From the NCBI RefSeq assembly GCF_010977555.1, contig NZ_CP048815.1:5014501-5078500 (forward strand): a stretch of 64,000 nucleotides of DNA, given 5' to 3'. Positions 1 to 64,000 of the stretch are shown piece by piece. Position 1 is the first letter of the stretch. Each line of letters starts with the position of its first letter. The notes beneath the pieces were generated by a model. It ran no database searches, was not told the DNA's origin, and saw only the letters and a program-made list of their open reading frames with translations. This stretch comes from Caulobacter rhizosphaerae (lineage in GTDB: Bacteria; Pseudomonadota; Alphaproteobacteria; Caulobacterales; Caulobacteraceae). Both the position numbers and the translations under genes were made by a program.

Positions 1-643
1 AGACGCTGATGCAGTCCAGCGAGCGACAGGCCGGCACCAGGCCCCGCGTGCTCCAGCGGCCCTTGCTGGGCTTGAGGCCGACCAGGTGGTTGAACGCCGC
101 CGGCACCCGGCCCGAGCCGGCCGTGTCGGTGCCGAGCGCGAAGGCGACCAGGCCGGCCGCCACGGCGACGGCCGAGCCGGAGCTCGAGCCGCCGCTGACG
201 AACGCCTGGTTGAACACGCAGCGCGGCGCGCCGTACGGACTGCGAGCGCCCACCAGGCCGGTGGCGAACTGGTCGAGATTGGTCTTGCCGATCAGCACCG
301 CTCCGGCCGCGACCAGCCGTTCGACCACGGTCGCCGAGCGCGCCGGCGTGTAGGCGAAGGCCGGGCAGGCGGCGGTGGTCGGGTAGGCGCCGACGTCGAT
401 ATTGTCCTTCACCGCGAACGGAACGCCGGCCAGGGGCAGGGTCTCGCCGGCGGCGACGCGGGCGTCGACCGCCCGGGCCTGGGCCAGAACCGCTTCGGCC
501 GGCAGGCGCAGGATCCAGACCTGCGGCTGGACTAGGTCGTATTCCCCGATCGCGTCCAGGGCCGCCTGGGCGACCTCGATCGCGCTGGCGCCGGCGTTCA
601 CGGCGGCGGCGATGGCTTCGACGCCCAGGCGCTCGAAACTCAC
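1..643 (-). CDS. atzF: Allophanate hydrolase, N-terminal part (cut by window edge)
   Basis: Amidase-signature enzyme that hydrolyses allophanate to ammonia and CO2, the last step of ATP-dependent urea or guanidine breakdown. The translated minus strand shows the Ser-cisSer-Lys amidase core: Lys about 79 in AVKDNID, the GGSSSGS loop near 151-157, and the nucleophile in DTAGSGRVP near Ser177. The GTG start at 643-641 overlaps the TGA stop of the carboxylase, so the two are translationally coupled. About 214 residues are visible; the family is usually near 600, so the C-terminal part lies outside the window. The identification is secure from motifs plus context. Confidence 0.9.
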
Positions 644-3600
644 GCGGCGGCCTCCAGGTCGGGGGTCACGGCGATGACGGGCGCGCCCGCGGCGATGGCC
701 TGCGAAGGCTGGGCGTAGACCGCGCTGACGACACCGGCCACCGGGGTGGAGACGTCGCACTCGGCTTTCATGGCCTCGATGATCGCGATGACCGCACCCG
801 CCTCGACCCGCTGCCCCGGCTCGACCAGCACCTTCCAGACATTGCCGCCCAGCGGCGCCTCGACCAGATCCGCGCCCGGCGGGACCTGGACGGCTTCCGT
901 CTCCGTCTCGGCGTCGGCCACGCTGGACAGCGCCTCGACCCGCGCGAACTCGCCCCTGGCCTCCCAGTCGGCGCGCTCGGCGTCGAACGCGGCCTGGCGG
1001 TTGGCCTGGAAGGCGGCGATGCCCTCGGCGTTCTCGGCCAGCATCCTGCGGTAGTCCGAGAGGCGGAATGTCTCCTCCTCGATGCGGATCCGGCGGCGGC
1101 CCAGCGGGAAGTCGCGCCGCCATTCGGTCAGCTCCTCGGCGCTGACCGGGAAGAAGCGGATCTGGTCGAAGAAGCGCAGCAGCCAGGGCTTGCCGTCGGT
1201 GAAGGCCTCGGTCTGCCGCCAGGTGTTCCAGACCTGAATCGTCCGGCCGAACAGTTGGTAGCCGCCCGGCCCCTCCATGCCGTAGATGCACATGTAGGCC
1301 CCGCCGATGCCGACGACGTTCGGCGGCGTCCAGGTGCGGGCCGGGTTGTACTTGGTGGTCACCAGGCGGTGGCGCGGGTCGACGGGGGTGGCCACCGGCG
1401 CGCCCAGATAGACGTCGCCCAGGCCCATCACCAGGTAGCGGGCGTCGAACACGATCCGGCGGACGTCCTCGATGCTGTCGAGGCCGTTGGCGCGACGGAT
1501 GAATTCGATGTTGTCCGGGCACCAGGGCGCGTCGTCGCGGACGGCCTGCATGTACTTGTCGATCGTCTGGTAGATCGCGGGATCCTTCCAGCTCAGCGGC
1601 AGGTGGACGACGCGAGAGGGGATCTCGAAGTCGTCCAGCCCGCCCAGCCGGTCCTCGGCGGCGATCAGGATCTCCAGCAGCCGCGCCTGGGTCAGGCGGC
1701 GGCTGTCGTAGTGGACCTGCAGAGAACGGATCCCGGGCGTCAGGTCGATGACGCCGGGCAGCGCCAGGCTTTGCAGGTCGAGCAGCAGGGCGTGGATCCG
1801 CAGACGCAGCTCCAGGTCCAGCACGATCGGGCCATACTCGACCAGCAGGTGCTGGTCGCCCTGGCGGCGATAGGTGACGTGCGGGCGGTGACCGTCGGCG
1901 GGGAGTTCGGCCAGGATGGGGCTGTCCCCCTCCGTCGGCTTCGCCGCCACCTCCCCCAGGGGGGGAGGATCTATGGCGCCCAGATGCTCCCCCTCTGGGG
2001 GAGCTGTCGCGGAGCGACTGAGGGGGCTCACCGCGCCGAGCAAAGCTTCCTGTTTGGAAAGAGCGGAAGCCGCCGCCGCGTCGTCCACGACCGCGAAGCG
2101 GACGGTGTCGCCCGGCGCCAACTGGCCGGCCTTCCAGAGGTCGGCCTGGATGATCACGAACGGACAGACAAAGCCGCCCAGCGACGGACCGTCCGGACCC
2201 AGGATGATCGGCATGTCGCCGGTGAAGTCGACCGCCCCGATGGCGTAGGCGTTGTCGTGGATGTTCGAGGGATGCAGCCCGGCCTCGCCGCCGTCGCGCC
2301 GCGCCCATTCGGGCTTGGGCCCCACCAGGCGCACGCCAGTGCGGTTGGAGTTGTAGTGAACCTTCCAGTCCGTGCCGCCGATCATGGCGACGTCGGCCGG
2401 CGTGAAGAAGTCGGGGGCGCCGTGGGGGCCGGGCAGGACGCGGATCGTCCAGGCCTTGTCCAGGACGGGACGCAGGGTAGACGGCAGGGGCGAGGTCGGG
2501 GACAGGCACATGTGCCTGTCCCCATCAGTCAACCGCAGCGCGTCGCCAGCCGTCAGGTTCCGACCGGCATGGCCGCCGAAACCGCCCAGGGTGAAGGTCG
2601 AGCGGCTGCCCAGATAGGCCGGTACGTCCAGCCCGCCCTGGAACAGCAGATAGCCGCGCAAGCCCGCCTCCAGCGCCCGGCCGATCTTCAGCACCTGGCC
2701 GGGCTGGACGGTGAGCGGCGCGTAGAGCTCGACCGGCGCCCCGTCCAGACGAGCATCGAACCGCGCGCCGGTCAGGCAGACGACGGCGGCGCGGTTGAAC
2801 TTCAGGGTCGGGCCGAGGGCGGTGATCTCCAGGCCGGCGGCGTCCGCGCCATTGCCCAGCAGGCGATTGCCCAGCCGGAACGACAGGGCGTCCATCGGTC
2901 CCGAGGGCGGCACGCCGACGTCCCAGTAGCCCTGGCGGCCCGGCCAGTCCTGAACGGTGGTGGCGGGCCCGCCGCTCAGCACCTGGACGGTGTCGGGCGT
3001 CCAGGCCACGGTCTCCAGGGCGCGGGTCGAGACCTCGCCGCTGACGAACGGCGCGCTGCGGACCACGGCGCGCAGCCAGTCCAGATTCGTCTCAATGCCC
3101 GAAAGGCGAGTGTCGTCCAGCGCCTGCTGCAGCGCCGCCACCGCCGCCACGCGGTCCGGAGCGGTGACGATCAGCTTGGCCAGCATCGGGTCGTAGAAGG
3201 CGCTGACCTCGGTCCCGTCGACCACCCAGCCGTCGGCCCGGACGCCGCCCGGGAACACGACCTCGGTCAGGACGCCCGAGCTGGGTCGATAGTCCTGCGC
3301 CGGATCCTCGGCATAGAGCCGCACCTGGATCGACGCGCCTCGGGGTTCGGGCGGCGGGGCGTCGAGAAAGGCGAAGTCGCCGGCCGCGCCGCGCACCATC
3401 CACTCGACCAGGTCCACGCCTGTGACCTGCTCGGTCACCCCGTGCTCGACCTGCAGGCGGGTATTGACCTCCAGGAAGAAGAAGTCGTCGCGATCGGCGT
3501 CGTACAGGAACTCGACCGTGCCGGCGGACTTGTAGTTCGCCGCCGAGGCCAGGCGCACGGCGGCGTCCAGCAGGGCCGCGCGGGTGGCGGCCGGCAGGCC

Positions 3601-4332
3601 GGGGGCGGGGGTCTCCTCGACGACCTTCTGGTTGCGCCGCTGCAGCGAGCAGTCGCGCTCGCCCAGGGCCACGACCTTTCCGGCGCCGTCGCCGAACACC
3701 TGCACCTCGACATGGCGCGCCTTGCGGACATAGCGCTCCAGGAAGACGCCGCCGTCGCTGAAATTGCCGGTGGCCAGGCGCTGGACGGCGGCGAAGGCCT
3801 CCTCGACCGCCTCCGCGCTCTCGCAGACGCGCATGCCGATGCCCCCTCCCCCGGCCGTGGCCTTGAGGATCACGGGGAAGCCGATCCGCTCCGCCGCCTC
3901 GCGCGCGGCCTGGGGATCGACCAGCAGGTCGGTGCCCGGCGCCAGCGGCACGCCGTGGGCCTGGGCAAGGTCCCGCGCCGTGTGCTTCAGGCCGAAGGCG
4001 CGGATGTTGTCGGGCGTGGGACCGACGAAGGCGATCCCGGCGTCCTCGCACGCCTGGGCGAACGCGGCGTTCTCGCTGAGGAAGCCGTAGCCCGGGTGGA
4101 TGGCCTGGGCGCCCGTGGCCTTGGCCGCCGCCAGCACCAGGTCGGCGCGCAGATAGCTCTCGGCGGCCGGGGCCGGGCCCAGGCGCACGGCCTCGTCGGC
4201 CAGGGAGACGTGCAGCGAGCCGGCGTCGGCGTCGCTGAATACGGCCACCGACTTCACGCCCATGGCCTTCAGGGTGCGGATGATGCGGCAGGCTATGGCG
4301 CCGCGATTGGCGATCAGGACCTTGTCGAACAT
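640..4332 (-). CDS. uca: Urea carboxylase / guanidine carboxylase, biotin-dependent
   Basis: 1230-residue multidomain enzyme that carboxylates urea or guanidine using ATP and bicarbonate. Domains in order: biotin carboxylase (about 1-445, ATP-grasp loop [11 protein letters not shown]), KipA/AHS2-type carboxyltransferase half (about 455-765), KipI/AHS1-type half (about 820-1030), and a C-terminal biotinyl domain with the EAMKAE site, biotinylated Lys about 1189. It starts 9 bases after the upstream DUF1989 gene stops and overlaps the allophanate hydrolase start. Two genomic palindromes lie in frame within it, one in the AHS2 domain (around residues 604-612) and one in the AHS2-AHS1 linker (around 767-804); neither creates a stop. 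With two DUF1989 partners the substrate is more likely guanidine than urea, but this is inference. Confidence 0.92.
1922..2032. repeat. CTCCCCC-type inverted repeat inside the carboxylase gene
   Basis: Two facing copies of a GC-rich palindromic unit, CTCCCCC...GGGGGAG, each followed by a short second stem, lie within the coding region. The same unit type appears as an intergenic repeat at 43,432-43,542. Here it encodes roughly 39 residues, rich in Pro, Glu, Ala and Ser, in the linker between the two carboxyltransferase-like domains and keeps the frame open. Confidence 0.8.
2498..2523. repeat. Perfect 26-bp palindrome inside the carboxylase gene
   Basis: GGGGACAGGCACA followed by its exact reverse complement, then GACCTC on the minus strand. 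The copy at 19,881-19,912 has the same palindrome with one paired base change and the same GACCTC flank. Here it is read through as about nine residues (GDRHMCLSP) in a loop of the AHS2 domain. Confidence 0.85.
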
Positions 4333-4341
4333 GGCGCGGTC

Positions 4342-4968
4342 CTACTGGGCGATGATCATGCGCACCGGCGTCGGATTGAAGCCGTTGCAGGGATTGTTGA
4401 TCTGCGGGCAGTTGGAGACCACCACCACCACGTCCATCTCGGCGCGCAGGTCGACATAGAGGCCGGGCGCGGAGATCCCGTCGACAATGCCCAGGGCCCC
4501 GTCGACCTCGACGGGGACGTTCATGAACCAGTTGACGTTGCTGACCATGTCGCGCTTGCCGCGGCCCTGGCCGGCGTTGGCGACCAGGAAGTTCTCGACG
4601 CAAGCGTGCTGGGCCTTGGTGTGGTGGCCGTAGCGCAGGGTGTTGCTCTCGCACGAGCAGGCCCCGCCGATGGTGTCGTGATAGGCCACGGCCGTCGCCG
4701 TCACCGTCATCATCGGCGCCCCCTCGTTGGACAGCAGCACCGAACCCTCGCGCAGGAAGATGTTGTTCTGGGCGGCGATGGTGTCCTGGGCGCTGTAGCG
4801 CTCGGCGTCGTCGGCGGCGCTGTAGGCCAGGAAGTCGACGGCCTGGTTGCCCTCCAGGTCGACGATGCGCAGCGTCTGGCCCGCCTTGACCGTATGCAGC
4901 CAGGGGGCGCGGGCGGGAACCACCTCGTCATGGACGATGTCGTTCAAGGCGGGGGGATCGAACGCCAT
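4342..4968 (-). CDS. DUF1989 urea carboxylase-associated protein; likely carboxyguanidine deiminase subunit
   Basis: 208-residue DUF1989 (urea carboxylase-associated) protein. Conserved features include GNQAVDFLAY near the N terminus, GACSCESN and QHACVENF with cysteines that may bind metal or substrate, and a closing VVSNCPQINNPCNGFNPTPVR. DUF1989 pairs encoded with this carboxylase have been shown in other bacteria to be carboxyguanidine deiminases (CgdA/CgdB), converting carboxyguanidine to allophanate. The ATG at 4968 was chosen because GAGGA sits about 8 bases upstream; it lies 11 bases after the preceding DUF1989 gene. Which of the two paralogues is CgdA cannot be told here. Confidence 0.85.
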   Translation of the reverse strand: MAFDPPALNDIVHDEVVPARAPWLHTVKAGQTLRIVDLEGNQAVDFLAYSAADDAERYSAQDTIAAQNNIFLREGSVLLSNEGAPMMTVTATAVAYHDTIGGACSCESNTLRYGHHTKAQHACVENFLVANAGQGRGKRDMVSNVNWFMNVPVEVDGALGIVDGISAPGLYVDLRAEMDVVVVVSNCPQINNPCNGFNPTPVRMIIAQ

Positions 4969-4979
4969 TGCCAGGGTCC

Positions 4980-5804
4980 TCAGCGCGAAAAGTAATCTTC
5001 GACGTTCAGGAAGGCGCGGAGGCCTTCGGGCGTCGCGTTGCGGATCGGGTCGTCCTGCGGCGTGACCGCCCCACGCCAGGCGGTGGCGCGCAGCGGGGTG
5101 ACGGCGTAGTCCGGGCGGGGGTCCAGCACGTGCGGGCAGTTGGCCAGGACCACGATCAGGTCCATCTCGGCGCGCAGGGTCACGAACCGGCCGGGCGCGT
5201 AGGGGCCGACGTCGATCACCGTCTCGCCGCCCTGGCCAATGCGGACCGCCTTGAACAGGTTGAGGCAGGGGTGGATGTCCTTGCGACCCAGGCCGAACTT
5301 GGCGACGCCCAGCGAGAAGCGGTCGCGGGCGTTGGGATGGGCGCCATGATTGAAGCCGTCGCCATACTTGCGGGCGTTGCTGGCCTGGTTTGAGGCGCCG
5401 CAGAAGGCGTCGTGCGTGCCGGCCTCGTCCTCGACGAGGCTGGCCAGCACCCGGCCCATGTCGGACAGCAGCAGGCGGCCCGGGCCGAGATAGCCGTTCC
5501 ACTGCACCTTCAGGGTGTCGGCGATGTTCAGGCGCTCGATCGGGCGCTCGGCGTTGAAAATCAGCAGCGAGACGGACGCGTCGCCGGCCAGGTCGGTCAG
5601 ACGCAGGCGCGAGCCTCGGGCGATCTGGCGGCTGGCGTAGCCTCCGGGCGCGATGATCTCGTCCCAGACGACATCGCCGGCCAGGACGCCCGGCGGCAGG
5701 TCGACGGCGGCGCGGGCCGGGACGGTGGGCATGGCCTCGACGCGGGTTCCCGCCTGGGCGCGGGCGTGAGCCTGGGCGGCGTAGGGCGTCGCGGTGTCGC
5801 TCAC
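4980..5804 (-). CDS. DUF1989 urea carboxylase-associated protein, second paralogue
   Basis: 274-residue DUF1989 protein, longer than its neighbour at both ends. It shares the family pattern: GDASVSLLIFNA, HDAFCGASN, HPCLNLFKAV, LRAEMDLIVVLANCPHVLDP. The ATG overlaps the stop of the NikR-like gene (ATGA), so expression is probably coupled to the regulator. The two DUF1989 proteins are expected to form a heteromeric deiminase acting between the carboxylase and allophanate hydrolase. The family is certain; the substrate is inferred from published carboxyguanidine deiminase work and the operon. Confidence 0.85.
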   Translation of the reverse strand: MSDTATPYAAQAHARAQAGTRVEAMPTVPARAAVDLPPGVLAGDVVWDEIIAPGGYASRQIARGSRLRLTDLAGDASVSLLIFNAERPIERLNIADTLKVQWNGYLGPGRLLLSDMGRVLASLVEDEAGTHDAFCGASNQASNARKYGDGFNHGAHPNARDRFSLGVAKFGLGRKDIHPCLNLFKAVRIGQGGETVIDVGPYAPGRFVTLRAEMDLIVVLANCPHVLDPRPDYAVTPLRATAWRGAVTPQDDPIRNATPEGLRAFLNVEDYFSR

Positions 5805-6277
5805 GGGGCCTCTCCGTCGGGCTCGTCGCCGTGGAAGTGCAGCGGCGGCAGCAGGGCGGTGGTGGTGACAAGCTTGATCTGTTGGACGCCGCGCACCTTG
5901 CGGAGGTCGTCACACAGGTTCTGCAGGCGCTCGGACGGGCCTTGGACCAGCAGGACCTCCATGGCCTGGTCGTCTTCCAGGAAGACGTTCTGAGCCGAGA
6001 TCACTTCCTTCACGTAGCCCAACTGGGCCTGGGCCAGGGCGTGACGCACCCGGCCGCTCTCGGCGCGATAGATCAGGGTGATGGTGCCGGCCAGCACCGC
6101 GTCGGGGCGTTCGCCGCTGTGCTCGGCCAGTTCATGGCGGATCAGTTCGGCGATCATCTGCGAGCGGCTGGGCAGGCCGCGCTCGGCCACCATGGCGTCG
6201 AGCTGGGCCATCAGGTCGGCCGGCAGGCTGATGCTCAGCCGCGCCAGGGTGGAAGAGGGCGTGTCCATGTCGGGCAT
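5801..6277 (-). CDS. NikR-like ribbon-helix-helix regulator lacking nickel ligands
   Basis: 158 residues. An N-terminal ribbon-helix-helix (about 11-50: LARLSISLPADLMAQLD, then SRSQMIAELIRHEL) is followed by an ACT-like C-terminal domain of NikR type. Aligned by eye to E. coli NikR, the nickel ligands His76, His87, His89 and Cys95 fall on Leu, Asn, Phe and Ala. The ligand is therefore probably not nickel; a small nitrogen compound is a reasonable guess. An HFH motif near the C terminus could bind something else. First gene of the operon, overlapping the next by ATGA. An inverted repeat 9-37 bases upstream suggests autoregulation. The start could instead be Met4 (6268). Confidence 0.82.
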   Translation of the reverse strand: MPDMDTPSSTLARLSISLPADLMAQLDAMVAERGLPSRSQMIAELIRHELAEHSGERPDAVLAGTITLIYRAESGRVRHALAQAQLGYVKEVISAQNVFLEDDQAMEVLLVQGPSERLQNLCDDLRKVRGVQQIKLVTTTALLPPLHFHGDEPDGEAP

Positions 6278-6286
6278 CCATCGGCG

Positions 6287-6314
6287 ATATTACGAAGGAT
6301 GCAATATGTAATAC
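6287..6314. promoter_or_regulatory. Predicted operator of the NikR-like regulator
   Basis: ATATTAC, a 14-base spacer, then GTAATAC: 28 bp overall with six of seven bases paired between the half-sites. E. coli NikR also recognises a 28-bp inverted repeat (6-16-6). It sits just upstream of the regulator's start, where it would cover the operon promoter. Confidence 0.65.
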
Positions 6315-6427
6315 TGAACGCGCCATGAGGCGGCCCCCGGGCGCCCGGGTTTTGAGCGACGAGCGCATGATCCTTACGCAGTGAACTCCAGTCCCGCTCC
6401 ACCTCACGGTGCGATTGGTCGTCGGCC

Positions 6428-6460
6428 GAAAAAAGAGGCCGGTCCACGAATGGACCGGCC
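6428..6460 (-). terminator. Intrinsic terminator of the TonB receptor gene
   Basis: On the minus strand, a perfect 10-bp stem GGCCGGTCCA with a 4-base loop is followed by TCTTTTTTC, 28 bases after the receptor stop codon. It separates the receptor transcript from the nitrogen operon. Confidence 0.85.
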
Positions 6461-6488
6461 CTCAGGCGCTTCACGAGGAGAGTGAAGA

Positions 6489-9400
6489 TCAGAAGGTCGC
6501 GCGCGCCGTCAGGGTGTAGGTGCGACCGTCATAGTCGACCCAGCGCGAGACCCGATGGTCGTTCTCGTATTCGAACCGCTTGGCGTTGGTCAGGTTGTAG
6601 GCGTCCAGCGACAGGGTGAAATTGTCGGTCACATTGTAGGAGGCCGACAGGTCCAGCTGGCCGCGCGGCTTCACCGAGCGGGCGCCGCCGGTGTAGGTGC
6701 CGTTGGCGTTCAGCGGGTAGTCCGAGCGGTAGTTGTAGACCATGCGCACGCCGTACTTCGGCGTCTCGTAGTAGCCGATCACGTTGACATTGTGCTTGGA
6801 GATGCCCGGGAAAGGCGCGATCGCCGGGCTCTTGGACATGGTGTAGGCGTAGTTGAAGCTGCCGCCGAGGTTCGCCAGGAAGCCCGGCAGGAAGTCGAGG
6901 TTCTGCTGGATGTTGAACTCGACGCCCTCGACGGTGGTCTTCTTGTCGAGGTTGTAGGCGCCGCTAGCGTTGACGTGCACCTGCTTGCTGGCGCTGGAGA
7001 GGCTGGTGGCGTTGCAGTAGGTGCCGTCCCACGACAGGGCGCCGAAGCCCCAGGTCGAGCCGTCGGCCGGGCACAGCAGGGCCGGATCCGAGGTCGAGGC
7101 GATGCGGCCGGTGATGTTCTTGCGGAAATAGGCCAGCGAGATCAGGCCGTTGGGGCGGTTGTACCACTCCAGCGACAGGTCGAAGGACTCGGCCAGATAG
7201 GGCCGAAGCTTGTTGTTGCCGATCGCCACCGAGACGTCATAGACGTTGACCGAGCCCGAGCTGAGGCTGTTGTTGAGGATCTGGGCCGGGTTGACCTTGG
7301 TCGAGGGCGAGTACTGGCGCGGGTGCGGACGCACATAGGTCTTGTAATAGGCGCCGCGCAGGATCAGGTCGTCGGTGACGTCGGCCACGAAGATCGCCGA
7401 CGGCAGGAAGTAGTGGTACTTGTTCTTGTATTCATCGGTCTTGAAGTCGTTCGGCGAACCGATCGAGTCCGTGGGCGGGGTGACGCGGTCCAGCGTCGTG
7501 ATGGTGTTGTCGGTGTCTTCGTAGCGTCCGCCGAAGTTGCCGCGCACGCCGTGGCCGAAGATCTGGGTGTCGTACTTGGCCTGGACGTAGAACTGATTGA
7601 TATCGTTCTCGTTGGTGAAGTTCTTGTCGTAATAGCTGCTGTCGGCGTACTGAATGTTGAAGCCCTGGGTCGACAGGCCGCCGCTCTGATAGGGCGTGAC
7701 CGGACGGACGGCGTCCAGGAAGTCGTGGACGTTCAGGACCTGCCAGTTGTGGCTGTAGCCGTCGACCGAGCCGCCCATGAAGTCCTTCACGAACGGGGCG
7801 GTGATCATCATGCTTGAGGTGATCTTGCTCAGTTGGGCGCCGTAGGCATAGACCCGGTAGCCGGTCGACACGTACTTTTCGCGCTCGAGACGCACGCCGG
7901 CCTGCACGCTCTTGATCGGGCCGAGCGAGACGAAGCGCTCGACGTCCAGCGCCACGCTGTTGAGCTCGTTCTTGGCGAAGCTCTCGGTGCCTTGGATCTG
8001 GATCTGGTTGGTCGAATTGGCGGATGTGCCGTTGTTGTAGAACGAGGTGGGATCGTTGGCGCCGCCCCAGGTCCAGGTCTGGCCGCTCGCGATCGCGTTC
8101 TGCGGCGTGGGCGACGTCGTGTATTGGAAGCCGCCAATGTCGTCCAAACCGGTGGTGATCGAGCCGGAGACGCCGTTGCCGCCGGGGCGGGTATAGTTGT
8201 TGACGTCGACCTCGGTCTCGACCGAGGCGTTGGAGCCCGACGACAGGGTCAGCGCCCCGGCGAAGCGCCAGTCTTCGTTGCTCCAGTCGACATTGCCGAT
8301 CACCCCGTCCGACTTCTGGCGCTGCGAATAGAGGCGCGTTGAGGACAGGGCGTTGATATTGTTGAACGTATAGCTCTCGTACAGGTAGCGGCCGTCATTG
8401 GTCTGGATCGGCGTGCCGGTCGGGGTGATCACCGTGCCCGCGCCGGGGGTCGAGGACGGCGCCACGTAGTTGATCATGAAATACTGGGTGGTGTCGGGCA
8501 GGTTGCGATCGGTCTTGAAACCGATCAGGCCGATCTTGGTGTTGTCGTTCGGCTTCCATTCGAACCCGGCCGAACCCGACCAGACCTTACCGACGTTCAT
8601 GCGGGTGTATTGGCGGATGGCCGAGTTGGCCCAGACGCCGTTCGTGCCCTTCGAGCCGGTGTTGCTGGTGACATAGGGCGACGCATTCGCCTGCGACAGG
8701 CCCAGGGCCTGGCCGAGCGAGCGGCAGTACGAGGTGGCGCTCAGGGCGCAGGCGGTCGGTGAGAAGTACTGGCCATAGGCGGCGTTGAACTGGGTGGGCG
8801 CCAGGCCCGTCATCGCCGAGGTCAGATAGTCGTAATTGTTCAGCCGGATCGTGTCGCGGCGGAAGTTTTCCTTTTTGTAGGCGATGGTCCCGAACACCGC
8901 GAGGTCGTCCGTCAGGTGCTTGTTGTAACCCAGGGTCGCGGCCGGGGCGTTCAGGTCGCCCAGGGTGTTGTGCTCGTAGGACAGCTTGGCGAAACCGCCA
9001 TCCTTGCGCGACAGGGCCGGCGCGATCTGCAGGTCGACATTGCCCGAAAGGCCGCCGGACACGGTGTTGGCCATCGGCGACTTCTGGATCACGAAGGCCG
9101 AGAAGATGTCGGAGTTGAACGCGCCCAGCGGCGAGCCCTGGTTGTCGCGCAACAGGGCGGGGCCGGCGAACGACTGGCCGTTCAGGGTGTTGCGGGCGTA
9201 TTCGCCCGGCATGCCGCGCAGGTTGATAGTGGCGTCGCGGCCCTCGGCCTCGCGGTTGATCTGGACGCCCGGAATGCGCTGCAGGGCCTCGCCGACGTTC
9301 AGGTCCGGGAAGCGGCCCAGGCCGTCCGACGAGATGCCGTCGGTGATTTCGATGGCGTTCTTCTTGGCGCGAACGGCGTTGGCGTAGCTCTGCTTGAAGC

Positions 9401-9554
9401 CGGTCACGACGACCGCGTCGAGCGTATCGCCTTGGGACGCAGCCTGGGGCGCGGCAGATTCCTGCGCTGCCGCAAGGGCGGGCAATCCTCCAATGACGGT
9501 GGCCGACAGCAGCGCGACCCTCAAGGCGCCCATGGATCCGGTTCTCAAGCTCAA
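6489..9554 (-). CDS. TonB-dependent outer-membrane receptor (Xanthomonas/Caulobacter type)
   Basis: 1021-residue receptor with signal peptide (about 1-30, ending ALAAAQES), TonB-box-like TLDAVVVTG near 44-52, plug domain (SDGLGRFPDLNVGEALQRIPGVQI, INLRGMPGE) and a beta-barrel ending in aromatic Phe (LTARATF). It resembles the TIGR01782 group, commonly used for importing sugars or oligosaccharides, but no neighbour reveals the ligand. The start is taken as TTG at 9554 because AAGGAGG lies about 8 bases upstream; the next Met (MGAL) has no such site. A strong terminator follows, so the gene appears monocistronic. Confidence 0.9.
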   Translation of the reverse strand: MSLRTGSMGALRVALLSATVIGGLPALAAAQESAAPQAASQGDTLDAVVVTGFKQSYANAVRAKKNAIEITDGISSDGLGRFPDLNVGEALQRIPGVQINREAEGRDATINLRGMPGEYARNTLNGQSFAGPALLRDNQGSPLGAFNSDIFSAFVIQKSPMANTVSGGLSGNVDLQIAPALSRKDGGFAKLSYEHNTLGDLNAPAATLGYNKHLTDDLAVFGTIAYKKENFRRDTIRLNNYDYLTSAMTGLAPTQFNAAYGQYFSPTACALSATSYCRSLGQALGLSQANASPYVTSNTGSKGTNGVWANSAIRQYTRMNVGKVWSGSAGFEWKPNDNTKIGLIGFKTDRNLPDTTQYFMINYVAPSSTPGAGTVITPTGTPIQTNDGRYLYESYTFNNINALSSTRLYSQRQKSDGVIGNVDWSNEDWRFAGALTLSSGSNASVETEVDVNNYTRPGGNGVSGSITTGLDDIGGFQYTTSPTPQNAIASGQTWTWGGANDPTSFYNNGTSANSTNQIQIQGTESFAKNELNSVALDVERFVSLGPIKSVQAGVRLEREKYVSTGYRVYAYGAQLSKITSSMMITAPFVKDFMGGSVDGYSHNWQVLNVHDFLDAVRPVTPYQSGGLSTQGFNIQYADSSYYDKNFTNENDINQFYVQAKYDTQIFGHGVRGNFGGRYEDTDNTITTLDRVTPPTDSIGSPNDFKTDEYKNKYHYFLPSAIFVADVTDDLILRGAYYKTYVRPHPRQYSPSTKVNPAQILNNSLSSGSVNVYDVSVAIGNNKLRPYLAESFDLSLEWYNRPNGLISLAYFRKNITGRIASTSDPALLCPADGSTWGFGALSWDGTYCNATSLSSASKQVHVNASGAYNLDKKTTVEGVEFNIQQNLDFLPGFLANLGGSFNYAYTMSKSPAIAPFPGISKHNVNVIGYYETPKYGVRMVYNYRSDYPLNANGTYTGGARSVKPRGQLDLSASYNVTDNFTLSLDAYNLTNAKRFEYENDHRVSRWVDYDGRTYTLTARATF

Positions 9555-9868
9555 GATATCCCTCCTTGCGTATTCGAGCCGCCTTGGCGGCGGCTCTTAT
9601 TGGCCTGACCTCTTGCGTCATCCCACCCGGCCGGCCACGTTTAATTTCTCAGATAAATATGTTTTTGGGAATAAAATGTTTTGAATTTATGGGAGATTTT
9701 TTTCAACTAATTGATTTTGCTAGACTTATTTAGTTTCAATTTCGAAACAAGGCGTTCGTTTTCAACGAGAAATAGAATTTTGGTTTCAAATAGTGGAATT
9801 GGTCAGGCCAAAATCGGAACGCTCTCCGACTGGACGGCGGCTCATGAGATCGACGGTTGGAGCGGCCT
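9555..9868. other. AT-rich intergenic region upstream of the TonB receptor
   Basis: No gene is seen. Roughly 9640-9800 is strikingly AT-rich for this genome. It contains TTTCAA four times within about 90 bases (9701, 9734, 9760, 9784) and an inverted repeat GTTTC-N6-GAAAC at 9733-9748. Probably the receptor's promoter and regulator-binding region. No confident -10/-35 pair was identified. Confidence 0.6.
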
Positions 9869-10198
9869 CTAGGCGCCCGGCCGCTCACAGTCCGCGTCCA
9901 GGACGGGACGCATGAAGCTGCGCTGGTAGCTGACGATGCAGCGGGTCCGGTCGGCCAGGGCCAGGGCCTCCTGGCATCGGCGATCCCCAGGGATGCTGGC
10001 GCGATAGGCCTCATAGGCGGCCAGACTGGGAAAACTGAACAGCGCCACGGCGATGTTGTTGGCGCCCTCGCCGGGCAGGAAATAGCCGTGATGGATCCCG
10101 CCCATCCGGTTGACCAGCGGGATCCACAGTTTCGCATAGGCCTCGAACTCGGCCAGCCTGTAGGGGTCGATGACGTAGCGCAGGTAGCAGGTGATCAT
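9869..10198 (-). CDS. NIPSNAP family protein
   Basis: 109-residue protein with the NIPSNAP alpha-beta barrel pattern: an opening ITCYLRYVIDPYRLAEFEAYAKLW, then HHGYFLPGEGANNIAVALFSFPSLAAYEAYR. Members are small dimeric proteins of poorly known function, often near oxidoreductases. The ATG at 10198 has GGGAGC 7-12 bases upstream. It lies downstream of the rhodanese gene on the same strand (68-base gap) and may share its transcript. No catalytic role is claimed. Confidence 0.75.
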   Translation of the reverse strand: MITCYLRYVIDPYRLAEFEAYAKLWIPLVNRMGGIHHGYFLPGEGANNIAVALFSFPSLAAYEAYRASIPGDRRCQEALALADRTRCIVSYQRSFMRPVLDADCERPGA

Positions 10199-10266
10199 GT
10201 GAACGCTCCCTTCGGCCGACTTGGCATGGACCCCGCGCGCGACGCGGTTCCCCGCAGCGAGGACGG

Positions 10267-10686
10267 TCAGGCCGCCAGGGTTCCCGGCCATGTTCCGGTC
10301 GCGAACGGCAGGCCTTCGTCTCTCCAGCCGGTGATCCCGCCAATCATCAGCTTCACGGGGCGGCCCAGCGTCGCCAGCTTCAGCGCGGCCCGGTCGGCGC
10401 CGTTGCAGTGCGGTCCGGCGCAATAGACCACGAACAGGGTGTCGGCCGGCCATTCAGACATCCGCTCGGCCGTGATCTCGGCGTGGCGCAGGTGGATCGC
10501 GCCGGGCACATGGCGGCGGGCATAGGCCTGCGGCGAGCCGACCACATGCAACAGGACGAAGTCCATCTCGCCAGCCTTCATCGCGGCAGCGACGTCGGCG
10601 CAGTCGGTCTCCAGGGCCAGGCGGCGGGCGAAGTGGGTGGCGGCTTCCGGCGACGGCGCGGCGGGGATGGCGGAAACAAAGCTCAT
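10267..10686 (-). CDS. Rhodanese-domain protein
   Basis: 139-residue single-domain rhodanese. The HVPGAIHLRHAEI segment and the active-site loop VVYCAGPHCNGA, with the catalytic Cys, fit sulfurtransferases that move sulfane sulfur or act in detoxification. The start at 10686 is supported by GAGGAGG eight bases upstream. It is divergent from an FtrA-type regulator 86 bases away, a pairing I recall from other proteobacteria, so FtrA probably controls it. The natural sulfur donor is unknown. Confidence 0.85.
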   Translation of the reverse strand: MSFVSAIPAAPSPEAATHFARRLALETDCADVAAAMKAGEMDFVLLHVVGSPQAYARRHVPGAIHLRHAEITAERMSEWPADTLFVVYCAGPHCNGADRAALKLATLGRPVKLMIGGITGWRDEGLPFATGTWPGTLAA

Positions 10687-10772
10687 GGCGGCCTCCTCTG
10701 TTGGGCGCCGAAGACTTGCCCCAGGCGGCGGCGGGGCGTTAGTTGGCAGGATTGACATAGGCCGTAAAGATC

Positions 10773-11783
10773 ATGCCAAACCCCGCCGATCGCCCCGGAC
10801 TTGCCAACCGAAACGTCGTCGCCCTGGCCTATGACGGCCTGTGCACCTTCGAGTTCGGGGTGGCGGTCGAGCTGTTCGGCCTGCCCCGTCCCGAGATGGG
10901 CCCGGACTGGTACGTGTTCGCCACCGCCGCGATCGAGCCGGGACCCTTGCGCGGCCTGGGCGGCGTTCAGGTGATCGCCGACGGCGGGCTTGAGCTGGTC
11001 GAGCGGGCCGGTACGATCATCGCCCCGGGCTGGCGGGGCGCCGATACGCCTGTGCCCCGGCCGCTGATCAAGGCCCTGCGGGCAGCCCACGCCAACGGCG
11101 CGCGGGTGATGTCGATCTGCTCGGGCGTCTTCGTGCTGGCGGCGGCGGGTCTGCTGGCCGGGGGGCGGGCCACCACTCACTGGCGTCACGTCGACACGCT
11201 GCGCGCCCGCTATCCCGACATCGATGTGCTGCCCGACGTGCTCTATGTCGACGAGGGTCAGGTCCTGACCTCGGCCGGCAGCGCCGCGGGGCTGGACCTG
11301 GGCCTGCACCTGATCCGCCGCGACTTCGGCCCGGAGGCGGCCAACATCGTGGCCCGGCGACTGGTGATCCCGTCGCACCGCGACGGCGGCCAGGCCCAGT
11401 TCATCCAGCGGCCGGTGCCGACCGCCCACGAGGCCTCGCGCCTGTCGCCGATCCTGGACCGCATGCGCGCCGACCTCTCCCGCGAGCACACGGTCAAGAC
11501 CCTGGCCGACGCGGCCGGCATGAGCCCGCGCACCTTCCTGCGGCGGTTCGAGGCCGCCACCGGCACGACCCCGGCCCGCTGGCTGCTGGCCGAGCGCCTG
11601 GCCCAGGCCCGCGAACTGCTGGAGACCACGCCGGCCGGCGTCGAACAGATCGCCCACACCGTCGGCTTCGGCGCGGCGGCCCTGCGCCACCACTTCCGCA
11701 AGTCCCTGGCCACCACGCCCCAGGCCTACCGGGCGCGGTTCGGGGATAGGACGTGTCTTGGAGCCCTGCGAAATCCAGCCTAG
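10773..11783 (+). CDS. ftrA: FtrA/GlxA-type AraC-family regulator with DJ-1/PfpI domain
   Basis: 336 residues. The N-terminal half is a DJ-1/PfpI-like domain (VVALAYDGLCTFEFGVAVELFG; the nucleophile-elbow-like SICSGVFVLAAAGLL near 113-127, with Cys). The C-terminal half (about 225-325) is an AraC double helix-turn-helix (LADAAGMSPRTFLRRFEAATG; IAHTVGFGAAALRHHFRK). The domain order and divergent rhodanese partner match FtrA. It probably senses a small metabolite through the N-terminal domain and activates the rhodanese promoter in the 86-base gap. The symbol is by similarity and not tested here. Confidence 0.82.
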   Translation: MPNPADRPGLANRNVVALAYDGLCTFEFGVAVELFGLPRPEMGPDWYVFATAAIEPGPLRGLGGVQVIADGGLELVERAGTIIAPGWRGADTPVPRPLIKALRAAHANGARVMSICSGVFVLAAAGLLAGGRATTHWRHVDTLRARYPDIDVLPDVLYVDEGQVLTSAGSAAGLDLGLHLIRRDFGPEAANIVARRLVIPSHRDGGQAQFIQRPVPTAHEASRLSPILDRMRADLSREHTVKTLADAAGMSPRTFLRRFEAATGTTPARWLLAERLAQARELLETTPAGVEQIAHTVGFGAAALRHHFRKSLATTPQAYRARFGDRTCLGALRNPA

Positions 11784-11814
11784 GGTTGCGCCTTCCACCT
11801 CAGCCAGGACGTCC

Positions 11815-12435
11815 ATGACCAAGTATGTTCCCGCCGTCGTCACCGGCCTCGTCGTCAGTGTGGCCCTCAGCTTCGTCCTGGGCTTCGCGGCCTCGGCGAG
11901 CGGCCAGCCGCCCAGCTCTCCGATCTGGCTGCCAGGCCTGATCTTCGGCGCGATCACCACCTTCGCGATGGCCAACCTGGTCGGGACCAAGGGCTCCAAG
12001 GCCGCCACCCCGGCCCAGAAGGAAGCCGCCCTGGCCTTTCGCGCCGAGCCGGGCCAGGCCCTGCTGATCGTGTTCCGCGAGGGCTTCGTCGGCAAGGCGG
12101 TCGGCCTGAACCTGGTGCTGGACGGCGTCGCCGCGGCCCAGCTGAAGAGCCCGCGCTTCACGGCGCTGTCGATCGCGCCCGGGGCGCACGTCCTGGCGGC
12201 CGGCTTCGGCGGCCTGGCCGCGTCGCAGAACCGACCCGTCGAGGAGCGTTTCACGGCCGCTCCCGGCGACCTGATGGCGTTCCGCGCGGTGATGTCGATG
12301 GGCATGGCCAAGAACACCATCCGCCTGGAGCGGGTCGACGACCGCGCAACCCTGGCGGCCAAGCTCAAGGCCATGACGATGATCGCCCCGCACGCCCAGG
12401 CCGAACCTTCAGCGGCAACAAGTTTGACGGCCTGA
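11815..12435 (+). CDS. Uncharacterised membrane protein, DUF2846-like C-terminal part
   Basis: 206-residue protein with two hydrophobic segments near the N terminus (about 6-30 and 37-55) and a soluble C-terminal domain. The pattern LIVFREGFVGKAVGLNLVLDG followed by SIAPGAHVL resembles the DUF2846 fold, where a small decorated beta domain is tethered to the membrane. The start at 11815 follows AGGA; an earlier in-frame ATG at 11758 would overlap the regulator. Function is unknown. A GC-rich hairpin at 12,562 may end the transcript. Confidence 0.6.
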   Translation: MTKYVPAVVTGLVVSVALSFVLGFAASASGQPPSSPIWLPGLIFGAITTFAMANLVGTKGSKAATPAQKEAALAFRAEPGQALLIVFREGFVGKAVGLNLVLDGVAAAQLKSPRFTALSIAPGAHVLAAGFGGLAASQNRPVEERFTAAPGDLMAFRAVMSMGMAKNTIRLERVDDRATLAAKLKAMTMIAPHAQAEPSAATSLTA

Positions 12436-12561
12436 AACGAACTCGCCGCGAAATGACCTTGGTCGCGCCGTTGCGAAGCCCGGTTCGCATCCCAATCTCT
12501 TCTTCGACGCGGACAACCCGGCTTCTCCCCCCCGGCCGGCCCCAGCGTCCTTAGAAGCGCA

Positions 12562-12591
12562 GCGCCCGTGCCCTCCCCTCGGCACGGGCGC
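12562..12591 (+). terminator. Terminator-like hairpin
   Basis: Perfect 11-bp stem GCGCCCGTGCC/GGCACGGGCGC with an 8-base loop, followed by TGTTTGCGTTT. The tail has interrupted T runs, so termination is likely but not certain. Confidence 0.55.
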
Positions 12592-12636
12592 TGTTTGCGT
12601 TTCGGCCCGGCGTCGGCGCTCAATCGAACATTGTGC

Positions 12637-12650
12637 TGGTAACGCTAACA
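12637..12650. promoter_or_regulatory. LacI-family-type operator
   Basis: TGGTAACGCTAACA is an imperfect palindrome centred on CG with the TGnTAnCGnTAnCA layout typical of LacI/GalR-family operators that control sugar genes. It lies about 200 bases upstream of the oxidoreductase start. No LacI-type regulator is encoded in the window. Confidence 0.45.
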
Positions 12651-12853
12651 TTCGGCGCTATCCTAAACTCCGAAACCTCCGGCCGCCGAGACCGGAGGAT
12701 CGCGGGAGCAAACGTCATGCGGGTATCGGCCTGCGCCCTGACGATCCTGATCGCGCACGGCGTCGCCTCGCGACCGTCTCCTGAGACGCGCCCCTATGCG
12801 GGCCATCCTCGGACAGGTTTTCCAGCCCTTGTCTCAAAGCCGAAGGAGTTCTC

Positions 12854-14020
12854 ATGCCGAACCCCATTTCCAGACGTAGCCTGCTGGGCGCGGCCGGCGC
12901 AGCCGCGGCCCTGGCGCCCGCCGGCGCCAGGGCCGCGGGGCCGGAGACCGACAAGGTCGGCTTCGCCATCGTCGGCCTGGGCAAGCTGAGCCTGGGTCAG
13001 TTGATCCCCGGCCTGAAGGTCGCCAAGGGCGCCAAGCTGGCCGCCGTGGTCAGCGGCCATCCGGACAAGGCCCGCCGCGTCGCCGCCGAGAACGGCCTGC
13101 CGGCCGACGCGGTCTACGGCTATGACGACTACGACCGCATGGCCCAGGACCCGCGCATCCAGGTCGTCTACATCGTCCTGCCCAATGCGCTGCACGCCGA
13201 GCACACGATCAAGGCGCTGAAGGCCGGCAAGCACGTGCTGTGCGAGAAGCCGATGGCCACCACCATCGCCGACGCCGAGGCGATGATCGCCGCCGCCAAG
13301 GCCACGAACCGCCACCTGATGATCGCCTATCGCTGCCACTACGAGCCGCTGAACCTGGACGTCATGCGCCGGCTGCGCGCCAAGTCTCTGGGCCGCGTGC
13401 GGCAGATCAACACCACCATGGGCCGGCAGGCCGACCCCTCGGACCCGTCCGACGCCTGGCGGCTGGACGCCGCCCTGTCGGGCGCCGGCGCCCTGGGCGA
13501 CATGGGCGTCTACGGGATCAGCGCCGCCCGCTACCTGCTGAACGAGGAGCCGGTCGCGGTGCAGGCCTGGGCCTGGACCGACCCGGCCGATCCCCGCTTC
13601 AAGGAGACGCAGGACCTGATCAACTGGCAGTTCCGCTTCCCGTCGGGCGTGATCGCCAACGGCTCCACCTCGTTCGCCTACGCCCCGACCATGGCCTTCG
13701 AGGCGATCTGCGAGCAGGGCCGGCTGGTGGCCGATCCGGCCGCCTTCTATGGCGGCAACCGCTTGACCGTGGTCAAGGGCGGCCAGGCCCAGCCGCCGGT
13801 CCCCGCCCCGCCCGTCGACCAGTTCGCCCGCGAGATGGACTGGATGGCCGACGTGGTGCGCGGCAAGGCGCCGATGGTCTCACCGGGCGAGGAAGGCCTG
13901 CAGGACATGCGGCTGATGCAGGCGATCCTGGACTCGGCGGCCAAGGATGGGGCGACGGTCAGGACCGACTGGGGGTACAGGCGGGCGGTGGACCCAGCCG
14001 CGGTGGTGGACATAGCCTGA
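12854..14020 (+). CDS. Tat-exported Gfo/Idh/MocA oxidoreductase, glucose-fructose oxidoreductase-like
   Basis: 388-residue periplasmic oxidoreductase. The N terminus carries a twin-arginine signal ([14 protein letters not shown], cleavage near AGARAAG). Next is a Rossmann NAD(P) fold ([17 protein letters not shown]), the family motif HVLCEKPMA near 125-140, and a C-terminal alpha/beta substrate domain. Tat export and length match glucose-fructose oxidoreductase-like enzymes that hold NADP tightly. A ribosome site AAGGAG precedes the ATG by about 6 bases. The upstream LacI-type operator suggests sugar control. The sugar substrate is not determined by sequence. Confidence 0.85.
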
Positions 14021-14129
14021 CAAACTTCCGCTCATAAGCCTGATCAGCCCTAGCCAAGTCGCCGACCGGGCCCCATCTGGCTCTGGCGGCCCGGTTCCAG
14101 GGCGGGACGGCCGCGCACCCAGGGGCTCC

Positions 14130-15053
14130 ATGGCGATCATTTCCGTTTCCGGTCTGACCAAGACCTATGCTTCCGGCCACCAGGCCCTGAAGACCGTCGA
14201 TCTCGACATCCGCAAGGGCGAGATCTTCGCCCTGCTGGGCCCCAACGGGGCCGGCAAGACCACGCTGATCAGCATCATCTGCGGCATCGTCAATCCCAGC
14301 ACCGGCTCGGTGACCGCCGACGGCCACGATGTGGTCAAGGACTACCGCGCCGCCCGGACCAAGATCGGGCTGGTGCCGCAGGAGTTGCACACCGACGCCT
14401 TCGAGACCGTCTGGGCCACCACCAATTTCAGCCGCGGCCTGTTCGGCAAGGCGCCCAACCCGGCCTATGTCGAGAAGATCCTCCGCGACCTGTCCCTGTG
14501 GGACAAGAAGGACAGCAAGATCATGGCGCTGTCCGGCGGCATGAAGCGGCGGGTGATGATCGCCAAGGCCCTGAGCCACGAGCCGACCATCCTGTTCCTG
14601 GACGAGCCCACCGCCGGCGTCGACGTCGAGCTGCGCCGCGACATGTGGGAGATGGTCCGCAAGCTGCGCGAAAGCGGCGTCACCATCATCCTGACCACCC
14701 ATTATATCGAGGAGGCCGAGGAGATGGCCGACCGGATCGGGGTGATCAGCAAGGGCGAGATCATCCTGGTCGAGGACAAGGACGTGCTCATGCGCAAGCT
14801 GGGCAAGAAGCAGCTGACCCTGCAGCTGCAGAGCCCGCTGGAGGCCATCCCCGCCAGGCTTTCGGAGTATCCGCTGGAGCTGGCGGCCGACGGCCACGAG
14901 CTGGTCTACACCTTCGACGCCCAGGCCGAGGAGACCGGCATCGCCGGCCTGCTGCGCCGGCTCTCCGAAGAGGGCGTCGACTTCAAGGACCTGCACACCA
15001 GCCAGAGCTCGCTGGAAGACATCTTCGTCAGCCTGGTGAGGGCGCCGCAATGA
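14130..15053 (+). CDS. ABC-2 exporter ATP-binding protein
   Basis: 307-residue ABC ATPase. Walker [10 protein letters not shown] (about 37-45), signature LSGGMKRR, Walker [13 protein letters not shown], and switch histidine in [17 protein letters not shown]-terminal extension of about 80 residues ends in a [12 protein letters not shown] motif typical of exporters of the YadG/NatA type. The start GCTCC-ATG lacks a strong ribosome site. Its stop overlaps the permease start (ATGA), so the two form a two-gene exporter. The substrate is unknown. Confidence 0.9.
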
Positions 15054-15811
15054 ACATCCACGCCATCAAGTCCATCTACCGCTTCGAGATGGCCCGCTGG
15101 TTCCGCACCCTGGCCCAGAGCGTGATCTCGCCGGTGCTGTCGACCTCGCTGTACTTCGTGGTGTTCGGCTCGGCGATCGGCTCGCGGATGCAGGCCATCG
15201 ACGGCGTTAGCTACGCCGCCTTCATCATCCCCGGCCTGGTCATGCTGTCGCTGCTGGGCGAGAGCATTTCCAACGCCTCGTTCGGCATCTACATGCCCAA
15301 GTGGGCCGGGACGATCTACGAACTGCTGTCGGCTCCGGTCTCATGGATCGAGACGGTGATCGGCTATGTCGGGGCGGCGGCGACCAAGTCGGTGTGCCTG
15401 GGCCTGCTGATCCTGGCCACGGCCCGGATCTTCGTGCCGTACGAGATTTCCCACCCGTTCTGGATGCTGGGCTTCCTGGTGCTGACGGCGATCACCTTCA
15501 GCCTGTTCGGCTTCGTGATCGGGGTCTGGGCCACCGACTTCCAGAAGCTGCAGATCGTGCCGATGCTGGTGGTCACGCCCCTGACCTTCCTGGGCGGCAG
15601 CTTCTATTCGATCAGCATGCTGCCGCCGATCTGGCAGAAGATCACCCTGTTCAACCCGGTGGTCTACCTGGTCAGCGGCTTCCGCTGGAGCTTCTACGGC
15701 GTGTCGGACCTGAACCCGATCGTCAGCTTCGGCGCCACGCTGTGCTTCCTGGCCGCCTGCCTGACGGCGGTGTGGTGGGTGTTCAAGACCGGGTACCGGC
15801 TGAAGGTGTAG
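15050..15811 (+). CDS. ABC-2 type permease
   Basis: 253-residue inner-membrane protein with about six hydrophobic helices and the ABC-2 pattern ([20 protein letters not shown] at the cytoplasmic entry; [16 protein letters not shown] and [13 protein letters not shown] late). It is the YadH-like partner of the ATPase that its start codon overlaps. It probably moves a drug, lipid or polysaccharide. A long inverted repeat four bases after its stop may act as a terminator. Confidence 0.9.
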
Positions 15812-15814
15812 GCG

Positions 15815-15924
15815 GGCCGGGGACACGCCCTTGCGGCGTGTCCCCTACCTCGTCCCCGACGCCAAGGCGTGGATCTTTCTCACGCGTGAAGGTGGGGACA
15901 CGCCGCAAGGGCGTGTCCCCGGCC
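15815..15924. repeat. Long perfect inverted repeat, GGGGACACGCC type
   Basis: Two 31-base arms (15,815-15,845 and 15,894-15,924) are exact reverse complements, and each core is itself nearly palindromic (GGGGACACGCC...GGCGTGTCCCC). The right flank GGCCTCGTCA runs into the stop codon of the NfeD gene. It lies between convergent genes, so it may terminate both. Confidence 0.9.
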
Positions 15925-15927
15925 TCG

Positions 15928-16380
15928 TCACTTCACCGTCAGCACCGCGCCGTCGACGGCCACGACCAGCACCTTCTGCCCCGCCGCCGGCGGTTCGCCG
16001 TCCGGCGCGACCGCGGCCCATTCCTTGCCGTCGACGAACACCCGGCCCTTGCCGTTGACGAAGGCGTCCAGCACCTCCCCGTCGCGGCCGACCAGGCGCA
16101 GCGACGGGTCGTTGAGGTCGGGGGTCTTGGCGTCCAGCACCGGCTTGAGGAACCGCCGGGCCAGGTAGGTGGTCGCGATGGTCAGCACCGCGAACAGCAC
16201 GAGCCCGACCGGCAGGCCCAGGGGCGCGACCAGGGTCAGCAGCCCCACCAGGAAGGCGCTGGCGGCCGGCCACAGCAGCCAGCCGGTGCCCGTCGCCACC
16301 TCGACCGCCAGGAAGATCGCCGCGACCGCCAGCCAGACCCAGAAGGGATGGGTGGCGTAGAACAGCATCAGGCCGTGCAT
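15928..16380 (-). CDS. NfeD-like membrane protein
   Basis: 150-residue protein with three hydrophobic helices in residues about 5-80 and a C-terminal OB-fold domain (LVGRDGEVLDAFVNGKGRVFVDGKEWAAV) typical of short NfeD1b proteins. These act with SPFH/stomatin partners in membrane microdomains. The SPFH gene lies four bases upstream on the same strand, the classic NfeD-stomatin operon. Its stop codon coincides with the flank of the neighbouring palindromic repeat. Confidence 0.88.
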   Translation of the reverse strand: MHGLMLFYATHPFWVWLAVAAIFLAVEVATGTGWLLWPAASAFLVGLLTLVAPLGLPVGLVLFAVLTIATTYLARRFLKPVLDAKTPDLNDPSLRLVGRDGEVLDAFVNGKGRVFVDGKEWAAVAPDGEPPAAGQKVLVVAVDGAVLTVK

Positions 16381-16384
16381 GGCG

Positions 16385-17344
16385 TCACGCTCCGCGCGGC
16401 GGCTTGGTCGGCGGCACGGCGGCGCGCGGCGCCTCGTTGCCGCCCAGGGTCTTCACCAGCTCGGCGACGCCGGCCACCGTGCCGGTCAGGCCGGCGAAGT
16501 CGGCGGGCACGATCACCGTCTTGGCGTTGGGCGAACGGGCCAGGTCGCCGAAGGCTTCGACGTATTTCTGGGCGATGAAGTAGTTGATGGCGTTGACGTC
16601 ACCCTTGGAGATGGCCTCCGACACGAAGGCCGTCGCCTTGGCTTCCGCTTCAGCTTCCCGCTCGCGGGCCTCGGCGTCACGGAAGGCGGCTTCGCGCCGG
16701 CCCTCCGCCTGCAGGATGGCCGACTGCTTCTGGCCCTCGGCGCGGGCGATCTGCGACTGCTTCTCGCCCTCGGCCTCGGTGATCACGGCGCGACGCTCGC
16801 GTTCGGCCTTCATCTGCCGGGCCATGGCGTTGGTGATGTCGGCCGGCGGAGTCAGGTCCTTGATCTCGATCCGCGCCACCTTCACCCCCCAGGGGCCGGT
16901 GGCGTGGTCGATGGTCGACAGCAGCCGGGTGTTGATCTGGTCGCGCTGGCTGAGCACCTCGTCCAGCTCCATCGAGCCGACCACGGTGCGCAGGTTGGTC
17001 TGGGCCAGCTGGGTGATGGCGTACATCAGGTTGTCGACCCGGTAGGCGGCCAGCGAGGCGTCCATCACCTGGATGAAGACGATGGCGTCGACCTTCACCG
17101 AGACGTTGTCCTTGGTGATGACCTCCTGCTGGGGGACGTCCAGCACCTGCTCCATCATGTTGACCCGCCGGCCGATGCTCTCGACGAAGGGGGTCAGGAT
17201 GCTGATGCCGGGCTTGAGCGTGCGGGTGTAGCGGCCGAACCGCTCGACGGTGAACTCGCGCCCCTGCGGCACGATCTTGATGACGTTGACGACAAGGAAC
17301 AGCGCCAGCGCCACGAGCACCAGCGGAACAAGGAAAGACAGCAC
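16385..17344 (-). CDS. SPFH/stomatin-like protein (QmcA type)
   Basis: About 319 residues. One N-terminal membrane helix ([15 protein letters not shown]), then an SPFH/band-7 domain ([24 protein letters not shown]) and a long Ala/Glu/Arg-rich coiled coil (about 180-245), ending in a Pro-rich tail. It probably forms ring-like membrane scaffolds with the NfeD partner downstream. The GTG at 17,344 is preferred: GGGAGG lies 7 bases upstream. A GTG five codons earlier (17,359) overlaps that site. Confidence 0.88.
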
Positions 17345-17386
17345 TGGATAGCCTCCCACAACCGATGGAAGACCCTAGCGCGTGGC

Positions 17387-17824
17387 TCAGTTGTCCGCCA
17401 CGGAATCCGGCGCCGCTTGGTCCGAAGGCGTCCGGGTCCGCATCGAGCGGGCCAGCCGGGCCGCCAGGGTCCGCCCCTTGACGGCCGCCTGCTGCTCGGC
17501 CCGCAGGCTGGCTTCGCCGCATTCGGTGAACTGGCCCTGGCCGGCGGCGAAGCCGGTGTTGAACCGGTCGCGCAGCTGGGCGTCGAAGGCCTGGTCGGCC
17601 TTCTCCACCTCGACCAGCCGCATCATCCGCGCCCGCCAGTACTGGTCGCCTGCCCCTTCGCAGACCTGCCGCAGGGCGTGGCTCTCGCCCAGGGTGAAGG
17701 CCAGGTCGAGCAGGGTCTGGCGTTCCGCCGGGCTTCGGTCCTGGGCCAGGGCGGCGCCGCTCGCGACAAGCCCTCCGGCCAAGACGTAAAGCGCGAGCAA
17801 GGCGTTGAGCGACAGGCGTTTCAT
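17387..17824 (-). CDS. TIGR02301-type secreted protein
   Basis: 145-residue protein with a signal peptide (NALLALYVLAGGLVASGAAL, cleavage near ALAQ) and the pattern RQTLLDLAFTLGESHALRQVCEG found in the alphaproteobacterial TIGR02301 family, whose function is unknown. It contains two cysteines (in RQVCEG and FTECG) that could form a disulfide in the periplasm. It lies upstream of the SPFH gene with a 42-base gap and might share a transcript. Confidence 0.7.
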   Translation of the reverse strand: MKRLSLNALLALYVLAGGLVASGAALAQDRSPAERQTLLDLAFTLGESHALRQVCEGAGDQYWRARMMRLVEVEKADQAFDAQLRDRFNTGFAAGQGQFTECGEASLRAEQQAAVKGRTLAARLARSMRTRTPSDQAAPDSVADN

Positions 17825-17940
17825 CACCGCATTATCGCCACGGGAAAGGGTGCTGTCACGGCCTCGGCGTCTGGGGTTAACCGTGTGGATGCACAAAAGA
17901 CTCCGACAGGCCTTGCGAAGGCCATCGATCGGAGCGACCC

Positions 17941-17949
17941 TGTGGATAA
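17941..17949 (-). promoter_or_regulatory. Perfect DnaA box
   Basis: TGTGGATAA is the exact complement of TTATCCACA. A weaker relative, TGTGGATGC, lies 59 bases to the left (17,882). It sits 32 bases before the start of a small gene. A single perfect box can be chance or a DnaA-controlled promoter. Confidence 0.5.
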
Positions 17950-17980
17950 CGTGGGGAACAACACGCGCAGGGAGGTCGTC

Positions 17981-18190
17981 ATGGCTGAAGTGCACTATGG
18001 AGTGGTCCGCGTTGGGGAGACCTGGGCCATCATCGGCGACCAGCTTCGAGTTGGCGCCTACACCACCCGTCGACAGGCCGAGACCGCGGCCCGCCGCCTG
18101 GCCGAACAGGTGACCGGCGTGGGCCTTCCGGTCCGCATGCATCTGCAGGACGACACCGGCCAGTTGCACAAGCCGACCCTGCTGAGCTGA
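17981..18190 (+). CDS. Small conserved-looking hypothetical protein
   Basis: 69 residues, compact and charged, beginning AEVHYGVVRVGETWAIIGDQ with a helix TRRQAETAARRLAEQ. It resembles small soluble proteins in which a beta-hairpin is followed by a helix, but no family is recognised. A strong ribosome site GGGAGG precedes the ATG by about 6 bases, which supports translation. A DnaA box lies just upstream. Confidence 0.6.
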   Translation: MAEVHYGVVRVGETWAIIGDQLRVGAYTTRRQAETAARRLAEQVTGVGLPVRMHLQDDTGQLHKPTLLS

Positions 18191-18245
18191 ACTTCAAGCG
18201 GGCGCGAGGGCGATCAGGAAACTGATCACCTCGTCGTGCGCTTTG

Positions 18246-18276
18246 CTCCTGAGAAAGCTCGGCTGTTTTTCAGGAG
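18246..18276 (+). promoter_or_regulatory. Hairpin that could hide the ribosome site of the Crp/Fnr gene
   Basis: CTCCTGA (18,246-18,252) is the exact complement of TCAGGAG (18,270-18,276), which contains most of the AGGAGG ribosome site before the GTG at 18,283. A smaller AGC-TCG-GCT helix fits inside. A GATCAG-GAAA-CTGATC hairpin lies just upstream (about 18,212-18,227). Confidence 0.45.
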
Positions 18277-18282
18277 GCGAAC

Positions 18283-19035
18283 GTGGCCGATACCGCTGAA
18301 CTGTCTGTCATGGGCGCGACCCTGCCGCCGGGCTGCGCCGGCAATCGCCTGCTGGCGGCCCTGCGCCCCGACGATCTGGCGATGCTGGCGCCGCACCTGT
18401 CGCCCCGGGCCCTGACCACCGGCCAGACCCTGTTCGACGCCGGCGACGACGTCGTCGAGACCGTCCTGCCCTGCTACTCGACCATGATCTCGCTGCTGGT
18501 GATCACCCGTGACGGCGACGAGATCGAGGTCGCCTCGATCGGTCGCGAAGGGGCGATCGGCGGCATCGTCAGCGCCGGCTTCAAGCCCGCCTACGGCCGC
18601 GCCGTGGTCCGCATCCCCGGCGCCGCGCTCGGCATTCCCACCCATCGGCTGGAGGAGGCCAAGCTGCGCTCGCCGGCCCTGGCCGACCTGTTCGCCCGCT
18701 ATGCCGACGTGCTGCTGGCCCAGATGATGCAGTCCTCGGCCTGCAACGCCCTGCACAGCATCGACCAGCGCCTGTGCCGCTGGCTGCTGTCGACCCACGA
18801 CCGGGCCAACGACGCCACGATCCGCCTGACCCAGGAGACCCTGGCCGACATGCTGGGCGTGCAGCGCACCACGGTCACCGCTGTGGCCAAGGCCCTGCAG
18901 GACGAGGGTCTGATCCGGACCGGTCGCGGCCGTATCGAGATCCTCGATCGGCCTCGCCTGGAGCGCCGGGCCTGCGAATGCCACGACCAGGTCGAGGCGC
19001 ACTTTCAACGGATGCTGCCGGAGGTGCAGACCTGA
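18283..19035 (+). CDS. Crp/Fnr-family transcription regulator
   Basis: 250 residues. An N-terminal cyclic-nucleotide-binding-like beta roll (about 25-140; TTGQTLFDAGD, VASIGREGAIGG) is followed by a Crp-type winged helix (about 165-235; LTQETLADMLGVQRTTVTAVAKALQDEGLI). There is no N-terminal cysteine cluster, so it is not an FNR oxygen sensor. The cAMP-binding arginine is not obvious, so the signal is unknown. GTG start with AGGAGG upstream, partly buried in a hairpin. Confidence 0.88.
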   Translation: MADTAELSVMGATLPPGCAGNRLLAALRPDDLAMLAPHLSPRALTTGQTLFDAGDDVVETVLPCYSTMISLLVITRDGDEIEVASIGREGAIGGIVSAGFKPAYGRAVVRIPGAALGIPTHRLEEAKLRSPALADLFARYADVLLAQMMQSSACNALHSIDQRLCRWLLSTHDRANDATIRLTQETLADMLGVQRTTVTAVAKALQDEGLIRTGRGRIEILDRPRLERRACECHDQVEAHFQRMLPEVQT

Positions 19036-19055
19036 TTTCGAGGTCTCCGGTAACC

Positions 19056-19193
19056 TCAATCCCGCCGCAGGGCGTCCGGCTGGACCTCGGCCTCCGACGT
19101 CCAGAAACAGGCGGCCATCGTGGTCAGGATCATCGCGATCAGGGCCAGCATGCCTCTGGGCGGGGCCAGGCCCGCGATGTCTTGCGGAGTCAT
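19056..19193 (-). CDS. Small single-span membrane protein, hypothetical
   Basis: 45 residues starting MTPQDIAGLAPPRGM, followed by a hydrophobic stretch (LALIAMILTTMAACFW) and a charged tail ending DALRRD. An AGAGGAAA ribosome site lies about 8 bases upstream of the ATG. It is convergent with the Crp/Fnr gene. A one-span micropeptide is plausible, but no homologue is recognised. Confidence 0.45.
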   Translation of the reverse strand: MTPQDIAGLAPPRGMLALIAMILTTMAACFWTSEAEVQPDALRRD

Positions 19194-19369
19194 CCGTCGT
19201 TTCCTCTGGCGACGCCCCGGTCTGATGCGCAGGCTGTCGGCAGAAAAAGCTTGTCACCGGTCGAAGGGTTCCGCAAGCGGCTAATTTATATGGACATTTT
19301 TTAGACGACACGGTCCAGCTTTAGCCTCAACCCTGACGGTCGGCACACGCTGTCCCTTCAGAGGGACGG

Positions 19370-19825
19370 CTATCCGCCGAACCGCTCGAACGTCTCGGCG
19401 ATCACCTGGCGGGTCACGTCCCACTCCACCATGGCCAGCGCCTCCTCCAGCGGCACGAACCGGGCCTCGGCCGCGTCGTCGCCGGCCACCGGTTCGCCCG
19501 AGATCCACCGCGCCGCGTAGTCGATCATCACGTAGTGGCGGGTGGTCTCGCCCGTGGCCGGCGAGGTGAACAGGCCGTCGACCACGTCGATCAGGCCCAG
19601 CAACTGCGCCTGGACGCCGGTCTCCTCGGCCAGTTCGCGCAAGGCGGCCACGGCCGTGGTCTCGCCGCGCTCCAGTCGGCCGCCGGGCAGGCTCCACTGG
19701 CCCAGGCGCGGCGGCGTGCCGCGCTTGATCAGCAGCACATGGTCGCCACGCAGGCACACGACGCCGACGGTGGGGACAGGGAACTCGGAAGCTGCAGGAG
19801 CGACGGCGGCGGAAGCGCGAGACAT
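19370..19825 (-). CDS. Nudix hydrolase
   Basis: 151 residues with a full Nudix box (GGRLERGETTAVAALRELAEETG, about 47-69) after a LGQWSLPGG strand. This group hydrolyses nucleoside diphosphate derivatives such as ADP-ribose or NADH-like compounds using Mg2+; the substrate cannot be read from the box. It is followed by TERFGG at the C terminus. It stands alone, with a 1P-type palindrome between it and the patatin gene end. Confidence 0.88.
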   Translation of the reverse strand: MSRASAAVAPAASEFPVPTVGVVCLRGDHVLLIKRGTPPRLGQWSLPGGRLERGETTAVAALRELAEETGVQAQLLGLIDVVDGLFTSPATGETTRHYVMIDYAARWISGEPVAGDDAAEARFVPLEEALAMVEWDVTRQVIAETFERFGG

Positions 19826-19880
19826 GGGCGTCAGATACGCTCCGTTCGGACCGCGTCAAGCCGTTGGGGATACGGCGACC

Positions 19881-19912
19881 GGGGACAGGCGCATGCGCCT
19901 GTCCCCGACCTC
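19881..19912. repeat. Palindrome GGGGACAGGCGCA/TGCGCCTGTCCCC with GACCTC flank
   Basis: Perfect 26-bp palindrome (19,881-19,906) plus GACCTC. It is the same element as inside the carboxylase gene at 2,498-2,523. The flank continues into TCA, the stop codon of the patatin gene. Confidence 0.88.
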
Positions 19913-19913
19913 A

Positions 19914-20975
19914 TCACGGAAACCCCGCCCTCAGGTCCAGGCTGGAACTGACCCCGACCTGGGTCAGGCAATGGCCCAGCCAGTCGTCGGCGGCCTTGTA
20001 TCCGCGCTCCCGAAGGTCGGTCAGGAAGCCCCATTCGGTGTCGAACTTGCTGCCCAGCGACAGGTCGGCCAGGGCGTTGTCGGCGGTGATGGCGTGCATC
20101 AGCATCCGCCGGTAGCGGCCGCGGGCGTTGTCCTTCAGCAGGCCTTCGTCCAGCAGCTTCTGTACGAAGCCGATGGCCCGCAGCTCGCTGGCCAGGGCGG
20201 CGTTGAAGGTGATCTCGTTCAGCCGGTCCATGATCTCGCCCGGCGTCTTGGGCGTCTCGTCGCGGACGAACGGGTTGAGGCTGACCAGCAGGATGTCGTC
20301 GGGCGTATCGTCGTAGAACAGCGGCCACAGCGGCGGATTGGCCAGGAACCCGCCGTCCCAGTAGGGCTCGCCGTCGATCTCCACCGCCTGGAACACCTGG
20401 GGCAGGCAGGCGCTGGCCAGGATGTGGCGGGCGGTCAGCTCGGTCTCGCGGAACACCTTGGACCGGCTGGTGCGCACCTGGGTGGCGGCGATGTACAGCT
20501 TGATCGGCGATCGCTCGCGCAGGGCCTTGAAATCGATCTCGCCTTCCAGGGCGTCATGCAGCGGGTTCAGGTTGAACGGATTGAACTCGTAGGGGCTCAT
20601 CGACAGGGCGAAGGTCTCGGCCAGCCGCCAGCCGGGGCTGTTCTTGAGCCAGTCGGCCCCGCCGGCGAAGGCGTTGGTCCAGATGCTGGTGTCGCCGAAC
20701 ACGTTGCGGCCGCCGTTGCGGTTGACCTGCTTCCAGAACCGTTCGAGCCGAGCCTTGGCCCCGTCGCGGCCGCCGTCGATCAGCCCCTGGGCCAGGCAGA
20801 CGGCGTTCATCGCCCCGGCCGAGGCGGCGGTCACCGCCTGGATCTCCAGGTGCTCCTCCTCGAGCAGGCGGTCCAGCACGCCCCACTCGAACGCCCCGTG
20901 CGAGCCGCCGCCCTGCAGGGCCAGGGCGATGGGCCGGGGACCGGAAGGCTTCTTCTTGAACGGCGGGATGGGCAT
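19914..20975 (-). CDS. Patatin-like phospholipase
   Basis: About 353 residues. The oxyanion glycine motif LALQGGGSHGAFEWG (about 19-33), the nucleophile elbow AASAGAMN with Ser in place of the standard G-x-S-x-G first glycine, and the catalytic Asp in YWDGGFLANPP form the patatin Ser-Asp dyad. It probably hydrolyses membrane lipid acyl chains or acts on polyhydroxybutyrate. No signal peptide. The ATG at 20,975 (MPIPPFKKK) is preferred; earlier Met codons fall within a repeat. Confidence 0.86.
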   Translation of the reverse strand: MPIPPFKKKPSGPRPIALALQGGGSHGAFEWGVLDRLLEEEHLEIQAVTAASAGAMNAVCLAQGLIDGGRDGAKARLERFWKQVNRNGGRNVFGDTSIWTNAFAGGADWLKNSPGWRLAETFALSMSPYEFNPFNLNPLHDALEGEIDFKALRERSPIKLYIAATQVRTSRSKVFRETELTARHILASACLPQVFQAVEIDGEPYWDGGFLANPPLWPLFYDDTPDDILLVSLNPFVRDETPKTPGEIMDRLNEITFNAALASELRAIGFVQKLLDEGLLKDNARGRYRRMLMHAITADNALADLSLGSKFDTEWGFLTDLRERGYKAADDWLGHCLTQVGVSSSLDLRAGFP

Positions 20976-20994
20976 GGGGCGTTCTCGATCCATG

Positions 20995-21078
20995 GCCGGG
21001 GACATGCCCTTGCGGCGTGTCCCCATCAGAAATCACCGAGCCTGATCAGGCGACACGCCGCAAGGGCATGTCCCCGGC
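20995..21078. repeat. Inverted repeat, GGGGACATGCC type
   Basis: Two 27-base arms (20,995-21,021 and 21,052-21,078) are exact reverse complements around a central GCCTGATCAGGC palindrome (21,040-21,051). Related to the 15,815 repeat. It fills the gap between the patatin and hydroxybutyrate dehydrogenase genes and replaces any ordinary ribosome site for the former. Confidence 0.88.
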
Positions 21079-21088
21079 GCGATGACCG

Positions 21089-21886
21089 CTACTGCGCCGT
21101 CCAGCCGCCGTCGATGCTGAAGGCCGCGCCGTTGGCCGAGGCCCCCGCGTCGGAAACCAGGTACAGCAGCATGCCGTTCAACTGGTCGAAGGTGACGAAC
21201 TGCTTGGTCGGTTGGGCGGCCAGGATCACGTCCTTCATCACCGCCTCTTCCGAGATCCCCCGGGCCTTGGCCTGGTCGACGATCTGGGCCTCGACCAGCG
21301 GGGTCTTCACGAACCCCGGGCAGATGGCGTTGCAGGTGATCCCGAAGGTGGCGGTCTCCAGCGCGACGGTCTTGGTCAGGCCCAGGATGCCGTGCTTGGC
21401 GGCCACATAGGCGCTCTTGAACGGCGAGGCGACCAGACCGTGGGCCGAGGCGATGTTGACGATCCGTCCGCGCCCCTGCTCCTTCATAATCGGCACGGCC
21501 GCGCGCGTGGCGTGGAAGGCTGACGACAGGTTGATGGCGATGATCAGGTCCCACTGGTCGACCGGGAAGTCCTCGATCGGGGCCACGTGCTGGACGCCGG
21601 CGTTGTTGACCAGGATGTCCAGCTCGCCGAACTCGGCCTTGGCCGCGGCCACCATCTCGGCGATCTGGCCGGGCTTGGTCATGTCGGCGCCGTTGTAGAG
21701 CACCTCGACGCCATGCTTCTCGGCCAGGGCGGCGCGGGTCTTCTCGATGGCGGTCATCTCGCCCAGGCCATTGAGGACGATGTTGACGCCCTGTGCGGCC
21801 AAGGCGTCGGCCATGGCGTGGCCAATGCCGCTGGTCGAACCGGTCACGATCGCGACCTGCCCCTGCAAACCGAAATCCACGGCCAT
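21089..21886 (-). CDS. bdhA: D-3-hydroxybutyrate dehydrogenase
   Basis: 265-residue classical SDR: NAD-binding TGSTSGIG (about 15-22), NNAG at about 95, catalytic Ser-Tyr-Lys (NIASAHGLV ... SAYVAAKHG). The length and the Gln-rich AGVQHVAPIEDFPVDQWD segment match 3-hydroxybutyrate dehydrogenases, which interconvert hydroxybutyrate and acetoacetate in PHB and ketone-body use. The ATG at 21,886 has AAGGAGAGG upstream. An upstream palindrome resembles a PhaR site, fitting PHB-linked control. Confidence 0.9.
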   Translation of the reverse strand: MAVDFGLQGQVAIVTGSTSGIGHAMADALAAQGVNIVLNGLGEMTAIEKTRAALAEKHGVEVLYNGADMTKPGQIAEMVAAAKAEFGELDILVNNAGVQHVAPIEDFPVDQWDLIIAINLSSAFHATRAAVPIMKEQGRGRIVNIASAHGLVASPFKSAYVAAKHGILGLTKTVALETATFGITCNAICPGFVKTPLVEAQIVDQAKARGISEEAVMKDVILAAQPTKQFVTFDQLNGMLLYLVSDAGASANGAAFSIDGGWTAQ

Positions 21887-21914
21887 CGGCCTCTCCTTGC
21901 GCTCACCGCACACC

Positions 21915-21931
21915 ATGTTGCAGCGCAACAT
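21915..21931. promoter_or_regulatory. PhaR-like operator upstream of bdhA
   Basis: ATGTTGC-AGC-GCAACAT: 7-base arms and a 3-base centre. PhaR regulators of PHB metabolism are reported to bind TGC-rich palindromes of this spacing. It lies 29 bases from the bdhA start. It also overlaps an upstream in-frame ATG, arguing against that start. Confidence 0.5.
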
Positions 21932-21998
21932 ACAGCTGGCGCTCGCCCAAGTACACCGGCGATCAGCGCAGCCTATATAATTTCACCGATAGATGAAT

Positions 21999-22766
21999 TC
22001 AGGGCTGGAGGCGAGCGAAAACCCAGTCTGCCGGGGTCGAGAGGTCGGCGCGGTAGCGGTAGCCGTCCAGGTCGAAGGCCCTGAGGTCGTCGGCCCGGTC
22101 GATCCGGTTGTCGATCGCGAACCTGGCCATGCGGCCGCGGGCCTTCTTGGCGAAGAAGCCCAGCACCCGCAGGGTGTTGCCCTTCTCTTCCTTGAAGTGG
22201 CAGGTCACGGTCGGCAGCTTGAGGGCCTTGGCGTCGACGGCGCCGAAATATTCCTGGCTGGCCAGGTTCACCAGGGTCGGGTCAGTGTGCTCCTGGGCGG
22301 CGACATTGAGGGTCTTGGCGATGGTCTCGCCCCAGAAGTCGTAGAGGTTGGCGCCACGCTTGGTCTTCAGCCGCGTGCCCATCTCCAGGCGGTAGGCCTG
22401 CAGGGCATCCAGCGGCCGCAGCACGCCATACAGGCCCGACAGGATCCGCAGGTGGTCCTGGGCCCAGTCCAGGGCCGGACGATCCAGCTCGCGGGCGTTC
22501 AGCCCGGCATAGACGTCGCCGTTGAAGGCGATCACCGCCTGCAGGCCGTCCTCGACCTGGGCGTCGAAGTCCTGGAAACGCGCATGGTTCAGCACCGCCA
22601 GCTTCTCGGAGATGTGCATCAGCCGGCGCAGGTCGGCGACCGTCAGCTTGCGCGTCGCCTTGGCCAGCTCCGCGATCTGGGGCTTCAGCTCTGGCGTGGT
22701 GAGCGGCAGGACCTCGTCGGGCGCGGTGAAGTCCAGCGACTTGGCGGGAGAGATGACCATCAGCAT
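21999..22766 (-). CDS. yaaA: YaaA-family peroxide stress protein
   Basis: 255 residues matching the YaaA (DUF328) family along its whole length: the opening MLVISPAKSLD-type motif, HISEKLAVLNHARF, GDVYAGLNA, LRILSGLYGVLRPLDALQAYRLEMGTRL, and NLASQEYF. In E. coli YaaA limits intracellular iron and oxidative DNA damage after peroxide. No partner gene is visible; upstream is a divergent membrane protein. Confidence 0.92.
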   Translation of the reverse strand: MLMVISPAKSLDFTAPDEVLPLTTPELKPQIAELAKATRKLTVADLRRLMHISEKLAVLNHARFQDFDAQVEDGLQAVIAFNGDVYAGLNARELDRPALDWAQDHLRILSGLYGVLRPLDALQAYRLEMGTRLKTKRGANLYDFWGETIAKTLNVAAQEHTDPTLVNLASQEYFGAVDAKALKLPTVTCHFKEEKGNTLRVLGFFAKKARGRMARFAIDNRIDRADDLRAFDLDGYRYRADLSTPADWVFARLQP

Positions 22767-22867
22767 GGCGGTGCAGATAGAGGCTCAGGACGGCCAGGGC
22801 TAGTGCGAGGCTGGACAATGGGCCCGCCCGCCGCGATGTTGCCCGCCCTTTCGCCGGACCATGACCG

Positions 22868-23200
22868 ATGCCCCCGCTTCTTGGCCTCCTGGCCGCCCTG
22901 ACCTGCCCGCTGGTGATGTTCGTGGGCCTGTTCCTGGTGATCCGCACGCCGGGGCTGAAGTGGCGCATCGCCTGGGCGGTGCTGTGCTTCGTCGGCATCG
23001 GGGCGTTCTGGATGCGGGCCTCGACGGGCGAGTGGGGCTTCCTGCCTATGGCGATCAACCTGCTGGGTCCGGGCCAGCAGCCCGGCTTCTACAAGGCCAC
23101 GATCCCGGTCGGCGCCCTGGCCTCGATCTTCGTGTGCGTCAGCGTCCGGCGCGCCCGGAAGGCGGCCCTGGCGGCGAAGCAGACGGACGGCGCGGCTTAG
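22868..23200 (+). CDS. Hypothetical inner-membrane protein
   Basis: 110 residues with an N-terminal hydrophobic helix (about 5-25), a second (about 34-50) and a third near 80-92, plus a basic tail (RRARKAALAAK). No family is recognised. The gene is divergent from yaaA and convergent with the FAD oxidoreductase. It may be a small integral membrane protein of unknown function. Confidence 0.5.
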   Translation: MPPLLGLLAALTCPLVMFVGLFLVIRTPGLKWRIAWAVLCFVGIGAFWMRASTGEWGFLPMAINLLGPGQQPGFYKATIPVGALASIFVCVSVRRARKAALAAKQTDGAA

Positions 23201-23215
23201 AACCCGGTCCGAACG

Positions 23216-24625
23216 CTAGAACAGCACGCGCGGGTTCATGATCCGCGTCGGGTCCAGGGCCGCGCGGATGGCGCGCAGGGCCTCGATCTCGACGGCGCTC
23301 TTGTAGCGCAGGGCCTCGGCCGACTTCATCGTCCCCAGGCCGTGCTCGGCGCTGATCGAGCCGTCCATCGCCGCGACGATGTCGTGGACGATCCGCGCGC
23401 CCGCGTCGCGCAGGGTGTCATGAGCGTCGTCCGAACCGCCGTCCGGCCGCAGCACGTCGTAGTGGACGTTGCCGTCGCCGACATGGCCGAAGGCCACGAC
23501 CCGCACGCCGGGCGACAGCCCCTCCACCGCCGCCGTGGCCTGGTCGATGAAGTCGGCGACCTTGGAGACGGGCACCGAGACGTCGTGCTTCCAGGCCGCG
23601 CCCTCGGGCTTCTGGCCGCCGGACTGGTTTTCGCGCACCGCCCAGAAGGCGTGCGCCTGGGCGTCGGATTGCGCGACAGCCGCGTCCTGGATCAGGCCGC
23701 GCTCCAGCGCCCCGGCGAGAAGCCGTTCCATGGCCGCCTCGGCCGCGCCGGGTTCGCCCGAGGCGGTCTCGACCAACACGTACCAGGGGTGCACCGCCGC
23801 CAGCGGTTCGCGCAGGCCGGGGATGTTCTTCAGGGCGAAGGCCACGCCCAGGCGGCTCATCAGCTCGAAGGCCTCGACCGCGCCCCCGGTCTCGTCCTTG
23901 GCCCGGGCCAGCAGGGCGATGGCGTCGTGCGGCGTGGCGACGGCGGCGATGGCCACGCAGCGCGAGGCCAGCCGCGGATAGAGCTTCAGGCTGGCGGCGG
24001 TGATGATCCCCAGCGTGCCCTCGGCCCCGATCAGCAGGTGCTTGAGGTCATAGCCGGTGTTGTCCTTGCGCAGCCGCTTGAGGCCGTTCCAGACCTCGCC
24101 GTTGGGCAGCACCGCTTCGATCCCCAGGATCTGGTCGCGCATCACGCCATAGCGCAGCACCGCCGTGCCGCCGGCATTGGTCGAGGCCAGGCCGCCGATC
24201 GTGCACGAGCCCTCCGAGGCCAGGCTCAGCGGGAAGCGGCGGTTGACCGACAGGGCGACCTCGTGGGCCCTGGCCAGGGTCACCCCCGCCTCCAGCACCA
24301 TCACGTCGTCGAAGGCGTCGACGTCGCGCACGGCCGTCAGCTTCTCGGTCGAGAGCAGGATCTCTCCGCGCGGGATCTGGCCGGCGACCAGGCCGGTGTT
24401 GCCGCCCTGCGGAGTGATGGCCACGCCGTCGGCCGCGCAGACGCCGACCACCGCCGCGACCTGCGCCGTGGAGCGGGGCAGGGCCAGCAGCGGCGTCTGG
24501 CCGGTCCAGCGGCCGCGCCATTCCTGCAGCTTGGGGGCCAGGCGGTCGGGATCCTGGCTCCACCCGCCTTCGCCGAGCACGGCCTTCAGGCGGGACAGGG
24601 TGTCGGCGGGAACAGGCTTGGTCAT
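23216..24625 (-). CDS. FAD-dependent D-2-hydroxyacid dehydrogenase (D-2-hydroxyglutarate / D-lactate type)
   Basis: 469 residues. PCMH/VAO-type FAD domain (ITPQGGNTGLVAGQ, GGLASTNAGGTAVLRYG, IGAEGTLGIIT) followed by an FAD-oxidase C domain with FGHVGDGNVHYDVL and SAEHGLGTMK, the metal-binding signature of D-2-hydroxyglutarate and D-lactate dehydrogenases. The KHDVSVPVS segment favours the 2-hydroxyglutarate group. The exact substrate needs assay. The electron acceptor is probably an electron-transfer flavoprotein or quinone. Confidence 0.87.
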   Translation of the reverse strand: MTKPVPADTLSRLKAVLGEGGWSQDPDRLAPKLQEWRGRWTGQTPLLALPRSTAQVAAVVGVCAADGVAITPQGGNTGLVAGQIPRGEILLSTEKLTAVRDVDAFDDVMVLEAGVTLARAHEVALSVNRRFPLSLASEGSCTIGGLASTNAGGTAVLRYGVMRDQILGIEAVLPNGEVWNGLKRLRKDNTGYDLKHLLIGAEGTLGIITAASLKLYPRLASRCVAIAAVATPHDAIALLARAKDETGGAVEAFELMSRLGVAFALKNIPGLREPLAAVHPWYVLVETASGEPGAAEAAMERLLAGALERGLIQDAAVAQSDAQAHAFWAVRENQSGGQKPEGAAWKHDVSVPVSKVADFIDQATAAVEGLSPGVRVVAFGHVGDGNVHYDVLRPDGGSDDAHDTLRDAGARIVHDIVAAMDGSISAEHGLGTMKSAEALRYKSAVEIEALRAIRAALDPTRIMNPRVLF

Positions 24626-24660
24626 GGGCGGGGAGGATACGCTTTCTGGGCGGTCGCTGT

Positions 24661-24672
24661 CAGTATATACTG
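24661..24672. promoter_or_regulatory. VapBC promoter operator
   Basis: CAGTATATACTG is a perfect 12-bp palindrome, with a half copy (CTATAC) ten bases on, directly before the antitoxin start. TA antitoxins usually repress their own promoter from such sites. Confidence 0.6.
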
Positions 24673-24692
24673 CCGTCTATACGGAGACCGGC

Positions 24693-24971
24693 ATGGGCAT
24701 CCTAATCAAGAACCCCGAGGCCGAACGCGCGGTGCGCGAACTGGCCGAACTGACCGGCGAGAGCCTGACCACCGCCGTCGAAGTCGCGGTGAAGGAGCGG
24801 TTGGAGGCCAAACGCGCAGCGGCTCCACGCCACAAGCCGCGCAGCGTCGCGGAAATGGACGCGATCACCTGGAAATACCTGACGCCGGAAGCGCGCGCCG
24901 GTCTCATCCCGCCGATCACCAAGGCCGACTTCGACGAGATTAACGAGATCCCTGGCCTGGACGACGAATGA
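24693..24971 (+). CDS. vapB: VapB-type antitoxin (Rv0623-like)
   Basis: 92 residues. The N-terminal strand-helix pattern (ILIKNPEAERAVRELAELTGESLTTAVEVAVKERL) matches the Rv0623-type VapB DNA-binding fold, and the C-terminal stretch (about 50-92) would wrap the toxin. The stop overlaps the toxin start (ATGA), the classic coupling of type II modules. A palindrome covers the likely promoter. The Asp/Glu-rich tail is acidic. Confidence 0.88.
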   Translation: MGILIKNPEAERAVRELAELTGESLTTAVEVAVKERLEAKRAAAPRHKPRSVAEMDAITWKYLTPEARAGLIPPITKADFDEINEIPGLDDE

Positions 24972-25363
24972 GGCTTGTCGTCGATAGCTCGGCCCTGGTC
25001 GCCATCGCCTTGCGCGAGCCAGACCGAGGCCCGTTTATCCACGCCCTGGAAGCCGCCAACGAAATCCTGATCTCGCCTATGAACTACGTCGAGACAGGCG
25101 TCGTGCTGACCACGCACAAGCTGTTCACCTCGCGCGACACGATCGGCGCCTGGCTCACCGCCTACCGTGTCCAGGTCGCGCGCGAGCCCGCGATAGAAGC
25201 GGCTGCGCTCGAAGCCTATCTCCAGTTCGGCAAGGACCGCCATCCCGCCCGCCTGAATCTGGCCGACTGCTTCGCCTACGCCCTGGCCAAGTCGCTGGAC
25301 GCGCCCCTGCTCTACAAAGGCGACGACTTTCCGCTGACCGACGTCCGCTCGGCGCTGGACTAG
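24968..25363 (+). CDS. vapC: VapC-type PIN-domain toxin
   Basis: 131-residue PIN ribonuclease. Conserved acidic residues: Asp6 in VVDSSAL, Glu in NYVETG (about 42), Asp in NLADCFAYALA (about 100), and Asp in YKGDDF (about 118). These bind Mg2+ at the active site. Likely cleaves a tRNA or rRNA unless the antitoxin is present. All catalytic positions are intact, so the module should be functional. Confidence 0.9.
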   Translation: MRLVVDSSALVAIALREPDRGPFIHALEAANEILISPMNYVETGVVLTTHKLFTSRDTIGAWLTAYRVQVAREPAIEAAALEAYLQFGKDRHPARLNLADCFAYALAKSLDAPLLYKGDDFPLTDVRSALD

Positions 25364-25396
25364 GGGCCATGGCTCCTAGGCGTCACGACGCGAATG

Positions 25397-25483
25397 CCTC
25401 GTCCTTCGACAAGCTCAGGATGAGGAATTCGAGTGCCGACGTCGCAACAGTAGCCCTCATCCTGAGCTTGTCGAAGGACGAGG
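25397..25483. repeat. Long inverted repeat, TCGTCCTTCGACAAGCTCAGGATGAGG type
   Basis: Two 29-base arms (25,397-25,425 and 25,455-25,483) are exact reverse complements around 29 bases. It sits 34 bases after vapC and before the convergent hypothetical gene, so it may terminate both. It shares the TCCTTCGA and CTCAGGATGAGG words with repeats at 28,143 and 51,247. Confidence 0.9.
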
Positions 25484-25522
25484 GCGGCTCCCGGGCGCTC
25501 ATCTCGCCGTCGTCCGCGGATC

Positions 25523-25840
25523 CTAGCCCCCCACCGGATCCGGCATGCCCCGGACGTCGCGCCAGTATTCCTCGCGCACGTCGTCGTCGATCACCGGCGG
25601 ATCGCCCGCGCCCTTGTAGAGCCGGTCGTCGCCGCCCTTGCGGGCCTTGGCGATCCAGAAGGGCTGGCCGGTCTCGGCGTCGCTGAAATTGGCCTTCAGG
25701 CCCGAGTTCCGCAGCGCCTCGAAGGTGCGGCCGGCGTAGTAGAGGGTCTCGCCGGTCTTGGAGAGCCTGACCCGCCCGATCCGGGCCGGACCGTTCAGGC
25801 CCTTGGACTTGTCTTCGAGGTACATGATGCGGAATTTCAT
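25523..25840 (-). CDS. Conserved small protein of unknown function
   Basis: 105 residues, beginning MKFRIMYLEDKSKGL and with a beta-rich middle (RIGRVRLSKTGETLYYAGRTFE) and a tail with DDDVREEYWRDVRG. This resembles a small family widespread in bacteria with no established role. The gene lies six bases before the Sua5-type gene on the same strand, so it may be co-transcribed with it. The sequence reads as soluble and basic-acidic mixed. Confidence 0.6.
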   Translation of the reverse strand: MKFRIMYLEDKSKGLNGPARIGRVRLSKTGETLYYAGRTFEALRNSGLKANFSDAETGQPFWIAKARKGGDDRLYKGAGDPPVIDDDVREEYWRDVRGMPDPVGG

Positions 25841-25846
25841 CGGCTC

Positions 25847-26824
25847 TTATCCCACGAACCCGGCCGCCCGTCTCAGACGGTCGTTGATCGCCTCGCCCAG
25901 GCCCTCGTCCGGGATCGGGGCGACGGCGATGCCGGCGGGCCTGGTCCGGTCGGCGGCGCGCATGAACGCGAACAGCTTAGCCGCCGCCTCCGCGAGATCG
26001 CCCGAGGGGCTGAGGTTGAACACCCCCTCCCCCGTCGGCCACGGCCCGAACGCCAGGAACGCCTCGCCCTCGCGCGGCGCGGTCGCCTCGATCCGCACGG
26101 GCGCGTCGGGCGCGTAGTGCAGGGCCAGGCGGCCGGGCGAGCGCTTGGCGTCGTCGTCGGCCGGGGCCAGCGGTCCCACCACCGCCTCCAGCTGGGCCCT
26201 GGTCACGGCGCCAGGGCGCAGCAGGCGGACCGGACCGTCGAGCACGGCGACGACGGTGGATTCCAGGCCCACCGCGCAGGGTCCGCCGTCCAGGGCGGCG
26301 GCGGCCTTGTCGCCGGTCTCGGCGAAGGCGTCGGCGAAGGTGGTCGGGCTGGGCCGGCCCGAGCGGTTGGCCGACGGCGCGACCACCGGCCCGCCGAACG
26401 CGGCCAGCACGGCGCGCGACAGCGGATGACTCGGCACGCGGATGGCCACGGTGTCCAGTCCCGCCCGGGCCAGGTCGCAGACGGCGGCCACGTCGCGGAT
26501 CGGGGCGACGATCGTCAGCGGTCCCGGCCAGAAGGCGGCGGCTAGCGCCAGGGCGCGGTCGTCGAAGACGGCGATGCGGGCCGCGGTCTCCGCGTCGTGG
26601 ACATGGGCGATCAGCGGGTTGAAGCGCGGGCGGCCCTTGGCCTCGAAGATCGCGGCCACGGCCGCGGGGTTGGCGGCGTCGGCGCCCAGGCCGTAGACCG
26701 TCTCGGTCGGCAGCAGCACCAGGGCGCCGTCCGCCAGCGCCCGGGCGGCGGCCGCTATTTCCGCTTGGCTGTGATGGCGAAGTTGACCTTCACCTTGCCG
26801 CCGATCTGATCCGTAGACGCCCAT
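25847..26824 (-). CDS. Sua5/YrdC-type L-threonylcarbamoyladenylate synthase
   Basis: About 325 residues. YrdC domain (PTETVYGLGADA, KGRPRFNPLIAHVHD, AFWPGPLTI, APSANRSGRPSPT) followed by a C-terminal Sua5 domain (about 230-325). It makes threonylcarbamoyl-AMP from Thr, bicarbonate and ATP for the t6A modification of tRNA. No ATG, GTG or TTG lies between the end of the upstream gene and the conserved motif, so the start is set at ATG 26,824, inside the cytochrome b561-YceI gene, giving a 70-base overlap in another frame. A start further in would cut off the domain's first helix. Confidence 0.8.
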   Translation of the reverse strand: MGVYGSDRRQGEGQLRHHSQAEIAAAARALADGALVLLPTETVYGLGADAANPAAVAAIFEAKGRPRFNPLIAHVHDAETAARIAVFDDRALALAAAFWPGPLTIVAPIRDVAAVCDLARAGLDTVAIRVPSHPLSRAVLAAFGGPVVAPSANRSGRPSPTTFADAFAETGDKAAAALDGGPCAVGLESTVVAVLDGPVRLLRPGAVTRAQLEAVVGPLAPADDDAKRSPGRLALHYAPDAPVRIEATAPREGEAFLAFGPWPTGEGVFNLSPSGDLAEAAAKLFAFMRAADRTRPAGIAVAPIPDEGLGEAINDRLRRAAGFVG

Positions 26825-28098
26825 TCGCCCTGTCCAACCCCGAACGCCGTCCGGTCCAGGGTGGTTACACCGCGCGCCGTGGCCGTGTCGCCATCGATCT
26901 TCAGGGTGAAGGGCAGGCTGACCGGCTTCTTGACGCCGCGCAGGTCCAGCGTCCCGTCGGCGACGAACTTGCCTTCGCCGGTCTTGCGGAATTTGCTGGC
27001 CGTGAAGGTCGCCTTGGGATGGGCGGCCGTGTCGAAGAAGTCCCCGCTGGGCAGGCTGGAATCGCGCTGGTCGTCGCCGGTGGCGGCCGAGCCCATGTCG
27101 ATGCTGACGGTTAGTTTGGAGCGGTCCAGCGCCTCGGGCGAGAACAGGATGTCGGCCGTCCAGCGCTTGAACTGGCCCTCGATGGCGTCGCCGGCCCAGC
27201 TGGCGGTGAAGTTCAGGGTCGAGCCCTTGGCCACGGCCCAGGCGACGGGATCCTTCAGGGCCGTCTCCGGCGCGGCCGGGGCGACGGTTTCGGCCGGCGG
27301 CGTGATCGGGGTCGGGGCGGCCGTGGCGGCCTCGGCCGGGGCGGCGGGCTCGGCGCTGGGCGTGCCGGCCTGGGCGTCGGCGATGTCTGCCGGGGCGGCC
27401 GGGGCCTTGGCCTTCAGCGCCGGCCTGTAGGCGTAGCCGGCGAAGACCACGGCGACCAGGCCGGCGGCGGCCAGCCAGGCGCGCGGCTCCAGCCAGCCGG
27501 GCTTGGCGCCCGGCGCCATGTGGCCCAATACCGCGTCGCGGTCGAGGATCTGGTGCTTGGCCACCGCCCCCAGGTGCAGGGCCAACAGGCCGTAGGTCAG
27601 CTTGACCAGCAGGCCGTGGGCGTTCTCGCCGATCTCGTGCCACAGGTGCTTGGGACCGGCCGCCAGCTCGGGCAGGAACGGCAGGTGCGGCCAGGGGATC
27701 GCGCCATACAGCACGGTCGGGATGGTCAGCCGGCTGGCCGAGACGATGATCCAGCCGGTCAGCGGCAGGCCGATCATGATCACGTAGAAGCCCGCGTGCA
27801 CGATCTTGGAGGCGATCGTCTCCCAGCGGGCCTGGGTGACCGGATGCGGCGGCGGCCGATGGAACAGCCGCCAGGCCAGACGCGCCAGGCTGAGCAGCAG
27901 GATGGTGATCCCGATCGACTTGTGCAGTTGGAAGATGGCGTAGGTGGCCGGCCCCTTGGGCTCGTCGCCCATCCGCCAGCCCAGGATAATCTGGAAGACG
28001 ATGGCGGCGGCGATCAGCCAGTGCAGGACGACGGCGACGGTCGTGTACCGGACGGGGCGACCCGCCGAAGGGGTCTCGATAGGCGCTTCGGCGGTCAT
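26755..28098 (-). CDS. Cytochrome b561 fused to a YceI domain
   Basis: 447 residues. Residues about 15-190 form a cytochrome b561 four-helix membrane domain with haem-ligand histidines (VLHWLIAAAI, HKSIGI, VHAGFY, GLLALHLGAVAKH). An Ala/Pro-rich linker (about 225-285) follows, then a YceI lipocalin-like domain (about 290-447; FTASWAGDAIEGQF, SIDMGSAATGD). YceI domains bind polyisoprenoids such as quinone precursors, so the fusion suggests electron transfer with a bound isoprenoid. A stand-alone YceI gene lies just upstream. Confidence 0.9.
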   Translation of the reverse strand: MTAEAPIETPSAGRPVRYTTVAVVLHWLIAAAIVFQIILGWRMGDEPKGPATYAIFQLHKSIGITILLLSLARLAWRLFHRPPPHPVTQARWETIASKIVHAGFYVIMIGLPLTGWIIVSASRLTIPTVLYGAIPWPHLPFLPELAAGPKHLWHEIGENAHGLLVKLTYGLLALHLGAVAKHQILDRDAVLGHMAPGAKPGWLEPRAWLAAAGLVAVVFAGYAYRPALKAKAPAAPADIADAQAGTPSAEPAAPAEAATAAPTPITPPAETVAPAAPETALKDPVAWAVAKGSTLNFTASWAGDAIEGQFKRWTADILFSPEALDRSKLTVSIDMGSAATGDDQRDSSLPSGDFFDTAAHPKATFTASKFRKTGEGKFVADGTLDLRGVKKPVSLPFTLKIDGDTATARGVTTLDRTAFGVGQGEWASTDQIGGKVKVNFAITAKRK

Positions 28099-28142
28099 GG
28101 TCGTCCTCGTCTCGGGTCGGGTCTTAGCAGATCCATTAGCGC

Positions 28143-28247
28143 GCCTCTTCCTGAGGGGCTCGACCCTTTGGTCGAGCCTCGAAGGACGCAGCGTGAAAGC
28201 CGTGCGTCCTTCGAGGCCCGCCGCGCGGGCGCCTCAGGATGAGGAGG
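28143..28247. repeat. Inverted repeat, TGCGTCCTTCGAGG/CTCAGGATGAGG type
   Basis: Facing arms CCTCGAAGGACGCA and TGCGTCCTTCGAGG, with outer CCTGAGG/CCTCAGGATGAGG elements. About 45 bases from 28,202 match the reverse complement of 51,311-51,355 nearly exactly. It separates the YceI gene end from the cytochrome b561 gene start on the same strand. Confidence 0.85.
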
Positions 28248-28253
28248 TCTAGC

Positions 28254-28883
28254 TTATTTCTTCGGATTGAACTCAGCTTCGATCGCCAGGTCGACGTCGT
28301 CGCTGACCATCGGCACGAGGTGGGTGAAGCCGAAGTCCGAGCGCTTGATCTTGCCGGTGGCCGAGAAGCCCATGATCTGCGAGCCGAACGGGGTCTTGGC
28401 GTAGCCGTTGTACTTGACGTCCAGGGTGACCGGCTTGGTCACGCCGCGGAAGGTCAAGTCGCCGGTCAGCTTGCCCGGCTCGACCTTGGTCGAGACGAAG
28501 GTGATCTTCGGATACTGGGTCCCGTTGAAGAACTTCGCGTCCGTGCCGATTTCCTTGTCGAAGTCCGGCAGGCCGGTGTCGACCTTGGTGGCGTCAATGG
28601 TGATCGACACCTTGGTGTCCAGCGGCTTGGCCGGGTCGTAGGCGTACGAACCGTCGATGGCGCCCTGGGCGAAGCGGAAGGTGTAGTGCGACGTGCCGAA
28701 GTGCGTGACCTTCATCGTCAGGCTGGCGTGGCGCTTGTCGAGCGTCCAGGTTCCGGCGGGCGCGGCGGCCGGATCGCTCGCGACCTGGGCGGAGGCCACG
28801 ACCGGCAGGGCGGCGGACGCGGTCAGAAGAGCGCCGGCCAGGAAGGCGCCCCTAAAGAGCGAGGAGGCGATGCGGCGGTTCAT
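28254..28883 (-). CDS. YceI-family periplasmic protein
   Basis: 209 residues with a signal peptide (about 1-32, ending VASAQ) and a complete YceI domain (TWTLDKRHASLTMKVTHFG, PKITFVSTKVEPG, DLTFRGVTKPVTLDV). The fold is a lipocalin-like barrel that binds a long isoprenoid chain. The start at 28,883 has GGAGA upstream. A CTGT-AATA-ACAG inverted repeat (28,900-28,911) upstream may be a regulator site. Probably transcribed ahead of the cytochrome b561-YceI fusion. Confidence 0.9.
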   Translation of the reverse strand: MNRRIASSLFRGAFLAGALLTASAALPVVASAQVASDPAAAPAGTWTLDKRHASLTMKVTHFGTSHYTFRFAQGAIDGSYAYDPAKPLDTKVSITIDATKVDTGLPDFDKEIGTDAKFFNGTQYPKITFVSTKVEPGKLTGDLTFRGVTKPVTLDVKYNGYAKTPFGSQIMGFSATGKIKRSDFGFTHLVPMVSDDVDLAIEAEFNPKK

Positions 28884-29055
28884 GGGGACAGTCTCCAAAC
28901 TGTAATAACAGCAGTTGCTGATCCCCCAACTTAGGAAGCTTGGCCCGGCGCGGAAGGGACCGCCCTTCACGAAGCCGTGATCCAATCGACTTTGCAGGGG
29001 GCGTCGCGGCATCTAAACGAAGTTCACCTATCCGCCGCCAGATCGGACACGTCCC

Positions 29056-30801
29056 ATGACCTACCGCGCGCCCGGCCGCGACCTCGCCTTCGCCCTGAAG
29101 CACGTGGCCGGGTTCGACCGCCTGGCGACCGCCTTCCCGGAGGCCGACGCCGACACGGTCAGCGCGGTGCTCGAGGCGGCGGGAGCGTTCGCCAGCGAGG
29201 TGCTGGCCCCGCTGAACCGAGGCGGAGACCTGGTCGGCGCGAAGCTCGAAAACGGTGTCGTCCGCACCGCGCCGGGCTTCGCCGACGCCTACCACCGGTT
29301 CGCCCAGGACGGCTGGACCAGCCTGGCGGCCGCGCCCGAGCACGGCGGCCAGGGCCTGCCGAAAACCCTGGAGGTGGCGGTGCTGGAAATGGTCCAGGCC
29401 GCCAACATGGCGTTCGGCCTGTGCCCGATGCTGAGCCTGGGCGCCATCGAGGCCCTGACCCACCACGGCTCAGACCGCCAGAAGTCGCTCTACCTGCCTC
29501 GCCTGGTGTCGGGCGAATGGACCGGGACCATGAACCTGACCGAGCCCCAGGCCGGCTCGGACCTGGGCGCCCTGACGACGATGGCCACGCCGGACGGGAA
29601 CGGCGGCTACAGCCTGTCGGGCCAGAAGATCTTCATCACCTGGGGCGACCACGACGCGGCCGACAACATCCTGCACCTGGTGCTGGCCCGCACGCCCGAC
29701 GCCCCGCCCGGCGTCAAGGGCATCTCGCTGTTCCTGGCTCCCAAGGTTCTGGTCGACGAGGCCGGCGGCCCGGGCGCGGCCAACGCCCTGCGGGTCGGCG
29801 GACTGGAGCACAAGCTGGGCATCCACGGCTCGCCGACCTGCGTGATGCTGTACGAGGGGGCCAAGGCCGAACTGGTCGGCCAGTTGGGCCAGGGCCTGGC
29901 TCACATGTTCACGATGATGAACGCCGCGCGGCTGCAGGTCGGCGCCCAGGGGACCGCCATCGCCGAGCGGGCCTACCAGCAGGCGCTGGACTTCTCGCTG
30001 GAGCGGACGCAAGGCCGCTCGGCCTGGACCGGAGCCCATCCCTCGCGGCTCTACGACCATCCCGACATCCGCAGGACCCTGGTGCTGATGAAGGCGAAGA
30101 TCGAGGCGGCGCGTGGGATCTGCCTGTCCACGGCCGTGGCCGCCGACCTCTCCACCCACGCCGCCACCGAGGAAGAGCGCGCGACCGCCAAGCTGCGTGA
30201 GGAACTGCTGACCCCGATCGCCAAGGCCTGGTCCACCGACGTCGGCGTCGAGGTCGCCTCCCAGGGCGTGCAGGTGCACGGCGGCATGGGCTTCATCGAG
30301 GAGACCGGCGCGGCCCAGCACTATCGCGACGCCCGCATCGCCCCGATCTACGAGGGCGCCAACGGCATCCAGGCCATCGACCTGATCGGCCGCAAGCTCC
30401 CCCTGTCGGAAGGCCAGGCGATCGCCGACCTGATGGACGACATGCGCGACACCCAGGAAGCGCTTGAGGCCGCCGGCGGCGCGCTGGGCGGCTTCGCCCT
30501 GCGTTTCAAGGCGGCGCTGGACGCGGCCGGTTCCGCCACCGCCTGGCTGATCGAGCGCCGGGCCCGGGCCATACCCGACGCCCTTTCTGGCGCGACGGCC
30601 TATCTGAAGCTGCTGGGCGACACGGTCGGCGGCTGGATGCTGGCCAAGGGCGCCCTGGCCGAACCCGAGGGCCTGCGGCTGACGCTGGCGCGGGTCTATG
30701 GCGAGGCCGTGCTGGCCAGCGTGCCAGGGCAGCTGGCGGCGGTGACGACAGGCGCAGCGGATCTAGAGGCGGTGACGCCGGACATGCTGGGCGCGCACTG
30801 A
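29056..30801 (+). CDS. Acyl-CoA dehydrogenase family protein (long form)
   Basis: 581 residues, longer than the standard 380-residue enzyme because of an N-terminal extension and a C-terminal domain (about 450-581). FAD-binding motifs are present: NLTEPQAGSDLGALTT, KIFITWGDHDAADN, and the catalytic-region QVHGGMGFIEETGAAQHYRDARI with the base residue in IYEGANGIQ. The layout matches the methylthiopropionyl-CoA/AidB-like subgroup. Probably oxidises an acyl-CoA in fatty-acid or amino-acid breakdown. Confidence 0.88.
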   Translation: MTYRAPGRDLAFALKHVAGFDRLATAFPEADADTVSAVLEAAGAFASEVLAPLNRGGDLVGAKLENGVVRTAPGFADAYHRFAQDGWTSLAAAPEHGGQGLPKTLEVAVLEMVQAANMAFGLCPMLSLGAIEALTHHGSDRQKSLYLPRLVSGEWTGTMNLTEPQAGSDLGALTTMATPDGNGGYSLSGQKIFITWGDHDAADNILHLVLARTPDAPPGVKGISLFLAPKVLVDEAGGPGAANALRVGGLEHKLGIHGSPTCVMLYEGAKAELVGQLGQGLAHMFTMMNAARLQVGAQGTAIAERAYQQALDFSLERTQGRSAWTGAHPSRLYDHPDIRRTLVLMKAKIEAARGICLSTAVAADLSTHAATEEERATAKLREELLTPIAKAWSTDVGVEVASQGVQVHGGMGFIEETGAAQHYRDARIAPIYEGANGIQAIDLIGRKLPLSEGQAIADLMDDMRDTQEALEAAGGALGGFALRFKAALDAAGSATAWLIERRARAIPDALSGATAYLKLLGDTVGGWMLAKGALAEPEGLRLTLARVYGEAVLASVPGQLAAVTTGAADLEAVTPDMLGAH

Positions 30802-30835
30802 CACGGCGGGGGGCGACGTCGGCGGGCCAAAGCTG

Positions 30836-31468
30836 CTAGCGCAACATCCCCCAGGTGATCATCGCCTGGCCGACGAAGTACAGGAACCACACCGCCCAGG
30901 CCGTCAGGCGGGGCGAGCCGGCCAGCTTGGCGCCCTTGAACAGGTCGAACGACAGGATGGCGTCGGAGGCCATGAAGGCCAGGGCTCCGACGGTGGCCGG
31001 CCAGCCCAGGCGCGGCAGCAGCAAGCTCGTCGAGACCATCGCGACGATGGCCAGAACATAGAGGACGACGGCCGGCTTCAAGGCGCCCAGCGACGTCCAA
31101 AGCCTCGCCAGCAGGGTCGCGGCGGCCAGGACGACCAGGGGCGCGGCGATCCAGAACGCCGCCCCGGCCGGACCTCGCTCGCGCCAGAACAGCACGACAT
31201 AGACCCCATGGCCCGCCAGGAAGGCGGCCAGGCCGAACGGCAGCCAGCGCTTGGGATCGCCGGCGAGGAAGGCGTCGCCGAGCGCGCACAGGGCCAGGGC
31301 GATCGCCAGCCCCGGCCCGCCGCCCTCCAGATAGGCCAGCACCGACAGCGCCCCCACGGCGAGCGTCTTGACCAGGGTCCGCAGGAACGACGGCGGCCGC
31401 TGAACCAGGACCAGGCCGTACAGCACCGCGCAGAGCCCGGCCACGGCCCACAGCCGAAGGTCAGTCAT
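30836..31468 (-). CDS. YhhN-family membrane protein, lysoplasmalogenase type
   Basis: 210 residues with about seven hydrophobic helices. Family pattern CALGDAFLAGDP, LPFGLAAFLAGHGVYV and AFMASDAILSF with the paired Asp residues that characterise lysoplasmalogenases, which cleave the vinyl-ether bond of lysoplasmalogen. Whether this bacterium makes such lipids is not known from sequence. It starts a few bases before the DUF1232 gene stops, so the two are coupled. Confidence 0.8.
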   Translation of the reverse strand: MTDLRLWAVAGLCAVLYGLVLVQRPPSFLRTLVKTLAVGALSVLAYLEGGGPGLAIALALCALGDAFLAGDPKRWLPFGLAAFLAGHGVYVVLFWRERGPAGAAFWIAAPLVVLAAATLLARLWTSLGALKPAVVLYVLAIVAMVSTSLLLPRLGWPATVGALAFMASDAILSFDLFKGAKLAGSPRLTAWAVWFLYFVGQAMITWGMLR

Positions 31469-31898
31469 CCGCACCCAGCTTGGCGAGGAAGGTCCGGGCC
31501 TCGTCCTTGTGGCGGGGTTTGAGGTTCTTGCCGACGATGGCGATCAGGGCCGCGATGACGGCGGCGTCGTCGGTGAAGCCGATGGCCGGCAGCACATCCG
31601 GGATGGCGTCGGTCGGCAGCACGAAATAGGCCAGGGCCGCCAGCATCATGCCCTTGGCGGCGGTCGGCGTGGTGGGATCCTTGGCGCACCACCACAGCGA
31701 CAGGGCGTCGGCCGCGAACGGGACCTTGGCGGCCACCTTGCGGATCTTCGGCCAGAAGCCCCGCGCCACGCGCTGCTCATTGACCTTCACCGTGGCGGGC
31801 ACGAGGGCCTTCTTCGGATCCAGCACCTCGCGGGCGTTCGCTTCGGGGTCGACGCCCTTCGGGTTGACGTCGGGGGATGGTTTGGCGTCTGCGCTCAT
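31461..31898 (-). CDS. DUF1232 (YkvA-type) membrane protein
   Basis: 145 residues. The DUF1232 motif, a membrane helix with VLPTDAIPDVLPAIGFTDDAAVI, lies in the C-terminal half, preceded by WWCAKDPTTPTAAKG. These proteins are small and widespread with unknown role. The start at 31,898 has GAGGAG about 12 bases upstream. A TTG 27 bases earlier is also possible. Upstream is a divergent SDR gene. Confidence 0.82.
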   Translation of the reverse strand: MSADAKPSPDVNPKGVDPEANAREVLDPKKALVPATVKVNEQRVARGFWPKIRKVAAKVPFAADALSLWWCAKDPTTPTAAKGMMLAALAYFVLPTDAIPDVLPAIGFTDDAAVIAALIAIVGKNLKPRHKDEARTFLAKLGADD

Positions 31899-31952
31899 CG
31901 GGGTAAACCGCTCCTCAAGGTCCAATTAAACGCAGGCTCTGAGGAAACGTCC

Positions 31953-32735
31953 ATGAAACTCGATAGCACCGTCGCCGCCGTCGTCACCGGAGGCGCCTCG
32001 GGTCTCGGCGAAGCCACCGCCCGCGCCCTGGCCGCCCAGGGCGTAAAGGTCGCCATCTTCGACATGAACGAGGCCAAGGGCGAAGCGGTCGCCCGGGAGA
32101 TCGGCGGCGTGTTCTGCAAGGTCAACGTCACCTCCGACGAGGACGTTGACGCCGGCTTCGCCAAGGCCCGCGCGGCCCACGGCCAGGAGCGTGTCCTGGT
32201 CAACTGCGCCGGCACCGGCAACGCCATCAAGACGGCCAGCCGCGACAAGGCCACCGGCGAGGCCCGGCACTTCCCGCTCGACGCCTTCAACATGATCATC
32301 CAGATCAACCTGGTCGGCACGTTCCGCTGCATCGCCAAGTCGGCCAAGGGCATGCTGGACCTGGAGCCGCTGGAGGACGGCGAGCGCGGCGCGATCGTCA
32401 ACACCGCCAGCGTGGCGGGCGAGGACGGCCAGGTCGGCCAGGCCGCCTATTCGGCCTCGAAGGGCGGCGTCATCGGCATGACCCTGCCGATCGCCCGCGA
32501 CCTGATGAACGACGGCGTTCGGGTCAACACCATCCTGCCGGGGATCTTCAACACGCCGCTGATGAACGGCGCGCCCGAGAACGTGAAGGCCGCCCTGGCC
32601 GCCTCGGTGCCGTTCCCCAAGCGCCTGGGCAATCCCGAGGAATACGCCCAGTTGGCCCTGACCATGATCACCTGCGGCTATTTCAACGGCGAGGACGTGC
32701 GCCTGGACGGCGGCATCCGCATGGCCCCGCGATAG
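31953..32735 (+). CDS. SDR dehydrogenase, 3-hydroxyacyl-CoA dehydrogenase type (HSD17B10-like)
   Basis: 260-residue SDR: cofactor loop TGGASGLGEATARAL (about 13-27), VNCAGTG (about 85), catalytic NTASVAGEDGQVGQAAYSASKGG with Ser, Tyr and Lys. The insertion TASRDKATGEARHFPLDAF and the overall layout match type-2 3-hydroxyacyl-CoA dehydrogenases of isoleucine and fatty-acid breakdown. GAGGAAAC precedes the ATG by 5-10 bases. Near an acyl-CoA dehydrogenase and so plausibly in the same catabolic route. Confidence 0.87.
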   Translation: MKLDSTVAAVVTGGASGLGEATARALAAQGVKVAIFDMNEAKGEAVAREIGGVFCKVNVTSDEDVDAGFAKARAAHGQERVLVNCAGTGNAIKTASRDKATGEARHFPLDAFNMIIQINLVGTFRCIAKSAKGMLDLEPLEDGERGAIVNTASVAGEDGQVGQAAYSASKGGVIGMTLPIARDLMNDGVRVNTILPGIFNTPLMNGAPENVKAALAASVPFPKRLGNPEEYAQLALTMITCGYFNGEDVRLDGGIRMAPR

Positions 32736-32741
32736 GGAGCG

Positions 32742-32910
32742 CTTCCTTCTCCCCTTGCGGGAGAAGGTGGCCCGCGCAACGGGTCGGATGGGGGGTCTCT
32801 CAAAACGACAACCGCCGCGACCGGCCTTTCGGCTGCTCGCGGCGGCTCTGTCTTTCGACCTCTCATCCGTCGGCTAGGCCGACAACTTCTCCCGCAAGGG
32901 GAGAAGGAAG
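32742..32910. repeat. Large inverted repeat, CTTCCTTCTCCCC type
   Basis: Arms of 25 bases (32,742-32,766 and 32,886-32,910) are exact reverse complements, with a nested CCGCCGCGA/TCGCGGCGG hairpin in between. It lies between the SDR gene and a convergent lipoprotein gene, so it probably works as a bidirectional terminator. Confidence 0.9.
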
Positions 32911-32914
32911 GTCG

Positions 32915-33520
32915 CTACTTCGGCGCCGGGCGCTGGATGCTGGGCGCCAGGTTGGCCATGATCTCGCGAGCGTCATAGGCCCGCGGATCGCCCGACGGCT
33001 TGCGCCCCTTGTGCATCACGATCTCGGCGCTGGCCTCGAACTTCTCGATCGTGCGGACTTCGGTGCGATCGAAGAAGGGGTCGCCCCAGTAGGGATCCCA
33101 GGCGCGCCAGCCGCCATAGCGGGGCCCGTAATAGCGCCAGGCCGGGCGCCAATAGCCGTAGCCGCCGCCGTAATAGCCGAACGGTCGGCCGAAGGGGTCG
33201 CCGTCGATCACGGTGCGGGCGTCACGGTCGGTGCGGCGGTCGGCCGTCTCGAACCAGTCATAGCCCTGCTGGGTGGTCAGCTCGGCGGCCCGGTACAGCA
33301 GATAGCGCTCGACGGTTTCCCGCGAGGTGAGGCTGTTGCCGGCGAAGGTCACCCGATAGCGGTCGCCTTCGAGACGCTGCTCGGAGAAACCGCCCGTCGC
33401 CTGCTGGCCGCGGACGTTCGGCTGGTAGGGGGTGGCGGTGGCGCAGGCCGTCAGGAGGGCGGCGAGCGCCACGGCCGCGACCATTCCGGCCTTGCCGCCT
33501 ATGGTCTTGCGTTTAGTCAT
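32915..33520 (-). CDS. Lipoprotein, CC0125/CC1285 family
   Basis: 201 residues with a lipoprotein signal (VALAALLTAC, lipidated Cys about 26). The conserved core RYRVTFAGNSLTSRETVERYLLYRAAELT is that of a Caulobacter lipoprotein family of unknown function. A central Tyr/Gly/Trp-rich stretch (about 110-150; repeats of YYGGGYGYW type) is unusual and could be a flexible surface segment. It ends five bases before a large repeat. Confidence 0.82.
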   Translation of the reverse strand: MTKRKTIGGKAGMVAAVALAALLTACATATPYQPNVRGQQATGGFSEQRLEGDRYRVTFAGNSLTSRETVERYLLYRAAELTTQQGYDWFETADRRTDRDARTVIDGDPFGRPFGYYGGGYGYWRPAWRYYGPRYGGWRAWDPYWGDPFFDRTEVRTIEKFEASAEIVMHKGRKPSGDPRAYDAREIMANLAPSIQRPAPK

Positions 33521-33631
33521 GGCGCATTCCTTTACTCGGAATCTTGGCGAAAAGACTCGTTTCGTCCCATCAGCCTAATGCATGGCCCAGCTTTGTGGTT
33601 TCGCCAAGGCGAATGCGTTTCAGCGATGAGA

Positions 33632-34267
33632 TCAGCCGCGCGCGACGATCAGTCCCGCGGCGGTGATCAGCAAGACCCCGACCACGACCGCAAACCCCTT
33701 GCGGAACCCCGGTTCGGTCATCCGCGAGGCCAGCGCCGCCCCGCCCAGGCCGTAGCTGCTCATGCTGATCAGGTCCATGCCGATGGTGGCGGCGGCGAAC
33801 ATCAAAAGTTGCGGCGCGAGCGGCCGCTGGACGTCGATGAACGGCGGCAGCACCGCGGTGAAGAACAGCAGGATCTTGGGATTGGCGATCTGCACGGTAA
33901 AGCCGTCGCGGAACGCCGAGCGGCCCATGCGGAACGACCGGTGGGGCTCGCCCTCACCGCCGAGGTCCTTCAGGGCCGACCCGATCGACTTCAGCCCCAG
34001 CCAGACCAGATAGGCCGCCCCGGCCAGGGCCAGCAGGTGGAAGGCCTTGGGGAAGGCGATGATCAGCGCGCCCAGTCCCAGGGCCGAGCAGCCGAACCAG
34101 ACCAGGGTGGCGGTGTTCATGCCGACCACGCCCAGCAAGGCCGCGCCCTTGCCCTTCTGCATGCCGGTGGCGATGGCGAACAGGTTGGCCGGCCCTGGGG
34201 TGATGGCCATGACGAACATCGTCACCAGGAAGGCGCTGTAGCGGGCGGGATCAACGGGCAGGGTCAT
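33632..34267 (-). CDS. LysE-family exporter
   Basis: 211 residues with about six membrane helices. The opening segment FLVTMFVMAITPGPANLFAIATGMQKG contains the conserved TPGP motif of the LysE/RhtB family, exporters of amino acids or homoserine-like compounds. GFTVQIANPKILLFF is also a family mark. The specific substrate is unknown. It begins near the MAPEG gene, 46 bases after its stop. Confidence 0.9.
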   Translation of the reverse strand: MTLPVDPARYSAFLVTMFVMAITPGPANLFAIATGMQKGKGAALLGVVGMNTATLVWFGCSALGLGALIIAFPKAFHLLALAGAAYLVWLGLKSIGSALKDLGGEGEPHRSFRMGRSAFRDGFTVQIANPKILLFFTAVLPPFIDVQRPLAPQLLMFAAATIGMDLISMSSYGLGGAALASRMTEPGFRKGFAVVVGVLLITAAGLIVARG

Positions 34268-34313
34268 GGCCGGCCCCTCATAGCCAAGCCTCGCCCGCCC
34301 GGCCAGCGGGCGG

Positions 34314-34718
34314 CTAGGCCCCGAGCGTGACGAGCATCCAGATGACGCGCCCCAAGGCGCCGAACAGCAGGACCGCGGTCGCCAGGGCCTGGATGATGAA
34401 CCCGACCTCGCGCTTGCCCGGGTCGGCCACATAGCCCAGGGCGTAGACGATGCGCCCGATGATCCAGATTCCGCCGAGGATCACGGCGACCAGGTCGCTC
34501 CAGTAGATCGCGAACAGCCACAGCGACGGCAGGAACAGCGGCAGCCATTCCAGGGTGTTGGCCTGCACGCGGATGTGGCGTTCGAGAACCGGATCGCCGG
34601 TCATGGTCGGCGCCTGGATGCCGCACTTGCGCCGGGCCCGGCCGATGCGGGCGGCCATCCAGACATAGACCAGCAAAGCGGCGATCGTGACGATCGCGAC
34701 CCAGGAATGCGGTTGCAT
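34314..34718 (-). CDS. MAPEG-family membrane protein
   Basis: 134 residues, four hydrophobic helices. The family pattern RVQANTLEWLPLFLPSLWL (Arg/Asn and Glu typical for the glutathione site in the second helix) and AIYWSDLVAVILGGIWIIGRIVYALGY. MAPEG members include glutathione transferases and peroxidases; most bacterial ones are unassigned. The start at 34,718 is used, with GGAGAAG upstream. Confidence 0.87.
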   Translation of the reverse strand: MQPHSWVAIVTIAALLVYVWMAARIGRARRKCGIQAPTMTGDPVLERHIRVQANTLEWLPLFLPSLWLFAIYWSDLVAVILGGIWIIGRIVYALGYVADPGKREVGFIIQALATAVLLFGALGRVIWMLVTLGA

Positions 34719-34884
34719 GTGCGCTTCTCCCCCCGGCTCACGTGAAGCGGAGCCTTCGTTCGACGGACTACACCCCAGTTCGCGTCGGTTTGCACCCTAA
34801 ACGGGCGCCCGGCGATCCCCGGGGAACCGCCCCACGCGGCGCGCGCTCTTCTGTCAGACGACCCCCATGCGGAGATCCTGAGCC

Positions 34885-35085
34885 ATGCGTGTCGACTCCA
34901 CGGCGATCCGGCGAATCGACTACGAGCCCGAGCACGGCAAGCTGTTCGTCACCTTCATCGACGGCGACGAATACGTCTATGTCGGGGTGCCGCCCCGGGT
35001 GACCGAGGCCTTCGAACGGGCCCCGTCGAAGGGCCGGTTCTTCCAGCGGATGATCCGCGACCGGTATCCCTACAATCGGGTCTGA
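34885..35085 (+). CDS. KTSC-domain small protein
   Basis: 66 residues spanning a whole KTSC domain: RVDSTAIRRIDYEP, then FIDGDEYVYVGVPPRVTEAFERAPSKGRFFQRMIRDRYPYNRV. KTSC domains occur alone or joined to lysyl-tRNA synthetase and RNA-processing domains; the role is unclear. It stands alone between divergent and downstream genes. Confidence 0.85.
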   Translation: MRVDSTAIRRIDYEPEHGKLFVTFIDGDEYVYVGVPPRVTEAFERAPSKGRFFQRMIRDRYPYNRV

Positions 35086-35148
35086 CGCCCTTTCCTCAGG
35101 CGCATTGCAACGCTAGATCGTGGCCCCTGAGCGGACGGGGGCGACGAC

Positions 35149-36483
35149 ATGGTGCGAGCGAGGATCGCCTTGGTGCTGGGCTTGGCCCTGGGCTCGGTCT
35201 TGGGCTTGGGCGCGGCCCCGCTCGCCGCCCAAGCTGCGCCGCGCGTCGGCTACAAGGTCGAAGGAACCTGTGACGGCTGGCCTCGGCTGCCGATCGACAC
35301 CGCGGCGGGGATGTGCGCCGGCCTGGTGCTCGGCCCGGTCCCCGGGGCCTTCGCCGACCGCCAGCTGCGCCTGCCCCGCACCCTGGTCCAGCTGGACGGG
35401 CAGACCTGGCTGGTCGCCGACCTCGCCGACTGGACCCGCCCGCGCGGCGTGATCTGGAAGCTGACCGCCGCGCCCGGCCAGACCGTGCAACTGCAGCCCC
35501 TGCTGACCGGCCTGTCGCTGCCGCACGGCCTGGCGATCGGTCCCGACGGCCTGGCCTATGTCGGCGAGATGAGCCGGATCTTCCGCTTCGACCCGCGCGC
35601 GCCCGACCCGGCCGCCACGGTCCAGGACGTGATCACCGGCCTGCCGGACAACAAGCTGCACGACAACCGCCACCCGCTGTCGCAGTTCGTGTTCGCCGCC
35701 GACGGCGCCCTGCTGGTCAATGTCGGCGCGCCGTCGGACCAGTGCCTGGACGCCAACGGCGCGCGGGTCGGGACCGACCGTTGCGACCAGTCGGAAGGCC
35801 AGGAGGCCACGGCCGGGATCCGCCGCTACGCCCGCCTCGCCCCGGGCCGCTGGGAGCCGACGTTCACGATGCTGGCGCGCGGCCTGCGCAACTCGGTGGC
35901 CCTGGCGGTGCATCCGTCGGGAACGGTGCTGCAGGCCGAGAACAGCTACGACTTCGACGACCGCTGGAGTCCGTTCGAGGAGGTCAACCGCATCGAGGCG
36001 GGCCGGCACTACGGCTGGCCCTATTGCCAGGACTTGACCACGCCGACGCCCGGCTGGGCCGGAGCCATGGACTGCGCCTCGGCCGCCCACACCCCGCCCG
36101 CCGCCCTGCTGCCGCCCCACGTCGCCCCACTGGCCATGACCTGGTACCAAGCCGCGATGTTCCCCGGTCTCAAGGGCAAGCTGCTGATGAGCTGGCATGG
36201 CTATCGCTCGACCGGCGGCCGCCTAGTCGCCTTCGCGGTCGACGCCCAGGGCGTTCCGTTGACGCGGTCCAAGGCGACCTATCCGACCTATCCCAGCGGC
36301 TCGCGGCCGTTCGGCGCCGGCCCCGCCGCCCAGGCCCAGGTGCTGACGCCGGGTTGGGGCCGGGCCGAGGGCGTGCGGCCGCAGGGGACGCCCGTCGGGA
36401 TCACCGTCGCCGCCGACGGCGCCATCTGGGTCGCCGACGACAAGAACGCCAGCATCATCCGCTTCGCCGTCGACAGGCCCTGA
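35149..36483 (+). CDS. PQQ-type sugar dehydrogenase, exported
   Basis: 444 residues with a signal peptide (about 1-29, ending PLAAQA) and a six-bladed propeller of glucose/sorbosone dehydrogenase type: GLSLPHGLAIGPDGLAYVGE, NKLHDNRHPLSQFVFAADGALLVNVG, LRNSVALAVHPSG, VNRIEAGRHYGWPYC, WHGYRSTGGRLVAF. The HxxxxH-like and Arg positions for PQQ and Ca2+ were not individually verified. No PQQ synthesis genes are in the window. Confidence 0.83.
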   Translation: MVRARIALVLGLALGSVLGLGAAPLAAQAAPRVGYKVEGTCDGWPRLPIDTAAGMCAGLVLGPVPGAFADRQLRLPRTLVQLDGQTWLVADLADWTRPRGVIWKLTAAPGQTVQLQPLLTGLSLPHGLAIGPDGLAYVGEMSRIFRFDPRAPDPAATVQDVITGLPDNKLHDNRHPLSQFVFAADGALLVNVGAPSDQCLDANGARVGTDRCDQSEGQEATAGIRRYARLAPGRWEPTFTMLARGLRNSVALAVHPSGTVLQAENSYDFDDRWSPFEEVNRIEAGRHYGWPYCQDLTTPTPGWAGAMDCASAAHTPPAALLPPHVAPLAMTWYQAAMFPGLKGKLLMSWHGYRSTGGRLVAFAVDAQGVPLTRSKATYPTYPSGSRPFGAGPAAQAQVLTPGWGRAEGVRPQGTPVGITVAADGAIWVADDKNASIIRFAVDRP

Positions 36484-36544
36484 GGCCGCCCCAGAGGAAC
36501 GCCCCCCTGAGGAACGGCTGCCCGGTCCGCCGCGTTCGGCCCGC

Positions 36545-37495
36545 ATGGCCGCGACGGGAACCCACAACAGCTCGACCACCGTGGTCTACGCGGCCCTGGC
36601 CGGCAACCTGGCCATCGCCGCCACCAAGTTCGTCGCCTTCGCCCTGACCGGCTCGTCGGCCATGCTGACCGAGGCCATCCATTCCAGCGTCGACACCGGC
36701 AACCAGGGCCTGCTGCTGCTGGGCCTGGCGCGCGCCCGCAAGCCGCCCAGCGAAACCCACCCGTTCGGCTACGGCATGGAGGTCTATTTCTGGGCCTTCG
36801 TGGTGGCCCTGCTGATCTTCGCCCTGGGCGGGGCCTTCTCGATCTATGAGGGCGTGCTGAAGATCGCCCGGCCCGAGCCGATCGAGCGCGCCTGGATCAA
36901 CTTCCTGGTCATCGGCCTGGCCGTGCTGTTCGAGGGCGGCTCGTTCCTTGTGGCCTGGAAGGAGTTCAAGGTCGTCCGCAAGGGCACGCCGTTCTTCCGC
37001 GCCATCCGCCGCAGCAAGGACCCGTCGATCTTCGCCGTCCTGCTGGAGGACGGCGCGGCCCTGGCCGGCCTGGCGATCGCGGCCCTGGGCGTGGCGGGTT
37101 CGGCGATGTTCGGGATCGCCTGGGCCGACGGCGCGGCCTCGGTGGCGATCGGCCTGCTGCTGGTGGGGGTGGCGATCTTCCTGGCCAACGAGACCCGCAG
37201 CCTGCTGACCGGCGAGTCGGCCTCGCCCCGCATCGTCGAGGCGGTGCGCGGCATGCTGGCCGCCGATCCGCGCATCGACACCGTGGCCGAGGTGCTGAGC
37301 ATGCACCTGGGCCCCAGCGAGATCCTGCTGGGCGTGACCCTGGACTTCCACGACGCCCTGACCGCCGGCGAGATCGAGGACGCCGCCGACGACTTCGCGA
37401 CGCGGATCCGGGCCATCGATCCGCGGATCACCCGGGTGTTCGTCCGCTCGGGCCGGGCCCGGGCCGCCTATGCGCGACCGTTGGACTCCCAGTAA
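36545..37495 (+). CDS. Cation diffusion facilitator
   Basis: 316 residues with about six membrane helices and the family pattern STVVYAALAGNLAIAATKFVAF, TEAIHSSVDTGNQGLLLLG with metal-site His and Asp, HPFGYGMEVYFWAF, and DGAASVAIGLLLVG. The C-terminal cytoplasmic domain (about 225-316) is of the ferredoxin-like type. Probably exports Zn, Co, Fe or Mn. It ends in a neat hairpin between convergent genes. Confidence 0.9.
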   Translation: MAATGTHNSSTTVVYAALAGNLAIAATKFVAFALTGSSAMLTEAIHSSVDTGNQGLLLLGLARARKPPSETHPFGYGMEVYFWAFVVALLIFALGGAFSIYEGVLKIARPEPIERAWINFLVIGLAVLFEGGSFLVAWKEFKVVRKGTPFFRAIRRSKDPSIFAVLLEDGAALAGLAIAALGVAGSAMFGIAWADGAASVAIGLLLVGVAIFLANETRSLLTGESASPRIVEAVRGMLAADPRIDTVAEVLSMHLGPSEILLGVTLDFHDALTAGEIEDAADDFATRIRAIDPRITRVFVRSGRARAAYARPLDSQ

Positions 37496-37501
37496 AAATC
37501 C

Positions 37502-37529
37502 GCTCATCCCGGCGAATGCCGGGATGAGC
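37502..37529. terminator. Hairpin between convergent genes
   Basis: GCTCATCCCGGC-GAAT-GCCGGGATGAGC: 12-bp perfect stem with a GAAT loop. It lies seven bases after the cation-transporter stop and five before the GNAT stop, with no T-run on either side. Likely a bidirectional terminator or one of the window's REP-type palindromes. Confidence 0.7.
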
Positions 37530-37533
37530 CGGG

Positions 37534-38079
37534 TTAGATAGAGCGCCGCGCCTTCCAGTCCGCCGCCGTCTGCCCCCACAGATGGACTGGCGTCTCCTGG
37601 AAGGGTTCGGGCAGGCGGCCGACCTCCAGGAAGCGCGAGCCGATCCGTTCAGCCACCTTGATTGAAGCGAGGTTGGCCGGGTCGATGCAGTGGACCAGCC
37701 GCGTCCAGCCCAGGTGGTCGACGGCCCAGTCCATGGTCGCGGTCGCCGCCTCCACCGCGTAGCCCTTGCCGTGGGCGCGGGGATGCAGGCTCCAGCCCAC
37801 CTCGGTCCCCGGCCAGCCCTCGGGGCGCCATGGACCGATCCGGCCGACCCACTGGCCGGTGGCCTTCTCGATCAGCGAGAACATGCCAAAGCCGTTCAGG
37901 GCCCAGGAGCCGGCCATGGTGGCCATCATCCGCCAGGCCTGGGACCGGCTCATCTGGCCGCCGATGAAGCGGGCCGCCTCGGCGTCGGCCATCAGCTCGG
38001 CCCAGCCGTCCAGGTCCTCGGCGGCCGGCGGCCGCAGGATCAGTCGTGCGGTTTCCAGGGTGGGGCCGGGTGCGATCAT
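37534..38079 (-). CDS. GNAT N-acetyltransferase (RimJ/RimL-type)
   Basis: 181 residues. The RimJ-like layout: LETARLILRPPAAEDLDGW, EVGWSLHPRAHGKGYAVEAATATMDWAVDHLG (acetyl-CoA site), CIDPANLASIKVAERIGSRFLE. Its target may be a ribosomal or other protein terminus, or a small molecule. The ATG overlaps the mtgA stop (TGATG), so the pair is translationally coupled. Confidence 0.85.
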   Translation of the reverse strand: MIAPGPTLETARLILRPPAAEDLDGWAELMADAEAARFIGGQMSRSQAWRMMATMAGSWALNGFGMFSLIEKATGQWVGRIGPWRPEGWPGTEVGWSLHPRAHGKGYAVEAATATMDWAVDHLGWTRLVHCIDPANLASIKVAERIGSRFLEVGRLPEPFQETPVHLWGQTAADWKARRSI

Positions 38080-38768
38080 CAGGGGATCTCCTGAGCCACG
38101 CAGGCCGCCAGGCCGCCCCGGCGCACCGCGCCCGAGGCCTTGCCGATTCGGCTGGAGCGCTTCTTGACGTAGCGGCCCGGATTGACCGCCTTCCATTTGA
38201 GCGGGCTGGGCAGGATCGCCGCCAGCCGCGCCGCCTGCAGCGGCGTCAGCTTGTCGGCGCCGACCTTGAAGTAGGTCCGCGACGCGGCCTCCGCGCCATA
38301 GATGCCCGGGCCGTACTCGATGGAGTTCAGATAGACCTCCATGATCCGCTTCTTGCCCCAGATCGTCTCGATCAGCACCGTGAAATAGGCCTCTAGCCCT
38401 TTACGAACATAGGAACGGCCCGGCCACAGGAAGACGTTCTTGGCGGTCTGCTGGCTGATGGTCGAGCCGCCGCGGATCTTCTTGCCCTTCTCGTTGTTCT
38501 CGTAGGCCTTCTGCAGGGCGTCCAGGTCGAAGCCATGGTGGTCGCAGAACCGGGCGTCCTCGGCGGCGATCAGCGCGCGCGGCAGGGCCGGCGAGACCTC
38601 GTCGATCGGCCGCCAGTGGTGGTTCCAGCCCCTGCCCTCGGCCAGGCGGATGACCATCAGCGGCGTGGCCGGCGGCGGCACGAAGCGATAGACGACCACC
38701 GTCAGGATCGGCCCGGCGACCAGCAGGATGAACAGGGCCACCAGGATGTTCCGCACCAGCACCTTCAC
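38079..38768 (-). CDS. mtgA: Monofunctional peptidoglycan glycosyltransferase
   Basis: 229 residues. One N-terminal membrane anchor (about 5-26), then a family GT51 domain: catalytic Glu in [56 protein letters not shown]. It polymerises lipid II into glycan strands without a transpeptidase domain, as usual for MtgA. The start is GTG 38,768; GAGGGG lies about 8 bases upstream. The GNAT gene follows with a one-base overlap. Confidence 0.93.
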
Positions 38769-38870
38769 AGATCGCCCCCTCGCCTTTCCGCCGCTTGCCT
38801 TGACCTTACGGCCGGATGCTAGCCAAGCCAGTGTCGCGGGGATAGCCGCCCAGCCGTTAGCGAGGCCTTG

Positions 38871-39548
38871 ATGACCCAGTCCAGGACCGTTTCCGAAGCC
38901 GTCGCACGGCGAATGTCGGTTCGCGCCTTCAGGTCCGACCCGCCGCCCGGCGGCATGGTCCGCCAGTTGCTGGAAGCCGCCGGCCGCGCGCCGTCGGGCG
39001 GCAACCTCCAGCCCTGGGTGGTGCACGCCCTGGCCGGCGAGCCGCTGAACCAGCTCAAGGCCCTGGTCGGGGCGCGGCTGATGGACCGCGACGAGCCGGA
39101 ATACCACGTCTATCCCCCCAACCTGTGGGAGCCCCTGCGCACCCGCCGCTACCAAGTCGGCGAGGACCTCTACGCGTCGCTGGGCATCCCGCGCGAGGAC
39201 AAGCTGGGCCGCCTGCAGCAGTTCGCCAAGAACGCCGAGTTCTTCGGCGCGCCAGTCGCCCTGTTCTTCTCGGTGCATCGCGACTGCGGCCCGCCGCAAT
39301 GGTCCGACATCGGCATGTACATGCAGACCCTGATGCTGCTGGCCGTCGAGCAGGGCCTGGACACCTGCGCCCAGGAATTCTGGTCAGCCTACGGCAGGCT
39401 GGTCGCCACCTTCCTGGACCTGCCCGCCGACCACATGCTGTTCTGCGGCATGGCCCTGGGCTATCGCGACGAGACGGCGGCCGTGAACACCTGGCGATCG
39501 CGGCGAGCCCCGTTCGAGGAATGGGGGTCGATGCGGGGTTTCGAATAG
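38871..39548 (+). CDS. Nitroreductase-family protein
   Basis: 225 residues with the nitroreductase FMN-binding pattern: [54 protein letters not shown]. These FMN enzymes reduce nitro compounds, quinones or flavins with NAD(P)H; the physiological substrate is unknown. The ATG at 38,871 was chosen over a TTG one codon earlier. It is divergent from mtgA by about 100 bases. Confidence 0.87.
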
Positions 39549-39565
39549 GGGCGGCGCTCGCGTCC

Positions 39566-41005
39566 CTACGGATCGCTCAGGGCGCCACCGTTACCCGCAT
39601 CGTCGCCTTTCAGCTGGAGCCAGTCGGTGAACGGCAGATGGTAGTAGAGGTCAAAGACCTCGGCCTGCAGCTTGAAAGGCAGGCTGCCGTCGCTGTTCCA
39701 CAGCATCACCACGCCGGTCTTGGTCGCCGGGTCGAACATCATGGTCGAGCGATAACCGTCGACCGCGCCGCTGTGGCCGACCAGGCGGTGGCCCTTGTAG
39801 CCGAAGCTGCGCATGCCCAGGCCATAGCCGGGATGGTCCAGCGTCCGCCCCAGGGGCGAATTGCCGTAGGGCCGATTGGTGTCGACGCGGGGCTGCTGGA
39901 TGTCGGTCAGCACCGCGGCGGGCAGCACGGCCGGGGCCTGGCCCATCTGGGCCTGCATCCATCGCGCCAGGTCGACGATGTTGGAATTGACCCCGGCCGC
40001 GGCGGGGATCCGGTAATAGGCCTCGGCCAGCGGCAAGGCGCGGCCGCCGCGCGACGGCCGGGCCCAGTGCTTGGCCGATCGCAGGCTCTCCATGCCGATG
40101 GTCGCGCTGGTCATGCCCAGCGGCAGGAACAGCCGCTGGCGGGCCTCCTCCGCGTAGGGCCGGTGGGTGGCGGTCTCCAGGACCTCACGGATCGTGTCGT
40201 AGGCGACGTTCTGATAGGTGTGGCAGGTCGCCGGCGGACATTGGGGCGGCACGACCGCCAGGCTGCCGCGAATCATACGGGGATCCCGGCCGCCTTCCAG
40301 CCAGCCGTCATAGGCGTTGCGCGGCAGGCCCGTGCGCTGAGACAGCAGTTGCTCGACCGTCAGCCTGTTCTGGGCGTCGCCGGGCAGCCGCAGGCTGGTG
40401 TTGAACTTGCCCAGCGGGTCGTACAGCGACAAAACGCCGTCCCGGGCCAGGCGGGCGCTGAGCGTGCCGGCCACGGTCTTGGACAGCGACGCCCAGCGGA
40501 AGACGGTGTCGGCGTCGACCTTCTCGCCGTCCTCCGGCGAGGTCAGGCCATAGCCTCGCACGAACGACAGGCGGCCGTCCTCGACCACGGCGATCGCCAG
40601 GCCTTCCATCGAGCGGTCGGCCATCATCGCCTGGATGCGGGCGTCCAGGGCGCGATAGTCGATGCGACCGCGCCAGTCTCCTGGCTTCAGGGGCAGCGCG
40701 AGCGGGGTCGCCGCCGGCGCGACGGCGACCGGCTCCGTCTTGGGGGCGCGGGAGCGGTGGAACGCCATCCAGCCCGCCGCCGCCAGCCCGGCCACCAGCA
40801 GGACCGCCGCGATCGTCCGCCAGCCGGGCCGGCGTCGCCGGACGAAGGTGTTGTGCCGGGTCCTGTAGAACTTGGTCAGCCGTCTAATCCGCAGAGAATC
40901 GTTGTCGCCCGACGCGGCGACGTCGGCGGCAAGCTGGCGTGACTTTGCGTCGAATCCGCGTCGCTCGCACGATGAACGCCGTGTCCTACCCCTTTGGCGC
41001 CTCAC
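39566..41005 (-). CDS. Serine hydrolase, class C beta-lactamase/PBP4-like, membrane-anchored
   Basis: Up to 479 residues. One hydrophobic anchor near 62-80 (IAAVLLVAGLAAAGWMAF) and a beta-lactamase-type domain with the S-x-x-K motif SLSK, the Y-x-N motif in HTYQNVAYD, and HSGAVDG as the third motif. This group includes D-aminopeptidases, esterases and PBPs. The 5' end is uncertain: GTG at 41,005 is the only regular start that includes the anchor, but it leaves a basic 60-residue cytoplasmic leader; no good ribosome site was found. Confidence 0.8.
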   Translation of the reverse strand: MRRQRGRTRRSSCERRGFDAKSRQLAADVAASGDNDSLRIRRLTKFYRTRHNTFVRRRRPGWRTIAAVLLVAGLAAAGWMAFHRSRAPKTEPVAVAPAATPLALPLKPGDWRGRIDYRALDARIQAMMADRSMEGLAIAVVEDGRLSFVRGYGLTSPEDGEKVDADTVFRWASLSKTVAGTLSARLARDGVLSLYDPLGKFNTSLRLPGDAQNRLTVEQLLSQRTGLPRNAYDGWLEGGRDPRMIRGSLAVVPPQCPPATCHTYQNVAYDTIREVLETATHRPYAEEARQRLFLPLGMTSATIGMESLRSAKHWARPSRGGRALPLAEAYYRIPAAAGVNSNIVDLARWMQAQMGQAPAVLPAAVLTDIQQPRVDTNRPYGNSPLGRTLDHPGYGLGMRSFGYKGHRLVGHSGAVDGYRSTMMFDPATKTGVVMLWNSDGSLPFKLQAEVFDLYYHLPFTDWLQLKGDDAGNGGALSDP

Positions 41006-41100
41006 GGCAAGGCTTCAGGCGCGGCCGCGTCACGACGCCGCGCCTATTGCCTCCGGCGTCCTGACGCTCGAAAGTGCGGCGCTCGACGAGACCCTTCCGC

Positions 41101-41685
41101 GTGACCGCCTTTCTCCGCCTCTTCCAGCCCGATCCGGGCCCGCGCCTCGAAGGACGGACGGTGTTCCTGCGCCTGCCGCGCCTGCACGACTACAAGCCGT
41201 GGGCCGAGCTGCGAGCCCGCTCGGCCGCCTTCCTCAAGCCCTGGGAGCCGACCTGGCCCGAGGACGACCTGACCCGCCCCGCCTTCCGCGCCAGGCTCAA
41301 CGCCTACGCCCGCGAGCTGGAGCTGGGGGAGGCGTTTCCGTTCTTCATGTTCCGCCGCGACGATGGGACGCTGATCGGCGGGGTCCGGTTGTTCCACATC
41401 CGCCGCGGCGTCTCGCAGACGGCGGTCATGGGCTATTGGATCGGCCAGCCCCATGCCCGCCAAGGCTATATGCAGGACGGAGTCCGGGCGGCGATCGACT
41501 TCGCGTTCGGCGAGCTGGGGCTGCACCGGCTGGAGGCCGCCTGCATGCCGGAAAACGAGCCTTCGGCGGCCGTTCTGCTGAAATCGGGCTTCCGCGAAGA
41601 GGGATATGCCCCCGCTTATCTGAAAATTAACGGCGAGTGGCGAGATCATCGTCTGTTCGGGATGGTCGCGCCCCCGGCTTGTTAG
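41101..41685 (+). CDS. GNAT acetyltransferase (RimJ-like)
   Basis: 194 residues. The family pattern VFLRLPRLHDYKPWAELRARSAAFLKPWEPTW and MGYWIGQPHARQGYMQDGVRAAIDFAFGELGLHRLEAACMPENEPSAAVLLKSGFREEGYA matches ribosomal-protein alanine N-acetyltransferases. The GTG at 41,101 is preferred (VTAFLRLFQ); another GTG at 41,074 would add nine residues and has a poor ribosome site. Likely substrate ribosomal protein S5, by family analogy only. Confidence 0.84.
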   Translation: MTAFLRLFQPDPGPRLEGRTVFLRLPRLHDYKPWAELRARSAAFLKPWEPTWPEDDLTRPAFRARLNAYARELELGEAFPFFMFRRDDGTLIGGVRLFHIRRGVSQTAVMGYWIGQPHARQGYMQDGVRAAIDFAFGELGLHRLEAACMPENEPSAAVLLKSGFREEGYAPAYLKINGEWRDHRLFGMVAPPAC

Positions 41686-41755
41686 CCGGTCTTCTCCTCG
41701 GAGAGGAATCTTAGCGCGGACCCGGACACGGCGCCTTCGGGCGTGGGATCAGGGC

Positions 41756-43423
41756 ATGTCGTTCAAGATCAGTCAGCGACGCGTATGGGACGCCACGGCC
41801 ACCCTCGAGGCCCTGGGCGCCGCCGAAGTCGCGCTGTGGCTCTGGGAGCCCGAGGCCGATCGCCTGCGCGTCAACGGGGCTTCGCGCGCCCTGGGCCTGG
41901 GGCCGCTGGCTCCCGACTGTTCCTCCGCCGCCTTCCGCGCCCTGACCCTGCCCCAGGATCGGGCCCAGGCCGAGGACATCCTCAAGGTCCGCCCGCCGGG
42001 TAGCGAGATCATCGCCCGTCTGCGCACGCGGGGCGGCGAGATCTGCATCTGGCGCGGGACCTGGCTGGAGGACGGGGTGCGCGCCGCCGGCGTGGTCGTC
42101 CCCGAGGTCAAGTTCGCCGCCTCCGAGCGCGACAGCCTGACCGGCCTGCTGGACCGCCAGAGCTTCATCGCCCGGGCCCGCGAGCGTCTGTCCAACGGCG
42201 GCGTCCATGAGCTGGTGGTCGCCGACGTCGACCGCCTGCGCCGGCTGAACGAGGCCCTGGGCCACGAGCGCGCCGACCTGGTGCTGGCCGCCCTGGGCTC
42301 GCGCCTGGCCGCCGCCTTCCCGTGCGAGGCCCTGCTGGGGCGCATCGGCGAGGACGAGTTCGCGGTGCTGTGCGACCCGGCCGGCTTCGAGCCCGCCGAG
42401 CTGCTGCGCACCGCCCTGGAGCAGCCCCTGCGGGTGGCCGGCTTCGACATCCATCCGACTCTGTCGATCGGCGCGGTCTCGGCCGAGGGCGGCGAGGACG
42501 CTCCCGAGGCGGCCGAACTGCTGCGCCGCGCCGAACTGGCCGTCGAGGCCGCCGCCGCCAATGGCCGCGGAAGCGCCGCCGCCTACGGTCGATCAATGGA
42601 GACCGACGGTCTGTCGCGCCTGGCCCTGGAGGCCGACCTGCGCGGCGCCATCGGCCGCGGCGAGATCACCCCGTTCTTCCAGCCCGTGGTGCGGCTGTCG
42701 ACCGGCGCCCTGTCCGGCTTCGAGGCCCTGGCCCGCTGGATCCACCCGCGCCGCGGCATGCTGCCGCCCGACGAGTTCCTCCCGCTGGTGGAGGAGATGG
42801 GCCTGATGAGCGAGCTGGGCGAGCACATGATGCGCACCTCGGCCCGTCAGCTGGCCAAATGGCGCGACACCCATCCGGCCGTCGGGGCCCTGACCGTCAG
42901 CGTCAACCTGTCGACGGGCGAGATCGACCGCCCGGGCCTGGTCCACGACGTACGCCAGGTGCTCAAGGAGCACGACCTGCCGCGCGGCGCCCTGAAGCTG
43001 GAAGTCACCGAAAGCGACATCATGCGCGACCCCGAGCGGGCCGCCGTGATCCTGCGGACCCTGCGCGAGGCCGGCGCCGGCCTGGCCCTGGACGACTTCG
43101 GCACCGGCTTCTCGTCGCTGTCGTACCTGACCCGCCTGCCGTTCGACACGCTGAAGATCGACCGCTATTTCGTGCGGACCATGGGCAGCAACGCCGGCTC
43201 GGCCAAGATCGTCCGCTCGGTGGTCAAGCTGGGCCAGGACCTGGACCTGGAAGTCGTCGCCGAGGGCGTCGAGAACGCCGAGATGGCCCGCGCCCTGCAA
43301 GCCCTGGGCTGCGACTACGGCCAGGGCTTCGGCTACGCGCCGGCCCTGTCGCCGCAGGAGGCCGAGGTCTATCTGAACGAAGCCTATGTCGACGGCGCCG
43401 CGCCGGTGAAGGCGCGGGGCTGA
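41756..43423 (+). CDS. pdeA: GGDEF-EAL protein with degenerate GEDEF site, PdeA-like phosphodiesterase
   Basis: 555 residues. An N-terminal PAS-like region (about 1-115), a GGDEF-type domain with the site altered to GEDEF (about 198-202), and an EAL domain with EAL at about 323-325, the loop motif LDDFGTGFSSLSYL and EVVAEGVE. In Caulobacter PdeA (CC3396) the same GEDEF domain binds GTP and stimulates c-di-GMP breakdown by the EAL domain. Length and motif agree with PdeA, so c-di-GMP hydrolysis activated by GTP is expected; this is by analogy. Confidence 0.88.
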   Translation: MSFKISQRRVWDATATLEALGAAEVALWLWEPEADRLRVNGASRALGLGPLAPDCSSAAFRALTLPQDRAQAEDILKVRPPGSEIIARLRTRGGEICIWRGTWLEDGVRAAGVVVPEVKFAASERDSLTGLLDRQSFIARARERLSNGGVHELVVADVDRLRRLNEALGHERADLVLAALGSRLAAAFPCEALLGRIGEDEFAVLCDPAGFEPAELLRTALEQPLRVAGFDIHPTLSIGAVSAEGGEDAPEAAELLRRAELAVEAAAANGRGSAAAYGRSMETDGLSRLALEADLRGAIGRGEITPFFQPVVRLSTGALSGFEALARWIHPRRGMLPPDEFLPLVEEMGLMSELGEHMMRTSARQLAKWRDTHPAVGALTVSVNLSTGEIDRPGLVHDVRQVLKEHDLPRGALKLEVTESDIMRDPERAAVILRTLREAGAGLALDDFGTGFSSLSYLTRLPFDTLKIDRYFVRTMGSNAGSAKIVRSVVKLGQDLDLEVVAEGVENAEMARALQALGCDYGQGFGYAPALSPQEAEVYLNEAYVDGAAPVKARG

Positions 43424-43431
43424 CGATCAGA

Positions 43432-43542
43432 TCCTCCCCCTGTGGGGGAGGTGGCCCGAATGGGCCGGAGGGGGGAGTGATCCAACCTCGGCAGTATCCC
43501 CCCACCGATCGCTTCGCGATCGCCTCCCCCACAGGGGGAGGA
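43432..43542. repeat. Inverted repeat, TCCTCCCCCTGTGGGGGAGG type
   Basis: Perfect 20-base arms (43,432-43,451 and 43,523-43,542) between convergent pdeA and yqgE. Same family as the element inside the carboxylase gene at 1,922. A second small stem (GATCGCTTCGCGATC, 43,508-43,522) lies within it. Probably terminates both genes. Confidence 0.9.
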
Positions 43543-43546
43543 CCGT

Positions 43547-44158
43547 CTAAGCTCGCCCCGCCTGGCTCGACAGGTGGTCGGCCGTGATCCCGATCTTGGC
43601 CAGGGCCATGGTCCACTTGTTCTCGTAGTCGTCACCGAACAGCAGGGCTTCGTCGGCGTCGCAGATCAGCCAGACATTGTCGCGCAGTTCCTGCTCGAGC
43701 TGGCCCGGACCCCAGCCGGAATAGCCGAGGGCCAGGATGGCGTGGCGCGGCCGGCGGATCTTGCTGCCCAGCGCGTCCAGGGCGTCGCGGGTCACGGTCA
43801 GGGCCAGGCCGTCGGCCACCGGCACCGTGGAGTCCGGCGAGACATAGTCGTCGGTATGCAGCACGAAGCCGCGCTCGCGCTCGACCGGGCCGCCCAGCAT
43901 CACCAGGTCGCCGCCGGCCTCGATCTCGGGCGCGATTCCCAGGTTGTTGAGCAGTTCGAACAGGGTCAGGCCCTCGACCGGGCGGTTGACCGCCAGGCCC
44001 ATGGCCTGCTCGGCGTCGTGGGCGCAGACATACAGCACGGCGCGCTCGAAGCGCGGATCCTCGATGCCGGGCATGGCCACCAGCATCTGTCCGGCGAGGA
44101 AGCCGGTCTGCTCGCCCCTGGGGTTGTCGACTCCGCGATCCTTGCGTGATGTGTCCAT
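43547..44158 (-). CDS. YqgE/AlgH-family protein (UPF0301)
   Basis: 203 residues. Conserved family motifs: TGFLAGQMLVAMPGIEDPRFERAVLYVCAHD, MGLAVNRP, VMLGGPVERERGFVLH, LALGYSGWGPGQLEQEL. The YqgE fold is known structurally but its role remains unclear. The ATG at 44,158 gives a full domain. It stops five bases before a long repeat. Confidence 0.9.
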   Translation of the reverse strand: MDTSRKDRGVDNPRGEQTGFLAGQMLVAMPGIEDPRFERAVLYVCAHDAEQAMGLAVNRPVEGLTLFELLNNLGIAPEIEAGGDLVMLGGPVERERGFVLHTDDYVSPDSTVPVADGLALTVTRDALDALGSKIRRPRHAILALGYSGWGPGQLEQELRDNVWLICDADEALLFGDDYENKWTMALAKIGITADHLSSQAGRA

Positions 44159-44294
44159 GATCAGAGGATCGGGTCGGAACGCGTCGGTTTCAAGTCCAAC
44201 CTTCCCTTGGCGATCCGCGCCGGGGCCTTTATCTCGGTTGCGCGTTCTCAACGCGCATCTCCCCCTTCCCCGGGCAACCCACAGGACACCGCAC

Positions 44295-44777
44295 ATGGCG
44301 ATCAAGGTTGGCGACACGCTTCCTTCGGCGACTTTCATGACCAGCACGGCCGAGGGCCCCGCCCCGGTCACCACCGACGAGCTGTTCAAAGGCAAGACCG
44401 TGGCCCTGTTCGCGGTGCCCGGCGCCTTCACCCCGACCTGCTCGGCCAAGCACCTGCCCGGCTTCAAGGAAAAGGCCGCGGACCTCAAGGCCAAGGGCGT
44501 CGACACGATCGCCTGCGTCTCGGTCAACGACCTGTTCGTGATGAAGGCCTGGGGCGCCGACCAGGGCATCACCGACGAGGTGCTGCTGCTGGCCGACGGC
44601 AACGGCGAGTTCACCAAGGCCGTCGGCCTGGAGTTCGACGGCAGCAAGTTCGGCATGGGCCTGCGCTCGCAGCGCTATTCCCTGATCGCCAAGGACGGGG
44701 TGGTCGAGACGCTGAACGTCGAGGAAGGCGGGGAATTCAAGGTCTCGTCGGCCGACTACATGCTGGGCCAGCTGTAG
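44295..44777 (+). CDS. Peroxiredoxin 5-type
   Basis: 160-residue atypical 2-Cys or 1-Cys peroxiredoxin. The peroxidatic Cys is in VPGAFTPTCS (about Cys49), followed by LPGFKEKA, and the ACVSVNDLFVMKAW motif that sets Prx5 apart. It uses glutathione/glutaredoxin or thioredoxin to reduce peroxides in the cytoplasm. Full length for the family. The start at 44,295 is preceded by ACAGGACAC as a weak ribosome site. Confidence 0.92.
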   Translation: MAIKVGDTLPSATFMTSTAEGPAPVTTDELFKGKTVALFAVPGAFTPTCSAKHLPGFKEKAADLKAKGVDTIACVSVNDLFVMKAWGADQGITDEVLLLADGNGEFTKAVGLEFDGSKFGMGLRSQRYSLIAKDGVVETLNVEEGGEFKVSSADYMLGQL

Positions 44778-44799
44778 GGTCCGTCCGGACCACCGATAC

Positions 44800-44835
44800 G
44801 CCTCGTCATTCCCGCCAGCCGGGAAATGACGAGGC
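44800..44835. repeat. Hairpin GCCTCGTCATTCCCG / CGGGAAATGACGAGGC
   Basis: Near-perfect inverted repeat of about 15 bases per arm with one bulged base, lying between the peroxiredoxin stop and the thioesterase ribosome site on the same strand. It may attenuate or terminate peroxiredoxin transcription, or be another REP-like element. Confidence 0.7.
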
Positions 44836-44851
44836 CAGGGGAGCGACGCCC

Positions 44852-45247
44852 GTGACAGACGGCTTTGACATCTCCGCCCTGCCCTTCGCCGCCCTGATGG
44901 GGCTGGAGATCACCCACGCCGCCCCGGATCGCGTCGAGGGCCGGCTGATCGTCCGCCCCGACCTGTGCACCGCGGGCGGCGTCCTGCACGGCGGGGCGGC
45001 CATGGCCCTGGCCGACAGCCTGGGGGCGGTGGGCGCCTTCCTGAGCACGCCGGCCGGGATGCGCACCACCACGCTGGAGAGCAAGACCAACTTCATCGGC
45101 GGCGCCAGCGTCGGAACCACGATCACCGCGGTCTCGACCCCGCTGCACGTCGGTCGCCGTTCCAGCGTCTGGACTACCCGGATCGAGGGCGAGGGCGGCA
45201 GGCTGGTGGCGGTGGTCACCCAAACCCAAATGACCATGGAGACCTGA
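44852..45247 (+). CDS. PaaI-type hotdog thioesterase
   Basis: 131 residues. The hotdog core GGVLHGGAAMALADSLGAVGAFL contains the HGG-A/D region of PaaI/YbgC-like thioesterases. Probably hydrolyses an aromatic or acyl-CoA thioester. GTG start at 44,852 with GGGGAG upstream. It heads a run of three short genes with small gaps and an overlap, suggesting one operon with the SRPBCC and GNAT genes. Confidence 0.86.
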   Translation: MTDGFDISALPFAALMGLEITHAAPDRVEGRLIVRPDLCTAGGVLHGGAAMALADSLGAVGAFLSTPAGMRTTTLESKTNFIGGASVGTTITAVSTPLHVGRRSSVWTTRIEGEGGRLVAVVTQTQMTMET

Positions 45248-45250
45248 GCC

Positions 45251-45649
45251 GTGACCCTGTTCGAAGCGCGTCCGATCACCGTGTCGATCGCCCGGCCGGC
45301 CGACCAGGTCTACGCCTTCGCCCACAAGCCCGAGAGCTTTCCCCAGTGGGCCGCCGGTCTCGGCGCCGGCCTGACCCGCGACGGCGACCGCTGGGTCGCC
45401 CACGGGCCGGACGGCGACGTCCAGGTGCGGTTCTCGCCGCCCAACGCCTACGGCGTGCTCGACCACTGGGTGACCCTGCCGGACGGGACCGAGATCAGCA
45501 TTCCCTTGCGGGTGGTGGCCAACGGCGACGGGGCCGAGGTCACCCTGACCCTGTTCCGGCCGCCCGGCATGGACGACGCCCGGTTCGCGCGCGACCAGGG
45601 CATGGTCGCCGACGACCTGGCCCGGCTGAAGGCGCTGCTGGAGTCATGA
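45251..45649 (+). CDS. SRPBCC-family lipid/ligand-binding protein
   Basis: 132 residues with a START/Bet v1-like pattern: VSIARPADQVYAFAHKPESFPQWAAG, DGDVQVRFSPPNAYGVLDHWVTL, and a C-terminal helix FARDQGMVADDLARLKALLES. These proteins bind hydrophobic ligands or act as polyketide cyclase-like enzymes. The GTG start is 3 bases after the thioesterase stop, and its TGA overlaps the GNAT ATG, so translational coupling is likely. Confidence 0.85.
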   Translation: MTLFEARPITVSIARPADQVYAFAHKPESFPQWAAGLGAGLTRDGDRWVAHGPDGDVQVRFSPPNAYGVLDHWVTLPDGTEISIPLRVVANGDGAEVTLTLFRPPGMDDARFARDQGMVADDLARLKALLES

Positions 45650-46122
45650 TCGCCCTGCGCGGACCCCGCCCCGGCGACTATGGCTGGATCGTCCAGCGGC
45701 ACGGCGTTCTGTACGCGGCGGAACAGGGCTGGGACGCCCGGTTCGAGGGGCTGGTGGCCGGCGTCGTGGCCGAGTTCATCAAGACCTTCGACCCGGCGCG
45801 CGAGGCCTGCTGGATCGCCGAGCACCAGGGGGCGCCGGTCGGCTCGATCCTGCTGGCCCGCGAGAGCGACACGGTCGGCCGCCTGCGCCTGCTGCTGGTC
45901 GAGCCCTCGGCCCGCGGCCTGGGCGTCGGCGACAGGCTGGTGGCCGAATGCGTGAGCTTCGCTCGCCAGGCCGGCTATCAGGAGGTCGTGCTCTGGACCC
46001 AGAGCAACCTGCTGCCGGCCCGCCGCCTCTACGAACGCGCCGGCTTCGGGCTTGAGGACAGCTGGCCCTATGACGGTTTCGGCGAGGGGCTGGTCTCGGA
46101 AACCTGGCGGCTGAGGTTCTAG
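45646..46122 (+). CDS. GNAT N-acetyltransferase
   Basis: 158-residue GNAT. Acetyl-CoA pattern RLRLLLVEPSARGLGVGDRLVAECVSFARQAGYQEVVLWTQSNLLPARRLYERAGFGLE. The sequence resembles the acetyltransferase half of MarR-GNAT fusion regulators, but no winged helix is attached here. The substrate is unknown. Third gene of the short operon, overlapping the SRPBCC stop. Confidence 0.88.
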   Translation: MIALRGPRPGDYGWIVQRHGVLYAAEQGWDARFEGLVAGVVAEFIKTFDPAREACWIAEHQGAPVGSILLARESDTVGRLRLLLVEPSARGLGVGDRLVAECVSFARQAGYQEVVLWTQSNLLPARRLYERAGFGLEDSWPYDGFGEGLVSETWRLRF

Positions 46123-46126
46123 GCGC

Positions 46127-47746
46127 CTACCCCATCAGATGGCCTCGCCAGGCCTCCCGCAGCACCTTCTTGTCGATCTTGCCGGTCGCCGTCAGCGGGA
46201 CGGCGGCGAACACCACGTCGTCAGGCGTCCACCACTTGACGATCCGAGGCGCGAGGTAGGCCAGCACCTCGGCCTTGCCGATCGAGGCGCCCGCGTGGGC
46301 CTCGATCACCAGCAGGGGGCGCTCCTCCCACTTCGGATGCGGCACGCCGACCACCGCGGCGATCTTCACGCCCGGACAGCCGGCGGCGATGTTCTCCAGG
46401 TCGATCGAGCTGATCCATTCGCCGCCCGACTTGATGACGTCCTTCTGGCGGTCGGTGATGCGCATGAAGCCATGCGCGTCGAGCGTGGCGATGTCGCCGG
46501 TGTCGAACCAGCCGTCGGTCTGGGCGGCGTCGGCCTCCTGGCGGTAGTAGCGGCGGACCACCCAGGGCCCGCGCACCTTCAAGGCGCCCGAGGTCTCGCC
46601 GTCGCGCGGAGCCTCGGCCCCGTCCTCGGTCTCGACCCGCAGCTCGATCCCGAACTGCAGCCGGCCCTGCCGGGTCCAGATCGCCTCGTTCAGGGCGTCT
46701 TCGCCCAGGGCGGCCAGGGACGGCGTGGGCGTGGCCACCACGCCGATCGGGCAGGTCTCGGTCATGCCCCAGATCTGCAGCACGTCGACGCCGTATTTCG
46801 TCTTGAAGGTCTCGGCCATGGCCCGCGGCACCGCGCTGCCGCCGATCACCACGCGCTTGAGGCTGTCCGGCCGCTGGCCGATCTGTTCCAGATGGGCCAG
46901 GTACATCGTCCAGATGGTCGGCACCCCGCCGGTGAAGGTCACCCCTTCGCCCTGGATCAGCTCGTGCAGCGAGGCGCCGTCCATCCTGTCGGCCGGCAAC
47001 ACCAGCATGGACCCGCAGATCGGGGCGGTGAACGGCAGGCCCCAGGCGGTGGCGTGATAGAGGCTGGAACACGGCATCACCACGTCGAAGGCGGTCAGGC
47101 CGAAGGCGCTGGCCAGGCCGCCGGCCATGGCGTGCAACACCACGGCGCGATGCGAATAGAGCACCCCCTTGGGATCGCCGGTCGTGCCCGAGGTGTAACA
47201 GAGGAAGGCGCCGGCGTTCTCGTCCAGCGTGGGCCAGTCGATGGTCCCGGCCTCGCCGGCGATCAGGGCCTCGTACGACATCGCCCCGACGCCGGCGTCA
47301 TGGGTTCGCGCGGCGTCGGACAGCATGACGAAGGTCTTCACCGTGGTCAGGCGCGGGGCCAGGCGGGCGACCAGCTCGGCGAAATTGCGGTCGAACAGCA
47401 GGACGCCGCTGGCGGCGTGATTGATCGTGAAGACGATCTGCTCGTCCGACAGCCGGGGATTGGCCGTGTGCAGCACCGCGCCGAGGCCGGGAACGGCGTA
47501 GAACAGCTCCAGGTGCCGGTGGGTGTTCCAGGCCAGGGAGGTGACCCGGTCGCCCGGCCGCACGCCCAGTCGCGCCAGGGCGTTGGCGGCCTGGGCCGCG
47601 CGCTGGGCCAGGCCGGCATAGTCGTAGCGCCAGGGCGGCTCGTCGATCAGCCGGGAAACGATCTCGCGCCCGCCGTGGGCGGCGGCCGCATAGCGCAGGA
47701 TGCCGCTGACCAGCAGCGGCGTGGTCTGCATCAGGCCCGGGATCAT
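46127..47746 (-). CDS. Medium/long-chain fatty-acyl-CoA ligase, AlkK-like
   Basis: 539-residue AMP-forming enzyme. Motif A3 in [18 protein letters not shown] (about 177-194), the [10 protein letters not shown] segment, [10 protein letters not shown], and the C-terminal [22 protein letters not shown] with the swing-domain hinge. The active-site Lys is expected in the [15 protein letters not shown] tail. It activates fatty acids to CoA esters for beta-oxidation. The ATG at 47,746 was preferred because GGAGGAGC lies upstream; an earlier ATG would add ten residues. Confidence 0.9.
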
Positions 47747-47848
47747 GGCTGCTCCTCCCTTGTCCTTTTGGGACAAGCTTAGAGCGTCGTCACGGGAAGG
47801 GTAGGCCTGGTCGAGACTTCCCTCCGCCGAACCGGCGGGCGTGGCCGG

Positions 47849-49753
47849 TCAGAACTCTTCCCAGCTGTCCGCCGCGACCGCCGCATTACCGTTGAACGCG
47901 GCGGCGATCCGGGTCCGGGCCGCTTGGGCCGGGCTGGCGACCGGCCGCGAGGCGGGCGTGGCGGCGACCGGGCGCGAGGCCTCGCCGCCCACCTTGAAGC
48001 GCCCGACCAGGGCGGCCAGTTCACCGGCCTCGCCCTTCAGCGAGTGGGTGGCGGCGGTGGCTTCCTCGACCATGGCGGCGTTCTGCTGGACGACCTGGTC
48101 CATCTGGTTCACGGCGCTGTTGACCTGATGCAGGCCGGTCGCCTGTTCCTGGGCCGAGGCGGCGATTTCCCGGACCAGGCTGTCGATCGAGGCGACCTGG
48201 TCGACGATGGCCTGCAGGGCCTGGCCGGTCTGGCCGACCAGGCTGACGCCGGTTCCGACCTGGGCGGTCGAGGTCGAAATCAGGCCCTTGATCTCCTTGG
48301 CGGCGTCGGCCGAGCGCTGGGCCAGGGCCCGCACTTCCTGGGCCACCACCGCGAAGCCTCGACCGGCGTCACCGGCGCGAGCCGCTTCGACGCCCGCGTT
48401 CAGGGCCAGGAGGTTGGTCTGGAAGGCGATCTCGTCGATCACCCCGATGATCTGGGACACCTGCTGCGACGAGGTTTCGATCTCGGTCATGGCGCTGACG
48501 GCCTGGCTGACGATCTGGCCGGACTTCTCGGCGCCGGTCCGGGCGTTGGCCACCAGGCCGGACACCTCGTTGGCGCCCGCGGCGGTCTTGCGCACGGTGG
48601 CGGTGATCTGGTCGAGGGCGGCGGCGGTTTCTTCCAGACTGGCCGCCTGCTGCTCGGTGCGGCGCGACAGGTCGTCCGAGGCGCTGGCGATCTCCTCCGA
48701 GCCGGACCGGATGCCGCCGGTCGCCGCGTTAATGCCGCGCAGGGCGTCCTGCAGGCGGTCGGCGGCGGTGTTGAAGTCGGACTTCAGCTGGGCGGCCTTG
48801 GGGGCGAAGTCGACGCTGATGCGATGGGTCAGGTCGCCGCCGGCCAGACGGTCGAGCGCCTGGGCCAGGGCCCCGATCGCCACGGCGTCGGCCTGGGCCT
48901 CGGCGGCCTTCTCGGCTTCGCGCTGGGCGCGCTCGGCCTCGGTCAGGCGGCGCTGCTCGACAGTTTCGCCTTCCAGCCGCGCCTTGGCGACGGCGGCGTC
49001 CTTGAAGCTGAGCAGGGCGTCGGCCATCAGCCCGACCTCGTCCTTGCGGCCGATCGCCGGGACCTCGGCGTCGTTGTCGCCCGAGGCCAGGCGGCGCATG
49101 ACGGCGGTCATGCGCGACACCGGGGCGCCGATCGTGCTCGACAGCAGCCAGCCCATCAGGCCGGCGATGGCCAGGGCGGCCACGCCGCCGATCACCAGCG
49201 ACTGGGTGGCCAGCGTCATGGCGCCCTTCTGTTCCTTGGCGCGGATCGTCACGCGCTCGAGGGCGGCGCTCGACAGTTCGTCCTGCAGGGCGCGCAGGTC
49301 GTCCAGGCTCTTCTTGCCGATCAGCCCGGCGGCCTGGGACTTGCTCGCCGGGTCCTTCATCGCCGTCAGCGTCGGCTCGGCGACGTCGCGCCGCCAATCG
49401 GTCATGGCGGTCCGCATCTTCTGGATGCGTTCCTTCTGGGCGGCCTGGGTGGTCTTGCCCTCGAAGGCGTCCAGCGCCTTGTCGAACGCCGCGGCGTTGT
49501 CCTGGTAGACCTCGGCGAACGCGGGATCGTCGGTCAGGGCGTAGCCGCGCAGGGCGTTCTGCTGCTCGAGGATCAGGCTCATCATCGTCTCGGCCTGGCT
49601 GGCCAGGACGAGGCTGCGCTGGCTGGAGGTCGAGGCCTTGTCGATGCTCTGCAGGCTGGCGAAGACGACGCCGGACGACACCGCAAAGGCCAGGATCAGC
49701 GCGCTGAACGCGATCCCGAGCTTCGTGGAAATCTTCAGGTCCTGGAATCGCAT
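47849..49753 (-). CDS. Methyl-accepting chemotaxis protein, CHASE3-HAMP type
   Basis: 634 residues. An N-terminal membrane helix (about 12-33), a periplasmic CHASE3-like four-helix sensor (about 35-185), a second helix (about 190-212), a HAMP segment (about 213-265), and a long cytoplasmic coiled coil with the hairpin tip [26 protein letters not shown]. It ends in DSWEEF, a CheR/CheB-docking tail of W-x-x-F type. Signals to CheA/CheW, which are not in this window. A second chemoreceptor at 61,184 has almost the same tip. Confidence 0.92.
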
Positions 49754-49849
49754 CGCTTGCCCCGCGCCCGGTGTTGAAATCGACGCGCAGGGTTTGACCG
49801 AGAACCCTTAAGGTTACGTTGCGGGAACCTTAGGAATAACGTCGATATA

Positions 49850-50908
49850 TCAACGACCTAGGTTCGCAAGCACGGCGTCGCCCATCTGGGCCGTCGACAG
49901 CTCGCCGCCCAGGTCGCGGGTCCGGGCCCCGCCGTCCAGCGCCGCCTTGACCGCCGCCAGCAGGGCGTCGGCGGCGTCGGCGCGGTTCAGCGACCAGCGC
50001 AGGGCCATCTCGAACGACAGGATGGCGGCCAGCGGATTGGCCACGCCCTTGCCGGCGATGTCGGGCGCCGAGCCGTGGATGGGCTCGTACAGGCCCGGCT
50101 TGCCCGCCGCGCCCAGGGCCGCCGAGGGCAGCATGCCCAGCGAGCCGGTCAGCATGGCTGCGGCGTCCGACAGGATGTCGCCGAACAGGTTGTCGGTGAC
50201 GATGACGTCGAACTGCTTGGGGGCGCGGACCAGCTGCATGGCGCAGTTGTCGGCCAGGATGTGCTCCAGCTGGACGTCGGCGTAGTCGCGGGCGTGCAGC
50301 TCGGTGACCACCTGCTTCCACAACAGGCCGCTTTCCATGACGTTCGACTTCTCGGCCGAGGCCACGCGATTGCCACGGCCGCGGGCCAGCTCGAAGGCCA
50401 CTCGGGCCACGCGCTCGATCTCGGCGGTGGTGTAGACCTGGGTGTCGACGCCGCGCTTCTGACCGTCGCCCAGGTCCTCGATCCCGCGCGGCTGGCCGAA
50501 ATAGACCCCGCCCGTCAGTTCACGGACGAACATGATGTCCAGGCCCGAGACCAGTTCGCGCTTGAGGCTGGAGGCGTCGGCCAGGGCCTCGAAACAGTAG
50601 GCCGGGCGCAGGTTGGCGTAGACGTCCATCGCCTTGCGCAGGTTCAGCAGGCCGGCTTCCGGCCGCAGGTGGCGCGGGGCGTTCGCCCATTGCGGGCCGC
50701 CGACCGCGCCCATCAGCACCGCGTCGCTGGCCAGGGCCGCGTCGCGGACCTCGTCGGTCAGGGGCGTGCCGTGGGCGTCGTAGCTGGCGCCGCCGTAGAT
50801 CCGCTCCTCGACGTTAAGGTCGGGGGTCAGGACCTGGGCCACCCGGCGCACCTCCCCGCAAACCTCGGGGCCGATCCCGTCGCCGGGCAGGAGCAGAAGC
50901 GTGGACAT
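49850..50908 (-). CDS. leuB: 3-isopropylmalate dehydrogenase
   Basis: 352 residues. Full Leu[46 protein letters not shown], the catalytic Tyr/Lys in [21 protein letters not shown] and VMESGLLWK, and [15 protein letters not shown]. It converts 3-isopropylmalate to 2-oxoisocaproate, the third step of leucine synthesis. It lies downstream of leuC and leuD, with a short gene between. Confidence 0.95.
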
Positions 50909-50920
50909 CGGAAAGCTCTC

Positions 50921-51223
50921 TTAGATGGTGCGGTAGTCTGAAACGTCGAAGGACGACATGCGGCGGTCGTGGACGCCCAGTTGCGGGAAGCACGCGCGCC
51001 AGGCGGCCATGTGCGGGCTGGCGCGGTGGAAGGCCAGGGCTTCCTCGTCGACGAAGTGCTCGAACACCCGGATCAAGCCGGGATCCAGCGGATCCTCGCT
51101 CAGCGCATAGTCCAGGCAGCCCGGCTCGGCGCGACTGCCCTCGACCTGGGCCTTCAGGTGCGGCCGCAGCTCGGCCAGGCGCTCGGGCGCGACGCGGATC
51201 GTGCCGGCCAGGATGACGGTCAT
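50921..51223 (-). CDS. ABM-domain (antibiotic biosynthesis monooxygenase-like) protein
   Basis: 100 residues spanning an ABM ferredoxin-like fold: ILAGTIRVAPERLAELRPHLKAQVEGSRAEPGCLDYALSED, FEHFVDEEALAFHRASPHMAAW. Such small dimeric proteins include quinol monooxygenases (YgiN) and haem-degrading relatives; activity cannot be assigned. It lies between leuD and leuB on the same strand, 13 bases before leuB, so it may be co-transcribed with leucine synthesis. Confidence 0.82.
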   Translation of the reverse strand: MTVILAGTIRVAPERLAELRPHLKAQVEGSRAEPGCLDYALSEDPLDPGLIRVFEHFVDEEALAFHRASPHMAAWRACFPQLGVHDRRMSSFDVSDYRTI

Positions 51224-51246
51224 GGGCGTGCGTCCTGACGGGGCGC

Positions 51247-51358
51247 CGCCGTGCGTCCTTCGAGGCTCGGCTGCGCCTCACTCCTCAGGATGAGGAATTC
51301 AGCACAACGTTCCTCATCCTGAGGCGCCCGCGCAGCGGGCCTCGAAGGACGCACGGCG
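51247..51358. repeat. Inverted repeat, GTGCGTCCTTCGAGGC type
   Basis: 20-base outer arms (CGCCGTGCGTCCTTCGAGGC and its complement) and inner CTCAGGATGAGGAA/TTCCTCATCCTGAG arms. Nearly 45 bases match the reverse complement of the 28,202 region. It interrupts the leu operon just after leuD, so may reduce read-through. Confidence 0.9.
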
Positions 51359-51359
51359 C

Positions 51360-51968
51360 TCAAGCTTCCAGCCACGGCCGGTCCAGCGCCCGCTTGCTCT
51401 CGTAGAGGTCGATGTCGGCGCTGTGCATCAGGGTCTCGCCGATGAAATCCAGGCCCTTGAGCATCTTGTCCTTGCGCACCGGATCGATCTCGAACCGGAA
51501 GCTCCTGCCCGAGGGCGAAACCACCGTCTGGGACTCCAGATCCACGCTGACCATGTGGTTGCCGCCCTTGGCTTCGTCCATCAACTGGGCGACTTCCTCG
51601 GGCTTCAGCACCACCGGCAGCAGGCCGTTGTTGAAGCAGTTGTTGTTGAAGATGTCGGCGAAGCTGGTCGAGATCACGCACATGATCCCGTAGTCCATCA
51701 ACGCCCAGGGCGCGTGCTCGCGCGAGCTTCCGCAGCCGAAGTTGTCGCCGGCGATCAGCACGCTGGAGCCTTTGTACTCCGGCCGGTTCAGCACGAAGTC
51801 GGCGATCTCGTTCCCCTCGCCGTCGAAGCGGAAGTCGTAGAACAGGCCCTTGGCCAGGCCCTCGCGCTCGACGGTCTTGAGGAACTGCTTGGGGATGATC
51901 TGGTCGGTGTCGATATTGGCCAGCGACAGCGGCGCCGCGCGGCCGTCGAGACGGGTGAAGGCCTGCAT
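51360..51968 (-). CDS. leuD: 3-isopropylmalate dehydratase small subunit
   Basis: 202 residues. LeuD marks: [65 protein letters not shown]. Forms the isomerase with LeuC, moving the hydroxyl of isopropylmalate. The ATG overlaps the leuC stop (TGATG). It is followed by a long palindrome and then the ABM gene and leuB. Confidence 0.95.
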
Positions 51969-53410
51969 CAGACGGTCTCCTCAAGCAGGGCGCGCACGTC
52001 GACCAGGTGGCCGGCGATCGCCGCCGCCGCCGCCATGGCCGGCGACACCAGGTGGGTGCGGCCGGCGCGGCCCTGGCGGCCCTCGAAGTTGCGGTTGCTG
52101 GTCGAGGCGCAGCGCTCCTGCGGGGCCAGCTTGTCGGGGTTCATGGCCAGGCACATCGAGCAGCCCGGCTCGCGCCAGTCAAAGCCCGCGGCCTTGAAGA
52201 TGGCGTCCAGGCCTTCGGCCTCGGCCTGTTCCTTCACCAGGCCCGAACCCGGCACCACCATAGCCTTGACGTGCGGAGCCACCAGCCGGCCGTGCAGGAA
52301 GGCTTCCTGCACAACGGCGGCGGCGGCGCGCATGTCCTCGATCCGGCTGTTGGTGCACGAGCCGATGAAGACGCGGTCGATGCGGGCCTCGCTGATCGGC
52401 TGGCCGGCGGTCAGGCCCATATAGTCCAGCGCCCGGTGAGCGGCGGCGCGCTTGTCGGGGGTGGCGAAGCTTTCCGGATCCGGGACGTTGCCGGTCACCG
52501 GGATGACGTCCTCGGGCGACGTGCCCCAGGTGACCATCGGGACCAGGGCCGAGCCGTCGATCACCACGGTGCGGTCGAAATGGGCGTCCGCGTCGCTGAC
52601 GAAGCTCTTCCAGTACGAGAGCGCCATGTCCCAGGCCGCGCCCTTGGGGGCCGAGGGCTTGCCCTGGATGTAGGCGAAGGTCTTGTCGTCGGGCGCGACC
52701 AGGCCGGCCTTGGCGCCGCCCTCGATGGTCAGGTTGCACAGCGTCATGCGGCCTTCCATCGACAGGTCGCGGACCACCGGACCGGCGAACTCGATGACAT
52801 AGCCGGTGCCGCCGGCCGTGCCGATCTCGCCGATCACGGCCAGGGCGACGTCCTTGGCGGTGACGCCGGGACCCAGCTGGCCGTCGACGCGGACCAGCAT
52901 GTTCCTGGCCTTCTCCTGGCGCAGGGTCTGGGTGGCCAGGACGTGCTCGACCTCGGACGTGCCGATGCCGTGGGCCAGGGCCCCGAACGCGCCATGGGTC
53001 GAGGTGTGGCTGTCGCCGCAGACGATGGTCATGCCCGGCTGGGTGCGGCCCTGCTCGGGGCCGACCACGTGGACGATCCCGTTGCGGATGTCGCCCATCG
53101 GGAAGAACTCGATGCCGTTGTCCTGCACATTGCGAGCCAAGGTCTTGAGCTGCAATCTGGCCTCGTCGTCGGCCACGGCGTCGACGCCCAGGGCCTGGCC
53201 CTCGGTCGGGATGTTGTGGTCGGCGACGGCCAGCGTGCGGTCGGGCCGGCGCACCTTGCGGCCGGCCGCGCGAAGCCCGGCGAAGGCCTGCGGGGTGGTG
53301 ACCTCGTGGATGAGGTGCAGGTCGATATAGAGGATCGCTTCGCCGTCCTGTTCGTTGACGACGTGAGCGTCCCAGATCTTGTCGTACAGGGTCTTGGGTG
53401 CGCGGGTCAT
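51968..53410 (-). CDS. leuC: 3-isopropylmalate dehydratase large subunit
   Basis: 480 residues with all aconitase-fold marks: [47 protein letters not shown] and [11 protein letters not shown] (the three Cys of the [4Fe-4S] cluster), and [10 protein letters not shown]. The ATG at 53,410 lies in a perfect palindrome, and no clear ribosome site precedes it, so translation may be leaderless or controlled by the hairpin. First gene of the leuC-leuD run. Confidence 0.95.
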
Positions 53411-53422
53411 GATACCCGCGCA
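53399..53422 (-). promoter_or_regulatory. Hairpin enclosing the leuC start codon
   Basis: TGCGCGGGT, loop ATCATG, ACCCGCGCA: a perfect 9-bp GC-rich stem on the transcribed strand with the ATG in the loop. A stem this stable would block or shape ribosome access. Confidence 0.6.
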
Positions 53423-53534
53423 TCTAGGCCTTGAGACGGGGCGCGTAAAGCGAGGAAACGCTGAAAATTCACGCGGGCCGGCGGCAGGTTGGATCAAACT
53501 GCCTCGGCCGAGCCATGCAAAGGCCTTGCTGCGC

Positions 53535-55082
53535 ATGTTTCTTGCCCCGACGCCCAGCCTGAGCGATGAAGACCGCGAGCGCGGGCTGCGACATCTGGTC
53601 CGCGAGGCGGGGTTCTCCAACGCCGTCACGGCGGTGACCAGCGGCGTCATCCTGACCGCCTTCGCCCTGCAGCTGGGCGCTTCCAACACCACGATCGGCC
53701 TGCTGGCGGCGGTGACCTTCTGGGTGCAGCTGCTGCAGCTGCCCGGGGTGCTGCTGGTCGAGGGGCTGCGGACCCGCAAGCGGATCTCGGTGCTGGCCAG
53801 CCTGATCAGCCGCTGCGCCCTGGTCGGCATGGCCCTGCTGGCCCTGACCGGCGGCGGCCCGGCGGCCCTGGCGGGGCTAGTGGCGGCCCAGGTCTTCTAT
53901 TGCGGGATCGCCACCTTCGGCGGCTGCGCCTGGAACGCCTGGGTCCGGGACCTGGCCCCCGAGCAGCGGATGGGCCAGATCTTCGCCAAGCGGACCATCA
54001 ACGCCACCGTCGTCGGCCTGGCCGCCAGCCTGGCCGCCGCCCTGGCCTTGGACCGCGCGCCGGAAGGCTCGTTCCTGCGCCCGTTCGTGTTCGCGGGCCT
54101 CTACTTCGCCGCCTTCCTGGCCGGCCTGCTCAGCTGCCGCGAGCTGGCCCTGACCCCCGAGCCGCAGATGCCCGCCCCGGCCGAACGGGTGAGGCTGATC
54201 CCGCTGCTGCGCGCGCCGCTGAGGGACAGGAACTTCCGCCGGCTGATCGCCTTCCTGGCCAGCTGGCAGTTCGCGGTGAACCTGGCCACGCCGTTCTTCA
54301 CGGTGTTCTTCGTCAAGCAGCTGGGGCTGTCGGTCACCTTCGTGGTGGTGCTCAGCGTGGTCAGCCAGGCGACCAACGTCCTGGCCCTGCGCAGCTGGGG
54401 CCTGCTGTCGGACCGCTTCGCCAACAAGTCGGTGCTGGCCGTCGCCGCCCCGCTGTTCATCGCCTGCATCGCCGCCATGGTCGGCGCCTCGCAGATCCAC
54501 GAGCGGTCCTGGGTGATGGCCTATCTGATCGCCCTGCACGCCTTGATGGGCCTGGCCACCGCCGGGGTGACCCTGTCGTCGGGCAATATCGCCCTGAAGC
54601 TGTCGCCCCGCGGCTCGGCCACGGCCTATATCGCCGCCAACGCCATGATCAGCTCGGCCGCCGCCGGCCTGGCCCCGCTGCTGGGCGGGGTGTTCGCTGA
54701 CTTCTTCGCCGCCCGCCGGCTGGAGATCCTGCTGCGTTGGACAAGCCCCGGCGACGTGCTGACCCTGGTGCCGCTGCGGATCTCCAACTGGGACTTCTAT
54801 TTCCTGATCGCCGCGATCTTGGGCCTCTACGCCCTGCACCGCCTGGCCATGGTCAAGGAGCAGGGCGAGATCGACAACCGGCTGATGGTCGGCGAGGTGC
54901 TGGCCCAGGCCCGCCGCGACGTGCGCAACGTCTCGCCGATCGCCGGCCTGAAGATGCTGACCGACGTGCCCTCCGCCCTGCTGCGCGACGCGCGGGTGCG
55001 CAAGCGCCTGCAGCGGATGCGCGACCGGCGAGACTCCCGCCAGGGCGCCCCGCCCAAGCGGCGGCGGGCGGGGGCGCGATAG
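53535..55082 (+). CDS. MFS transporter
   Basis: About 515 residues with twelve predicted hydrophobic helices in the central 450, MFS pattern, e.g. [24 protein letters not shown] (first transmembrane hairpin), and [16 protein letters not shown] as the motif-A-like loop in the second half. The C-terminal tail is unusually basic (about 60 residues, [19 protein letters not shown]). No substrate is apparent. The ATG at 53,535 is one of several in-frame starts; earlier ones extend into a region without family match. Confidence 0.82.
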
Positions 55083-55125
55083 GTCAGCGCGCGCCGAGAT
55101 GGGGACGCGCCCTCGCGGCCTGTCC

Positions 55126-55193
55126 CCGAACGCTCTGTCTCGGAACGCTCTGTCTCCGAACGCTCTGTCTCCGAACGCTCTGTCTCCGAACGC
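55126..55193. repeat. 15-bp tandem repeat, 4.5 copies
   Basis: CCGAACGCTCTGTCT repeated four times (one copy with CGG for CCG) plus half a copy. No spacer, so not a CRISPR. Preceded by a GGGGACGCGCCCTCGCGGCCTGTCCCC palindrome (55,101-55,127). Possible variable-number locus. Confidence 0.95.
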
Positions 55194-55196
55194 AAA

Positions 55197-55228
55197 GAGG
55201 GCGCGCCCTGTGTTTGCGGCGCGCCCTC
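55197..55228 (-). terminator. GC-rich hairpin, possible terminator
   Basis: 11-bp perfect stem GAGGGCGCGCC/GGCGCGCCCTC with a 10-base loop; on the minus strand it is followed by TTTGCG. It could end a transcript from the 55,370 side or serve the plus-strand MFS gene, where no T-run follows. Confidence 0.45.
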
Positions 55229-55408
55229 ATATCGCATTTCCTTCGGTGGCCATGACGCCGTTTCCGAAGAGGGCCACTCCCTAGCAAGGGGGCGGTCTAT
55301 AAGCCCGTCGCCTAAGCGGTGGGGGTACGTTCACCAAACACCAGACAACGATGTTTTGTCAATATATTCGTGCGCTTGCACTCAAGCTTGACCACTGAAA
55401 TCCATAAG
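55229..55408. other. Gene-free stretch with possible structured RNA
   Basis: No open frame of note. On the minus strand it has a TTGACA hexamer (55,362-55,357), a hairpin GTGGCC/GGCCAC (outer limits 55,277 and 55,246) and ends in the hairpin at 55,197. The layout is consistent with a small RNA but no family is recognised and no -10 box is clear. Confidence 0.3.
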
Positions 55409-55437
55409 AAAAAGGCCCCGGCGTTTCCGCCGGGGCC
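55409..55437 (-). terminator. Intrinsic terminator of the rplS transcript
   Basis: Minus strand: GGCCCCGGC, loop GGAAAC, GCCGGGGCC, then TTTTTCTTATGG. A classic intrinsic terminator, 25 bases after the rplS stop. Confidence 0.9.
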
Positions 55438-55461
55438 CTGATCTTCGGCAAGTCGCCAAGC

Positions 55462-55857
55462 CTATTCGGCGTCGGCGGCTTCCACCTTGCGGACGTTCGA
55501 GCGTTCGGCGATCCGGGCCGACTTACCGCGACGGTCGCGCAGGTAGTACAGCTTGGCGCGACGGACGACGCCGCGACGCTTGACTTCGATGCTTTCGATG
55601 CTCGGCGACAGCAGCGGGAACAGACGCTCCACGCCTTCGCCGAACGAGATCTTGCGGACGGTGAAGCTCTCGTGCACGCCGCCGCCCGAACGGGCGATGC
55701 AGACGCCCTCGTAGGCCTGGACGCGCTCGCGCTCGCCTTCCTTGATGCGGACGTTGACGCGCAGGGTGTCGCCCGGCTCGAACTCGGGGATGGCGCGGGC
55801 GGCCAGCAGACGCTGAGCTTCTTCGCGCTCGAGTTCCTTGATGATGTTAGCAGCCAT
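55462..55857 (-). CDS. rplS: 50S ribosomal protein L19
   Basis: 131 residues with the L19 core: [93 protein letters not shown], in parts. L19 sits at the 30S-50S interface. AAAGGAGA precedes the ATG. It follows trmD with a 4-base gap, the conserved trmD-rplS order of bacteria. Residues after 115 are species-specific. Confidence 0.97.
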
Positions 55858-55861
55858 AACT

Positions 55862-56599
55862 CTAGTCTCCTTTGGGCTTACCCGTTTTCGGGCCGCCTTT
55901 TGCCTGTTGATTGGCGAGATGCGCTTCCCAGAGGTCTGGACGCCGCTCGCGGGTGGTCTCTTCACGCATGGTTTTCCGCCACTGAGCCACCTTCTTGTGG
56001 TCGCCCGACAGCAGCACCTCGGGGATGTCGAGCCCTTCGAACGTCCGCGGCCTGGTGTACTGCGGATGCTCGAGGAGCCCGTCCTCGAAGCTTTCTTCCT
56101 GCGTGCTCTCGAAATTGCCCAGAACCCCTGGAGCCAATCGAACGCACGCCTCGATCACGACCATCGCCGCCGCCTCGCCACCGGCAAGAACAGCGTCTCC
56201 GACCGAGACCTCCTCGAACCCCCGGGCGTCGAGCACCCGCTGGTCCACCCCCTCGAAACGGCCGCACAGGACGATGACGCCCGGCGCCTTGGCCCATTCC
56301 TTGACGCGCGCCTGGGTCAGGGGCCGACCCCGGGCGCTCATGTACAAAAGCGGCCGCCCACCGACCTCCACGCTGTCCAGCGCGGCGGCGATGACGTCCG
56401 CTTTCAATACCGCTCCCACGCCGCCACCCGCGGGGGTGTCGTCGAGGAAGCCGCGCTTATCCTTGGAAAACCCCCGAATGTCCAGTGTTTCCAAACGCCA
56501 CAGGTCCTGCTCCTTCCACGACGTGCCGATCAGCGAGACGCCGAGCGGGCCGGGAAAGGCCTCGGGGAACATGGTCAGGACGGTGGCGGTGAACGGCAT
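55862..56599 (-). CDS. trmD: tRNA (guanine-N1-)-methyltransferase
   Basis: 245 residues, SPOUT-class. Conserved: [25 protein letters not shown] (trefoil knot), [53 protein letters not shown]. It methylates G37 of tRNA using S-adenosylmethionine and prevents frameshifting. It forms the usual operon with rplS downstream. The highly basic tail ([15 protein letters not shown]) is typical of alphaproteobacterial forms. Confidence 0.95.
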
Positions 56600-56668
56600 G
56601 GGCGCTCCATAGCGCCCAAAGCCGCTGGAAATCTAGGTCAGGCCCGGATTCTTGGGCCAGGACGTCCC

Positions 56669-56863
56669 TCAGGTCAGGATCGTCTTGGGCAGCGGCTTGC
56701 CGGCTTCGGCGGGCATCAGCGGCGGGGTCAGCTTGACCGGCTCACTGGTCGGGCGAGCGGGCGGCGCGACAGGATGGGCGGGGGCCACGGCCAGCACGGC
56801 GGCGGTGGTCAGGGTGGCGGCGACGAGCGCCGTACCGACACGGATCTTCTTCCATGAAACCAT
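56669..56863 (-). CDS. Small secreted or anchored hypothetical protein
   Basis: 64 residues: a signal-like hydrophobic N terminus (KKIRVGTALVAATLTTAAVLAVA), then a Pro-rich tail with PVAPPARPTSEPVKLTPP and PLPKTILT. No family is recognised. The ATG at 56,863 is used; AGGA lies about 11 bases upstream. A short Pro-rich periplasmic protein is plausible. It lies just upstream of trmD on the same strand. Confidence 0.5.
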   Translation of the reverse strand: MVSWKKIRVGTALVAATLTTAAVLAVAPAHPVAPPARPTSEPVKLTPPLMPAEAGKPLPKTILT

Positions 56864-57156
56864 GGGCCAGGGTCTTCCTGTGTTTCGGGTCGTTCGAACC
56901 AAAGCCCGGGAGAGGAGGAGGTTCCCGTTTTTGCGGCGCAGGCGAACCTCCTGCCTCTAGGCTAGGCAATTGACCTCGCCAAGGCGGCAATACGACGCGT
57001 TCGCCGCAATTGGCGGATCGCCGTTTTCTTGGGCGCCCTCTGCCAGGGTCCGCCGCCAACGGATGTCAGCAGCCGGTCATCAAGGTCCGATTTCCGCGAG
57101 ACGGCCGGGGCGCGATTGCCGATAGTCCGTCCGCCTGCCCTTTCGGAGCCGCCGCC

Positions 57157-57957
57157 ATGACCACGATCGCCGACCGCTTCCACGCCCTGCACGCCGGCCC
57201 CGACGTGCTGCTCCTGCCCAACGCCTGGGACGCCGCCAGCGCCGCCCTGATGGCCGACGCGGGGGCCAAGGCCGTGGCGACCTCCAGCGCCGCGGTGGCC
57301 TGGGCCCGGGGCTATGCCGACGGTGACGCCGTCCCCGTGGCGGCCGTGGTCGACACCGTCGCGAGCATCGCCCGGGTGGTGTCGGTTCCGGTCACCGCCG
57401 ACATCGAGGGCGGCTACACCGACGACCTGCCGACCCTGGCCGAGACGATCAAGGCGGTGATCGGGGCCGGCGCCGTGGGGATCAATTTCGAGGACGGCCG
57501 GCGTGATCCGGACCTGCACGCCCGCAAGATCCAGACCGTGCGCGCCACCGCCGACCAGACCGGCGTCAACCTGTTCATCAACGCCCGCATCGACGTCTAT
57601 CTGGCCAAGTTGGCCGAGGGCGAAGCGGCCCTGGCCGAAACCCTGCGCCGCGCGGCGCTGTACGCCGACGCCGGGGCCAGCGGGATCTTCGTGCCCCTGC
57701 CGATCGAGGAGGACGTGCTGTCCAGGCTCGCCGCCGGCGTCGCCCTGCCGCTCAACGTGATGGGCCGCCCCGGCATGCCTTCGGCCCAGCGCCTGGCCGA
57801 GCTCGGCGTGCGCCGCCTGAGCTCGGCCACCGGCCCGTTCACCGCCGCCTATGGCGCGATGCTCACCGGGACCCGGGCCTTCCTGGCCGACGGCGGCGCC
57901 ACCACCTATGCGGCGTTCGGCAAGGACCTTCCCAACCTGAACGCCCGGTTCGGCTAG
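57157..57957 (+). CDS. Isocitrate lyase/PEP mutase-family enzyme
   Basis: 266 residues of the ICL/PEPM (beta/alpha)8 superfamily: LLLPNAWDAASAALMADAGAKAVATSSAAVAWARGY, TADIEGGYTDD (metal-binding Asp/Glu), GINFEDGRRDPDLHARKI, NARIDVYL. Other members are methylisocitrate lyases, oxaloacetate decarboxylases and PEP mutases. The catalytic Cys motif of isocitrate lyase (KKCGH) is absent, so true lyase activity is doubtful. Substrate not assigned. GGAG lies eight bases upstream. Confidence 0.85.
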   Translation: MTTIADRFHALHAGPDVLLLPNAWDAASAALMADAGAKAVATSSAAVAWARGYADGDAVPVAAVVDTVASIARVVSVPVTADIEGGYTDDLPTLAETIKAVIGAGAVGINFEDGRRDPDLHARKIQTVRATADQTGVNLFINARIDVYLAKLAEGEAALAETLRRAALYADAGASGIFVPLPIEEDVLSRLAAGVALPLNVMGRPGMPSAQRLAELGVRRLSSATGPFTAAYGAMLTGTRAFLADGGATTYAAFGKDLPNLNARFG

Positions 57958-58009
57958 AGCGCGTCTGAGGGTGTTCCCGCGCGGGCCGCGACCGCCTATC
58001 TTCCCGGCC

Positions 58010-60904
58010 ATGACCGACACGCTCGCGCCCGATTCCGCCGCCCTCCCCGAGGCTGACCGCCCCCTGACCCAGGACGGACCCGCCGTACGGCTGTTCCTGG
58101 TCGACGGCTCGGCCTATCTGTTCCGCGCCTACCACGCCCTGCCGCCGCTGACCCGCAAGAGCGACGGCCTGCCGGTCGGCGCCGTCCAGGGCTTCTGCAA
58201 CATGCTGTGGAAGCTGATGCGCGACATGCAGGGCGACGCGCCCACGCACCTGGCGGTGATCTGGGACCACTCCGAGAAGACGTTCCGCAACAACCTCTAT
58301 GACAAGTACAAGGCCCACCGGCCGCCGCCGCCCGAGGACCTGATCCCGCAGTTCCCGCTGGTGCGCGAGGCCACCCGCGCCTTCGGCGTGCCGGCCATCG
58401 AGCTGCCCGGCTACGAGGCCGACGACCTGATCGCCGCCTATGCCTGCAAGGTCCGCGACATGGGCGGCGAGGCAGTGATCGTCTCGTCCGACAAGGACCT
58501 GATGCAGCTGGTCGGCGAAGGCGTGTCGATGTTCGACCCGATGAAGGGCGTCCGCATCGACCGCGAGCAGGTGTTCGAGAAGTTCGGCGTCTATCCCGAA
58601 CGGGTGGTCGACGTGCAGTCGCTGTGCGGCGACAGCGTCGACAACGTCCCCGGCGCCCCCGGCATCGGCATCAAGACCGCCGCCCAGCTGATCAACGAAT
58701 ACGGCGACCTCGACACGCTGCTGGCCCGGGCCAGCGAGATCAAGCAGCCCAAGCGCCGCGAAACCCTGATCGAATACGCCGACCAGATCCGGCTGTCGCG
58801 CGCCCTGGTCAAGCTGGACTGCGACACGCCGCTGCCCGAGCCGGTCGACGACCTGGTGGTGCGCGAGCCGGACAAGCAGGTGCTGGCCGACTTCCTGGAG
58901 ACCATGGAGTTCCGGTCCCTGGCCCGCCGGGTCGGCGACGGCAACGCCGCCGCCGCGCCGCGCACCCTGGACCGTCCGCCCGCCCAGCCCACGGCGCCGG
59001 TGCTGTCGGTGTCGTACGGCCGGCCCGCCGAGCGCGCGGCGACCCAGGCCGTAACCATCGACCACGCCGCCTATGTCTGCGTGCGCGACCTGGAAACTCT
59101 GAACGCCTGGGTGGCCAAGGCCACGGCCAAGGGCGTCGTCGCCTTCGACACCGAGACCGACGCCCTGTCGTCGGCCACCGCCGGCCTGTGCGGCGTGTCC
59201 CTGGCCATCGCGCCGGGAGAGGCCTGCTACATCCCGGTCGGCCACTGCGAGAAGGACGGCCTGGCCCTGGAGGCCGCGGCCGACCTGGTCCAGATCCCGC
59301 TGGAAGAGGCGATCGCCGCCCTCAAGCCGCTGCTGGAGGATCCGGCGGTGCTGAAGGTGGCCCAGAACGCCAAGTACGACATCGCCGTCCTGGCCCGTCA
59401 CGGGATCGAGGTGGGGCCGATCGAGGACACCATGCTGATCAGCTACGTGCTGGAAGCGGGCCTGCACGGCCACGGCATGGATGAGCTGTCGGAGCTGTGG
59501 CTGGGCCATAAGCCGATCCCGTTCAAGCAGGTCGCGGGCTCGGGCAAGGGCCAGATCAGCTTCAAGCACGTGGCGCTCGACCAGGCCACCGCCTACGCCG
59601 CCGAGGACGCCGACGTCACCCTGCGGCTCTACGAGGTGCTCAAGCCCCGGCTGGCGCGCGAGGGCCTGCTGACGGTCTACGAGACCTTGGAGCGCCCCCT
59701 GCCCGCCGTGCTGGCGGCGATGGAAAACGAGGGCGTCCGGGTGGATCCTGAGACCCTGCGCCGCCTCTCCAACGAGTTCTCGATGCGCATGGCCCAGTTC
59801 GAGGCGCGGGCCCAGGAACTGGTCGGCCGGCCGTTCAACCTGGGCAGCCCCAAGCAGATCGGCGACGTGCTGTTCGGCGAAATGGCCCTGAAGGGCGGCA
59901 AGAAGACCGCCACCGGCCAGTGGTCCACCGACAGCGACGTCCTGGAGGCCCTGGCCAACGACCACGAACTGCCCCGCGTCCTGCTGGACTGGCGCCAGCT
60001 TTCCAAGCTGAAGGGCACCTATACCGAGAACCTGATCGCGGCCATCGCCCCGGGCGGCGCCAACCGGATCCATACCTCCTACGCCCTGGCCTCGACCACC
60101 ACGGGCCGCCTGTCGTCGTCCGACCCGAACCTGCAGAACATCCCGATCCGCACCGAGGAAGGCCGCAAGATCCGCAAGGCCTTCGTGGCCGCGCCGGGCA
60201 AGGTGCTGATCAGCGCCGACTACAGCCAGATCGAGCTGCGCCTGCTGGCCCACATCGGCGACATCCCGCAGCTGAAGAAGGCGTTCCAGGAGGGCCTGGA
60301 CATCCACGCCATGACCGCGTCGGAGATGTTCAACACGCCGATCGAGGGCATGTCCAGCGAGGTGCGCCGTCGGGCCAAGGCGATCAATTTCGGCATCGTC
60401 TACGGCATCTCGGCCTTCGGCCTGGCCAACCAGCTGTCGATCCCGCAGGGCGAGGCCGGGGCCTATATCAAGACCTATTTCGAGCGCTTCCCCGGCATCC
60501 AGGCCTATATGGAAGCGACCAAGGCCTTCGTGCGCGAGCACGGCTACGTCACCACCATCTTCGGGCGGAAGATCAACATCCCCGACATCGGCGGCAAGTC
60601 GGTGGCCCACCGGCAGTTCGCCGAACGGGCGGCGATCAACGCCCCGATCCAGGGGGCGGCCGCCGACGTCATGCGCCGGGCCATGGTCCGCATGCCCCGC
60701 GCGCTGAAGGCGGCGGGGCTGTCGTCGAAGATGCTGCTGCAGGTGCACGACGAACTGGTGTTCGAGGCGCCGGAAGCCGAGGCCGAGGCCACGATCAAGG
60801 TCGCCCGCGAGATCATGCAGGGCGCGGCCGAGCCGGCCGTGGCGATCTCGGTGCCCCTGACGGTCGAGGCGCGCGCCGCCTCCAATTGGGACGAGGCGCA
60901 CTAA
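58010..60904 (+). CDS. polA: DNA polymerase I
   Basis: 964 residues. The N-terminal 5'-3' exonuclease (about 20-290; LFLVDGSAYLFRAYHAL, DKYKAHRPPPPEDL, GYEADDLIAAYA, SSDKDLMQLV), a 3'-5' exonuclease domain with FDTETDAL intact (about 375-540), and a family A polymerase domain (LLISADYSQIELRLLAHI, RRRAKAINFGIVYGISAFGLA, LLQVHDELVFE). Both nuclease motifs are present, so full function is expected in repair and primer removal. Start at 58,010; an earlier ATG would need a 13-residue extension. Confidence 0.96.
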   Translation: MTDTLAPDSAALPEADRPLTQDGPAVRLFLVDGSAYLFRAYHALPPLTRKSDGLPVGAVQGFCNMLWKLMRDMQGDAPTHLAVIWDHSEKTFRNNLYDKYKAHRPPPPEDLIPQFPLVREATRAFGVPAIELPGYEADDLIAAYACKVRDMGGEAVIVSSDKDLMQLVGEGVSMFDPMKGVRIDREQVFEKFGVYPERVVDVQSLCGDSVDNVPGAPGIGIKTAAQLINEYGDLDTLLARASEIKQPKRRETLIEYADQIRLSRALVKLDCDTPLPEPVDDLVVREPDKQVLADFLETMEFRSLARRVGDGNAAAAPRTLDRPPAQPTAPVLSVSYGRPAERAATQAVTIDHAAYVCVRDLETLNAWVAKATAKGVVAFDTETDALSSATAGLCGVSLAIAPGEACYIPVGHCEKDGLALEAAADLVQIPLEEAIAALKPLLEDPAVLKVAQNAKYDIAVLARHGIEVGPIEDTMLISYVLEAGLHGHGMDELSELWLGHKPIPFKQVAGSGKGQISFKHVALDQATAYAAEDADVTLRLYEVLKPRLAREGLLTVYETLERPLPAVLAAMENEGVRVDPETLRRLSNEFSMRMAQFEARAQELVGRPFNLGSPKQIGDVLFGEMALKGGKKTATGQWSTDSDVLEALANDHELPRVLLDWRQLSKLKGTYTENLIAAIAPGGANRIHTSYALASTTTGRLSSSDPNLQNIPIRTEEGRKIRKAFVAAPGKVLISADYSQIELRLLAHIGDIPQLKKAFQEGLDIHAMTASEMFNTPIEGMSSEVRRRAKAINFGIVYGISAFGLANQLSIPQGEAGAYIKTYFERFPGIQAYMEATKAFVREHGYVTTIFGRKINIPDIGGKSVAHRQFAERAAINAPIQGAAADVMRRAMVRMPRALKAAGLSSKMLLQVHDELVFEAPEAEAEATIKVAREIMQGAAEPAVAISVPLTVEARAASNWDEAH

Positions 60905-60935
60905 TTTTTTCGCGCTCCGGGAAGCGCCGCCACAG

Positions 60936-60966
60936 GTAGAGCGCCCTTCCCCGCGAGGCGCTCTAC
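60936..60966 (+). terminator. Hairpin after polA
   Basis: GTAGAGCGCC, 11-base loop, GGCGCTCTAC: 10-bp perfect stem 32 bases after polA. There is no T-run, so intrinsic termination is weak; a Rho-dependent end is possible. TTTTTT directly after the stop codon at 60,905-60,910 lacks a stem. Confidence 0.4.
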
Positions 60967-61183
60967 GCCTTTGACTATGCAATCTTGGATAGGGGTCGCA
61001 CGGTGGAGGCCAGGCGGCGCCAGGGCCTGGTCCTCCGGCCTGCGACCTTGCGCCACAGTACAGTTAAGGGCGTGGAAACCCTGGCCCGGCCACAGAGAAG
61101 GCGTGCGACGTGCGCTTCTGGCTGCTGCTTAAATACCTGTGGTCCAAGAGTTTTTGCGTCGCGATCTCAAGAGGAGCGCGCCC

Positions 61184-63106
61184 ATGAACTTCGGCGATCT
61201 GAAAATCCCCCATAAGCTGATGGCCGTGTTCGCCGTGATGCTTTCGGCGATCGCGGTGATGGGCGTGACCCTGTTCGTCAACCAGACGAAATACGAAGCC
61301 TCGATCGAGCGCACGGAGCGGGCCTACCTGTCGCTGCGCGCCGCCGACACGGCCGCATTCCGCCTGACCCGCCAGGAAAACTCGCTGCGCGGCTTCCTGC
61401 TGTCGGGCGACGAATACTACGTCAAGCGCCTGGAAGAGGCTCACAAGCCGAAGTTCCTGGCCGCCCTGGAGCAGCTGCGCACCCTGGCCAAGGGCGACGA
61501 GGCCCAGATGGCCCGGATCGCCGACGTCGACACCGCCTACGCCAACTACCGCAAGGTCGCCATCGAGCCCGGCGAGACCCTGGCGCGCGATCCGGCCACC
61601 CACCAGCAGGCCGTCGACCTGGTCAAGCATGACGGCGTCGCCGACCAGTCGGTCTCGGTGGTCGAGGACAATATCGAGCTGATCGTCAAGAATTCCGAAG
61701 CCGTCGTCGCCACCGAGGCCGCGGCCCAGAAAAAATCCGCCCTGGAGGCGCGCCTGACGCTGGCGATCGGCATCGGCGTCGCCATCGCCATCGCCCTGGG
61801 CGGCGGGCTGCTGCTGTCGGGCTTCATCGCCGCGCCGGTGACGGCCATGACGGCGGCCATGCGTCGCCTGGCCTCGGGCGACAATGGCGTGACCATCCCC
61901 GCCGCCGGCCGCAAGGACGAGATCGGCCAGATGGCCGCCGCCGTCGCCACCTTCAAGGAGGCCGCCCTGGCCAAGATCCAGCTGGAGGCCGTCGCCGAAC
62001 AGACCCGCCTGACGGCCGAAAGCGAGCGCGCCGCCAATGACGACGAGCGCCGCGTGGTCGCCGCCGAACAGAGCGCGGTCGTCGATCAGCTGGCCTCCAG
62101 CCTGGCGCGCCTGGCCCAGGGCGACCTGACCTGCCGCATCGACGCCGAGTTCGCCGGCCGCTATCGCCAGCTGCGCGAGGACTTCAACCTGGCGGTCGAG
62201 AAGCTGCGCGAGGTCATGGGGTCCATCATCGTCTCCACCAAGGGCGTGCGCAGCGGCTCCGACGAGATCGCCGACGCCTCCGACAGCCTGGCCCGCCGCA
62301 CCGAGCAGCAGGCCGCCTCGCTGGAAGAGACCGCCGCCGCCCTGGACGAGATCACCGCCACGGTGCGCAAGACCGCGTCCGGCGCCAAGGAAGCCTCCAC
62401 CGTGGTCGCCACCGCCCGCACCGACGCCGAGGAGTCCGGCCGGATCGTCGGCCAGGCGGTTCGGGCCATGACCGAGATCGAGACCTCGTCCGCCCAGGTC
62501 AGCCAGATCATCGGCGTCATCGACGAGATCGCCTTCCAGACCAACCTGCTGGCCCTGAACGCCGGGGTCGAAGCGGCTCGCGCCGGTGACGCCGGCCGCG
62601 GTTTCGCGGTCGTGGCCCAGGAAGTGCGGGCCCTGGCCCAGCGCTCGGCCGAGGCCGCCAAGGAGATCAAGACGCTGATCTCGACCTCGACCCAGCAGGT
62701 CGAGGCGGGCGTCGATCTGGTCGGCCAGACGGGCAAGGCGCTGCAGCGAATCGTCACCCAGGTGGCCTCGATCGACGGCCTGGTCACGGAGATCGCCGCC
62801 TCGGCGGTCGAGCAGTCGACCGGTCTGCAGGAGGTCAACAAGGCGGTCAACCAGATGGACCAGGTGGTCCAGCAAAACGCCGCCATGGTCGAGGAAGCAA
62901 CAGCGGCCAGCCACTCGCTGAAGAACGAAGCCAACCAGCTGGCGGCCCTGGTCGACCGCTTCCGGGTCGGCGACGCGGCGGCCGCCGCCGTTCGCGCGCC
63001 CGCGCCGCGACCCGCCCCGGCCCGCGCCGCACCCGCCGTTCGGCCCGGCCGCTCCGGCGGCGGCGCCGCGCTCGCGACCAAGGTCGAGGACTGGGAAGAA
63101 TTCTGA
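61184..63106 (+). CDS. Methyl-accepting chemotaxis protein, CHASE3-HAMP type
   Basis: 640 residues with the same layout as the receptor at 47,849: a membrane helix (about 11-32), a periplasmic CHASE3-like sensor (about 33-190), a second helix (about 195-220), HAMP, and a coiled-coil signalling domain with [26 protein letters not shown] at the tip. It ends in EDWEEF, a CheR/CheB-docking tail. GAGGAG precedes the ATG by 7-12 bases. The two receptors differ in their sensors but share the tip almost exactly, which suggests one CheA array. Confidence 0.92.
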   Translation: MNFGDLKIPHKLMAVFAVMLSAIAVMGVTLFVNQTKYEASIERTERAYLSLRAADTAAFRLTRQENSLRGFLLSGDEYYVKRLEEAHKPKFLAALEQLRTLAKGDEAQMARIADVDTAYANYRKVAIEPGETLARDPATHQQAVDLVKHDGVADQSVSVVEDNIELIVKNSEAVVATEAAAQKKSALEARLTLAIGIGVAIAIALGGGLLLSGFIAAPVTAMTAAMRRLASGDNGVTIPAAGRKDEIGQMAAAVATFKEAALAKIQLEAVAEQTRLTAESERAANDDERRVVAAEQSAVVDQLASSLARLAQGDLTCRIDAEFAGRYRQLREDFNLAVEKLREVMGSIIVSTKGVRSGSDEIADASDSLARRTEQQAASLEETAAALDEITATVRKTASGAKEASTVVATARTDAEESGRIVGQAVRAMTEIETSSAQVSQIIGVIDEIAFQTNLLALNAGVEAARAGDAGRGFAVVAQEVRALAQRSAEAAKEIKTLISTSTQQVEAGVDLVGQTGKALQRIVTQVASIDGLVTEIAASAVEQSTGLQEVNKAVNQMDQVVQQNAAMVEEATAASHSLKNEANQLAALVDRFRVGDAAAAAVRAPAPRPAPARAAPAVRPGRSGGGAALATKVEDWEEF

Positions 63107-63138
63107 TCGGCGTTCCCACGACGATCGGATGAGGAAGG

Positions 63139-63167
63139 CTCCCCGGATCGGCTCCGGGGAGTTTTTT
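63139..63167 (+). terminator. Intrinsic terminator of the chemoreceptor gene
   Basis: CTCCCCGGA, loop TCGGC, TCCGGGGAG, then TTTTTT: a 9-bp stem and clean T6 tail, 33 bases after the receptor stop. Confidence 0.92.
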
Positions 63168-63171
63168 CGGT

Positions 63172-64000
63172 CTAGCCCAACGCCGTCCCGAACACCTCGC
63201 CCGCCTTCAGGGCCGGCTTGGCGCCGAGGATGGCGCTGGCGGCCTTGGCGGGACCCAGGATCGCGCGGCCCAGGCGCTGCAAGTCGTCAACACTCACCGC
63301 ATCGACCGCCTCGGCCAGTTCGGCCGGCGTGTAGAGGCGGTTGAACATCAAGGCCTGACCGGCCGCCTGCTCGGCGCGCGACAGGGGCTGTTCGCGGGCC
63401 ATGAACATGTGGGCCTTCAACTGGGCCTTGGCGCGGGCCAGCTCGGCGTCGTCGATCCGGGCGGCCAGGCCGACGATCTGCTCGGCGCAGACCTTGGCCG
63501 TCTCGGCCGCGTCGCCGGCCGCGCAGCCGGCATAGACGCCCAGGGCGCCGGCGTCGGCATAGGTGTCGGCATAGGCGTCGATGTTGTAGGCCAGACCACG
63601 CTTCTCGCGGGCTTCCTGGAACAGCCGCGACGACATCCCGCCGCCTAGGGCCTCGGCGAAGATCCGCAGGGCGAAATAGTCGTCCTCTCGGGCGCTGACG
63701 GCCGGCAGCATGAACACCAGGTGGGCCTGCTCCAGCTTGCGGGCCTGGCTCCTGCGCCCGCCGACGAAGCTGGCGGGATCGCTGGCCAAGGCGCCGGACG
63801 CCGCCGGCATGGACCCGAACTCGCGGCGGGCCAGGTCCAGCACCTCGTCCAGCGCGACCGCGCCGGAGCAGCTGACGATCAGCCGGTCGGCGGCGTAGAG
63901 CTGGCCGCGCCAGTGCGACAGGCCTTCGACGGTGGCCGAGTTGACGCTGTCGACCGTGCCCAGGATCGGCCGGGCCAGCGGGTGGTCGCCCCAGGCGGCG
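63172..64000 (-). CDS. M16-family zinc peptidase (processing peptidase type), C-terminal part, cut by window edge
   Basis: The visible 275 residues are the C-terminal portion of a pitrilysin-type protein: WGDHPLARPILGT, DRLIVSCSGAVALDEVLDLARREFG, HLVFMLPAVSAREDDYFALRIFAEALGGGMSSRLFQEAREKRGLAY, EQIVGLAARIDDAELARAKAQLKAHMFM. The HxxEH zinc motif would be in the missing N-terminal part. It lies on the minus strand, converging on the chemoreceptor with a terminator between. Similar proteins are mitochondrial-processing-peptidase-like and of varied roles. Confidence 0.88.
   Translation of the reverse strand, partial: AAWGDHPLARPILGTVDSVNSATVEGLSHWRGQLYAADRLIVSCSGAVALDEVLDLARREFGSMPAASGALASDPASFVGGRRSQARKLEQAHLVFMLPAVSAREDDYFALRIFAEALGGGMSSRLFQEAREKRGLAYNIDAYADTYADAGALGVYAGCAAGDAAETAKVCAEQIVGLAARIDDAELARAKAQLKAHMFMAREQPLSRAEQAAGQALMFNRLYTPAELAEAVDAVSVDDLQRLGRAILGPAKAASAILGAKPALKAGEVFGTALG

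Follow-up and report, generated by a model that had tools for sequence, protein, structure and literature searches.

A NikR-fold protein as a candidate guanidine-responsive repressor in Caulobacter rhizosphaerae and other Pseudomonadota

There are three described systems against which the locus considered here should be set. The first is the guanidine carboxylase pathway (Gca, CgdAB, AtzF), which passages of PMC12508155 and PMC12186494 describe as controlled elsewhere by riboswitches. The second, the guanidine-I riboswitch (ykkC, RF00442), has as its target cluster an ABC importer, cgdA, cgdB, guanidine carboxylase, and allophanate hydrolase. The cluster described below is made of the same genes, but the riboswitch is an RNA aptamer acting in cis, unlike the protein found beside them here.

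The third system is NikR, known from E. coli and H. pylori, in which nickel promotes the binding of the protein to DNA. The nickel ligands of the E. coli protein are H76, H87, H89, and C95, in a square-planar arrangement. NikR is treated as a nickel repressor in the passages of PMC2667541 that concern it. Among the papers listed by searches of the literature, none reports the regulator described below.

A NikR-like protein in a guanidine operon

The window is a stretch of 64,000 nt from Caulobacter rhizosphaerae (NZ_CP048815.1, positions 5,014,501 to 5,078,500). On its minus strand, at 5801..6277, it encodes a protein of 158 amino acids with the RHH and ACT-like fold of NikR, in the same order: an RHH domain (residues 13-51), then an ACT-like NikR_C domain (residues 63-139; 68.8 bits, cut-off 22), the one NikR_C match in the genome. 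The solved structures closest to it by sequence are NikRs (2bj1, E 1.2e-21). An earlier note, made from the sequence, had ascribed NikR architecture to the protein and suggested a structural comparison, which agrees: all 50 Foldseek matches listed for a predicted model (mean pLDDT 76.8, pTM 0.55, 51 sequences) are NikR chains. Unlike NikR, however, the protein falls below the cut-offs of all five NCBIfam nickel-regulator models that it matches (93.5 bits against a cut-off of 105, 81 against 111, 60.6 against 119, 60 against 83, and 58.5 against 175), it has lost the nickel ligands, and its predicted target is a set of guanidine genes.

Those genes lie downstream of the regulator on the same strand. 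The first two encode the DUF1989 subunits of carboxyguanidine deiminase: CgdA (UAAP1; 4980..5804; TIGR03425, 296.9 bits, cut-off 205.95) and CgdB (UAAP2; 4342..4968, with the start set by eye from the family match; TIGR03424, 341.1 bits, cut-off 284.7). They are followed by a biotin-dependent guanidine carboxylase at 640..4332 (TIGR02712, a model named for urea carboxylase, 1824 bits) and by the 5' part of an allophanate hydrolase gene at 1..643 (TIGR02713, 760.4 bits, cut-off 511), which runs past the left end of the window (full ORF L006:15360-17261, start set by eye). An ABC importer operon, convergent with that of the regulator, encodes a binding protein that matches TIGR03427, "putative urea ABC transporter", at 556.8 bits. 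Just upstream of the regulator and on its strand is a TonB-dependent receptor gene (6489-9554; TIGR01782, 618.7 bits), which was not found beside the regulator in related loci.

The earlier note had called this a nitrogen-waste operon, and its type can now be specified. Guanidine carboxylases need Asp at the positions of K. lactis 1584 and 1330, and their operons CgdA and CgdB, according to passages of PMC11410670 (2024 Nature). The window's carboxylase has D973 and D702 at these positions, both diagnostic residues of the pathway, and CgdA and CgdB are both above their family cut-offs; the operon is of the guanidine type. The guanidine-type Asp is found in all 47 related loci that are readable at 702 (two of them unreadable at 973), out of 51 with a carboxylase match. 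Equivalents of both residues also occur in 14 more clusters, in loci L067 and L068, and in two Acinetobacter clusters (L069 and L074).

The arrangement recurs elsewhere, as the earlier note's idea of a ligand-poor NikR next to DUF1989 genes in other genomes would have it. In 51 of 58 related loci, cgdA begins within 200 bp after the regulator on the same strand; of the remaining seven, two end too early and five are arranged otherwise. Caulobacter crescentus, which is used as a laboratory model, also has such an operon (CCNA_01902-06), and a passage of PMC8552747 describes it as upregulated in the cold. Judging by the Caulobacter vibrioides locus (L014), I infer that this operon includes the regulator gene.

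The former nickel site and the traits of the subfamily

Aligned to E. coli NikR (taken from NC_000913.3), the window's protein has L86, N97, F99, and A105 (codons within 5963..6022, minus strand) in place of H76, H87, H89, and C95. The alignment comprises 313 rows. Group A has 182 of them (180 distinct): the window, the related loci, two plasmid loci, and the best 120 of 1906 homologues. Group B has two (G399/L086 and G732/L104), group C has 122 (the best 120 of 345 homologues plus L069 and L074; those rows bearing organism names are all Acinetobacter), and seven are other NikRs. The homologues are the nearest among the matches listed, so diversity is under-sampled.

Among these closest relatives in group A, the position of H89 is occupied by Phe (172 rows) or Leu (10), never by His; that of C95 by Ser (151), Ala (29), or Cys (2); and that of H76 by His in just 3 rows. 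The position of H87 is another matter, with His in 152 rows and Asn in 30. Thus the earlier note's claim that all four ligands are replaced stands for the lineage of the window and not for the wider subfamily, where H87 is mostly retained. Group B has R-H-H-T at the four positions, keeping H87 and H89, and group C mostly Q-H-Q-I/V; six of the seven other NikRs have H-H-H-C. Because H87 persists in most relatives and an HxH in group B, some metal role is formally possible. Some relatives also have His-x-His in the tail, where histidines are elsewhere variable or absent.

In group A, E91, Q96, F99, and E101 occupy the positions of E. coli L81, L86, H89, and N91. The acidic residues by the old pocket differ among the three clades, and since groups B and C diverge from group A at most pocket positions, the chemistry of the pocket is a guess.

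Loss of ligands may have occurred elsewhere in the fold. A NikR of Sphingobium sp. V4 (L073 3980-4483), outside the guanidine subfamily, has H-L-R-S at the four positions and is accompanied by a site of the E. coli type (GTATGAA..TTCATAC, L073:5321). It may be another NikR that lost nickel.

Other traits join the three groups and separate them from NikR. The ACT-like domain is followed by a C-terminal motif, [AS]hhP[PQ][LI] (ALLPPLH-type in the window's protein), present in 181 of 182 rows of group A, both of group B, and all 122 of group C, that is, in 305 of 306 subfamily rows as against none of the seven other NikRs. In 304 of the 306, Gln replaces Glu30 of E. coli NikR, a potassium-site residue. 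In a tree of 36 rows hand-picked from the 313, the three groups fall together on one side of a branch with support of 93/96, a value just under the program's star and subject to its long-branch warning. The Acinetobacter-type regulators are 29-32% identical to that of the window.

Five loci, from Phenylobacterium and other Caulobacteraceae MAGs, carry a second copy of the regulator (L036 10521-10943; L051, L054, L055, and L057 at about 10001-10435), with a guanidine cluster nearby in four of the five. Exactly these five copies have Gly, not Ser, where the DNA-binding strand of E. coli NikR has T5, and none has an operator upstream. Perhaps they have different DNA targets or act as antagonists.

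The operator and its targets

A palindrome of 28 bp, ATATTACG-N12-TGTAATAC on the plus strand (6287..6314), is the predicted operator. Its core, TATTAC-N14-GTAATA (6288-6313), lies 10 bp 5' of the regulator's ATG. The genome of 5.96 Mb has the perfect core at two places, and the second (C1:5010053) is 39 bp before the ATG (L006:12119) of the ABC importer operon. The genome has no core site with one mismatch. It has ten with two mismatches, making 12 places in all compared to 15 for a reversed-pattern control, so only the two perfect sites are meaningful. The E. coli-type TATGAC-N14-GTCATA, which counts as two mismatches, is absent from the ten.

With at most one mismatch, the palindrome occurs 85 times in the related loci, in 56 of the 58, as against no occurrence in one simulated counterpart (first-order Markov) of these 953,554 bases. 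The sites refine the consensus to TATTACG-N12-CGTAATA. Such a site ends 8-35 bp before the script-set start of 52 of 59 regulator genes. The other seven are the five second copies, L062, and L009; the last does have an operator, the script having set its start too far upstream. The binding-protein gene is found in 31 loci, and near its start there is an operator in 22, the locus ends first in six, and there is none in three (L034, whose binding protein is 34% identical, L048, and L052), which amounts to 22 of the 25 loci that cover the stretch. By comparison of genomes, it is well supported that the regulator controls the guanidine genes.

The operator resembles that of NikR without being the same. 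The NikR consensus, GTATGA-N16-TCATAC, can be located upstream of E. coli nikA, where the site is GTATGACGAATACTTAAAATCGTCATAC, i.e. GTATGACG-N12-CGTCATAC. The window has instead ATATTAC-N14-GTAATAC. The frame of 28 bp is equal; what differs is a single core base in each half-site and a single outer base. The guanidine consensus likewise shares with NikR that frame, the outer GTAT...ATAC, and the inner ACG...CGT; it differs from the nikA site at base 5 of the half-site, T/A and not G/C.

Distant members of the subfamily have the guanidine-type operator as well. In Acinetobacter, sites with 0-1 mismatches precede cgdA (L074:1860), the regulator (L074:8838 and L069:7836), and the ABC permease gene (L074:14192 and L069:15472); the binding-protein gene, which there follows the regulator and allophanate hydrolase genes, has no operator of its own. 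In G399, a site with one mismatch lies between the regulator and the ABC importer (L086:2048). The relative in G732 stands apart from the guanidine cluster and has an operator of the E. coli NikR type. It is divergent from a creatininase-like and a glutamine-synthetase-like gene (L104 8804-11579; named by eye), and a similar pair is found within the guanidine cluster of G399 (L086 5594-7836). These genes possibly serve substituted guanidines.

Exchange with riboswitches and the nature of the ligand

Then there is the distribution of the regulator. In a survey of Alphaproteobacteria, CgdB was above its cut-off in 15 of 289 genomes (18 with weaker matches being excluded), and three from Caulobacterales, identified by their carboxylase, bring the set to 18. 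Twelve of these have a guanidine-I riboswitch, within about 4.5 kb of cgdB in 11 (in G381 it is on another contig), and exactly the other six have the regulator at more than 100 bits; three of the twelve have weak NikR matches elsewhere (36.6-48.5 bits). In a survey of Pseudomonadota, which shares five genomes with the first (G000, G037, G161, G361, and G399), CgdB was above cut-off in 41 of 398. The riboswitch is present in 34, each with one on the contig of cgdB and within about 7 kb of it. A regulator near the cluster is found in all seven genomes that lack guanidine-I (scoring 196-229 bits, at most about 8 kb from cgdB) as against none of the 34 that have it, although these include G732, with its relative (169 bits) elsewhere, and six with weak matches (22-85 bits), likewise elsewhere. 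Fisher's test gives p values of 5e-5 for the 18 genomes and 4e-8 for the 41, ignoring kinship. The seven cases fall in three families (f1, f17, and f74), so the independent events of exchange are few.

No operator with at most one mismatch was found in 13 stretches with riboswitch-type clusters (12 from the guanidine-I genomes, plus L105), nor at any of the eight readable binding-protein genes. Conversely, guanidine-I was found neither in the window's genome nor in the NikR-like clusters scanned, and seven related loci had no guanidine riboswitch in an Rfam scan. Since the riboswitch searches capped the candidates scored in each genome, they may have overlooked a weak aptamer. The Rfam scan of the window gave no match, and in the importer stretch a glycine riboswitch alone reached its cut-off, with no guanidine aptamer. 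The glycine riboswitch (L006 6017-6107, minus strand, 65.7 bits) is to the left of the window, and the genes around it, named by eye, resemble those of glycine cleavage.

I propose, as the probable reading, that the protein is a dedicated repressor of the guanidine regulon, relieved by guanidine, that stands in place of the guanidine-I riboswitch. A tetramer, as in NikR, would sit on the 28-bp operators upstream of the regulator and importer genes and block transcription of the regulon: the guanidine ABC importer, CgdA/CgdB, guanidine carboxylase, allophanate hydrolase, and the regulator itself. Guanidinium entering the cell would bind the ACT-like domains, probably in or beside the remodelled nickel pocket, and lower the affinity for DNA, thus inducing the regulon. 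The protein would then do the job done by the guanidine-I riboswitch in most other Pseudomonadota genomes examined. Repression is suggested by the position of the operator, which lies 8-35 bp ahead of the start codon. Since induction by the substrate is to be expected of catabolic genes, the effect of the ligand would have the opposite sign to that of nickel on NikR. That guanidine is the bound ligand I infer from the exchange with guanidine-I, which favors guanidine over urea.

The same regulon might nonetheless answer to a different inducer. The earlier note had named guanidine, carboxyguanidine, or allophanate, and the last two, along with urea, are possible signals, less likely than guanidine. 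Many catabolic repressors do sense intermediates, and the additional genes in the Acinetobacter and G399 clusters (2OG oxygenase, creatininase-like, glutamine-synthetase-like) suggest substituted guanidines, methylguanidine for example. But the importer acts ahead of any intermediate and bears the same operator, and the riboswitch that the regulator replaces is, according to a passage of PMC12508155, specific for guanidine in one species. An inducer other than guanidine seems unlikely.

That the protein still senses a metal (nickel, copper, cobalt, or zinc), by way of H87, tail histidines, or new ligands, and so ties the guanidine operon to a metal, is less probable still. H87 and the His-x-His tails of some relatives speak for it, as does the statement in a passage of PMC8552747 that nickel could regulate the urea-carboxylase operon of C. 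crescentus. Against it, H89 is replaced in all 182 close relatives and C95 in 180, and the tail histidines come and go. Nor do the two perfect operators and a search for urease give a sign of control over nickel uptake or nickel enzymes: guanidine genes stand behind both sites, and the genome has no match to urease. Least credible is an autorepressor that merely sets the level of the operon with no ligand, as RHH proteins can do, given a tail motif kept throughout the subfamily and missing from other NikRs, and given that the regulator sits where a ligand-dependent riboswitch sits elsewhere.

As a putative guanidine-relieved repressor, the protein is a candidate sensor of guanidine whose operator and regulon are defined. 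I lean, though only slightly, towards a wider proposal: that the regulator is the first guanidine-sensing protein transcription factor, its metal pocket turned into a guanidinium site and its operator shifted by one base per half-site, and that it has reached Caulobacteraceae, Sphingomonadaceae, another alphaproteobacterial lineage, and Acinetobacter, where it replaced guanidine-I or works beside guanidine-II. If true, a metal sensor has become a sensor of an organic cation, protein and RNA have been interchanged in the control of one pathway, and a protein part is at hand for guanidine biosensors.

Coexistence with guanidine-II is already visible in the window's own genome, where, at L093 4921-5312, an SMR gene of the SugE type (138 bits, cut-off 126) has such a riboswitch (50.4 bits) 24 bp in front of it. 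SugE-type SMR proteins are in part guanidine exporters, according to PMC7736828. Probably, then, one genome uses RNA for the export of guanidine and protein for its assimilation. In G399, besides the regulator, there is a guanidine-II riboswitch (46.6 bits) at cgdA/cgdB. On an Acinetobacter plasmid (L069), the regulator has for neighbors an SMR gene, a 2OG oxygenase gene, and a guanidine-II-like element (30.8 bits, just below the cut-off of 32), a set resembling the methylguanidine operon described in PMC12508155. The other Acinetobacter locus (L074) is on NZ_CP077849 of A. baumannii, which is recorded as a plasmid and, at 3.66 Mb, is probably the chromosome.
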